A stretch of DNA of 35,456 bases from positions 1 to 35,456 of IMG/VR virus record IMGVR_UViG_3300005747_000052; one strand, 5' to 3'. The notes below the pieces were generated by a model. The model was not told the DNA's origin. It worked only from the letters and a program-made list of their open reading frames with translations, and did not search any database. Source of the stretch: a virus. Shown one piece after another: positions 1 through 35,456 of the stretch; within the stretch, counting starts at the first letter, position 1; each line of letters begins with the position of its first letter. Made by a program: the position numbers and the translations under genes.

Positions 1-301
1 TGGCTGTTGCGGATACAGCAACCGCCGCAGTTCCGGCAAACTCAATGGCAAACTGCACAGCACCAGTGGCGTTCACAGCTATTGCCGCGCTACCGTCAAA
101 GTGTATGACATCTAGCTGGTCTAGCTGATCCAGCGTCAGGCCATACGCATCCAACTGCTCCAGCGTTCCCCAATTATCCAACTGCTCTAGGGTAGGGTTA
201 GACCAGTCAACCTTTGTTAGCAGTAACGCGCTATCCAGTGAGTATGGTAGCGCGTCAATGCTTGTGACAAAGTTATCTAGGTGCGGGGTGCCTGTGGCCA
301 T
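1..301 (-). CDS. Tail/neck protein with LEQLD repeats, N-terminal part of a gene split by the window ends
   Basis: Leftward gene with ATG at 301 and an AGGTGA ribosome site that contains the stop codon of the gene before it. It stays open to base 1 (100 full codons plus one base). Continuing at base 35456 keeps the frame and gives a 154-residue protein ending at 35293. Residues 38-64 carry a short degenerate repeat (LEQLDNWGT, LEQLDAYGLT, LDQLDQLD), followed by an Ala-rich beta-like stretch. Residues 8-26 (LDNFVTSIDALPYSLDSAL) closely resemble a segment of the next gene, at 33842-35296. The position between neck and tail genes suggests a virion component; the family is not recognised. Confidence 0.85.
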   Translation of the reverse strand, partial: MATGTPHLDNFVTSIDALPYSLDSALLLTKVDWSNPTLEQLDNWGTLEQLDAYGLTLDQLDQLDVIHFDGSAAIAVNATGAVQFAIEFAGTAAVAVSATA

Positions 302-311
302 ATCGGCTCAC

Positions 312-698
312 CTACGCCGCAGTGATGTCTAGGTCGCCAGTCGGTATCTTTAGAATATCACCAGAGGCGATTGTCTTGGCCGTGGTGAACGCGCCGTGGA
401 TCAGCAAGTTGCCTGATGATGCCGCATCAAAGATGCCAAAGTGAGACACACTGCCCCAAGAGCCAGTAGCCGCCGCGAACTCAATGGCGGCATCGTTGGC
501 TGACGCACCGCTTGCCGCCGCACCAAATGATGCCACGACACGGCTGTAGTTATTGCCAGTCAGTTCGGTGCCTGAGTTGTCATCACCGAATGATCCGGTT
601 GACAGGCCGACATAGACATTGGTTGGCATTGTGTATGCCCCAACAGAAAGGACATGATCCAGCAGTTCATTTTCTAGGTAGTCGCTAAGGGCTGACAT
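312..698 (-). CDS. Gp80-like phage structural protein
   Basis: A 128-residue protein with ATG at 698 and a GGAGAG ribosome site 8 bases upstream. The opening SALSDYLENELLDHVL, the middle YVGLSTGSFG, and the GSVSHFGIFDAASSGNLLIHGAFTT core match, from memory, the Gp80-like family of small phage structural proteins encoded near head-tail connector genes. No signal peptide or membrane segment is visible. It sits between the adaptor (701-1345) and the LEQLD-repeat protein, so a neck, head-decoration or tail role is likely. The exact position in the virion is inference. Confidence 0.75.
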   Translation of the reverse strand: MSALSDYLENELLDHVLSVGAYTMPTNVYVGLSTGSFGDDNSGTELTGNNYSRVVASFGAAASGASANDAAIEFAAATGSWGSVSHFGIFDAASSGNLLIHGAFTTAKTIASGDILKIPTGDLDITAA

Positions 699-700
699 TT

Positions 701-1345
701 TTAACTCTCCGCAGAATTATTTTGACGTTGGTAGATAGACTGTATTTGGAGCGATCCGGTGCCATAGTGAGCGCGTTGCTCATCGACCTTGATCTCGTTT
801 ATGGCAGTGTTAAAGCGTTGCATATACTGCGCCGCCCTAGTCTCGTCCAAAAGGTATGCGTATGCCTCGGCTAATGCGCCGTAAAGGTAGGCGTCAGGGT
901 GGCGGGTCAGGACAACATTAGTCAGGTTGCTGTCAGACAGTGCCGACAGACCGCCCACATAGATAATTTCGGCAGTGTAACTGGAGTCAGGTATTGGACG
1001 CAGTTTCATCTCGCCGCCGACAATACTGAAACCGAGGGGCTTGCCAGAGCCGTTAGATGGAAAGGTTGAGTCCAAAGATGTCGGGCTGTAGTAAGTCAGC
1101 ACAGTCTTTGGGTCGGTGGCCAAGGTTATTGACCGCACCTCACGCAAGTCAGTAGGCAGGGCAATATATTCATCGCCGGATGTCAGGCTCGCCGTGGCTC
1201 GCTTTTCCTGATCTCGCGTCTCAAGTTCACGCGACATGCGCGACTCGGCAAGCTGGATAAAGTTAGGTATCTGCGAAGTCAGGTCATCACGCGCAAGGAA
1301 ATTTGCGACAGCCGTTTTTAACTCGGTGTAGGTGCTGATGCTCAT
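701..1345 (-). CDS. Head-tail adaptor (SU10 adaptor-like)
   Basis: A 214-residue protein beginning MSISTYTELKTAVANFLAR and continuing with IPNFIQLAESRMSREL. This is the typical start of phage adaptor proteins of the SU10 type, which form a ring under the portal and join it to the tail. The middle (EYIALPTDLREVRSITL, then GGEMKLRPIPDS) and the late LYGALAEAYAYLLDE helix also fit. Its ATG at 1345 overlaps the stop of the preceding gene (ATGA), implying coupled translation. The order capsid, small protein, adaptor, neck agrees with a neck function. Confidence 0.82.
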   Translation of the reverse strand: MSISTYTELKTAVANFLARDDLTSQIPNFIQLAESRMSRELETRDQEKRATASLTSGDEYIALPTDLREVRSITLATDPKTVLTYYSPTSLDSTFPSNGSGKPLGFSIVGGEMKLRPIPDSSYTAEIIYVGGLSALSDSNLTNVVLTRHPDAYLYGALAEAYAYLLDETRAAQYMQRFNTAINEIKVDEQRAHYGTGSLQIQSIYQRQNNSAES

Positions 1346-1662
1346 AGTGTTCCGCCGCCTGTCCTAAAATCACGATTCTGACTATCATTCAGCCAAGCCT
1401 TCCACGCCTTCGGGTTTTCGCGTGGACTGCCTAGCGTCTCCAGAAGATGATTATAAACTACGTTTGGTATTTCCGCCACATGATGAACGTGTTTCTGTGT
1501 GCCGTGAAAATTTGTATTGCTCCAGTCGTTGCTCATCTGCTTATTGATCTTTAGCAAATTGTCAAAGTTCTGGATCGTCTCAACGACTGCGGTGTCGCTG
1601 GCGTCTTGGTGCATCTTCATCACCGTGCCTGTCGCCGCATCGCTTTTAATAATTCTCTGCAT
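1342..1662 (-). CDS. Small protein between capsid and adaptor, function unknown
   Basis: A 106-residue protein. The frame is open further upstream to 1698, but the ATG at 1662 has an AGGGA site 7 bases ahead, and a longer form would start inside the terminator hairpin at 1686-1707. It begins MQRIIKSDAATGTVMKMHQD. The middle contains QMSNDWSNTNFHGTQKHVHH, rich in Asn and His. I do not recognise the family. The location directly after the capsid gene and its terminator, overlapping the adaptor by 4 bases, suggests a head-completion or assembly role. Confidence 0.72.
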   Translation of the reverse strand: MQRIIKSDAATGTVMKMHQDASDTAVVETIQNFDNLLKINKQMSNDWSNTNFHGTQKHVHHVAEIPNVVYNHLLETLGSPRENPKAWKAWLNDSQNRDFRTGGGTL

Positions 1663-1676
1663 CTTAATTCCCTTAG

Positions 1677-1707
1677 AAAAGTAAAGGGGGCGACACATGC
1701 CGCCCCC
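1677..1707 (-). terminator. Terminator-like hairpin after the major capsid gene
   Basis: Arms 1686-1692 and 1701-1707 are a perfect 7-base inverted repeat (GGGGGCG/CGCCCCC) with an 8-base loop. On the leftward transcript the stem is followed by TTTACTTTT. It lies 9 bases past the capsid stop. A leaky terminator here would raise capsid mRNA relative to downstream neck genes, as in many phages; that role is inference. Confidence 0.7.
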
Positions 1708-1715
1708 TATTTTGC

Positions 1716-2666
1716 TTATGATCCTGACAGATCAAAAATGCCAGCGTGTGCCTTTGGAGCCAGTGGCTTCAATGCCCACTCACAGATGATCTGTGAACGC
1801 TCTGCGTCACCGTTCTTCGCCAGAGCAATCTCGGCAAAGTTACGGCCATTCATTGTGCAAAGCTCAACGAATGCAGGGTCGATCAGGAACATCTTGTCGT
1901 TTGACATGAAGCGTGAAGGTGTGGCTTCGACTGTACCAAAGTCAGTAAGAAATACTGATGTTGATCCAACGTAGGCGACTTCCTTCGCGGCAGTCATGTT
2001 CACGTCATTGCTGACAAGGTTGCCAGATGCTGACAGATCAGAGAAGTTCGCACGGTTAGTGGCCGAGCAAAGCATCATTGATGGGTTACCACCATCTGTC
2101 CAAGCGTCCTGCATTCCATCTTCGATGAGTGCAAGAGTCAGTGCGCGGTCAGTACCGCCAGTCACAGTGTCTGTGCCTGTACCTGCTGAGAAAGCACCAT
2201 CACCCGCGCCGACTGAACCGTTTGTGATCCAAGTCGCAAGAGACGCAGATTTGCGTGGGTCTGATGCAGAACGTGCAACGTTTGTGTCAGTGATCGATTT
2301 TTCTATATCTCTACGAAGCTCGATCGCTTTTAGGACTTTTTGATAATTGTGCTCACGCTCGCGTCCTGCTGTGTCAACAGAGTCGAGTGTGCCAGATGTA
2401 GCGAATGACTTCACTGAAATCTGATGATAGTTACCCAGACGGACTGTCGGAGTGGCCGCCGCAGTAGATGCGTCAGCACCTTCGTTGACATAATTGGTAG
2501 CAGATGCGCTGGCCAAATCCTGAGTCTGCCACTCTGTGAAAACAGCAGATGAAGTGCTTTTCTTCATGTTGCTGAACGCAGGTGTCTCAGATGGGTCAAT
2601 CCGATAAATAATATCGGCTAGTTCTTCTTTTTGGCCGATTGCGGCACTGGTAGCGAAAGTAGTCAT
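1716..2666 (-). CDS. Major capsid protein, SU10/DUF5309 type
   Basis: A 316-residue protein. The N-terminal ADIIYRIDPSETPAFSNMKK, followed by VFTEWQTQDLASA, and the KEVAYVGSTSVFLTDFGTV and SNDKMFLIDPAFVELC segments are characteristic of the DUF5309 (SU10) major capsid family, an HK97-fold shell protein. The length is usual for the family. It follows the scaffold gene (2687-3709) and is followed by a hairpin terminator, both standard for a capsid gene. The AAGAG-like ribosome site precedes ATG 2666. Confidence 0.92.
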   Translation of the reverse strand: MTTFATSAAIGQKEELADIIYRIDPSETPAFSNMKKSTSSAVFTEWQTQDLASASATNYVNEGADASTAAATPTVRLGNYHQISVKSFATSGTLDSVDTAGREREHNYQKVLKAIELRRDIEKSITDTNVARSASDPRKSASLATWITNGSVGAGDGAFSAGTGTDTVTGGTDRALTLALIEDGMQDAWTDGGNPSMMLCSATNRANFSDLSASGNLVSNDVNMTAAKEVAYVGSTSVFLTDFGTVEATPSRFMSNDKMFLIDPAFVELCTMNGRNFAEIALAKNGDAERSQIICEWALKPLAPKAHAGIFDLSGS

Positions 2667-2686
2667 TTTGGTTTCTCTTCCTTGGG

Positions 2687-3709
2687 CTAGTTGCCCATCA
2701 AGTAGTTGACTGCGGCGTCAACACTGCCCTCTTTACTGAGGCGATCCAGTGCTTTCTTCCGCGAACGGGTTTGTACATCACTTTTAGTGCGAGGTTGCCC
2801 AGCTCTTGCCATTTTCGGTGCGTTCTGTGTGCGTTTCTTGGCGGCAGGTTTCTTACCTTGAAGATTATCCCACTGCCACGCCTTGTAGAGAAGTTCGATT
2901 GCTCGCGCATCAGATGCGTTTGCAATTTCTTCCTCAGAAAACCCGATCCGTCTCTGTGCGTATTTAATGACCTCTTGACGCTCGCTGTCGCGCACGTCTT
3001 GGTCTTGCCACGCAGGTATCCGGTTCAGCATATCGTCACGTTGCTTTGCCAAGTGTTGCTTCATTTGCTCTTGTTGCTCAAATGCTTGCTCTTGTGCAAT
3101 GCGAGCCTGTTCTGCCTCTAACTGCTTGGAATACTCTTTCTGCTGATCCCACTCAGTCTTATACAGAAACAAATCACGTTCCGACATTGTTTCGGCTAAT
3201 GCTCTCCAGTCAGGCTCTTGCTGAGTTGTCTGCTGGATTTGACCTTGCAACACATCGAGATGTTGCTTGTAAGCGTCACGTAACTGCTTAGTCTCGGCGG
3301 CCTCTGCTTCAAAGGCTTTGCGTTGTTCTGCCAGTTCCATAGAACGCTTAGTGAATGCCTGTTGGCGCGAATAACCATTACGCAATTCATCCAAAGTTAC
3401 CTCATGTTCCACGCCGTCAACTTTGACGGTGTAAGACTCAGGGGCTTCGGTGTATTCGTCTTGGTCTTCGTCCTCATAGACATCTTCGCCGTCATCGAAA
3501 TCATCGTCCTGATCGACATCATCGGGGGCATCATATTCTGCCTGATCCTCTGCTGTGTCAGCCGCCTCAATCTCAGGCTGTTGAGGTTCGGCACTCTGTG
3601 CCTCTTCCTCTTGCCGTTCTTCTACTACATTGTCCCCTGATGGGGTGTTTAGAAGATTCAGTGCATCGTTAAAAGAAATTGCTCCGGTTCCATTTGGATT
3701 GTCGGACAT
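2687..3709 (-). CDS. Capsid scaffolding protein
   Basis: A 340-residue protein. The N-terminal third (about 20-90) is extremely acidic, with runs of Asp and Glu. Residues about 100-230 are Gln/Glu-rich and predicted helical or coiled coil (EQRKAFEAEAAETKQLRDA and similar). The C-terminus is basic (AKKRTQNAPKMARAGQ). This charge layout and the place directly before the capsid gene are typical of phage scaffolds that template procapsid assembly and leave or are degraded. The ATG at 3709 is preferred over a GTG at 3718 because AGGTGA lies 6 bases ahead. No protease motif was seen. Confidence 0.85.
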   Translation of the reverse strand: MSDNPNGTGAISFNDALNLLNTPSGDNVVEERQEEEAQSAEPQQPEIEAADTAEDQAEYDAPDDVDQDDDFDDGEDVYEDEDQDEYTEAPESYTVKVDGVEHEVTLDELRNGYSRQQAFTKRSMELAEQRKAFEAEAAETKQLRDAYKQHLDVLQGQIQQTTQQEPDWRALAETMSERDLFLYKTEWDQQKEYSKQLEAEQARIAQEQAFEQQEQMKQHLAKQRDDMLNRIPAWQDQDVRDSERQEVIKYAQRRIGFSEEEIANASDARAIELLYKAWQWDNLQGKKPAAKKRTQNAPKMARAGQPRTKSDVQTRSRKKALDRLSKEGSVDAAVNYLMGN

Positions 3710-3714
3710 AAAAA

Positions 3715-4005
3715 TCACCTTTTCCTTGTGTTAAAATTGTTTTGCACCTTGACTTGTTCAAGTTGTGCATTCGCCATCTTACCATCTTCAATTACAGTGT
3801 TAAAGTACCCCTTCAACGCCTCAAGATTCTTTAGTAATTGATATAATCGCTCTCGGCTTTCGTTGTCAGTGACCTCGCTATTGCGCCACGCATCTATGAA
3901 TTGCGTCTCTAGGTAGTCAAACCCTTCCTGTAACAACTCGTTCCTCAACAACGCCTCGGCCTTCGCCGCGCGTGTCACTGCTTCCCTTGCTTTTCCCTCG
4001 TTCAT
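3715..4005 (-). CDS. Small helical protein between portal and scaffold genes
   Basis: A 96-residue, highly charged and almost entirely helical protein, with EAVTRAAKAEALLRNELLQE followed by FDYLETQFIDAW and a second helix around SRERLYQLLKNLEALKGY. Similar small proteins sit between portal and scaffold genes in other phages that I recall, without an assigned role. The ATG at 4005 overlaps the previous stop (ATGA). Possible roles are scaffold partner or portal assembly factor; this is inference from position. Confidence 0.72.
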   Translation of the reverse strand: MNEGKAREAVTRAAKAEALLRNELLQEGFDYLETQFIDAWRNSEVTDNESRERLYQLLKNLEALKGYFNTVIEDGKMANAQLEQVKVQNNFNTRKR

Positions 4006-5117
4006 GATATTTCTGTCATTCCTATTGTTGATGGTCTTGTTCTGAATATGTCAGGCCGTGTTGCGCTTCTGAGGCGGAACATTTTGTTGCGTTCATCAAA
4101 TAGTAAGCCGTCACCGAATGCAGAGCCAGAGAAGTCAGGCGCGACATCGAGAAGCCCCAAACGTGCATACGCGGCAGTGGCATCAGTTCTGTCGTCTCGC
4201 TGATCTTCACCCATACCAGTGTCTAGGCGGCAAGCCTGTAAATCTTCGTCAAACATATATCCGGTCGGGCATCTCTCTTGGCCTGTCTCGGAGTCAGTTA
4301 TTGAGCCGACAACCTCTGGGCGGTCATCGCGGTATGTGGCCTCGGAGTCGTCATAAGGCCGCACAAGGCTCTCATATGCGCCTGTGTAATCTGGGTCTTG
4401 CCTACCGGAATACACGGTGCCGCCAAATGGGGTCTCCGCAAGTGAGCCGATAACTCTTGGGTTTCCAAATGCGTCCAGACCGCTTGTCACAGGCTGGCCA
4501 ACGCCTGACTGCAACTGCGAGTAGGCGTCACCAAGGAGACCACCAGCTAGGCCACTGTAGGGTCTCCCAGAACCAAGGTAAGACATAACGCTAGGTGCTA
4601 ACGATCCATACCTAGCCGTCATTTGAATAGGGGACGCGCCATAGGCTCCCAGATTTTCAAAGCCCATAGAAGCCCTGCCAACAATCTGATCCCTAGCCTG
4701 TTGCTCTAGGCGTTGTTTCTCTGCAATTTGTCTTTGTGTGTTGGCCAGCACTTGTGCGGCGGCCTGTTGTGCGGCGGATTGTTGCGCGGCTTGTTGCGCG
4801 GCCTGTTCACGCCGAGCCACCTCTTGTAGATAGCCTGTATATTGCGCCGGATTAAGGGTAGCCATCTGCCTGATATTCGGGTCAGCCATCATCCTGTCTA
4901 TTTGAGCAGACGCAACCTGTGCGGCCTGTTCGTCTCTTTGATTTTGCGCTACATCGTAAACAGACATGCCACCAAAGGCTTGTGTGCCAAATCTGGCCTG
5001 AGACTCCAAGGGCGACATACCGTAGCCCATATTCTCAGTGCCACCGCCGCCATAAATGTCAGAACTTTGCCCAAGCTGTCGGCCAGTTCCGCCAGAATGT
5101 CCAGACTCAAACCTCAT
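4002..5117 (-). CDS. Probable virion protein with Gln/Ala coil and a Cys-Asp motif
   Basis: A 371-residue protein. Residues 1-50 are Gly-rich. Residues 104-140 form a Gln/Ala coil with QAAQQ repeats. The middle is Gly/Ser/Tyr-rich and probably disordered. Residues 282-297 carry a compact motif, RCPTGYMFDEDLQACR, with Cys at 283 and 296 that could form a disulfide or a metal loop; such CP-GY-FDE--CR modules recur in phage proteins. It lies between portal and scaffold, so a head-associated or ejected role is likely. The family is not recognised with certainty. Confidence 0.7.
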   Translation of the reverse strand: MRFESGHSGGTGRQLGQSSDIYGGGGTENMGYGMSPLESQARFGTQAFGGMSVYDVAQNQRDEQAAQVASAQIDRMMADPNIRQMATLNPAQYTGYLQEVARREQAAQQAAQQSAAQQAAAQVLANTQRQIAEKQRLEQQARDQIVGRASMGFENLGAYGASPIQMTARYGSLAPSVMSYLGSGRPYSGLAGGLLGDAYSQLQSGVGQPVTSGLDAFGNPRVIGSLAETPFGGTVYSGRQDPDYTGAYESLVRPYDDSEATYRDDRPEVVGSITDSETGQERCPTGYMFDEDLQACRLDTGMGEDQRDDRTDATAAYARLGLLDVAPDFSGSAFGDGLLFDERNKMFRLRSATRPDIFRTRPSTIGMTEIS

Positions 5118-5119
5118 AT

Positions 5120-7135
5120 CTAAACCCTCGGCAAGTTAGTTGAAATTTCGGCATCGGTCACTGCCTTCGCCACTCTCAGTTCAGCCTCGGCCTGTAGTTC
5201 CTGCTGACGCAGTTCCATCTCCATAGCCATCTTCTCACGCTCTAGCTGTATCTCTAACTGCATACGCTCGCGCTTGAGTGCCATATCCTGTTGCATCTCG
5301 ATCATCTTCGGATCAGGTTGTGGCTGTTCAGGCTGGGCTTGCATAGCGGCCATCTGTTGCTGGATCATCTGCGGCGAGTTAAAGAATTGATCGGCATCCT
5401 TAAATCCGCCAATCTCGGCAATAGACCGCAGTGTATTAACGTACTGAGGCATAGACACGATTGGGTTGTTCGCACCCAACTGCATCATGATCTGCTCCTG
5501 CTTCGCCGCAATCTGCGTCAGGAATGCAATCTTTGTCTCATCGTCAGACGTGCCGAGGCCAACTTGCACAACGCAGTCAAACTCGGACTCCCACTCGGCT
5601 GGGTTGATCGGCACAAACTTGTTACGCAAGCGCACGATGCGATCCTTGTTGTCATACTTAGTCACCAAGTGCAGGATGCCTTTGAACAACTGCTTGACGC
5701 CTGTCTCTGCGAATGTACGCGCCACTGACTCTAGCTTGATCTGTGCGCCACGAACCGTGGCAGACACGGCTGATGCGGTGCTTGATTGCAGTGCGTCAGC
5801 GTCCAGACCCTGCGATGCGGCACTCATGCCCGTGCGCTGTTGCTTGATCGTGTCAACGTAATCCATCAATGGGCGGATCTCTCCGCCAACCGATGCGCCT
5901 GTGATCTGCTGTAGCATACCCGCCTGTCTGACGCGAATGATGCCGCCAGCAGTGCCGTCCAGCAAGTCATCGAGATTCACCTGACCCTCAACAGCCGCCA
6001 TACGCGGCAGGGTGGATGAGTAAACGCTGTCTAGGTATTGGCGCATGAGGGTCGTCTTGATGACCTGCAAGTCCTCGGTCATGTCATAGATCGAGCGACC
6101 AATCAGGCGGTGCGGCATCATGATAGGCGTGACAGCCGCGAATGGTACGTGGTCAAACGGCTCGTTATGCAGGATGTGCTGGCCTTCGGAGCCAATCGCG
6201 CAGATGCGGCGTCTCTCGGCAATGCCGTCACCGTCATAATCAATATTGGTGATGCACTCGTAATACACAACCTCGCGCAGTGACGGGTCTGCGGCCTCTG
6301 TGCCTGTTGATGCCTCTAGGTCTTGGAAGCGCACGGTGCGCTCGCTATCAATGTCCAACTCGCCAACACCAGCGTGTGCTTCCACTTCCTCGCGGTCGTA
6401 GCCCATAGCCACAAGGTCGCTGACGGTCATAGTTGTGCGGTGCGCCATAAAGTGCGCCTCATCGAGTGAGACTGCACGGCGTGACACCAGAAATTCTTCC
6501 GGCGGTATGTTGATGATTTTAATCTTGCCGGACTTGCGCGTGACGCGGACTGACAGGTCATAGGTTGATGACACTGGGAACAATTCGCCTGTCATCTCAT
6601 CGGCGTATGTCTCGGTGATGGTTTCTTCCTGCGACACAATCTCAACATCAGGGTCGTCCATCAGCATCGCCAGTTCTTCTTCTGACAGGCCGTTATATTC
6701 TTCTTCGGTTACGTCCTCGGACTCATCCCAGTAAAACTTCACAACGCCAAGACGGAACAGCAACGCATCCTTGAAGAAGGTATGCAAAAGCTGGAACCCA
6801 TTGTTATCGTTATTAATAACGTGGTTGACGTAATCTGACGCCTGTTCAGCCTTCTCAACATCTTCGGCAGTGCGAGGCTTGAAACGCACGTATTCATCGT
6901 TTGATGTGAATACGCGCATGATGTTGGGGAGCATCGACTCAATGGTGTCGGCAACCTCTGTGGCCACGACTGACGACTTACCAGCCACCTCATTACCGAG
7001 TGGCTCACCCAGATAGAAATCCATAGCGCGTAAACGCTGTTCGGTGTACTCGCTGTCGAAGTGGTTCAGCGCGTCATTGATTTCATTGGATACGATGCTA
7101 CTTAGCTGGTAGTCGTCCATCTTGTCTTCGGCCAT
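5120..7135 (-). CDS. Portal protein, P22-like
   Basis: A 671-residue protein. It has the N-terminal helical region YTEQRLRAMDFYLGEPLG, the VVATEVADTIESMLPNIMRVF segment and FFKDALLFRLGVVKFYWDES, all typical of P22-type portals. The later SRRAVSLDEAHFMAHRTTM and DMTEDLQVIKTTLMRQYLDS segments also fit. Portals of this family form the dodecameric DNA channel at one capsid vertex. Residues about 600-660 are a long charged coil (LKRERMQLEIQLEREKMAM), resembling the P22 barrel. An AGGGG ribosome site lies 6 bases before ATG 7135. Confidence 0.93.
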   Translation of the reverse strand: MAEDKMDDYQLSSIVSNEINDALNHFDSEYTEQRLRAMDFYLGEPLGNEVAGKSSVVATEVADTIESMLPNIMRVFTSNDEYVRFKPRTAEDVEKAEQASDYVNHVINNDNNGFQLLHTFFKDALLFRLGVVKFYWDESEDVTEEEYNGLSEEELAMLMDDPDVEIVSQEETITETYADEMTGELFPVSSTYDLSVRVTRKSGKIKIINIPPEEFLVSRRAVSLDEAHFMAHRTTMTVSDLVAMGYDREEVEAHAGVGELDIDSERTVRFQDLEASTGTEAADPSLREVVYYECITNIDYDGDGIAERRRICAIGSEGQHILHNEPFDHVPFAAVTPIMMPHRLIGRSIYDMTEDLQVIKTTLMRQYLDSVYSSTLPRMAAVEGQVNLDDLLDGTAGGIIRVRQAGMLQQITGASVGGEIRPLMDYVDTIKQQRTGMSAASQGLDADALQSSTASAVSATVRGAQIKLESVARTFAETGVKQLFKGILHLVTKYDNKDRIVRLRNKFVPINPAEWESEFDCVVQVGLGTSDDETKIAFLTQIAAKQEQIMMQLGANNPIVSMPQYVNTLRSIAEIGGFKDADQFFNSPQMIQQQMAAMQAQPEQPQPDPKMIEMQQDMALKRERMQLEIQLEREKMAMEMELRQQELQAEAELRVAKAVTDAEISTNLPRV

Positions 7136-7147
7136 AGAATGCCCCTA

Positions 7148-7321
7148 TTAGTTTGTGGCGTATTTGCCCAAGGTAGTGTTGTGGCTCATCTTAGGCTTGC
7201 GCTTCGGCGTTGCCATTGGCGCGGCACGCATGATGCCAGCCGAACCCATAGACTCATTCATGTCGCCCATAGATGGCTTAGACTTTGGTAGGGGCATACC
7301 CTTTTTCTTGCCGTAGTTCAT
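7148..7321 (-). CDS. Tiny Met- and Lys-rich protein
   Basis: A 57-residue protein starting MNYGKKKGMPLPKSKPSMGD, basic and with nine methionines. Its ATG at 7321 overlaps the stop of the gene before (ATGA), and the stop at 7148 is 12 bases before the portal start. Small GKKKGM-type proteins next to portal genes occur in other phages in my recollection, but no function is known to me. A basic, disordered protein here could bind DNA or be packaged. Confidence 0.65.
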   Translation of the reverse strand: MNYGKKKGMPLPKSKPSMGDMNESMGSAGIMRAAPMATPKRKPKMSHNTTLGKYATN

Positions 7322-7524
7322 TTTTTTACAACTTTCTTTAGCTTGGATTTCATTTTTGGCTTAGTCTCCGAGCCTGTCATGCGGTCACCCTGAGACGTGT
7401 TAACGTGCTGGGGCTTCGGCTTGACATCTAGGCTGGGATTCGGGGCTGGCGTAACCTTGCCCTGCAAGCAACGCTCCATATTAGAACAGCGCACAGGGTG
7501 CGCACAAATATCACATAGGTTCAT
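7318..7524 (-). CDS. Small protein with N-terminal cysteine cluster and basic tail
   Basis: A 68-residue protein. The N-terminus MNLCDICAHPVRCSNMERC has four cysteines (4, 7, 13, 19), a likely zinc knuckle, followed by a disordered stretch and a Lys-rich C-terminus (MKSKLKKVVKK). Start and stop overlap the neighbours by ATGA on both sides, strong evidence that it is translated. The family is not recognised. A nucleic-acid-binding role is inference. Confidence 0.65.
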   Translation of the reverse strand: MNLCDICAHPVRCSNMERCLQGKVTPAPNPSLDVKPKPQHVNTSQGDRMTGSETKPKMKSKLKKVVKK

Positions 7525-7679
7525 TTTTTCTTTGCCTTCTTCTTTGCTGTTTTTGCGGCCTTCTTAAACGCTGATGCAGTCGGCGCACCTTTTTCCCCGA
7601 CCTTCCGCATCTTCTCGCCTGATCCAGCCGCTATGCGTTTACGTTTTGCTTGGATGTTAGCATACAATCCCTTTGGCAC
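7521..7679 (-). CDS. Small basic AKTAKKK-tailed phage protein
   Basis: A 52-residue, very basic protein. The GTG at 7679 is chosen because AAGGAG lies 8 bases upstream and the start shares one base with the preceding stop (TAGTG); an upstream TTG at 7703 has no ribosome site. It contains GLYANIQAKRKRIAAGSGEK and then KGAPTASAFKKAAKTAKKK. I recall near-identical small proteins in other phages next to the gene upstream here. Their role is unknown. The tail resembles histone H1-like sequence, so DNA binding is possible. Confidence 0.75.
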   Translation of the reverse strand: MPKGLYANIQAKRKRIAAGSGEKMRKVGEKGAPTASAFKKAAKTAKKKAKKK

Positions 7680-7969
7680 TACCACTTCTCCTTGTTTGCC
7701 CAATACGCCGCAGACATCTTGCCCTTGGCTATGTTCTTTGCGTGGCGAGCCTTGAACGACTTGCGCCTCGCCTTCTCGGATGCCGTCCTTGGTGAACTAC
7801 CCGCGCCGCTAACGCCCTGCTGGCCGAAGCGGATGGTTTTCACCTTGTCGCCTTCCTTCGCCACAACAACGTGCGACTTGGTTGGATGCGATGGCGTCCT
7901 CTTGGGTTTATTATAACCGCTAACGCCAGCTTTAGCTAGTCGGGGGTCTTTTGGTGCGCGTGGGGGCAT
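7679..7969 (-). CDS. Conserved basic phage protein (DUF6321-like)
   Basis: A 96-residue basic protein with GVSGYNKPKRTPSHPTKSHV, then KEGDKVKTIRFGQQG, and the C-terminal SFKARHAKNIAKGKMSAAYW. I recall this pattern as a widely conserved phage family, probably DUF6321; that label is from memory. No enzymatic motif is visible. The strong conservation and positive charge suggest nucleic-acid binding, perhaps DNA condensation or packaging, since the gene lies in the terminase-to-portal block. An AGGA site precedes ATG 7969. Confidence 0.8.
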   Translation of the reverse strand: MPPRAPKDPRLAKAGVSGYNKPKRTPSHPTKSHVVVAKEGDKVKTIRFGQQGVSGAGSSPRTASEKARRKSFKARHAKNIAKGKMSAAYWANKEKW

Positions 7970-8001
7970 TCTTTTTCCTTTTATATCGCTCTAATATATA
8001 C

Positions 8002-8007
8002 TATAAT
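8002..8007 (+). promoter_or_regulatory. Minus-10 TATAAT of a rightward promoter
   Basis: A perfect TATAAT lies in an AT-rich run 26 bases before ATG 8033. The minus-35 position 17 bases upstream (7979-7984) is poor. It faces right, against the surrounding leftward operon, and would serve only the 65-residue gene at 8033. Confidence 0.55.
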
Positions 8008-8032
8008 GCGCCTTTAACAAGGGAGCCTTGAT

Positions 8033-8230
8033 ATGGTTAAAATTAACAAAGAAGATGCCTTAATCTGCCGCAACATCCTAATGAACCGCATTGCAAACCT
8101 AGCGGTCGAATCTCATATGCAAGAGATAACAATAGATGATATGGATGTTGAAGTTAAAGAGATAGATGACTTCCTTTCTCGCACACTAGGTCTTGATCCT
8201 GAAAAGATAGAGCATTGGCTAGATGATTAG
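8033..8230 (+). CDS. Lone rightward small acidic protein (moron-like)
   Basis: A 65-residue acidic, helical protein (VEVKEIDDFLSRTLGLDPEK, ending HWLDD). It is the only rightward gene inside the leftward structural block. ATG 8033 has a strong GGGAG site 7 bases ahead, and a TATAAT lies further upstream, so it has its own expression signals. Its stop at 8228-8230 overlaps the stop of the converging gene at 8227. No family is recognised. Independently transcribed extra genes inserted between virion genes (morons) often alter the host or block other phages; that role is inference. Its ribosome site resembles those of the early rightward genes. Confidence 0.8.
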   Translation: MVKINKEDALICRNILMNRIANLAVESHMQEITIDDMDVEVKEIDDFLSRTLGLDPEKIEHWLDD

Positions 8231-9921
8231 TAAATGTCATTTAGCAAACCATAATTTCTTAACATCGCTTTTTGATCTTCAATAAACTGCATCTGGGTAT
8301 CAACAACTTCTGGGGTCATGAACTGATATTCTCTGCCTGTGTCAAATACTCGCCGGATTCCTGCTTGCTCACTGCCGCGACCAAGTAGTCTGGCATATGA
8401 GTCTGGGAACGCCATATTGCGACCCAATGTTATCCCATAACCACCGAGGTATGAATTTGGCGACCCGACCTGATCTGGGTATGTCTTATGTGGGAACACT
8501 ACATCAGCACCACGCGTCACGATAGGAAGTTCACCCTCTGGAGCGAGTAGGCTAATAGCACCGCCAGTCCTTCCATACGGCATAAACCGCGTCTCAGGGC
8601 GTGATATTGCGGCTCTAACCGAACCTATGTCAGGAAACCCAGCACTTTGATACTCACCCTTTGCCATAGTTGCTACGTAAAATTTCCGGCGATCTCCGGC
8701 ACCTTTGGTGCCAGCATCTTTCATGATCCACTCCAAAGCCTTGTCGGGGTCTTTTGAACTAGGGTAATCTGGGTATTTTGCCTTTATTTCCTTGTCAAAC
8801 GCCTTTAGGTCTTTTGACTTTATCTTTGATGTTGGCATCATCCGCATAAGGGTTTCAGCCGTATCAACAGCAAAATCGCCAGAACGCTCTGCCATATTAG
8901 TTGTTACAAGATTGATAGGCGCATCAAAGTCGTAACCAAGGTCAGGGTCAAACGCTTCGTTTTGCGGGTTTACGCCTTGCCGTATTCTTTTTGCTTGGTT
9001 TGCAATTGCTGTTATCGCGCTGGAAGCTGACGCCCAAGGTGCTTGGTTGTAAAGCATAAACTCGTCACCGCCCATAAGTTCGGTGCCATCACCATATAAG
9101 GGTCTCCCGTTTACATCAATTAGCCGGACTCCGCCCCTAGTTCTATCGCCTGTGGCGTTTACCATCCACTGGCCTTCAAATTGCTCTGGAAAAACTTCTC
9201 TAGGAGCCACAAGTAAGCCACGCTCAGATGGCACAACCACCGATGACATTTCTGTATGTGGTATTCCTGTGAGCAGTTTGTTTATTGTCTTTTCTTCGAT
9301 GTAAGGATTGCCAGCCGCATCGATCAGTGTGCGGCTACCGTCTGGAAGTTCGGCTGTTCTGAACTCTGTTCCTCTTAATTCGTTTTGGACAATGTATGGC
9401 GTCCTGCCAACCACAACGGGCGGGTTATTGTGACCGATCATGCCACGTCCACCCATAGCACCAAGCGTGGCACCGCCAGCCGATCTGGCCGCTATACCTG
9501 CGGGGGCTAGTGGCGCGGCAACAAGATAGGGGTCATAGCCGAACTCGTTGCCCTCATCGTCAACAAGGATTCCGGTGCCGCCAGTCGCCATATCAACGCC
9601 GGACATGACCTGCTGGTTAGCCATCTGGCGCAACGCCTCTGGCGCGGCCTTTGCGGCGTCAACTATCTGATCCGCCTCAAGGCCAAGCAAGCTGGACACC
9701 GCCTGATATGCTGGCATATACTGCAAACCAAACTCAGGGTCGCCGTAAACGCCCTCGGTGGTGACAGGCATCTGCGTCCCCATTGGCGCGTCAATAACAT
9801 CAACATATTCGGTTGTTGGGGCTTCTAGCACCTCGCGGCGCACAGGCGAGAAAATATTGCCAAGCAACCCAAGATATTCCTCATCTTCCGGCAGGAATCC
9901 ATACTCGTATTGCTGTGCCAT
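8227..9921 (-). CDS. Large polyvalent-like protein with IGHNNPP motif
   Basis: A 564-residue protein. Residues 1-160 include an early helical part, a GILVDDEGNEFGYD stretch and a hydrophobic Ala/Gly segment (VAAPLAPAGIAARSAGG). Residues 162-168 are IGHNNPP, a motif I associate with phage polyvalent and ejected proteins. The rest is mixed alpha/beta with no catalytic motif I can name, ending FMTPEVVDTQMQFIEDQ. It is translated directly after the 451-residue protein (shared base at 9921) and both lie between large terminase and portal. Delivery with the DNA is plausible but unproven; a structural role is the alternative. Confidence 0.75.
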   Translation of the reverse strand: MAQQYEYGFLPEDEEYLGLLGNIFSPVRREVLEAPTTEYVDVIDAPMGTQMPVTTEGVYGDPEFGLQYMPAYQAVSSLLGLEADQIVDAAKAAPEALRQMANQQVMSGVDMATGGTGILVDDEGNEFGYDPYLVAAPLAPAGIAARSAGGATLGAMGGRGMIGHNNPPVVVGRTPYIVQNELRGTEFRTAELPDGSRTLIDAAGNPYIEEKTINKLLTGIPHTEMSSVVVPSERGLLVAPREVFPEQFEGQWMVNATGDRTRGGVRLIDVNGRPLYGDGTELMGGDEFMLYNQAPWASASSAITAIANQAKRIRQGVNPQNEAFDPDLGYDFDAPINLVTTNMAERSGDFAVDTAETLMRMMPTSKIKSKDLKAFDKEIKAKYPDYPSSKDPDKALEWIMKDAGTKGAGDRRKFYVATMAKGEYQSAGFPDIGSVRAAISRPETRFMPYGRTGGAISLLAPEGELPIVTRGADVVFPHKTYPDQVGSPNSYLGGYGITLGRNMAFPDSYARLLGRGSEQAGIRRVFDTGREYQFMTPEVVDTQMQFIEDQKAMLRNYGLLNDIY

Positions 9922-11276
9922 TACAAAATGCCCTCGCCTTGCTGGTCTGACCTACCGCCTGTTGGCGTCAAAATCTCTGACATATAATCATCTATGGACA
10001 TATTGCGCCAATCATCAACCACAACATCCTTAGACATAATTCCCACACCAACAGACCTTTTATGTTCACGCTCCAAAGTGTCAGGAAGCGCGTGATCTGA
10101 AATACGCACCCTGTTGCCATCCGGCATCTCTATATACCTGCTTGAAGCCCTGCCGGACTTGCCCTTAGACGTGTGATAAACCTTTAACCCTCTTTTCCTA
10201 GCCTCTCTGGCTATTGCCTCAATGGTTGCGAGGGAACCTTCCTTATTTGCAGTTTGCCTGTCTGTTGATCCTAAAACACGATCACGGTTTGCCTTTGTCC
10301 AAGAGTTAAACATTGGGGATTCTTTTATTTGTTTCTTTAATGACATTTTTTTAGCGCGAAAAGGCCGATATTGCGCGCTGGTAAGAAGGGGGTCACCGCC
10401 ACTGCGAGCGTCACTTCTTTTTCTTTTTAGGTCAGATATTTTTTCAAATTCAGAATAAAATTCTTCTGGCGTAATATCCCCAAGAAGTCCTTGTGATCGA
10501 AATTCTTTAGCAAGTTTTTTAGGATTGCGATCTATGTTTTGACTTATGAGCCTTCCAACTTGAGACACTCTAGGTGCCTTCATTGCCGCACCTGCGGGGG
10601 CTAGTGGTGCGGCCATATTAACAGAAGATTGCTCGTCAATTATGTCAAAAACATCTTGCAACGTAGCACTTGGATTCCCAACTGGCCTACGGCCTAACCT
10701 ATAAGCCCCTACAGCCGCCGCCTTAGATGAAACTTGCCCCTGTAACGTAGGGTTGTCAGCCATCGCCGCCGCTTGAAGTTCTTGCCCTATTCCGGAACCC
10801 CTAAATTGCTCCGGAACCTCTAGTTGCAAAACAGATGGCACACCATCCTTACGTTGCAACACCTCAATAAACCCACCACTTACCGGATCGCTATATGTGA
10901 CAGACTCTGCCCCAGAGCCAAACAAGTCAGACACGTCAGTCCTGTTTGCGACCCTAATGGCTCTAGGTGCCTTCATTAGCGCACCTGCCGCCGCCGCAGG
11001 CGGGAATAAAGCACCGCCAGCCATCATCACGTCACCAGCACCGCCAAGTGCTTGCAATCCGGCGTCTAGGTAATTACCTTCGCGGATGTTGGCACCGAAG
11101 CTGGGCAAATACTCGCCTTGGCGAGCCGGATCGGGTGCCAGACCCATTATATCGCTTATTCCGGCACTAGGCGCAAAAAGCAAGCCTGTGGCCGCAGTGC
11201 CATACATATCGGCGAAACGCGTGGGTTCGTCATCAGCAAGCAACCCCTCACTATATCCGCGATACAAATCTGCCAT
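9921..11276 (-). CDS. Polyvalent-like protein with a GNAT-type segment
   Basis: A 451-residue protein. Residues 38-110 show GISDIMGLAPDPARQGEYLP, then LQALGGAGDVMMAGGALF, a leader I associate with large phage proteins of mixed domains. Residues 136-198 resemble a GNAT acetyltransferase core: LQLEVPEQFRGSGIGQELQA holds the R-G-x-G-x-G acetyl-CoA loop (158-164), followed by SSKAAAVGAYRLGRRPVG. The C-terminal 150 residues (EARKRGLKVYHTSKGKSGR, then DALP-like turns) are unassigned. The phrase LAPAGAAMKAPR echoes LAPAGIAARSA in the next protein, hinting at shared ancestry. ATG 11276 abuts the terminase stop (TAGATG). Confidence 0.75.
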   Translation of the reverse strand: MADLYRGYSEGLLADDEPTRFADMYGTAATGLLFAPSAGISDIMGLAPDPARQGEYLPSFGANIREGNYLDAGLQALGGAGDVMMAGGALFPPAAAAGALMKAPRAIRVANRTDVSDLFGSGAESVTYSDPVSGGFIEVLQRKDGVPSVLQLEVPEQFRGSGIGQELQAAAMADNPTLQGQVSSKAAAVGAYRLGRRPVGNPSATLQDVFDIIDEQSSVNMAAPLAPAGAAMKAPRVSQVGRLISQNIDRNPKKLAKEFRSQGLLGDITPEEFYSEFEKISDLKRKRSDARSGGDPLLTSAQYRPFRAKKMSLKKQIKESPMFNSWTKANRDRVLGSTDRQTANKEGSLATIEAIAREARKRGLKVYHTSKGKSGRASSRYIEMPDGNRVRISDHALPDTLEREHKRSVGVGIMSKDVVVDDWRNMSIDDYMSEILTPTGGRSDQQGEGIL

Positions 11277-12677
11277 CTAAACTACCCAACTCGTATTCGG
11301 TTTCAAACTGCGGTTGGAATTATAACCCTTTGAGTAGCCACCCGCAACCGCACCCTGACCCGCGAAGGTCAGCACAAACGCATCGGCCACGTCCGGCGAC
11401 CTCTGGCCGCGCCGCTTCATCTCGTCCTTCGACTCAACCTTCAACTTGCCGGATGACAGGTATTTATACCGTATCCCCGTAATCTCAGCTATCAGCGTGT
11501 CATCCTGCGGCACCTTGCAGTCACGCGCCTCGAACCACTCCCGCGCATTCCAGAACAACTCATCGCGCAACCGATTAAAGCGATCCTTCAAACTTGCCGA
11601 CTCCGACACAGACACACCAACGGCTGGCAAGCCCAACTCGCGCAACCTGTCAGCAAGCCCCGCACCCAGACCAATAGCGTCAATGTATATCGCCTGTGGA
11701 CGCATCCTATACGGCACCGCGTCATGCTCGGCCAGTATAATACCCGCCAACTCCATCAAGTCCTTGCCCTGCCACGTCTTGATCGGCTCGACCATCACCT
11801 GACCCTGCCGCTTGCACAGCGCAGACCTGTCACCGCCAAAGCGTGCCACGTCAAGCCCCCACTCAACCGGAGTCGTCTCAGCCATCTCGATGTCGCGCTT
11901 GACCGCATCCTCGACCAAGTGCAACGGCACAAGCACGTCATCGGACTGCGTGGGGAATTCACCCAACACGCGCACCGCGAAGACGTTGCTTTCCTCGCCG
12001 TATTTATTCGCCATATCGGTGATAAACTTGGGGTCAACATACTCACCCTCGCGGCACGACACGGTGATGCAGTGCCAGTTTTCGCGGTCAGAATGGAAGG
12101 CGTCATAAAAATACCCATCAGAACGGGTGGGGTTCCCGCACATGATAATCTTCGCGCCGACCGTGGACAGCGCACCCGATGCCGTCTCAAAGATGATGTT
12201 CGGCACACCCGATGCCTCCTCGACAACGAAGAGCATGTGCGGCGAGTGGAATCCAGCCAACGCCTCTGGGTTCTCCCTGCGGCTGGTACGCGCCACGGCA
12301 AATGAGTCTGACGCCCCCTTCAGGGCAATCTTGTCGGCCTTAAACTCAAGCAAGTTTTTGAAGGCGGGGGGCATATCCCTAGCCCAGCGGTCTATCTCAG
12401 TCCACAGCACGTCCGAAAGCTGGTGTGCGCTGTTCGCCGTCACGGCAACCTTGCAGGGGTAGTGCGTCATCAGCCACCAGAGCGTCACCCACGCCTCAAA
12501 CGCGGTCTTCCCGACACCGTGGCCGGATTTGATCGCAACCTTATCATGCGCCGCAATGGCCTCTAATGCCTCGCGTTGCCACTTCTGCGGCGTGGCACCC
12601 AGTATCTGCTCCACGAACAGCACAGGGTTTTCGCGTATGGCGGCTAATAATTCAACTTCGGTCTTGGTAGGGGGCAT
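11277..12677 (-). CDS. terL: Terminase large subunit
   Basis: A 466-residue DNA-packaging motor. Walker A is SGHGVGKT (51-58). Walker B is MLFVVEEAS (148-156), with the catalytic Glu at 153/154. The coupling motif is CGNPT (180-184). The RNase H-like nuclease carries Asp in WGLDVARFGGD (276, 283), YIDAIGLGAG (333) and SPDVADAF (429, 432). The ATPase pumps DNA into the procapsid and the nuclease cuts concatemers. GGAGAG precedes ATG 12677. The gene is separated from the small subunit by an unusual 330-base gap. Full length, all motifs intact. Confidence 0.96.
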   Translation of the reverse strand: MPPTKTEVELLAAIRENPVLFVEQILGATPQKWQREALEAIAAHDKVAIKSGHGVGKTAFEAWVTLWWLMTHYPCKVAVTANSAHQLSDVLWTEIDRWARDMPPAFKNLLEFKADKIALKGASDSFAVARTSRRENPEALAGFHSPHMLFVVEEASGVPNIIFETASGALSTVGAKIIMCGNPTRSDGYFYDAFHSDRENWHCITVSCREGEYVDPKFITDMANKYGEESNVFAVRVLGEFPTQSDDVLVPLHLVEDAVKRDIEMAETTPVEWGLDVARFGGDRSALCKRQGQVMVEPIKTWQGKDLMELAGIILAEHDAVPYRMRPQAIYIDAIGLGAGLADRLRELGLPAVGVSVSESASLKDRFNRLRDELFWNAREWFEARDCKVPQDDTLIAEITGIRYKYLSSGKLKVESKDEMKRRGQRSPDVADAFVLTFAGQGAVAGGYSKGYNSNRSLKPNTSWVV

Positions 12678-12750
12678 TGGTGTTCTCTCCGATGTGGGGC
12701 GACCCTTATGTTAAAAATAATGCGTTTCGTTAACATATAAACGCCGTTTT

Positions 12751-12774
12751 TGCCTCTGTGGGGGCATTTTTTTT
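12751..12774 (+). terminator. Rightward terminator-like hairpin in the terminase gap
   Basis: TGCCTC (12751-12756) pairs with GGGGCA (12761-12766), with one T-G wobble, around a TGTG loop. Eight T residues follow on the + strand. The leftward strand has no U run after the stem, so this would act on rightward transcripts although no rightward gene lies nearby. It may shield the gap from antisense transcription or end a small RNA. Confidence 0.4.
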
Positions 12775-12915
12775 AATCATAGGCGTTAAGTGGCGGATAT
12801 AACGAACAGGTGGGGGGGGTGGTAGGGGTATATATATTTTTACCCGCCCCCCGCGTGTGATCTGACGGGGGGGGGTGCCAGATCTGGGGTTTTTCGTCAT
12901 ATTTTCCACTTTTGT

Positions 12916-12935
12916 CGCATAACCTCCATTATGCG
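12916..12935. repeat. Inverted repeat CGCATAA-N6-TTATGCG
   Basis: Perfect 7-base arms at 12916-12922 and 12929-12935. TTATGCG recurs at 12984-12990, right beside the DnaA-box match. Such short repeats could be binding sites for a phage initiator or the small terminase. Confidence 0.55.
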
Positions 12936-12972
12936 TATTGGCTTTTGTTTGTTTACAATGACTTAGCTACCC

Positions 12973-12981
12973 TGTGGATAA
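12973..12981 (-). promoter_or_regulatory. DnaA-box match
   Basis: TGTGGATAA on the + strand is TTATCCACA on the other, the perfect consensus DnaA box. It sits between the repeats of the noncoding terminase gap and about 130 bases from the AT-rich TATATATTTT stretch. A single 9-base box can arise by chance, so origin function needs support. Confidence 0.45.
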
Positions 12982-13007
12982 CTTTATGCGCGATATGGCC
13001 TGTTTGC

Positions 13008-13511
13008 CTATTTCTTAGGCATATCGTCGTCAACCGAAATCTGGTTAACTTCCTCGCCCGCGCGTAGTGATTGCGGTTGTGTGTTTTCTTCTATAACAAC
13101 CTCGGCGTGCTTCAACCGCGCCGCATCGTTAACCTGTTGCAATACCTTGAGGAATGAGTCACCCGCCTCAACCTTCGACTCGATACCCATCCTGTCGCCG
13201 TAAACCTTCGGTATCAACCTTGATGCTTGCCACTTCTTGTTATCCGACACCAGACGTGCGGCTTGCGGATCAAGCATACCGGACAGCACACTGTTGTTGA
13301 TCTCGTCTAGCTGGTCAGCGTAAACCATACCGCGTGACGCCATAGCGGTCATATAACGCCGTTCAAAGTCAGGATCGTCACATATCTTGCGCCACACTGT
13401 TGTCCAGCTTGGCATGTCCTTGTCCTTTGCCACATTAGTACCAGCACGTCCTGTTGCGACACGCTCTAAAAATGTTACAAACTTTTCTTCCGGCGTTTTA
13501 TGCGCGGCCAT
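13008..13511 (-). CDS. terS: Terminase small subunit
   Basis: A 167-residue protein. ATG 13511 is chosen over a longer frame because GAGGA lies about 9 bases ahead, and the longer N-terminus would lie on top of the preceding zinc protein. The segment MPSWTTVWRKICDDPDFERR followed by YMTAMASRGMVYADQLDEI is the usual helix-turn-helix signature of phage small terminases, which bind the packaging site and hand DNA to the large subunit. The rest (RLVSDNKKWQASRLIPKVYGD) also fits the family. The C-terminus is acidic (ISVDDDMPKK). It precedes the noncoding gap and terL. Confidence 0.85.
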   Translation of the reverse strand: MAAHKTPEEKFVTFLERVATGRAGTNVAKDKDMPSWTTVWRKICDDPDFERRYMTAMASRGMVYADQLDEINNSVLSGMLDPQAARLVSDNKKWQASRLIPKVYGDRMGIESKVEAGDSFLKVLQQVNDAARLKHAEVVIEENTQPQSLRAGEEVNQISVDDDMPKK

Positions 13512-13728
13512 CTGGATCATCCTCGTCAAATTCAAAACTGATACCGAATGCCGTTTCTTCGTCATCGACAACGAACAACGGCTGGTTACATTTGCTACAC
13601 ACCACGGCTTGCGTCTGCTCGTAGCAACGCCCCCTTGTTTCATTGTCACACCAATGGCAGACCACATAATCATCGAAGAAGAGTACAAAGTCACGCTTCT
13701 TCAAGTCAAACTTTAGCAGGTTACTCAT
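13498..13728 (-). CDS. Small zinc-ribbon protein with acidic tail
   Basis: A 76-residue protein with two cysteine pairs, CHWC and CSKC (VVCHWCDNETRG ... AVVCSKCNQPL), forming a likely zinc ribbon, followed by a very acidic C-terminus (FEFDEDDPDGRA). ATG 13728 has GAGG 7 bases ahead and overlaps the upstream stop (ATGAGTAA). The family is not recognised. Its place just before the small terminase suggests a middle or late regulatory or DNA-binding role. Confidence 0.72.
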   Translation of the reverse strand: MSNLLKFDLKKRDFVLFFDDYVVCHWCDNETRGRCYEQTQAVVCSKCNQPLFVVDDEETAFGISFEFDEDDPDGRA

Positions 13729-14035
13729 TGGACACCTCTTTAACGGCGCATTCTGCCCCTGTGGCGGCGTATCCGGCTAAATCAACCCAGCTATCCCACC
13801 CGACAGGCTTACCTGCCTCATCAAGCGGCATATCGCCCTGATTGATGGCTTCGATCTGTCTGGCTATCTTTAGACAAGCCATAGCCAGCGCAACCTGAGT
13901 AGGCTTGACCTTCATCCCAAACACCAATGACCACATCTTAGCCACGCGCTTGTGGTTGTCATACACCGACCCATAAGCCTCACCGCGATCTCTTACTGTT
14001 GCCTTTGCTTCATCCAGCATTTCAAATCTATTCAT
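13721..14035 (-). CDS. DUF6378-like phage protein
   Basis: A 104-residue helical protein: ATVRDRGEAYGSVYDNHKRV, then MWSLVFGMKVKPTQVALAMA, CLKIARQIEA and GWDSWVDLAGYAATGAE. This matches my memory of a small phage family (DUF6378) in which the D-W-D-GY motif near the end is conserved; acidic residues on all-helical proteins recall MazG-type nucleotide pyrophosphohydrolases, but the classic ExxE motif is not evident. A role in nucleotide pools is therefore a guess. It is part of a run of overlapping small genes before the terminase genes. Confidence 0.72.
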   Translation of the reverse strand: MNRFEMLDEAKATVRDRGEAYGSVYDNHKRVAKMWSLVFGMKVKPTQVALAMACLKIARQIEAINQGDMPLDEAGKPVGWDSWVDLAGYAATGAECAVKEVSNE

Positions 14036-14174
14036 CTTTTTTTCTTTCTTTAATTTCTAATTTACAGACAACGCACACAGCAACCTCGTCATCCTGTTTT
14101 AACTGTGCGCGACATACGGGACAAGCACCATCTTGTAACCGCCTAGCCATAACACCGTCACCCTTCTCAATCAT
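14028..14174 (-). CDS. Tiny zinc-ribbon protein
   Basis: A 48-residue protein beginning MIEKGDGVMARRLQDGACPV. Two cysteine pairs, CPVC and CVVC (spaced 17 residues), form a probable zinc ribbon, and the C-terminus is Lys-rich (IKERKKDE). ATG 14174 follows the preceding TAA by one base and has AAGGGG 8 bases ahead. The stop overlaps the next start by 8 bases. Probably nucleic-acid binding; no family recognised. Confidence 0.7.
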   Translation of the reverse strand: MIEKGDGVMARRLQDGACPVCRAQLKQDDEVAVCVVCKLEIKERKKDE

Positions 14175-14175
14175 G

Positions 14176-14463
14176 TTATCGCCCCTTCTTAAACCTTATA
14201 CGTCTTGTGGATTCGTCCGGCACCTGCTCCCAATCGGCAAACGCCACAGACAGAGGCTCAGTCACGCCGTCATGCTCTAACGGCCAGACCTCAACCACTA
14301 CACCCGCCTTTGTTTTCTTAATGCAAACGCTCATATTCCTGACATCGATCCAGCCCTCTTTGGAATACATGACATACTCGCGGCCTTCATAAAGCATTTC
14401 CCGTGTCTCGCTTTCGCGTCCCTGCGGTGCAGGTAGCGGCTCATTAGAATGGTAATTCGTCAT
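14176..14463 (-). CDS. Hypothetical protein with beta-rich core
   Basis: A 95-residue protein. ATG 14463 is used (a TTG just before it is not needed); AGAGGTG lies about 8 bases upstream. The core GREYVMYSKEGWIDVRNMSV followed by CIKKTKAGVVVEVWPLEHDG looks like a small beta barrel, and the C-terminus is basic (RRIRFKKGR). It overlaps the end of the 202-residue gene by 20 bases. No family recognised. Confidence 0.68.
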   Translation of the reverse strand: MTNYHSNEPLPAPQGRESETREMLYEGREYVMYSKEGWIDVRNMSVCIKKTKAGVVVEVWPLEHDGVTEPLSVAFADWEQVPDESTRRIRFKKGR

Positions 14464-15052
14464 CAAGATGCACCTCTGTCAATGTTTTCTGTTTCGTCAC
14501 GCTCTCGACCACAGCACCATCAAACATCCCCTTGATGGAGTCCAGCGTCTTAGCTTCCTCATTCTCTCGCCACGCACCGATGATGCGTCCAATCTCCGCC
14601 ACAGAGTAAACGATCATTTCGCGGTTATCCTTCTGCACCCGCGACACCTCGACATCTGTCTTGGCAATCGCCAGAACCTTACCATCCGGCATAGGTGCCT
14701 CCCAATGCTCTCCGGTAAGTTCCTTCGCCCCAGCAAGCACTGCCGCCCTCTCCAGAGCCTTAATCCCTCGGATGGTCGTCTGCACCTCCTCTTCCACCGC
14801 TATCGGGTCAACCCTGTCAATCGCCTCGTTCATCCTATCCATCTGCTCGTGAAAGCGATCACGCAGTTCAGCCGACACAAGATAAGGCAATCTATCGACA
14901 CCCCACCGCAGTTCCGCCTCACTCATAACCAGATCATATTGGATCAACCACTCCTGCACTTTCTTGTAAGCCCTATCGGTCGGCGCGAAGTGTTTCTTGA
15001 CCACAATATTATCCGGCTTCCTAACCCTCTTACTTTTCCTCTGGTAAGCCAT
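14444..15052 (-). CDS. Helical protein with an SSB-like C-terminal tip
   Basis: A 202-residue protein with a basic start (MAYQRKSKRVRKPDN) and a long helical middle (LRDRFHEQMDRMNEAIDRVD). It ends EVHLDDELPF. The acidic-hydrophobic DDELPF tip closely resembles the C-terminal peptide of bacterial SSB proteins (DDDIPF, DDEIPF), which recruits host repair and replication proteins. The rest does not look like an OB-fold SSB. It may dock onto SSB-binding host proteins or be a recombination mediator; inference. It lies directly downstream of the TGTGAY site cluster, with an AGGGA site before ATG 15052. Confidence 0.72.
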   Translation of the reverse strand: MAYQRKSKRVRKPDNIVVKKHFAPTDRAYKKVQEWLIQYDLVMSEAELRWGVDRLPYLVSAELRDRFHEQMDRMNEAIDRVDPIAVEEEVQTTIRGIKALERAAVLAGAKELTGEHWEAPMPDGKVLAIAKTDVEVSRVQKDNREMIVYSVAEIGRIIGAWRENEEAKTLDSIKGMFDGAVVESVTKQKTLTEVHLDDELPF

Positions 15053-15080
15053 TTCATTTTCCCTTTCTTACTCGGTGAGA

Positions 15081-15184
15081 TGTGACGATGTGATATGTGA
15101 TGTGACCCTAAAGGGTAGTCACATCACACACACACCCCTCACACCGTGTGATTTCACATGTGATTGGTGTGATTTGCGATCACA
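15081..15184. repeat. Cluster of ten TGTGAY-type half sites (operator or iteron array)
   Basis: Forward TGTGAY copies begin at 15081, 15089, 15096, 15101, 15147, 15159 and 15168; reverse RTCACA copies begin at 15118, 15123 and 15179. They build an 11-base perfect inverted repeat (15096-15106 with 15118-15128, loop containing CCTAAAGG), a palindrome TCACATGTGA (15154-15163) and TGTGAT-N5-ATCACA (15168-15184). The array fills the gap between the primase-helicase stop and the next gene. It could bind a regulator, or be an origin next to the primase-helicase. Confidence 0.7.
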
Positions 15185-15194
15185 TCTCAGCACC

Positions 15195-17057
15195 TTAACC
15201 ATTGATAATCCACACTTTCTTATTTTCTATCGCAATCACACGCTTATCCTGCAACGCACTCCGCGCGTCTCTACGCTTTCCGGCGGTCACATCGGGGCAT
15301 TTATTGCTATGTGCCGTGTGCCAAACGTCCACATTTATGCTTGTCTGACCCGCATCGATGATCGCATTCTGGAGTGCCTCAAGCGCAAATTGCTGATCCG
15401 TTGTTAGCGGTGTCGCGGCCTTATTCTTGCGCTTCTTGTCCTTGACCTCATCGGCACCGACCTCGACCATCACAATGCTCTGATCGTCTATTGTGGCGAC
15501 TGGCACCATCTCGAAGTTCATGTCGGGAACAACCTCTGCATCTTTCTGCTTTTCTACCTTAAGCGTCACGATGCCATCGAAGTTCGTAACAGACATAGCC
15601 GCATCAACGCCGCCAAGCAAGCTAGACGATCCCCTCATGCCCTTCGCACTGTCCTTGCCAGCGTGATGTACTGCGAGCAACGCGGAGCCTGTGTGCGCCT
15701 TTATTTGGTCGCAAGCGGCAACGAACAGCCCCATATCGGTTGCGCTGTTCTCCTCGCCGCCCAGCAACGCCCTTGCCACGGTATCCACGACAACCATCGT
15801 GAACTGCTCGCCGATGCTGTCAATCGTCATCTTGAGCCGCGCAATGTCCGCCTCATCTCGGAAATTCACCGCCGTTGGCAACACATAAAGGTTCGCCGTG
15901 TCGTGCTTGCCGTGCCACGCCTCCCACGCCTTCACGCGCTTGCCCATACCGCCGACACCCTCGCCAGCTATGTACAGCACAGAACCGCGCCTGACCGCCC
16001 TATTTTGCCACGCTAGGCCGTTTGCAATAGAAAGAGCCATATCGATAGCCAAGAACGACTTACCGGACGCTGGTGCGCCGTACATGACCGTAAAACCGTG
16101 CAACGTCACCAGACCATCCACCGCCCACGTAACAGGAGGCATCGCCTTTAGCTGGTTAGTCGTCATAACCTCGAACGGCACGATTTCTGCGCCGTCAGCG
16201 TCAATAACGATTTCCTCTACCAACTCAGGCTCTGGCTGTTTGATGTCTGCCTCAGTGACCGCGCTGGCCTTGGCAACCGCCTCACCCAGTGTTGCGGCAT
16301 CGTTACCCTGCGCCAGCCAGTCCACGACATCACCCTTTGGTGGCAGACCATTGAGGCTCACCACCTTGATCTTTGACGCCCTGCCCCACAGTGTACGCTT
16401 TACCTTATCCGCGTGTGCCTCACCCGCATTATCATTATCGGGCAGTATGACCACATTCCGGCCAACGAAATAATCAGCCAGTTCAGGCTTGAAATTACCT
16501 GCGCCGCCTGAGTTTGTGGTGGCAACGAACCCGATCTTGATAAGTGCGTCAGCCGCCTTCTCACCTTCCACGATGAAGATAGGCGCGTCTGGGTTCTGCA
16601 TTATGCCCATTAAATTATACGGCAGTGGCTCGACATCCTTGACCGAGTTAAGCCAGCCGCCCTTGCCGTCCGGTCTGCGCTGTCTAAATGTCTTCGGCTC
16701 ATACCGCAAGATCTGGTAACCCAGTTCGCCGTCAGCATTATAATATTCGTATATCTTGGAGATGTACTGCTTTGGTACTAGAGATTTTTGAGCCTGTCTC
16801 TGGATGCCGAACTCTTTTTCGAGCGTCTCGGCAACCGAACCAGATATTGTGACCTTGCCGTAGTTCCGCACGATGTCCACCACACCGCCGCCCTCGCACA
16901 ATTCAAAGTCATAGTAGGTTGATTTTTGTAAGTCTAACTCTTTTGAGCCGTGCGTACCCCAGCGCAGTGTACGGCCTTTGACCGACAGCTTGGCATTAGG
17001 CTCGCCCCAGTAGTGCTTGGCGACTCGCTCGGCGTGTGCAGATATATTTGTTGTCAT
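15195..17057 (-). CDS. TOPRIM primase-helicase (RepA/AAA_25-type)
   Basis: A 620-residue fusion. The TOPRIM primase domain has VEGEKAAD (163-170) and LPDNDNAG (205-212), with the catalytic Glu and Asp. The hexameric helicase domain has Walker A GAPASGKS (327-334), Walker B MVVVDTVAR (421-429), and LAVHHAGKDSAKGMRGSS (461-478), typical of RepA/RegA-like ATPases. The N-terminal 65 residues sit where a zinc domain is usual, but only one Cys (54) is present. The C-terminus may be a winged helix. It would unwind DNA and prime synthesis at the fork. With no phage polymerase seen, host polymerase must extend. GAGGG precedes ATG 17057. Confidence 0.92.
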   Translation of the reverse strand: MTTNISAHAERVAKHYWGEPNAKLSVKGRTLRWGTHGSKELDLQKSTYYDFELCEGGGVVDIVRNYGKVTISGSVAETLEKEFGIQRQAQKSLVPKQYISKIYEYYNADGELGYQILRYEPKTFRQRRPDGKGGWLNSVKDVEPLPYNLMGIMQNPDAPIFIVEGEKAADALIKIGFVATTNSGGAGNFKPELADYFVGRNVVILPDNDNAGEAHADKVKRTLWGRASKIKVVSLNGLPPKGDVVDWLAQGNDAATLGEAVAKASAVTEADIKQPEPELVEEIVIDADGAEIVPFEVMTTNQLKAMPPVTWAVDGLVTLHGFTVMYGAPASGKSFLAIDMALSIANGLAWQNRAVRRGSVLYIAGEGVGGMGKRVKAWEAWHGKHDTANLYVLPTAVNFRDEADIARLKMTIDSIGEQFTMVVVDTVARALLGGEENSATDMGLFVAACDQIKAHTGSALLAVHHAGKDSAKGMRGSSSLLGGVDAAMSVTNFDGIVTLKVEKQKDAEVVPDMNFEMVPVATIDDQSIVMVEVGADEVKDKKRKNKAATPLTTDQQFALEALQNAIIDAGQTSINVDVWHTAHSNKCPDVTAGKRRDARSALQDKRVIAIENKKVWIING

Positions 17058-17090
17058 TGCTATTCCCTCTTTTCCCTTTTCCCTTGAAGT

Positions 17091-17125
17091 GGTGCGGCGA
17101 GGGCAAGGGAAACCCCCGCCGCACC
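17091..17125 (-). other. Long GC-rich hairpin between ssDNA-binding and primase-helicase genes
   Basis: Perfect 9-base arms GGTGCGGCG (17091-17099) and CGCCGCACC (17117-17125), extended by GGG/CCC inside after one bulged base. No U run follows on the leftward transcript; instead the polypurine ribosome site of the primase-helicase follows. It may stabilise or process the mRNA, or partly stop transcription. Confidence 0.6.
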
Positions 17126-17131
17126 TCTACG

Positions 17132-17788
17132 CTAGAACAGAGGCTTGCCGCCGCCCATAACGGGTGGTGGTGACCCCGCAGGTGCGCTAACCCCTGCATC
17201 TGGCGCAGATTGTTGTGGCTCTGTCACTGTCGGCTTTGCTGTTGCACCGCCGCCGTCAAACATTGCCGGACGATCAATCCACTGTGTAATTGACCACTCT
17301 GGAACCTTAAAGCGCAACTCGCCCTGCGGCGTGTCGATCTTCACTGTCTCTGTGCCGCCGATTGTAACGACCGGAGTCTTCCCAGCGTTTGCCGCCTGAC
17401 CATCAACGAACTGGTCGTGCAACTTATCCATCGCCCGCATGACCGTCTTGGCACTGTGCGAGAACTCGCGCAGTCCCAAGTCACCGCTTGCGATTTTCAC
17501 GCGGAAGCACTGCTTGTGGTCATCCGATGGCTTTGGTGGCATACGCTCGCCCAAGTTGACAAGCTGGAAGTCCGGTGCGCCTGTCGCAAAGGACAGCCAG
17601 CCGATTTGCATGTTGTCGAAGTCCATCGCAAAGCTGATCGGCAGGGTCATCTCGGTTTCATTCTTAACCCAGCCACTGCCATCGTTTTCACGATCCACCT
17701 TAATTAGATCACCAGCCTTGGCATCCCATTTCACGATTGGTGTGATGTCACCACCACCTGAAGATTCTGTTTGAAGTCCTAACGCCAT
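17132..17788 (-). CDS. Probable single-stranded DNA-binding protein
   Basis: A 218-residue protein: a beta-rich body with DITPIVKWDAKAGDLIKVDR, LPISFAMDFDNMQIGWLSFA and KQCFRVKIASGDLGLREFS; a WSITQWIDRPAMFDGGG segment; a Pro/Ala/Gly-rich linker; and the tip GGGKPLF. The domain followed by a disordered linker and a short hydrophobic tip matches the plan of SSB proteins. The gene directly precedes the primase-helicase. I recall similar proteins in phage replication blocks. The SSB function is inference; the family name is not known to me. Confidence 0.65.
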   Translation of the reverse strand: MALGLQTESSGGGDITPIVKWDAKAGDLIKVDRENDGSGWVKNETEMTLPISFAMDFDNMQIGWLSFATGAPDFQLVNLGERMPPKPSDDHKQCFRVKIASGDLGLREFSHSAKTVMRAMDKLHDQFVDGQAANAGKTPVVTIGGTETVKIDTPQGELRFKVPEWSITQWIDRPAMFDGGGATAKPTVTEPQQSAPDAGVSAPAGSPPPVMGGGKPLF

Positions 17789-17810
17789 TTGATTTTCCTT
17801 TTCTGTAACG

Positions 17811-18233
17811 TCATTGATTTTGGCTCACGATTGTGAACCCGCTAATCGGATAGAACGCGCAAATGTCCACATCCTGTGGGTCATTGCGATCTGTCCGTCC
17901 ACCCATCCTTAAATCAAGCGGATGGGCAAAGTCAAGCCTTGCGACGCAATCTGTGTATTTGCAGATCAGGTAGCAGGGCAATCCGGTCTTGCGTGTCAGC
18001 GCGTCTGCGGCCAGCACCTTCGACAGCGAAATCATCACTGTCGGATACTTATTCATATGGAAACTGCGCGTCTTGACTTCGGCGAAACCAAGGCACTCGC
18101 TGTCCCTGAATATCGCAAAGTCGAGCCGATACTGCATAGGAAGTTTGCGGAGGCTGTAGCCCAAGTCTGCCACAATGTCGGCAACCTGCTGTTCGTTTTG
18201 CAGGTCTTTCGTTGTCTCGTATTTAGGACGCAT
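17811..18233 (-). CDS. PD-(D/E)XK nuclease-like protein
   Basis: A 140-residue protein with the compact nuclease core: YRLDFAIFRDSECLGFAEVK contains Asp 38, Glu 52 and Lys 54 at the usual spacing of a PD-(D/E)XK active site, and an N-terminal helix (LQNEQQVADIVADLG) supplies the first Glu. Length fits minimal resolvase-like nucleases. It overlaps the next nuclease gene by 11 bases. The substrate is unknown; recombination, host DNA breakdown or repair are candidates. Confidence 0.72.
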   Translation of the reverse strand: MRPKYETTKDLQNEQQVADIVADLGYSLRKLPMQYRLDFAIFRDSECLGFAEVKTRSFHMNKYPTVMISLSKVLAADALTRKTGLPCYLICKYTDCVARLDFAHPLDLRMGGRTDRNDPQDVDICAFYPISGFTIVSQNQ

Positions 18234-18675
18234 CAGCCAGCAACTCCCGACACACCATCATGAATGTGTCCCAGTCCATCTCGACAGCGTAACGCCAGTC
18301 ATACTTATCTTCGCCCTGCTGAACCCCGAACTTGCCCAGATCAGCCACCGACTGTAGCGGCACACGGCATCTGATGGGCTGGCGATCATACTTATAGATC
18401 AGAGCCGGATAGCTGTCGTGTTCGTTATCCGCAGACCTAGCCGCCGCGCATATCTGATCCCACCACGCGGGCTGGCTACTTGTTCCCTGACCGTATCTTT
18501 TCAATTCCAGCATGAATGGGAACGCCTTGCCGTCCTCGCGCGTCAGGTCATCCAGCCCAGCCTTCTGATACTGCCGAAGGTTCCGGTGAAACTTGATGCC
18601 CAGTGCCTCATGCAAAGCCTTGGCAATGTCACGCTCGAACTGTGCGCCTTTCTGACGCCCACCACCCGCCTTCAT
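18223..18675 (-). CDS. PD-(D/E)XK endonuclease, resolvase-like
   Basis: A 150-residue protein: KGAQFERDIAKALHEALG (Glu 14), YQKAGLDDL (Asp 42/43), FMLELKRYG (Glu 57, Lys 59) and PAWWDQICAAA (Trp 71, Gln 74). This is a familiar phage family of putative PD-(D/E)XK endonucleases, often called Holliday-junction resolvase-like. It could resolve branched DNA before packaging. Its ATG abuts the regulator stop (TAGATG) with GAGG 8 bases ahead. Confidence 0.78.
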   Translation of the reverse strand: MKAGGGRQKGAQFERDIAKALHEALGIKFHRNLRQYQKAGLDDLTREDGKAFPFMLELKRYGQGTSSQPAWWDQICAAARSADNEHDSYPALIYKYDRQPIRCRVPLQSVADLGKFGVQQGEDKYDWRYAVEMDWDTFMMVCRELLADAS

Positions 18676-18864
18676 CTAACAGACCTCCCCAGCCGCCTTG
18701 GCGACTTCCTTGAGCCGTTCATGACGCAATTCATCGAGACCCCTCTCGATCAACTCATCGGCCAGCGATGCCATCGATCTGTGGGCTGAGTACTCCAATT
18801 CTGCCTTCAGACCAGCCGTTGTGCTGGTTCTGAGCCGAAGCAGGGTTGCTTTAATTTCAGACAC
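18676..18864 (-). CDS. Ribbon-helix-helix DNA-binding protein, first leftward gene
   Basis: A 62-residue protein starting with GTG at 18864, chosen for AGGAG 8 bases ahead. TLLRLRTSTTAGLKAELEYS followed by HRSMASLADELIERGLDEL has the strand-helix-helix plan of Arc/CopG-type repressors (beta strand near 6-12, helices near 16-28 and 31-47). As the first gene of the leftward unit, bordering the divergent control region, it is the best candidate for an early transcription regulator that controls both promoters. Binding sites are not known. Confidence 0.7.
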   Translation of the reverse strand: MSEIKATLLRLRTSTTAGLKAELEYSAHRSMASLADELIERGLDELRHERLKEVAKAAGEVC

Positions 18865-18895
18865 TTAGCGTCTCCTGTAAAAATAATTGCATATT

Positions 18896-18924
18896 TATTT
18901 ACTATAGCCCTTGTATCACATCAA
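18896..18924 (-). promoter_or_regulatory. Candidate leftward promoter
   Basis: On the - strand TTGATG (18924-18919) and TAAATA (18901-18896) are separated by 17 bases, about 30 bases upstream of the GTG of the regulator. It interlocks with the rightward promoter candidate. Supported only by sequence match and position. Confidence 0.5.
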
Positions 18925-18939
18925 TATATATCATATCTA
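18911..18939 (+). promoter_or_regulatory. Candidate rightward promoter
   Basis: TTGTAT (18911-18916) and TATCTA (18934-18939) with 17-base spacing, in an AT-rich region 48 bases before ATG 18987. Its position overlaps the leftward candidate, so binding of one factor could control both directions. Confidence 0.5.
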
Positions 18940-18948
18940 TAGTACATC

Positions 18949-18964
18949 GCTGGAACATACCAGC
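18949..18964. promoter_or_regulatory. Inverted repeat GCTGG-N6-CCAGC, candidate operator
   Basis: A perfect 5-base inverted repeat with 6-base spacer just downstream of the rightward promoter candidate and 22 bases before ATG 18987. Placement suits a repressor site or an mRNA leader hairpin. Confidence 0.45.
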
Positions 18965-18986
18965 ATCAACCAAGGGAGAATATAGA

Positions 18987-19250
18987 ATGACAATCATCAA
19001 GCAAATCGAAGCAGGTGTTGCAGACATAGTTTTTTTTACATCAGCGTTTACTGCCCATAACAACATTTATATTAATGAGTGCAACAAGCCATCAAGAAGT
19101 TACAGCCACAAGGCTTGCTCAGAGGCATTTGATCTCGCAAGGGGTTACGCTAAGATGGCAATTTTAACTTGCGAAGATTTGGGGTTAGACCCTTCTAAGG
19201 TTTGCCGCGAACAATACGATTTTTTACATTCATATAAGGCGGCGGCTTAA
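18987..19250 (+). CDS. Early protein, function unknown
   Basis: An 87-residue protein, first gene of the rightward unit, with GGGAG 9 bases ahead of ATG 18987. It reads as helical, with SHKACSEAFDLARGYAKMAI followed by LTCEDLGLDPSK. Three cysteines are scattered and form no obvious metal site. Its last codons and stop lie inside a GC hairpin (19238-19260). First-expressed phage genes commonly alter host functions; no family recognised here. Confidence 0.72.
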   Translation: MTIIKQIEAGVADIVFFTSAFTAHNNIYINECNKPSRSYSHKACSEAFDLARGYAKMAILTCEDLGLDPSKVCREQYDFLHSYKAAA

Positions 19251-19260
19251 CAGCCCCGCC
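19238..19260 (+). repeat. Gene-end GC hairpin, copy 1
   Basis: GGCGGCGGCT pairs imperfectly with AGCCCCGCC and the TAA stop of the upstream gene (19248-19250) falls in the apex TTAAC. It is followed by CCAACCAAGGGAGAATATAA, nearly identical to the sequence after copy 2. No U run is present, so it is not a standard terminator. Confidence 0.6.
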
Positions 19261-19281
19261 CCAACCAAGGGAGAATATAAA

Positions 19282-19671
19282 ATGACTTATAACCGTGAAG
19301 AATATCTCGCAAAGCAAAAGGCTGAGTCTATTGCGCGTAAAAAGCCGATCCGCGCTTTTTGCAATCACATTATGTATTCCGATGTCGAGCCTTATGAGGT
19401 TGTTGAACGCCGCACCGAAAACAAGGTAATGGTTCGCATGATGGACGCAGATCGCCGTGACGACTGGAAGCCAGAAATTATTTCTGGCGGGTTTTCTGGC
19501 CACTGCGTCAACAATGGCGATCAGCGAAACGCTTGGGACATAAAGCAGAATGAGGCTAACCCGCTGATCGCTGTTCGTTGGTCAAACGCTAAGACAGGGT
19601 GGTTCGATAGTTCTGGTGGCCGCTATTCGATGGAAGATGCGCCCCGCAAAAAGTATGACTTCAACTTCTAA
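19282..19671 (+). CDS. Conserved early protein of unknown function
   Basis: A 129-residue protein. The pattern MYSDVEPYEVVERRTENKV, then WKPEIISGGFSGHCVNN and APRKKYDFNF at the end, resembles a conserved hypothetical family I recall in phages and proteobacterial plasmids (MYTDSHPYEV..., GGFAGHC..., PR.FYDYNF). No catalytic residues are known to me; His 74 and Cys 75 in the GHC motif are conserved in that memory. It uses the shared leader AACCAAGGGAGAATATAAA. Confidence 0.78.
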   Translation: MTYNREEYLAKQKAESIARKKPIRAFCNHIMYSDVEPYEVVERRTENKVMVRMMDADRRDDWKPEIISGGFSGHCVNNGDQRNAWDIKQNEANPLIAVRWSNAKTGWFDSSGGRYSMEDAPRKKYDFNF

Positions 19672-19676
19672 TAACT

Positions 19677-19698
19677 GGCGGGGCTTAACAGCCCCGCC
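19677..19698 (+). repeat. Gene-end GC hairpin, copy 2
   Basis: GGCGGGGCT (19677-19685) and AGCCCCGCC (19690-19698) form a perfect 9-base stem with TAAC loop. It follows the stop at 19671 and precedes the ribosome site of the gene at 19720. Arms and flanking CCAACCAA match copy 1. Confidence 0.75.
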
Positions 19699-19719
19699 CC
19701 AACCAAAGGAGACTACCAA

Positions 19720-19995
19720 ATGACTCACTTTGAAATTAAATATTTTTGTAAAAGGGATAAGTGCTTCCGCGTTGACGTATTTAACAAGCACGATGTTGCC
19801 AAACACTACTTTGAAAAGGCTTCAGATGAAGCGGATCGCTTTCAAAAGAAATACTCTGACGATCCGCATATCAGCAAGTTTATTGCCTTTGAGATTCAAT
19901 TTTTAGAGCGAGACGATGAGATAGATTTTTTGGCCGAAGTCAACAGGTGGTCGGCGGATAAACTGTTTCCTGAAGTCGCCTTAAAGGGAGAATAA
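19720..19995 (+). CDS. Early acidic protein, function unknown
   Basis: A 91-residue protein with AAGGAG ahead of ATG 19720. It begins THFEIKYFCKRDKCFRVDVF, a beta-hairpin-like start with two cysteines, then a charged helix (ASDEADRFQKKYSDD) and FIAFEIQFLERDDEIDF. Overall it is acidic. No family recognised. The next gene starts one base after its stop, so the pair is probably translated together. Confidence 0.7.
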   Translation: MTHFEIKYFCKRDKCFRVDVFNKHDVAKHYFEKASDEADRFQKKYSDDPHISKFIAFEIQFLERDDEIDFLAEVNRWSADKLFPEVALKGE

Positions 19996-19996
19996 A

Positions 19997-20311
19997 ATGA
20001 GGCAGACATTTTGCGTAAATTGTGGAAGTGGCACAAGCAAATCACTTGATTATGTGGAGCTTATCAACGATGAGACTTACGAAGGTAACCTGCAAATCAT
20101 CAGCAAAAGAACAACAAACTATGATACTTCAGTTTGGAAATCTTACGACAACGAAGATGACAGAGTTCTTATAACAAAACGAACCCGCCTTACTTTGTGG
20201 GATGGTGAAAGTTACCAACCCCTTAAATATCAGGGTCGTTTTTGCAAATTAAAATGTGCATTAAGTTTTGCTGACGGCGCATACGAAGCTGGATATAGAA
20301 GGGGGAAATAA
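19997..20311 (+). CDS. Early protein with two cysteine pairs
   Basis: A 104-residue protein with CVNC at residues 6-9 and CKLKC near 83-87, which could form one zinc site by bringing the ends together (treble-clef-like). Between them is a beta-rich stretch (VLITKRTRLTLWDGESYQPL). AAAGGGAG precedes the ATG. DNA or RNA binding is a reasonable guess; no family recognised. Confidence 0.7.
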   Translation: MRQTFCVNCGSGTSKSLDYVELINDETYEGNLQIISKRTTNYDTSVWKSYDNEDDRVLITKRTRLTLWDGESYQPLKYQGRFCKLKCALSFADGAYEAGYRRGK

Positions 20312-20599
20312 ATGCCTGAACAGAAACCATATTGGTTCGTGGTCGAGAATGCGTTCACGCCACGCGGCGCAAAGGTCAGCCGACCATACGTTGACAAGGC
20401 TGATGCGCTTGAGGCGGCGTATGCAATTCACGACAGGTTGTGGATGCCAAAGACGCGCATTCATGATGGTGAGGTGTGGGTTGGCAGGGTCGTGGTTATG
20501 TCCGAGTCCCGCCTCAAAATGAATGGCTGGTACACGAAGCCTGAGAAGAAATCCAATTACGCAAAAGGGAGAAAGAAACATGACATCACGCGTAGATGA
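20312..20599 (+). CDS. Early protein, function unknown
   Basis: A 95-residue protein, starting directly after the TAA of the gene before (TAAATG) with GGGGGA just ahead. PYWFVVENAFTPRGAKVSRP followed by DKADALEAAYAIHDRLWMPK and GEVWVGRVVVMSE suggests a small alpha/beta fold; the C-terminus is basic (KKSNYAKGRKKHD). It overlaps the next gene by 20 bases. No family recognised. Confidence 0.68.
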   Translation: MPEQKPYWFVVENAFTPRGAKVSRPYVDKADALEAAYAIHDRLWMPKTRIHDGEVWVGRVVVMSESRLKMNGWYTKPEKKSNYAKGRKKHDITRR

Positions 20600-20726
20600 T
20601 ATTATCGGTGGGATTATTATCCTGATCTTTTTTCTGGGCTGGTTCGACTGGCTCTGGATATTCGGCATCGAGTCTTCACGCTCTTGGACGTGGTGGTATC
20701 TCATGTCGATCTGGGGGGCGAGTTGA
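20580..20726 (+). CDS. Small Trp-rich membrane protein
   Basis: A 48-residue protein. ATG 20580 is chosen for GGGAG 7 bases ahead. After MTSRVDDI comes a hydrophobic helix (IGGIIILIFFLGWFDWLWIF, about residues 9-28), then a second Trp-rich segment (WTWWYLMSIW). The stop overlaps the start of the homing endonuclease (TGATG). Early phage membrane peptides often serve superinfection exclusion or membrane modification; that is inference. Confidence 0.65.
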   Translation: MTSRVDDIIGGIIILIFFLGWFDWLWIFGIESSRSWTWWYLMSIWGAS

Positions 20727-21976
20727 TGATTGTTTATCTTGCAACTAACTCGGTCAATGGTATGCAGTATGTTGGCTTGACAAGAAGGACAGTGTTAGAA
20801 CGCCGCGTATTTGAGCATCGTTCCGCTTCACGCAGAGGTGCTGGAAAAGAAAACACATTAGCCCACGCTATGCGAACTTATGGCGAAGATGTTTTTTCTT
20901 TTCGTGTTATCCAGAGGGTTCAAAGTTTAGGAGCCTTGTCTGCCGCAGAAAGATATTGGATAAGAAAGCTGAACACCGATTGGCCTAATGGGTACAATGT
21001 TAAAAAAGGCGGTTGTCATACCGACCCATTAACCACCGGAAAAAAATATCGTATTCAAGGAAAAACTTATTATGGGTGCGGTCAGTTAGGTGATGCTTTT
21101 GGCATTGAACCAAAAACCCTTCGGGCTAGGCTAGAGGTGTCGGGCTGGACGTTACGGCAAGCAGTTGGGGTTGATGATCCGCCTGAAAGAGAAGGCTCGC
21201 CTTCTTTATGCAAGCCAATCACATTCCGTGGCGAGCAACATGCCAGTCGTTCTGCTCTGTGTCGAACTTATAACGTGCCACTGTCTAACTTTCTGGAAAG
21301 ACGAAAATCTGGCTGGAGCTTGGAGGAGGCGTTAGGGCTGGTTAAGCGGCCAAAAGTTTATAACAAGCCCCTGATCCCAGTAACGGTTTTTGGGAAAGAG
21401 TATTCTTGTTTAGCTGAAGCATCTAAACGTTTTGGGGAAAACTTAAAACGTGTTTACCAAAGGATGCACAGTTTGGGCTGGAGCATAGAGGACGCCTTGA
21501 CCGGAAAGCGGTCTGAGCCTCACGGTGGTTGGACAATATATACAGTCAATGGCAAGCGGTATGTGGGGCAAAAAGCACTGGCCTCTGCCCACGGTCTTAC
21601 AAAGGCACAACTACAATCACGTTTAAGAAGGGGGCATACCTTTGAGCAAGCCCTTGGCTTAGAAAAAGGTGTTGGTCAAAGGGGTAAAAAATATGTCATA
21701 GACGGCAGAGAGTATTTTGGCATGAAGAACTTAGCCAAAGCCTTTAATTTAACTGAACATAAGATAAACACCCGATTAAAAAGAGGTTACTCATTAAGGC
21801 AAGCCTTAGAGTTGGAAAAAGGAGTTTCTCTGCCCACAGGTAAAAAGCACGTTATTAATGGGAAAGCATATTATGGATATAGAGAATTAGCAGAAGCCTT
21901 TGGTTTAACTGCCGCTACTGTCGCTATTAGGATGAGGCGAAAAGGGCTATCCGCAAAAGAAGCCGTTTGCCTCTAG
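20726..21976 (+). CDS. GIY-YIG homing endonuclease with six DNA-binding repeats
   Basis: A 416-residue protein. The N-terminal nuclease (1-95) has VYLA (3-6) and YVGLT (15-19) as the GIY-YIG pair, then Arg-rich RRTVLERR, Glu 75 in AAERYWIRKLN and Asn 91 in GYNVKKGG. Residues 107-416 are six tandem modules starting near 107, 164, 218, 271, 322 and 374, about 52 residues apart, each of the form NGK-Y-G---LA-AFGL-----RLRRG-SL-EAL. These resemble NUMOD-type DNA-readers. ATG 20726 overlaps the previous stop; a longer frame from 20684 lies on the membrane protein. It is free-standing, with no intron seen. Confidence 0.85.
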   Translation: MIVYLATNSVNGMQYVGLTRRTVLERRVFEHRSASRRGAGKENTLAHAMRTYGEDVFSFRVIQRVQSLGALSAAERYWIRKLNTDWPNGYNVKKGGCHTDPLTTGKKYRIQGKTYYGCGQLGDAFGIEPKTLRARLEVSGWTLRQAVGVDDPPEREGSPSLCKPITFRGEQHASRSALCRTYNVPLSNFLERRKSGWSLEEALGLVKRPKVYNKPLIPVTVFGKEYSCLAEASKRFGENLKRVYQRMHSLGWSIEDALTGKRSEPHGGWTIYTVNGKRYVGQKALASAHGLTKAQLQSRLRRGHTFEQALGLEKGVGQRGKKYVIDGREYFGMKNLAKAFNLTEHKINTRLKRGYSLRQALELEKGVSLPTGKKHVINGKAYYGYRELAEAFGLTAATVAIRMRRKGLSAKEAVCL

Positions 21977-22009
21977 CCAGCAAAGTAAAAACAAAGAAAG
22001 GGAAACTGA

Positions 22010-22183
22010 ATGTCAGAGAAAATCACAATCAAGTTGACCAAGGGTCAGGCGCATGCCGTGATCGATGCGCTGATGGATTACATATACGATCACCCAGACA
22101 GTGACCTTGAGTCTGAGAAAGTCAAGGCACTGGTCGATGCTTACACTGAAATTCTAAACCAAACCGTGAAGGGAACAAAATAA
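22010..22183 (+). CDS. Small acidic helical protein before the exonuclease
   Basis: A 57-residue protein (MSEKITIKLTKGQAHAVIDA, then LMDYIYDHPDSDLESEK). AGGGA precedes ATG 22010 by 7 bases, and its TAA shares a base with the exonuclease ATG (TAATG), so the two are coupled. Mostly helical and acidic. It could be a partner or regulator of the exonuclease; no family recognised. Confidence 0.7.
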   Translation: MSEKITIKLTKGQAHAVIDALMDYIYDHPDSDLESEKVKALVDAYTEILNQTVKGTK

Positions 22184-23148
22184 TGGTAGGTAAACTTACG
22201 CCGGATACACTTATTTCAGCATCACGCATAGCTGTATTAATGGGCGTCAGCCCATACGAAACACCCAACGAACTGATGCGTTCCATCTTGGACGCGCGTC
22301 AGGGCAAGCCACGTCAGTCGCTGGATCAGAACGAACCTATGTTCTGGGGCGACACGCTGGAGCCAGTCATATTGACCGAGGCCGCCAAGCGTCTGAACCT
22401 GACTGACGTGGTTCTTGATTTTGACGCGGCGATCCATCACCCATCGCTACCGCTTGCCGCCTCGCTGGACGGCAAAGGCACTGGCACCCAGATGGTCGCG
22501 CACGACCCAGCCAATGGCATCTACTGTCCGCAGGGTAAGCCTGTCGATATAAGCGGCGTGGGCGTGCTTGAGGCGAAGAACACCAGCGTTGTAGCCGAAG
22601 ATGCTCCGGCACCGCACAGGGGCGTCCTACAGCTACAGGCACAGATGATGTGCGCTGGATATGAGTGGGGTTGTGTTGCCGTGCTGTATCGCGGCGGTGA
22701 GTTGCGCCTGTTCATGTATCAGGCCGATCTTGTGGTGCAGGGTGAGATTGCCAACGCGATCCGCGAGTTTGAGCGTAACATCGAGATGGGCGACTGGTAT
22801 CCGGCCACCACGTCAGCAGACGCAAACGCCGCTTGGAATAATGTGGACGATGGCGCACCGCCACTTGATCTGGATGACGTGCCGGACGCGGACTACTGGG
22901 CTGGCATCCTGATCGATGCCAAGGCGCAGAAGAAAGCCTTGGATCAGGAGATCGACATTGCCGAGACGAACCTGAAAGAGATGTTGGGCAATCATGAGGA
23001 AGGCGTGGTGACTAATGACGGCTCACGTTATTACATCAAGTGGCCGATGCGTAAAACCCGCGCACAACCAGCCAAGACCGTTGCCGCGAAGCCTGAGTCG
23101 ATTGTCCGGCAGAAAACCCTGACGGTGAAGGAGGTTCCAAATGGCTAA
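22183..23148 (+). CDS. YqaJ-type viral exonuclease (recombinase nuclease)
   Basis: A 321-residue protein. LISASRIAVLMGVSPYETP (10-28) and FWGDTLEPVI (Glu 60) open the fold. LAASLDG (Asp 96), VLEAKNTS (Glu 130, Lys 132) and LQLQAQMM (Gln 150, 152) are the PD-(D/E)XK active site of YqaJ/lambda-exo-like nucleases, which resect double-stranded ends for strand annealing or rolling-circle replication. Residues 235-270 look like a coil. No annealing partner (RecT or Beta type) is apparent, though the proposed ssDNA-binding protein might serve. It overlaps the next gene by 8 bases. Confidence 0.9.
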   Translation: MVGKLTPDTLISASRIAVLMGVSPYETPNELMRSILDARQGKPRQSLDQNEPMFWGDTLEPVILTEAAKRLNLTDVVLDFDAAIHHPSLPLAASLDGKGTGTQMVAHDPANGIYCPQGKPVDISGVGVLEAKNTSVVAEDAPAPHRGVLQLQAQMMCAGYEWGCVAVLYRGGELRLFMYQADLVVQGEIANAIREFERNIEMGDWYPATTSADANAAWNNVDDGAPPLDLDDVPDADYWAGILIDAKAQKKALDQEIDIAETNLKEMLGNHEEGVVTNDGSRYYIKWPMRKTRAQPAKTVAAKPESIVRQKTLTVKEVPNG

Positions 23149-23347
23149 TCTCACAAAGGCGCAGAGCGAGGTGTTGCGCTGGATTGAACGACACCAGCGC
23201 AGATACGGCTTCACGCCGTCAGTGCGCGAGATTGCGGCGGGGATGAACAAGGGCGTCACGACCATTCATTACCACATTCACAATCTGGTTGATCGTGGCG
23301 CAATCAAGAAACCAGCCGGAGTGCATCGGTCTATTGAGATACAGTAA
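23141..23347 (+). CDS. LexA-like DNA-binding domain protein without protease
   Basis: A 68-residue protein matching the N-terminal winged helix of LexA: LTKAQSEVLRWIERH, YGFTPSVREIAAGM, TTIHYHIHNLVDRGAIKKPA, HRSIEI. The Ser-Lys self-cleavage domain is absent, and a terminator follows at once, so it is not a truncated fragment run-on. It may repress phage promoters or occupy host LexA boxes without being inactivated by RecA. Translation is coupled to the exonuclease. Confidence 0.85.
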   Translation: MANLTKAQSEVLRWIERHQRRYGFTPSVREIAAGMNKGVTTIHYHIHNLVDRGAIKKPAGVHRSIEIQ

Positions 23348-23352
23348 AATAA

Positions 23353-23375
23353 GGGCGGGGAACCGCCCCTATTAT
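23353..23375 (+). terminator. Terminator after the LexA-like gene
   Basis: GGGCGG (23353-23358), GGAA loop, CCGCCC (23363-23368), followed by CTATTATTTTATT. The T run is broken, so it may be partial. It separates the exonuclease block from the two-gene unit with its own promoter at 23404. Confidence 0.62.
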
Positions 23376-23403
23376 TTTATTCAATAAATAGTGCATCGGG
23401 GTA

Positions 23404-23434
23404 TTGATATCGGTGCGATATGTTGATATATAAT
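23404..23434 (+). promoter_or_regulatory. Candidate rightward promoter
   Basis: TTGATA (23404-23409) with TATATA (23427-23432) at 17 bases or TATAAT (23429-23434) at 19. It lies between the terminator at 23353 and ATG 23459, the place expected for a separate promoter. Confidence 0.6.
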
Positions 23435-23458
23435 GTGTATAAGCAAGGGAGACTTAAA

Positions 23459-23767
23459 ATGACACTAGAAAATAAAATCAACGCTTTTCTTACAGACAAC
23501 GATTCACGGTTTAGTTACGTTGACGCGGCAACCTCTGGTGCAGTAGGCGCGGCAAACGGTCATATGGATAATCTTTATGACACAAGAGAAGAAGTTGGCG
23601 TGGATGCAGACGGCGAAGATTTTTTATCTGATTATTACGTTGCTGGTATTCTTGATCGTGTCGCTAATGAACTTTATTCAATGCACGATGTCGATGCAAA
23701 GGACAACGCATTTTGGGTTGAGTTAAAAGCAATCGTGGACACACACAATCATAAGGCGGTGGCTTAA
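23459..23767 (+). CDS. Early acidic protein, function unknown
   Basis: A 102-residue, strongly acidic protein (pattern EEVGVDADGEDFLSDYYVAG). ATG 23459 is chosen because GGGAG sits 7 to 8 bases ahead; an upstream ATG at 23420 lies inside the promoter. The end DTHNHKAVA and its TAA are in a GC hairpin (23755-23778), as for the gene at 18987. High negative charge could indicate a DNA-mimic inhibitor, but that is speculation. Confidence 0.7.
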   Translation: MTLENKINAFLTDNDSRFSYVDAATSGAVGAANGHMDNLYDTREEVGVDADGEDFLSDYYVAGILDRVANELYSMHDVDAKDNAFWVELKAIVDTHNHKAVA

Positions 23768-23778
23768 TGGCCGCCGCC
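23755..23778 (+). repeat. Gene-end GC hairpin, copy 3
   Basis: GGCGGTGGC (23755-23763) pairs with GCCGCCGCC (23770-23778), with one T-G wobble. The TAA stop (23765-23767) lies in the TTAATG loop. Layout matches copies 1 and 2. Confidence 0.65.
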
Positions 23779-23794
23779 CGAAAGGGGAAGTGAC

Positions 23795-23956
23795 ATGCTT
23801 GTAAAAGATTGCCCAGAGTGCCAAGGTGAAGGCGAGATAGAGACAGAGGTTGCCGTTGCGGATTACCAGTGCGGCGGATACCTTCGCGGCGTCACAATAG
23901 AGTGCTATGTTTGTGGCGGGTCTGGCGAGGTTGAGGACGACATATACGAAGATTAA
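23795..23956 (+). CDS. Small DnaJ-type zinc-finger protein
   Basis: A 53-residue protein beginning MLVKDCPECQGEGEIETE. CPECQGEGE (6-14) and CYVCGGSGE (37-45) are the two CxxCxGxG halves of a DnaJ-type zinc finger; a fifth Cys is at 26. The tail is acidic (DDIYED). AGGGGA lies about 8 bases before ATG 23795. Such lone fingers are common small phage proteins; they may bind nucleic acid or protein. It is the last gene of the rightward unit. Confidence 0.78.
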   Translation: MLVKDCPECQGEGEIETEVAVADYQCGGYLRGVTIECYVCGGSGEVEDDIYED

Positions 23957-23980
23957 TGGGTGGATGTCTGCCTGTTGACA

Positions 23981-24013
23981 GGTGGGGTGGTCTGAGGGGT
24001 CTGCCACTCCACC
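23981..24013 (+). other. Hairpin past the last rightward gene
   Basis: GGTGGGGTGG (23981-23990) and CCACTCCACC (24004-24013) pair with one mismatch around a 13-base loop. Only TTTT follows after a gap, so it is a weak terminator at best. The rest of the 23957-24206 gap holds the two terminators listed next and nothing else I can identify. Confidence 0.4.
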
Positions 24014-24074
24014 ACCATTTTATGAGACAGCGCGTTGGTGCCGCTTTATGCCCGACAGTATCTCCCTCAACTTG

Positions 24075-24107
24075 CCCCCACTGCCCAAAAGCGGTGGGGG
24101 TCTTTTT
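24075..24107 (+). terminator. Strong rightward terminator
   Basis: CCCCCACTGC (24075-24084) pairs with GCGGTGGGGG (24091-24100), one T-G wobble, CCAAAA loop, then TCTTTTT. This ends the rightward unit before it meets the leftward lysis genes. Confidence 0.88.
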
Positions 24108-24181
24108 ATGACTTGACCATAACTAGGTATGCCATTATATAAAAGATGTCACGAAACGATGTATTGCATCGATTTCTAAAG

Positions 24182-24208
24182 AGGGCGGGAGCAATCCCGT
24201 CCTTTTTT
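24182..24208 (+). terminator. Second terminator at the convergence point
   Basis: AGGGCGGGA (24182-24190), GCAA loop, TCCCGTCCT (24195-24203) with one wobble, then a T6 run on the + strand. It lies directly past the holin stop, so it may also end leftward transcripts, but the leftward U run (TCTTT) is short. Confidence 0.75.
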
Positions 24209-24593
24209 ATTTCTTGCCGATGAACTTGGACGCGCCGCGCATTGCAAATGTAGCCGACACAATCAGGCCGAGGCTGTATTGATACCACTCAGGCATTGTT
24301 GACAGAGCCGCAAACCCATCCGCCACCACCTGACGCCCCCAGTCTCCGCAGAACGCAAGTATAAGCGGCACAGAGAACAGCACGGTCAGCCATTCATCCT
24401 TCCAGCTAGTCAGGCTACCCTGCGCCATTATCTTTTCCCAGCCAGCCTCATGCGTTGCGGCGACCTTCATCACCTCTGCTTCCGCTTTAGCCTTTGCGAC
24501 CTTTGCCTCGCTGGTTGCCTTCTTCTCGTCCGCCTTGCCCTTTAACCAAGAGCCAGCCAGATCGCCTACAATCGGGATCAGTGCCTGTATCAT
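24207..24593 (-). CDS. Holin of the three-helix (3TM) family
   Basis: A 128-residue protein: a short first hydrophobic part (MIQALIPIVGDLAGSWLKG), a Lys/Ala/Glu coil (20-50), then membrane helices near 67-83 (WLTVLFSVPLILAFC) and 103-119. The order and the ATHEAGWEKIMAQG linker match my memory of the 3TM holin family (PF11351). Holins form the membrane lesion that starts lysis. It is the last leftward gene. Endolysin and a second membrane protein lie upstream. Confidence 0.82.
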   Translation of the reverse strand: MIQALIPIVGDLAGSWLKGKADEKKATSEAKVAKAKAEAEVMKVAATHEAGWEKIMAQGSLTSWKDEWLTVLFSVPLILAFCGDWGRQVVADGFAALSTMPEWYQYSLGLIVSATFAMRGASKFIGKK

Positions 24594-24665
24594 TCCTCAA
24601 AGCCTCTCTGTTTCGCCTTGCCTGTTCTTCTGTCGTGCGGTTGTGCATGTCCCATATGTGGTGCA
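24594..24665 (-). other. Short gap in the lysis cassette with two possible tiny frames
   Basis: Two leftward frames compete here. A 28-residue one has its stop overlapping the holin start (ATGA). A 59-residue one starts at 24666, overlapping the previous stop (TAATG), reads MHHIWDMHNRTTEEQARR, and ends at 24487 inside the holin gene. Both use the overlap styles common in this genome; neither can be confirmed from sequence alone. AGAGAGG in this gap is the holin ribosome site. Confidence 0.4.
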
Positions 24666-24875
24666 TTACTTTTCATGCCCCAGCCAGACTGCAAACGCGC
24701 CTGTCATCGCGCCAGTAACGGTGGCCGTCAGGGCTGTCGCCTGTGAAGTCATCGACTCAGGCGGCAGAGCCATAAACCAGCGCAGTGTGTCGATGTACAT
24801 ATACGTCATGACGAACATCATGAGTCGCGGAAGTATCTTCCATTTCAAAAACCGTTCCATCGTCAACTCAGCCAT
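24666..24875 (-). CDS. Two-helix membrane protein, probable lysis protein
   Basis: A 69-residue protein with helices near 15-35 (LPRLMMFVMTYMYIDTLRWF) and 46-65 (ALTATVTGAMTGAFAVWLG), joined by MALPPE. I recall a conserved phage family with the pattern KW-I-PRLMM...WFM-LP...VTGAMTGAFAVW-GHE next to endolysins. A second holin or antiholin is likely. ATG 24875 overlaps the endolysin stop. Confidence 0.75.
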   Translation of the reverse strand: MAELTMERFLKWKILPRLMMFVMTYMYIDTLRWFMALPPESMTSQATALTATVTGAMTGAFAVWLGHEK

Positions 24876-25317
24876 CAGCCAGCCCCCTCATACGCGCCAC
24901 CAGACGCCTTGCGCGGTTTGGCACCTGTGTGTACCACCTGCTGTCAACCATCTCGTCTGCGGCCTTCTGCCAGTCCCTAGCGTCCACGCCAGCCTTCATG
25001 CCGACAAACTTGGACAGGCGGGGGCGACCCATATTGAACATCATATTTGCGATGATGTGCTGGCATTCTTCCGGCAGTTCATCGAAGTCACTGTAAAGCG
25101 CGTTGCACTCGTCAATCGTCACGGCCATATCCAGCTTGAATAGCTGGTTCACTCGCTCCTGCTCAACCACTGTGCCGATTGGCTGGCCGTGTTCTGGGTC
25201 TGACTCGACAATCAAATGACCGATTCCGGTTGTTGGCAGTCCGAGGTGATCCAAGTATATCTCGTACTTGCACCCCTCATCTTCGGCGATCTCCTGCCTC
25301 AGTTTATCCAAGTTCAT
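24868..25317 (-). CDS. Endolysin, T4-lysozyme-like muramidase (GH24)
   Basis: A 149-residue protein. ATG 25317 is used (AGGA 8 bases ahead, ATGA overlap with the previous stop). AEDEGCKYEIYLDHLGLPTT followed by GIGH contains the GH24 catalytic set: Glu 14, Asp 23, Thr 30, aligned with T4 lysozyme E11, D20, T26. MMFNMG and FVGMKA helices and RWYTQVPNRARRL complete the fold. It cleaves the glycan strands of peptidoglycan. No signal peptide is seen, so it depends on a holin. Confidence 0.9.
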   Translation of the reverse strand: MNLDKLRQEIAEDEGCKYEIYLDHLGLPTTGIGHLIVESDPEHGQPIGTVVEQERVNQLFKLDMAVTIDECNALYSDFDELPEECQHIIANMMFNMGRPRLSKFVGMKAGVDARDWQKAADEMVDSRWYTQVPNRARRLVARMRGLADG

Positions 25318-25739
25318 CTGCTGTTCCTTTCTCTGACGATCTGCACCGCCCTGTCCCACGAATCTGCCTCAATGTCTGGCTTCTCAAAGTAACTGGCCTT
25401 AACCCGCTTGCTCTGCTGGTTGACCTGCTCCGTGGCGAATGAGACGCAACGCCTAGCATTGACTGCACACAATAGTAAAATATCATAGTCCTGCACGGTT
25501 GGTAGTGTCTTTGCCTTTGATGTGCCGTTGCCAGACGCAAGCTGAAAGTGGTATCCGGCTGTCTGGTGATGCCTTGCCTTTATCAACGACGCCGATTTGA
25601 CCTGCACCCGTAGAAACTCATCATCATACCACGCCACAAGGTCAACTTTATCCTGCTGTGCCATCGACACCCGCCAGCCCCTTTCCATTATTGAGGCGGC
25701 GGCGATGTACTCACCAATCAGGCCAGTCGTTGTTGACAA
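25314..25739 (-). CDS. PD-(D/E)XK nuclease in the lysis cassette
   Basis: A 141-residue protein. GLIGEYIAAASIMERGWRVS (Glu 10), VDLVAWYDDEF (Asp 33) and LRVQVKSASL (Gln 46, Lys 48) form a clear PD-(D/E)XK core of the small resolvase-like type (GEY-AA...DLV...QVKS). The start is TTG at 25739 with a purine-rich GAAGGGCGGG about 10 bases ahead; no better start keeps the motif. A nuclease between membrane and lysis genes is unusual; late DNA processing or defence against other DNA are options. Confidence 0.75.
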   Translation of the reverse strand: MSTTTGLIGEYIAAASIMERGWRVSMAQQDKVDLVAWYDDEFLRVQVKSASLIKARHHQTAGYHFQLASGNGTSKAKTLPTVQDYDILLLCAVNARRCVSFATEQVNQQSKRVKASYFEKPDIEADSWDRAVQIVRERNSR

Positions 25740-25743
25740 GATA

Positions 25744-26202
25744 TTACCCGCCCTTCAAATACATAACCCACAAGGTTAAGCCGCCAATAGCTAAAATAGC
25801 TATTATAATCACCGCCGCAACTGTGGCTATCTGATCCCTACGCTTTGCCTGTTCTTCAAGCGCCTTCTTTTGTGCCGCACGTTGTCGGGCTATCTCGGCT
25901 TGCAGTCTTTCCCAAGAACCCTTTTTCCCAAAAAGTAAAAATATACTACGCATCTCATCGCGCAGTGTGTCAAGTTCCTCTTTGCGGAAGAACTCGTCAA
26001 TGCCAGCCTGTTCTGCACCTGTTAATTTTGAGAATATGCCGTTCTTCTTGCGACTCGCGCCGAAGCTAAGTTCGGCCTCGGCCTTGGCGTACTTCGACAC
26101 CTGACCGGACAGCGATGACAAGTCTTTGCCAGCCTTGATCGCAGACGATATTGCGGAGCTGGCGGCACTAACCGCCGCAAATGCTGAGATTGGATCAATC
26201 AT
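25744..26202 (-). CDS. C-terminally anchored membrane protein
   Basis: A 152-residue protein: Ala/Ser-rich N-terminus (MIDPISAFAAVSAASSAISS), a central helical part with FFRKEELDTLRDEMRSIFLL, a charged coil (RLQAEIARQRAAQKKALEEQ) and a membrane helix at 126-148. Similar proteins occur near fibre and lysis genes of marine phages in my recollection. It could be a spanin-like or virion membrane-contact protein. It starts one base after the TAA of the 24-residue gene. Confidence 0.72.
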   Translation of the reverse strand: MIDPISAFAAVSAASSAISSAIKAGKDLSSLSGQVSKYAKAEAELSFGASRKKNGIFSKLTGAEQAGIDEFFRKEELDTLRDEMRSIFLLFGKKGSWERLQAEIARQRAAQKKALEEQAKRRDQIATVAAVIIIAILAIGGLTLWVMYLKGG

Positions 26203-26203
26203 T

Positions 26204-26278
26204 TTATTTGCGAAGCATAACGATAATTACGACCAACAAGGTAATCACTACCGCATCAGTTACTGGCAAGCCTATCAT
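26204..26278 (-). CDS. Possible 24-residue membrane miniprotein
   Basis: ATG 26278 overlaps the previous stop (TGATG), with AAGGTG 6 bases ahead. It reads MIGLPVTDAVVITLLVVIIV and ends MLRK, one complete membrane helix with a basic cytoplasmic end. It exactly fills the gap between two coding genes. Fit to the genome's overlap style supports it; its length makes it uncertain. Confidence 0.5.
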   Translation of the reverse strand: MIGLPVTDAVVITLLVVIIVMLRK

Positions 26279-26505
26279 CAATACACCTTCACTGTTTCAG
26301 TTTTAATATACCTCGGCACACAATACGCCGTGGCTCTGTCCCTTGCGTCGATGTAATCAGTGTATGAGTAGTTGCCATACCGCTTTGTGATTTGTGACGC
26401 AAAGTAATTACATTCAGTTAGGCTTCTAAAAAACAAATCGCCAGACTCTAGTTTCCTGCTGTCTCCTGTGCCTAGCCAGACCAACAATAAAAATACGTGT
26501 TCCAC
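26278..26505 (-). CDS. Small exported protein with two cysteines
   Basis: A 75-residue protein starting GTG at 26505, just after the previous stop. A short hydrophobic start (MEHVFLLLVWLGTG) looks like a signal peptide or anchor. The body has SLTECNYFASQITKRYGN and TAYCVPRYI, with two cysteines likely to form a disulfide outside the cytoplasm. I recall similar C...FA...YC-P small proteins near phage lysis genes. An outer spanin-like or periplasmic role is a guess. Confidence 0.65.
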   Translation of the reverse strand: MEHVFLLLVWLGTGDSRKLESGDLFFRSLTECNYFASQITKRYGNYSYTDYIDARDRATAYCVPRYIKTETVKVY

Positions 26506-26506
26506 G

Positions 26507-26668
26507 TCATTCGCTTTTGGCTTTTACATTCTTCCAAATGCGGATGCCAAGCAGGATCAAACCACCGACACCAAGGATTAACGTGATCCATTCGTTTAAC
26601 GCAGGTAACCAGATCGGGCTTGATATGCCAGCACCCGAAAGCGCGTAATCTACGTCTGACTCGTTCAT
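26507..26668 (-). CDS. Small single-helix membrane protein
   Basis: A 53-residue protein (MNESDVDYALSGAGISSPIW), with a membrane helix near 27-43 (EWITLILGVGGLILLGIRIW) and a Lys-rich end (KNVKAKSE). Its start overlaps the previous stop (TGATG). N-out, C-in topology with a basic tail fits a small holin or pinholin, one of several candidates in this cassette. Confidence 0.68.
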   Translation of the reverse strand: MNESDVDYALSGAGISSPIWLPALNEWITLILGVGGLILLGIRIWKNVKAKSE

Positions 26669-26841
26669 CAGTCTGCATCCTGTATGGTCAGGGTGCCAGA
26701 CTCTACCTGACGCATGATTTCTGCGTAGTGGCGGTTTCCCTGCGATAATGGCACAAACAATTCATCACCATCAATGGTTGCCACGATGGTTGTGTTGTTG
26801 CCATCCATATCTGCAATATATTGGGCATTACTAATTTGCAT
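26668..26841 (-). CDS. Small conserved fibre-associated protein
   Basis: A 57-residue protein: QYIADMDGNNTTIVATIDGD, then LFVPLSQGNRHYAEIMRQVE and GTLTIQDAD. This pattern (ATIDG..., VP---NRHYAEI, LTI-DA) is familiar from small genes directly after tail-fibre genes in many phages; the function is not known. GGAG lies 8 bases before ATG 26841, overlapping the fibre end. Confidence 0.78.
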   Translation of the reverse strand: MQISNAQYIADMDGNNTTIVATIDGDELFVPLSQGNRHYAEIMRQVESGTLTIQDAD

Positions 26842-26843
26842 AA

Positions 26844-28127
26844 TTATAACTCCGCATCCATCTTAATTATTCCAGCATTATTATCTGAGTCGGAACCTGA
26901 CAGCATTGTGGCATTTCCAGCAACCAATCCACTACCAACGGTCGTTAGTATTCTAAATCCACCGTGCGAAGCGGCGTTAGTGGCGGCAATAGTCATATTT
27001 GTAGTATCTGGGATGCCAGACACAGCCGCATTGAATACCCTAAAATGTGTTTGGTCTGAAACTGAACAGGTAGGGTCAGCACGCACTGGCACAATAAATG
27101 GAATGAAAAACTGCGCTAGTGTGCTTGATGTGCATTGACCAGTGCAAAGAACATTTGAAAGTTCTCCACCGATTTGCTGATAATATCTCATGCAAGCCAA
27201 AAGTTCATCGCCATAAGACCTATGCTCAAAAGGTGTCGCCTGTTCGCCTACTTCTAATTGAACGCCTGTGATGTTCAGGTCATAAGCAGTTGTAGCGGTG
27301 TTAGAATATTGACCGATGTTAAGGAGAAAATAGTTACCATCACCTATTGTTTTACCGTCAATGGATGGGATAGTTATCTGCGCTGTATATCGAACCCAGC
27401 TAGCAGTTAAACTAGCTGTTATTTGCAATTCAGTGATGCCCACACTAGCGGAGCCACCGCTTCCAAAATTTTGCGTTCCCCAAATATAAAGGCCACCTGT
27501 TGGTGCAGTGCCTTTTGCATAGAAAGAAATGGTGGCCGTTCCTGCAGGAACAGAAGTCACATCCTCAATCGGCTGTCTAATGCTTGTAAAGTCGCTAGAT
27601 GCAGAAACATTTAACCTAGCGTATTTTTGCAATCCATCTGTTTCGCTTGGGTTACTGTTTGTTTCTTGACTAAAAGTTGTTGAGCCACCTGATTGATTAA
27701 CATACCATCGGTCAAGCGAGACATAACCAGAAGAAGTGCTTGACGCCGCGCGTTGTGATATTTGCATCGCGCCGTTCAGAATAAGATTTCTGTTTCGATA
27801 CGCTGTTGACCAAGCAAGCTGACCGGAGCCGTCGGTCTGCAACATCGCGCCAGCATCGCCATCACCGTCTGGCAGTGTCAGCGTTGTCGTGGTTGTCACC
27901 GCCGATGGGGCTTGTATCTTGATCGATGCACTTGCGTCATCATCATGCAGATTAAGAACATCGATGCCATCAGTGCCGTCAGAAAATGCACCTAACTGCT
28001 TTGTCAATTCTCGCATAGAGTTATTGACAGCGCTTGGCAACATTCCTTCGGCTATCGAAATGCCGCCGATGTCGGTGTTGTTTCCGGCTGTGGAGCCGTC
28101 ATAGTCTGCGATTTTATCTTTCGACAT
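26844..28127 (-). CDS. Tail fibre or spike with jelly-roll-like C-terminus
   Basis: A 427-residue protein. Residues 1-45 (DYDGSTAGNNTDIGGISIAE) match the start of the next fibre gene and are probably the attachment domain. Residues about 110-335 open with YRNRNLILNGAMQISQRA and contain a beta-sandwich (FTSIRQPIEDVTSVPAGTAT) ending GDELLACMRYYQQIGG, a common fibre module likely to bind carbohydrate. The last 100 residues vary and may set receptor specificity. The start shares a base with the previous stop. Confidence 0.82.
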   Translation of the reverse strand: MSKDKIADYDGSTAGNNTDIGGISIAEGMLPSAVNNSMRELTKQLGAFSDGTDGIDVLNLHDDDASASIKIQAPSAVTTTTTLTLPDGDGDAGAMLQTDGSGQLAWSTAYRNRNLILNGAMQISQRAASSTSSGYVSLDRWYVNQSGGSTTFSQETNSNPSETDGLQKYARLNVSASSDFTSIRQPIEDVTSVPAGTATISFYAKGTAPTGGLYIWGTQNFGSGGSASVGITELQITASLTASWVRYTAQITIPSIDGKTIGDGNYFLLNIGQYSNTATTAYDLNITGVQLEVGEQATPFEHRSYGDELLACMRYYQQIGGELSNVLCTGQCTSSTLAQFFIPFIVPVRADPTCSVSDQTHFRVFNAAVSGIPDTTNMTIAATNAASHGGFRILTTVGSGLVAGNATMLSGSDSDNNAGIIKMDAEL

Positions 28128-29500
28128 TATTCAGCCTCCAACGCTGTTATACGCGCTTCAAGTGCTTCAATCTTTGCAACTGACTCGATTAGTGCCTTTG
28201 TGAGCAATGGGACGATTTTGGCTTGGTCAATTCCCTGATACACAGGGTTGCCATCATCATCTACTTCGTTGTGTGTCCCACTGATAGCTTCGGGAACAAC
28301 GCCCTGCACTTCGTGGGCGATAAATCCATCGACAGGAACAGCGTCTTCGCCATCTGAAATCCACTCAAATCTTGCTGGCTTGAGTTGTTTTAGGCGTGTT
28401 GTTGCATCCCAATCATAAACTACTGAAGTTTTTAAACGGTAGTCGGATGAAGTGTTATATTGCACAGATGCGTCATTAACCCTGACAATGCTACCTACTG
28501 CACCGTCACCAGCATTGTTTCTAAAAGATGCTAACTCAAAGTATCCTGACGTGCCACCTGTACGATGTAGTCTTAGAGTAGTGCTATTTTTAACAACATC
28601 TAGTGCGCTTGCTGGCGAACCCGTCCCAATGCCCACGCTTCCTGACGCATCAACAGAAACAGCCTCATGACCAGTACCTACATAAAGTCCAAGCGTTGTA
28701 CCAGCCGCACCGCCGCCAGTGCTTCCAATTCTGGCTTTACCGACAGCAAAGTCCATAAAGGTACGCTGACCACCAGCCGCAAAATTACCATCAGAACCCG
28801 TCACGCTGATTGAGCCAGACGCTCCAGCAATAGTTAATTTACTTTGCGCTATTGGCGAAGTCGTCCCAATGCCCACGCTTCCTGACGCAGTTATACGCAT
28901 TGCCTCAGTTCGACTAACACCAACATCAAAACGATGCTGATAGCCATCATAACGTGCGCCAAAGCCTGACTCACTCCACAGCCTTGTGTTTGTATCCCAA
29001 CTGGGTGCAGACCCTGCGTCAAGCTGAACTATGTCTGACTTGGCTGTGCCAGTGACATCCACGCCTGTGCTGGTGGTGGCTATCTTTGCACTGTCATTGT
29101 GGAACAAAGTCACAGCACCGTCAGGTGCCGCAGTAATCATGTTTTCAGTGTTGCCAGAGTTGTTTAAACGAAACTCATTAGCAAGTAGTGTAAGGTTTCC
29201 TGTACCAACATCAGCGACAAAACTTGATGAACCATCGTGGTATATTTGAAGATCGTTACCAGCACCGAAGATGGCCTTGTCGCTGTCGCCGAAGGTCAGG
29301 TCTCCTGTTAGAGACGCACTGTCGAAGGCAGGGCTTTCAAGCGCAACCGCGCCTGTGCTGACGTTCTTTAGGTCAACCATAACCTCACGGATGGCGTTGT
29401 TAATCCCAGAAGCGGCACAGCCTTCCGATATGTCAATCGACTGAATGTCGGTGTTGTCAGAATTGGTCGCGCTGTAATCGCGCACACTGTTCTTTGCCAT
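28127..29500 (-). CDS. Tail fibre with S74 self-cleaving chaperone
   Basis: A 457-residue protein. The N-terminal 45 residues (DYSATNSDNTDIQSIDISEG) form an attachment domain shared with the next fibre gene. The shaft has repeated GSVGIGT motifs encoded by a 28-base direct repeat. Residues 352-457 (SDYRLKTSV, LKPARFEWI, VDGFIAHEVQGVVPEAI) are the peptidase S74 intramolecular chaperone: it trimerises the fibre, then cuts itself off next to Ser 351/352. The C-terminus is a short coil (KIEALEARITALEAE). Confidence 0.9.
   Translation of the reverse strand: MAKNSVRDYSATNSDNTDIQSIDISEGCAASGINNAIREVMVDLKNVSTGAVALESPAFDSASLTGDLTFGDSDKAIFGAGNDLQIYHDGSSSFVADVGTGNLTLLANEFRLNNSGNTENMITAAPDGAVTLFHNDSAKIATTSTGVDVTGTAKSDIVQLDAGSAPSWDTNTRLWSESGFGARYDGYQHRFDVGVSRTEAMRITASGSVGIGTTSPIAQSKLTIAGASGSISVTGSDGNFAAGGQRTFMDFAVGKARIGSTGGGAAGTTLGLYVGTGHEAVSVDASGSVGIGTGSPASALDVVKNSTTLRLHRTGGTSGYFELASFRNNAGDGAVGSIVRVNDASVQYNTSSDYRLKTSVVYDWDATTRLKQLKPARFEWISDGEDAVPVDGFIAHEVQGVVPEAISGTHNEVDDDGNPVYQGIDQAKIVPLLTKALIESVAKIEALEARITALEAE
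28622..28889. repeat. 28-base direct repeat within the fibre gene
   Basis: Identical 28-base copies at 28622-28649 and 28862-28889, 240 bases apart, in frame, each encoding a SGSVGIGT turn. Such repeats could allow in-frame shaft-length changes by recombination. Confidence 0.75.
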
Positions 29501-31152
29501 TATCGTTGTCCTCTTAGCATTGCCTTGCCGCTTTCTGTTATATCATAGATTGCGCCGCTTTGGGTGGTGTATGAGTCAACTATTTTGTCAGCCGCCTCTG
29601 ACCCTAATATGCCAGCCGCCGCAGGTGATCTGCCGCCACGCCGGACAGCTTCGATGGCGCCGCCAAGCAAATACTGGGCTGGCCGTGTGTAAGCCGCGCC
29701 TAAACCGCCAGCTACAAGGCCAGTGATAACAGGGTCAACATACGCGCCGCCGCCCAACAGTCCGGCGCCCAACAGCGTTCTGCCAGCCGTGCCAGTATCA
29801 GGAACCTTTGCGCCAAGCACGTCAACGCCTGTCTCGGCCAACTCCTGCATTCTGCCCTCGCCCCTAGCGAGTACAGCCGGAGAGCGTCTTGACTGGCGGT
29901 AAACCATATCACGCAGTTTGGCTGGCGTGATGGCTTCGGCCTGTGTTTTTTGCGCCGCCGCCATTTGCAGTGGCTTAAACCTAGAAAATGCGGTGTCCAC
30001 GTTTGACAGCTTGCCAGCCTTGTCTGGGTTAGCCTTCGCCAGTGCCGCAGTCAGTTCTTCCGCCGCGTCACTCAGCGCGTCACCTAACTGTCTCTGATAT
30101 GCGTCTGTTGATGTGCTGAATTTGTAGGCTTGTTTTCTAATAGCACTCTGCGCTTGCTTAAACGCCTCGCCACTTAGATTGCCAGCCTCATCAACTCTGC
30201 TCGACAGTTCCCTGTTAATCATCTTGGCAAACTGATCCGCTTCCTTGGCCGGAAGGTCGCCCACAAATGAAGCAACATCGTCCATCAGCCTCTGCGGCGC
30301 GGGTACTGACACGCCCTTTAGCGCATCGTCATATGCTTTGTTGATTGCCTTTTCCGCCGCAATGTAGGCATCGCGTCCGGTCAGCTTCATAGGTATCTTC
30401 GCACCGATTGGCTCCAGTGCCTCGTTAAAGGCAACGGTGCCAAACTTCTCGACAGCCCTGCGCCGTGCGCCGCCAACCAAGAAATCTGCCACTGGGAGTC
30501 CGGCGACACGCTCCTCTATGCCGCCAACAATGCCGCCAAACTTCTGACCCACAGTTAGCGGGACTTTTCGCTTGGCCAATTCCAACGCACCCTTCGCCAC
30601 TGGCGGTAGTGCCTTCTGCAATCCAGCACCTAACGCCGCGCTAGTTGCGGCGGCGGTGGGTGCGTCTGCAACTTCCTCTGCCGCGCCAACGCCGTACAGG
30701 CCGCCCATACCAGCCGCCCTTGCTGTTGTGCCTGTGATAGCCTTTGGCAGTTTAGTGGCCGCCTGTTGTGCGGCCTGACCTATAAACTGTGCCGCCTCTG
30801 GGTTTAGAACTCTTGCGCCAGCACCCACCCCGCGACCAACGAGTCCGGCCACGCCCAATGGCATCGCCACTGACGCCGCAATCTCTGTGCCGTATGCTGT
30901 CGTTGGATACTCCTTGCGAAACTCTGACAATTCGCCGCGAATGCGGTCACGCGCTTGCTTGTACCCCTCATCGCCAAGGATGCTGGTGGCATACGCCTCT
31001 GCCTCATCGGCAAATCCGAAGGTGATGCCCTGACCCATAGATCGGGCAAGACCTGTGGCAAACTCAATTACGTCAAATTCTTTTGGTTTTGCAACATCCT
31101 TTGCCACCCCAACGACAACAGCGTCATCTAGTTCTTCGTACCACTCAGTCAT
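29500..31152 (-). CDS. Internal virion (ejection) protein
   Basis: A 550-residue Ala/Gly-rich protein. Residues 38-90 (SMGQGITFGFADEAEAYATS, then SEFRKEYPTTAYGTE) are a pattern I recall from large phage virion proteins. Hydrophobic glycine-rich segments occur near 92-110 and 460-500, as expected for proteins that insert in the host envelope to form the DNA channel. The middle is long helices. It lies among tail genes before the fibres. Start abuts the previous stop (TAAATG). Confidence 0.72.
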   Translation of the reverse strand: MTEWYEELDDAVVVGVAKDVAKPKEFDVIEFATGLARSMGQGITFGFADEAEAYATSILGDEGYKQARDRIRGELSEFRKEYPTTAYGTEIAASVAMPLGVAGLVGRGVGAGARVLNPEAAQFIGQAAQQAATKLPKAITGTTARAAGMGGLYGVGAAEEVADAPTAAATSAALGAGLQKALPPVAKGALELAKRKVPLTVGQKFGGIVGGIEERVAGLPVADFLVGGARRRAVEKFGTVAFNEALEPIGAKIPMKLTGRDAYIAAEKAINKAYDDALKGVSVPAPQRLMDDVASFVGDLPAKEADQFAKMINRELSSRVDEAGNLSGEAFKQAQSAIRKQAYKFSTSTDAYQRQLGDALSDAAEELTAALAKANPDKAGKLSNVDTAFSRFKPLQMAAAQKTQAEAITPAKLRDMVYRQSRRSPAVLARGEGRMQELAETGVDVLGAKVPDTGTAGRTLLGAGLLGGGAYVDPVITGLVAGGLGAAYTRPAQYLLGGAIEAVRRGGRSPAAAGILGSEAADKIVDSYTTQSGAIYDITESGKAMLRGQR

Positions 31153-32409
31153 TTACCTTTTCCTCTTGTAAAGAATTGTGCCGTTAGGAAGCAAAACATA
31201 CTGGCCGTATTTTATCTTGGCGTATTCTTCTTTATTAGCCACAGGTATAGGTGTGCTGAAAGTCCCAGACAGAGTGGCGTCTTTTTCACCCAGTTTTTGC
31301 GAAAGTATGTCCTCAAGTTGTTCAAGCTGTATAGTCAGAGCCGAGCTACCCATCTTCACCGCTTTAGCCGAATTAGGGCTTGTTATCAAATTATCAAGGA
31401 TTTGAAAGTCGCCACCCACAAGCGCACCAAGGTCGTAAAGTTCTTTGAGGTTCAGTCTTAGACCTTCAGCAATAGATGACGCCCTTGCCATATTGTCAGT
31501 TGGGATCTCAGCTGTCCCAGTAACCATATCAATTCTAGTTAAATCTTTTAGAGCCTGTCGGTATTTATTCAAATTCAAGGCCATACTTTCCATAGACTTA
31601 ATAAATTTATTTTTGTCTATTGTTTCCTTTGAAGGCTTTGTAGTGCTGTCAAACACGGGGACTTCGCCATTCACAGGGGTGGGGAATTGAGACAAGTCCT
31701 GTGCTGGCATAGTTGTTATGGTTTCGTTGCCTTCACTATCATAACTTTTTTGTTCTCTTGGCTTGGCTAAGTATCCATAGGCAAGTGCATATTTTTTTCT
31801 TTCAGGGTCTGTCGCTGTGCCTTTAGCAATTTTTTCACCTATATTTAGGAGAGTATTAAAAGACTGAGATGTCATGCTTGTGCCGCCAAACGCTTGACCA
31901 GCTTTGGCTTGCTTCTCTGCTATATCAGCCATAATCTTGTATTCATCAAGCGTGGCCTTGCGTTGAGCCGCCTCTGCCTGAGTGCCAGCCGCGTAGCCCT
32001 GCAACGCCGCCTGACCCATCTTGCCGATGGCCTGACCCAGTGTCGTTGGCATAGTTGTGTAACCGCCAGCCTCTAATCCGGCTAGGGCGGCCTGTGAGAT
32101 GGCCTGACCGCGTGGAGACATCAAAGGTGCGCGTAACGCACCCATAAGCCCTGTGTCGGCTTCCTGTGGCGGTCTTTGGTCTGTCTGGCCTGTAACTGAC
32201 GGTAACGGCCTCTGAGGCATGTCTAGGCGGCTCTGTGCGGCCTGACGTGCGACCCTCTGCATCATTGGGGATGGTGCTGGTGGACGCATTGACGGTGGCA
32301 AAGCCGCCATATTTGGCAAGCGCATCTGTGTGCGGCTCATAGTCGGTGTCGCCGGACGGCCAGCCGCCAGCCTGTTAAATCGTGCAGTGTATGGATCAAA
32401 TATTGCCAT
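31153..32409 (-). CDS. Internal virion (ejection) protein
   Basis: A 418-residue protein. Residues 1-90 are Pro/Met/Arg-rich and probably disordered (MRLPNMAALPPSMRPPAPSP). Residues 95-180 are Ala/Gly-rich (AALAGLEAGGYTTMPTTLG) with a charged coil. The second half is helical (NKFIKSMESMALNLNKYRQA) and ends with a beta hairpin, GQYVLLPNGTILYKRKR. Size, composition and order match ejection proteins of short-tailed phages. No enzymatic motif is seen. Confidence 0.7.
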   Translation of the reverse strand: MAIFDPYTARFNRLAAGRPATPTMSRTQMRLPNMAALPPSMRPPAPSPMMQRVARQAAQSRLDMPQRPLPSVTGQTDQRPPQEADTGLMGALRAPLMSPRGQAISQAALAGLEAGGYTTMPTTLGQAIGKMGQAALQGYAAGTQAEAAQRKATLDEYKIMADIAEKQAKAGQAFGGTSMTSQSFNTLLNIGEKIAKGTATDPERKKYALAYGYLAKPREQKSYDSEGNETITTMPAQDLSQFPTPVNGEVPVFDSTTKPSKETIDKNKFIKSMESMALNLNKYRQALKDLTRIDMVTGTAEIPTDNMARASSIAEGLRLNLKELYDLGALVGGDFQILDNLITSPNSAKAVKMGSSALTIQLEQLEDILSQKLGEKDATLSGTFSTPIPVANKEEYAKIKYGQYVLLPNGTILYKRKR

Positions 32410-32418
32410 CTCTTACCC

Positions 32419-33159
32419 CTAACCTAATAGACCTGCGAGGCCACCAGCCACTGCACCATACGCCGGATTGAAGCCAGCCATTGCACCCAACTGTGCGCCG
32501 CCCAGTGCGCCGCCAAGGGCAGACGCGATGGGCTGGCGATATACCGGAGTGACTTGCTGACTCCCGACTGTGCCGCCCTGAATTGCGGCCATATAGTTGG
32601 CCAGCGAAGTGAGTGGCTGTTCTTGCTCAAACTGGAAACGCTGGATGTCAGCCGCCAAGTCAGCTTGCGCTTGCGTCTCTCTGGCCGCGCCGACCTCACC
32701 GAGCGTCTGAATGTCGGCAAACCCGAACTGACGCGCCGCAGGTGCCTGTGCAATCGCGGCCTGTTGCGCTTGTAGTGCGGCAGGGGCAAGTGCCTGTGCC
32801 AGTGCGGCTTGCTGATAACCGGAGCCGTAGCGACCCGCCCGTGATGCCTGACCCTGAACTTGCTCAACTATCGGGCGGAACGCCGCAGACTGTAGCGGGT
32901 TAGTACCCATCAGGTTTTGCATTACTACGTCCTGCGTGGCCTGAATGAATGGTGATCCGGTGATAGCCTTCTGACGCGCAGATTGCAGTGCCATCTCGGT
33001 TTCTGGGCTGTAGCCGACTGTCGTCTGCTCTGGGTAGTAGGCTGGCTGGTCGCCGTACAGGCGTTTCGCCTCTGACAAGCCATACTCAATAAATGGTTGA
33101 GCATACTCTGGTGCGAGTCCACTTTGGACAGTTCTTGTTTCGCCGCCGCCTTTACTCAT
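32419..33159 (-). CDS. Ala/Gln-rich internal virion protein
   Basis: A 246-residue protein; ATG 33159 is used (AAGGA 9 bases ahead). It opens MSKGGGETRTVQSGLAPEYA, has QPFIEYGLSEAKRLYGD, then a Gln/Ala helical region (AQALAPAALQAQQAAIAQA) and a hydrophobic glycine zipper at the end (ALGGALGGAQLGAMAG). The glycine zipper could cross a membrane. First of three consecutive proteins that probably form the ejection apparatus. Confidence 0.75.
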   Translation of the reverse strand: MSKGGGETRTVQSGLAPEYAQPFIEYGLSEAKRLYGDQPAYYPEQTTVGYSPETEMALQSARQKAITGSPFIQATQDVVMQNLMGTNPLQSAAFRPIVEQVQGQASRAGRYGSGYQQAALAQALAPAALQAQQAAIAQAPAARQFGFADIQTLGEVGAARETQAQADLAADIQRFQFEQEQPLTSLANYMAAIQGGTVGSQQVTPVYRQPIASALGGALGGAQLGAMAGFNPAYGAVAGGLAGLLG

Positions 33160-33553
33160 TTTCAAAATCCTTCATCAGCACAACCGCAGACTCGCGGTAA
33201 TCTTTAAGTTGTCGTGACCAGCCCTTCCGGCCTACTATTTCCATCCCATCGCACCCTATTGACTTTGCCCAGTGCGCGATAGATTTCTCGGCTTGCATTA
33301 ATTCTTCAAGATTTCCGCCAGCGAGCCATATACGGCACATTGACTTCTGCGGATAATCTACTATCTCGGTTATAATACACGATATCGGCAAAGGGTGAAA
33401 CTGGGCTTTCCCGTCAAGCACAAAATCGCGTACATCGTCAATACTGTGCGACCCACCAGCGTATTCCAGCGCGTCCTCTATATAACGCTTGCAACGATCC
33501 CATTCGTGGCCAAATTTGTCGTCAGCCGATAATAAGGTAGGCAAAGTCTGCAT
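33152..33553 (-). CDS. Conserved small protein between tail and ejection genes
   Basis: A 133-residue protein. ATG 33553 is preferred (AGGGA 4 bases ahead); upstream starts at 33571 or 33649 would overlap the previous gene more. DVRDFVLDGKAQFHPLPISC, then EIVDYPQKSMCRIWLAGGNL and MEIVGRKGWSRQLKDYRESA form an alpha/beta unit I recall in other podoviruses at this place; the GR-GW motif is typical. The function is unknown. Its stop overlaps the next start by 8 bases. Confidence 0.75.
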   Translation of the reverse strand: MQTLPTLLSADDKFGHEWDRCKRYIEDALEYAGGSHSIDDVRDFVLDGKAQFHPLPISCIITEIVDYPQKSMCRIWLAGGNLEELMQAEKSIAHWAKSIGCDGMEIVGRKGWSRQLKDYRESAVVLMKDFENE

Positions 33554-33845
33554 CGTGTCCCTGATTGTCATGACCAATAACCATTGTGCCATTGGTGCTG
33601 GTTGCCTCGACATACGGGTTGTGGTGCCAAGGGTTGTGGCCAACGCCACAGAAAAAAACTAGGCTCTCAACGCTATATCGAGGCTCAGATATTGTCGTCT
33701 GAGTTTGATTGGCGGATAGCGTGACATAGCCAACGCTGTTGAGTCCGCCCTCAATCGTCCGGTTTAGCACCTCGGCCACCTCTCTTGTGGTTGCCGTGAT
33801 AGGGTTAAGTATGCGGAAGTTGGTCTGGCGTTGCTCTATGGTCAT
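33522..33845 (-). CDS. Small tail-region protein
   Basis: A 107-residue protein. The start TIEQRQTNFRILNPITATTR is followed by an N-terminal helix (EVAEVLNRTIEGGLN) and a beta-rich part with a histidine cluster (GVGHNPWHHNPYVEATSTNG, GHDNQGH). The histidines could bind a metal, as in some tail-tip proteins. ATG 33845 overlaps the tail gene stop (ATGA). Role inferred from place only. Confidence 0.7.
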   Translation of the reverse strand: MTIEQRQTNFRILNPITATTREVAEVLNRTIEGGLNSVGYVTLSANQTQTTISEPRYSVESLVFFCGVGHNPWHHNPYVEATSTNGTMVIGHDNQGHDADFAYLIIG

Positions 33846-35296
33846 CGTCTGCCAACCTTTCTGGCGTCAATATCCAGACCTTGAGCGAACTCCCAGTTTC
33901 CTGTCAAATTCATCCTAGCGCGGTGGTATCTGTCCTGTGCGCGGAACGGCGCGAAACCGTCAGCGTTGGGGGCAACTGCGTCAGTGAATGTGGCCGACTC
34001 AGAGTGCAGACTGCGAGTGCCTATCTGCACGGTTACTGACCCGCCCCGATGGTATGGATAAACGCGGGTGACGATTGTGAAATTGCCAGTGGCCAGACCT
34101 GTCTCGCCTGTCTCAATGACCGCATTCAGTGGGTCGCCTGAGAATGCGTAAATTTTGTTACCAAGTGCGCCGCCAAACAGGAACTGGCCGCCCTTGTACA
34201 GTGCCGAGTCCAGAGACGCAGGAAGCGCATCAATGCTGGTCGATAGGTTGTCCAAGTTCTCCAGCGTGTAGCCAGCAGTAAAAAACGGCGCAATCAGGTC
34301 GGCAGTCACGTTTGCGTATGACCAACGATTTGTGGCGTAGTTATAAATCAACAGCTTATCCGGCGTGTCATCGACCGCGCTGTTTGACACATAAGACCAG
34401 ACCGCAATCTGGTTCTGCGGGTCAACGCTGGACGTGATCTTGTCCTTGTAAGAGAAGTTGACATCCTTGAAAAAGTGCTTGTCCACCTTCTCCGCGCCTA
34501 TGTTCTTTGAACTCTGACCATCGAACATATAGAAGCCGTCATCGGACAAATAGAAAATGGTGTGGCCGATATTACACACCGACCCAGAAACCTGACAGCC
34601 CCGCGCTGTCTCTACCTTGTCAAACTGCCAGACCAGAGGAAGGCCAGTGTATGTGGCTCGCACGATGGCTCGCTCCATCAGGATCGTGCAATACTCTCCG
34701 CCTATGATCTTTACGATGTTGCCAGCGTCAGGGATTTCCTGAAAATCACTCTGCCCCGTTCCGGCTGTCCAGCTTGTCGGGTCATCGAATGCAGACCAGA
34801 CCGCCTTGTACGGCACACGGCCAGAGCCACTATCAACGTTAGCAATCCACACAAAATCACGCACAACCGCCAGAAAGTCACCTTTTGGCGGTGTCCCTGC
34901 CAAATCAGCAAACACAGTGCTTGTGCCTAGAGTCCAGACCTGCGGCTCCTCGCCTGTGCCGCCTGTGGCGATAACCTTATTACCAAACTGCACGAACTCC
35001 CAACGCTCTGCGCCTGTCAGGTCGTAGCCGCCAACCTTGCTGACATCATCTAGGTTGTTTGTTCCGGCGTTAAACTTATACAGCTTTGTAGCGTCTCCGG
35101 CGAACAACTGCACGGTGCCGTCATCTTCCTTCGCCGCAAACACGTTCAGGATAGTTCCCGTGGCCGCGTTGCTGTACGCCACAAAGTCGTTCAGACTGCG
35201 GTATCCGCCCAGCGCAGGGATTACGTTCTCCGCGACTGTGACGCCAGCGTTGTTATAGTCGGGCTGATCCGGTAGCCACTCACCAAAATTAATCAT
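33842..35296 (-). CDS. Tail hub/tube protein with beta-propeller-like repeats
   Basis: A 484-residue protein. ATG 35296 overlaps the previous stop (ATGA); a TTG at 35308 is less likely. It opens MINFGEWLPDQPDYNNAG with VAENVIPALGGYRSLNDF, then repeated beta modules: LFAGDATKLYKFN, WEFVQFGNKVIATGG, DFVWIANVD, GHTIFYLSDDGFYMFDGQ. This resembles the tail proteins of short-tailed phages such as the P22 gp10 group. Residues near 348-367 repeat the SIDALP segment of the neighbouring gene. The end is a beta module with basic residues (DIDARKVGRR). Confidence 0.82.
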   Translation of the reverse strand: MINFGEWLPDQPDYNNAGVTVAENVIPALGGYRSLNDFVAYSNAATGTILNVFAAKEDDGTVQLFAGDATKLYKFNAGTNNLDDVSKVGGYDLTGAERWEFVQFGNKVIATGGTGEEPQVWTLGTSTVFADLAGTPPKGDFLAVVRDFVWIANVDSGSGRVPYKAVWSAFDDPTSWTAGTGQSDFQEIPDAGNIVKIIGGEYCTILMERAIVRATYTGLPLVWQFDKVETARGCQVSGSVCNIGHTIFYLSDDGFYMFDGQSSKNIGAEKVDKHFFKDVNFSYKDKITSSVDPQNQIAVWSYVSNSAVDDTPDKLLIYNYATNRWSYANVTADLIAPFFTAGYTLENLDNLSTSIDALPASLDSALYKGGQFLFGGALGNKIYAFSGDPLNAVIETGETGLATGNFTIVTRVYPYHRGGSVTVQIGTRSLHSESATFTDAVAPNADGFAPFRAQDRYHRARMNLTGNWEFAQGLDIDARKVGRR

Positions 35297-35456
35297 TGTT
35301 GCAACCAAACCTCGCTACCTGCGCTGACTTGGCTCCATATCTCCGAGCCAGCCGCAATCTCTGTCCACGTCTCGGTGCCTTCGTCAACGTTAGTCCAATC
35401 TTCGCCAAGCACCTTGCCTGTCATTGTAGCACTAGCCGCAATGTTTGACGATCCCG
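35293..35456 (-). CDS. C-terminal part of the LEQLD-repeat protein (continues from base 1)
   Basis: The frame entering from base 35456 continues that of 1-301 and codes for residues 101-154, ending at TGA 35293-35295. It starts TGSSNIAASATMTGKVLGED and finishes with tandem 10-residue units: GTETWTEIAA, GSEIWSQVSA, GSEVWLQQ. Trp-containing beta repeats suggest a small beta solenoid or barrel. The stop overlaps the start of the tail hub gene. The evenly spaced repeat across the join supports real continuity. Confidence 0.8.
   Translation of the reverse strand, partial: GSSNIAASATMTGKVLGEDWTNVDEGTETWTEIAAGSEIWSQVSAGSEVWLQQ

Follow-up and report, generated by a model that had tools for sequence, protein, structure and literature searches.

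Repeat arrays beside phage primase-helicase genes co-vary with the C-terminal domain of the encoded protein and are candidate replication origins

The sequence analysed here in full, hereafter the window, is a virus record of 35,456 bases. It includes a minus-strand gene (positions 15195–17057) for a 620 aa primase-helicase. DNA-primase families match the N-terminal part of this protein (residues approximately 99–273), and a RepA-like helicase domain with the RecA fold (AAA_25, E = 3e-38) occupies residues approximately 300–520. By sequence, the closest solved helicase is RepA of RSF1010 (1g8y, E = 8e-9), and the folds nearest to a model of the full protein are those of phage T7 gp4 (best match, 5ikn) and RSF1010 RepA. 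A 142 bp intergenic gap (15053–15194), the proposed origin, separates the primase-helicase stop from the next gene, also on the minus strand (14444–15052). The 202 aa product of the next gene matches no Pfam family. Its last residues, DDELPF, form an acidic tip resembling that of SSB proteins.

Within the gap, positions 15081–15184 contain an array of ten copies of the word TGTGAY in both orientations (TGTGAY or RTCACA), starting at 15081, 15089, 15096, 15101, 15118, 15123, 15147, 15159, 15168 and 15179. Two extra copies of TCACA, at 15139 and 15154, raise the count of the 5-mer TGTGA/TCACA to 12. We propose that these words are iterons. Three arrangements described in the original prediction were each found in the array, namely an 11 bp perfect inverted repeat, TGTGATGTGAC/GTCACATCACA (15096–15128, with arms at 15096–15106 and 15118–15128), a 10 bp palindrome, TCACATGTGA, made up of two head-to-head words (15154–15163), and TGTGAT-N5-ATCACA (15168–15184). 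The arms of the inverted repeat surround a core, CCCTAAAGGG (15106–15115), a conserved small dyad that includes CTA and is retained in relatives where the word changes.

All ten of the elements originally reported in these 104 bp are present, and their clustering is far beyond chance. Across 200 dinucleotide-shuffled versions of the window, the maximum found was three, and outside the array no stretch of the same length holds more than two. As the window contains 41 TGTGAY words and 39.7 are expected, only their clustering is unusual. The array is also the top-scoring repeat cluster of the 35 kb window, with a score of 75, the next best scoring 18.

Folded as single-stranded DNA, the whole gap has a z-score of -4.6. 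No AT-rich unwinding element was found in the gap, which is 46% GC, and the AT-richest 40 bp nearby (70% AT) is located at the end of the primase-helicase gene. GC skew in the window tracks gene orientation and is no help in locating an origin, and it was dropped as evidence.

Searches of viral contigs with the primase-helicase and the next gene yielded relatives, and nearly all of those with a readable gap carry a dense array in the same position as in the window. Repeated 6-mers exceeded those in essentially all of 200 shuffles in 53 of 54 distinct gaps, and the remaining gap (L024) is low-complexity. At most of the loci scanned, no other repeat cluster is as strong as the array, which lies at the primase-helicase stop. 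The word itself differs between lineages and includes TGTGAT, TGCGAT, TGAGAT, CGGATC, CGTAGC, ACGTAG, CGTATC, GTACGG, GTCCGG, GGTTATA, GGTCGG and GTGGGGTG, among others. The original prediction had expected alignment of relatives to reveal conserved half sites with varying spacers. Instead, the word has been swapped wholesale together with the C-terminal domain of the primase-helicase, and the sole constant part of the array is the dyad core. The core carries CTA on one strand and takes forms such as CCCTATAGGG, CCCTTTAGGG, CCTTAGG and CCCTAGGG; CCTA is present in 21/21 word-distinct arrays and CCCTA in 18/21.

A homologue of the next gene adjoins the array even where the primase-helicase gene lies elsewhere. 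This is the case in L028 and L029 (41% identical), L035 and phage ctyzp037, where an array with the core is found away from the primase-helicase gene and precedes the next-gene homologue. The repA gene of ctyzp037 (L122:2520) has an internal run of GAACGTGCG-like units that encodes a repetitive stretch. In a class of loci with the words CGTATC/GTACGG (L013:7848–8083, L015, L016, L017, L022, L025 and L033), the gap is approximately 230 bp and includes an additional conserved AT-rich block, GAGACGCCTATCGTTATAAAACAGATAG, before the core. This block could be an unwinding element.

The same layout was found behind distant primase-helicases (approximately 24–30% identical) in cultured phages and in phage WO. 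The array word is TGGGAACG in Rhizobium phage RHph_Y3_1, GGGACA in Salicola phage CGphi29, CGGTACA in Idiomarinaceae phage 1N2-2, GTTGGCAA in Wolbachia phage WO and GCGGGACA in Dhillonvirus EK99P-1. No array was found directly after the primase-helicase gene in Mae-JY30, ctyzp037, Hocus, Jerseyvirus Ent2 or AWGoat, and the layout is therefore common, not universal. Primase-helicase relatives with arrays directly after the gene are also present in bacterial genome contigs (Phenylobacterium, Parvibaculum, Balneolales and Chloroflexi; L134:2830, L135:4523, L137:5138 and L138:4553), with the words GCTGCAAC, CGTCACA, GGTTAGA and GGGTACAGTA.

Comparison of the window with L006, L008 and L009 revealed DNA identities of mostly 0.85–0.97 across the primase-helicase gene, 0.52–0.67 over the part encoding the C-terminal domain and the array, and approximately 0.9 in the next gene. 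In close relatives that are 96% identical in the rest of the protein, only the C-terminal domain and the array have been replaced. When 12 proteins or protein parts were compared, the drop in other-word relatives was limited to the C-terminal domain, which shares 74–84% identity with that of the window in same-word relatives and 56–57% in other-word relatives. The RHH, putative small terminase and next-gene proteins are equally similar in both sets of relatives and were rejected as readers of the word; the RHH protein, one of the candidates put forward originally, does not co-vary with it. As the relatives' loci end before the gene for the LexA-like protein (23141–23347), this protein lay outside the comparison. 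A set of 144 locus pairs, many of which reuse the same loci, combines next-gene identity of at least 80% with C-terminal-domain identity below 65%, and among the pairs listed the arrays clearly differ.

The distance between arrays was correlated with that between C-terminal domains, with a partial Mantel r of 0.57 (p = 5e-4) for 72 loci and 0.54 (p = 2e-4) for 47 distinct modules, in tests that correct only partly for phylogeny, shared descent and linkage. Because the C-terminal domain adjoins the array, linkage adds to this correlation. The next gene is equally near the array and scored near zero (0.03 for the 72 loci and 0.10 for the 47 modules), reaching borderline significance (p = 0.05) in the latter test. 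Values for the TOPRIM region were -0.05 and -0.07, respectively, and the helicase domain accounted for a small share (0.21 and 0.12). Exchange and evolution of the C-terminal domain and the array as one specificity module is the best explanation of these sequence comparisons.

The C-terminal domain (15198–15416, minus strand; residues approximately 548–620) is predicted to be a winged helix, and its fold and co-variation are the grounds on which we propose it as the iteron-binding domain. A model of the last approximately 70 residues has the element order H-E-H-H-E-E with a pLDDT of about 79–88, and the same order is seen at the C-terminus of the full primase-helicase model with a pLDDT of about 90. 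The domain model most resembles winged helices in ORC1, Cdc6 and MCM, at weak E-values, and a search with the domain sequence against solved structures gave no relative. Columns in the predicted recognition helix, AGKRRDARSALQD (15246–15284, minus strand; residues 592–604), are more strongly associated with the array word than the other columns of the domain (p = 0.001, corrected only partly for shared descent and linkage), and residue 596, within this helix, is the column with the strongest association. RRD(A/D)R is found mostly with TCACA, RKDAR with TCGCA and R(S/A)DDR with TCTCA. The exceptions are L006 and L018, which pair RRDAR with TGCGAT and each have a proline near the helix start. 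Thus, residue 596 is not the whole code.

From these observations, we think it likely that the array is the iteron part of a phage replication origin that is bound by the primase-helicase's own C-terminal winged helix. As in iteron origins, copies of a short word are clustered beside the gene for the initiator, and the co-variation and co-exchange match the word to the initiator's putative DNA-binding domain. An origin used by the adjacent primase-helicase was among the options raised in the original prediction, and it is the best supported of them. We infer that the winged helix would bind the repeated word in double-stranded DNA, at several copies and in both orientations. Binding would gather RepA-like helicase rings at the gap, and the rings, once loaded, would open the duplex around the constant dyad with its CTA. 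The attached primase domain would then start primers, perhaps at the CTA of the dyad.

A broader proposal, which we put forward tentatively and with some doubt, is that a single polypeptide provides for the entire start of replication, with a winged helix for reading a lineage-specific iteron, a RepA-like helicase that loads itself and a primase whose primers begin at a fixed CTA in the constant dyad once it is melted. The winged-helix/iteron pair would then be an interchangeable address tag, swapped against origin-directed interference or origin competition. If this is true, the swapping of address tags gives a large natural library of matched pairs of DNA reader and word.

The main rival to an origin is an operator role for the same binding, with the C-terminal domain repressing or tuning its own operon or the next gene. 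Any function of the C-terminal domain would be compatible with the co-variation, and arrays located apart from the primase gene still stand ahead of a member of the next-gene family. However, the array is embedded within a block of genes that all run in one direction, a scan for the sigma-70 consensus found no promoter-like site, and an arrangement of a dozen sites, in either orientation, about a constant CTA dyad suits an origin better. We consider it unlikely that the array is an operator and not an origin. Many iteron initiators act both at the origin and as operator binders, and the two roles may coexist here. The strong fold predicted for the gap and the position of the dyad just upstream of the start of the next gene could also point to a structured RNA or an attenuator hairpin ahead of that gene's ribosome site. 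This appears improbable, as many copies of the word lie outside the hairpin and have changed along with the rest, which goes beyond what base pairing by itself explains, and the word tracks a protein domain. Rfam matches were to microRNA families only, all far below their gathering scores, and no U-tract terminator was found at the array.

Neither of two further readings seems at all probable. One is that the array binds a host regulator of the CRP/FNR type, or another phage protein such as the RHH, LexA-like, small terminase or next-gene protein. TGTGA does resemble a CRP half site, as the original prediction pointed out, but TGTGA-N6-TCACA and TTGAT-N4-ATCAA are both absent from the window. 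The word is also replaced between lineages, which would be incompatible with recognition by a conserved host regulator. Most of these candidates are already contradicted. The other is a partition, packaging or telomere-resolution site, to which the inverted repeats and the constant palindromic core would be suited. However, no partition gene or protelomerase was recognised in the window, the word does not follow the terminase, and the dyad is both short and imperfect.

The proposed origin shares features with several known systems. RepA of plasmid RSF1010 (IncQ) is homologous to the window helicase by sequence. The RSF1010 origin includes iterons and priming hairpins, and RepA, RepB' and RepC are three separate proteins, whereas in the window the roles of helicase, primase and iteron reader are proposed to reside in a single polypeptide. 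To our knowledge, T7 gp4, the best fold match, is without an origin-binding winged helix. A precedent is provided by SaPI Rep and SCCmec Cch2, in which the C-terminal domain recognises repeats located immediately after the protein's own gene (PMC7581432). These proteins are self-loading initiator helicases with a short-repeat array directly 3' of the gene (PMC7581432), the position that the array also has in the window, where reading by the C-terminal domain is proposed. They differ in their DUF927 or D5/Primase_Cterm helicases and their separate or archaeo-eukaryotic-type primases, whereas the window protein fuses a bacterial-type primase region to a RecA-fold helicase like RepA and T7 gp4, and its array has a constant CTA dyad. 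As its helicase core is AAA_25/RepA and not of either SaPI type, the window protein falls outside that group, although we propose that it acts in the manner of SaPI Rep.

Swapping of modules has been described for RepA_N and its origin in the Vibrio cholerae PLE, with pressure from an origin-cutting nuclease as the proposed driver (PMC8263062). There too, changes in the DNA-binding domain go with changes in the origin, and the two are exchanged together in an otherwise conserved protein. PLE RepA differs in that it is no primase-helicase, binds through an N-terminal domain and has iterons of approximately 30 bp (PMC8263062). The orf904 product of the Sulfolobus plasmid pRN1 is a primase-helicase with a winged helix and a stem-loop origin directly 3' of its gene; the origin sequence diverges while the dyad structure stays, and priming occurs at a defined trinucleotide (PMC4234260). 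It differs in its archaeo-eukaryotic primase and SF3 helicase, and no short iteron array has been described for it (PMC4234260). The open-access papers searched contained no description of the layout for primase-helicases like T7 gp4 and RepA, which does not prove that none exists.

In many phages, a primase-helicase is encoded without any recognised initiator or origin. Our findings provide a simple guide to the possible location of such origins, and to the domain that reads them, in phages of several host groups, and as cultured phages share the layout, the guide is directly testable. The matched domain/word pairs form a natural data set on how winged helices change DNA specificity, and they point to origin identity being under turnover in phages.

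Elsewhere in the window, the protein encoded at positions 20684–21976 resembles GIY-YIG endonucleases and repeats a short motif several times beyond its catalytic domain; it may be a homing endonuclease.
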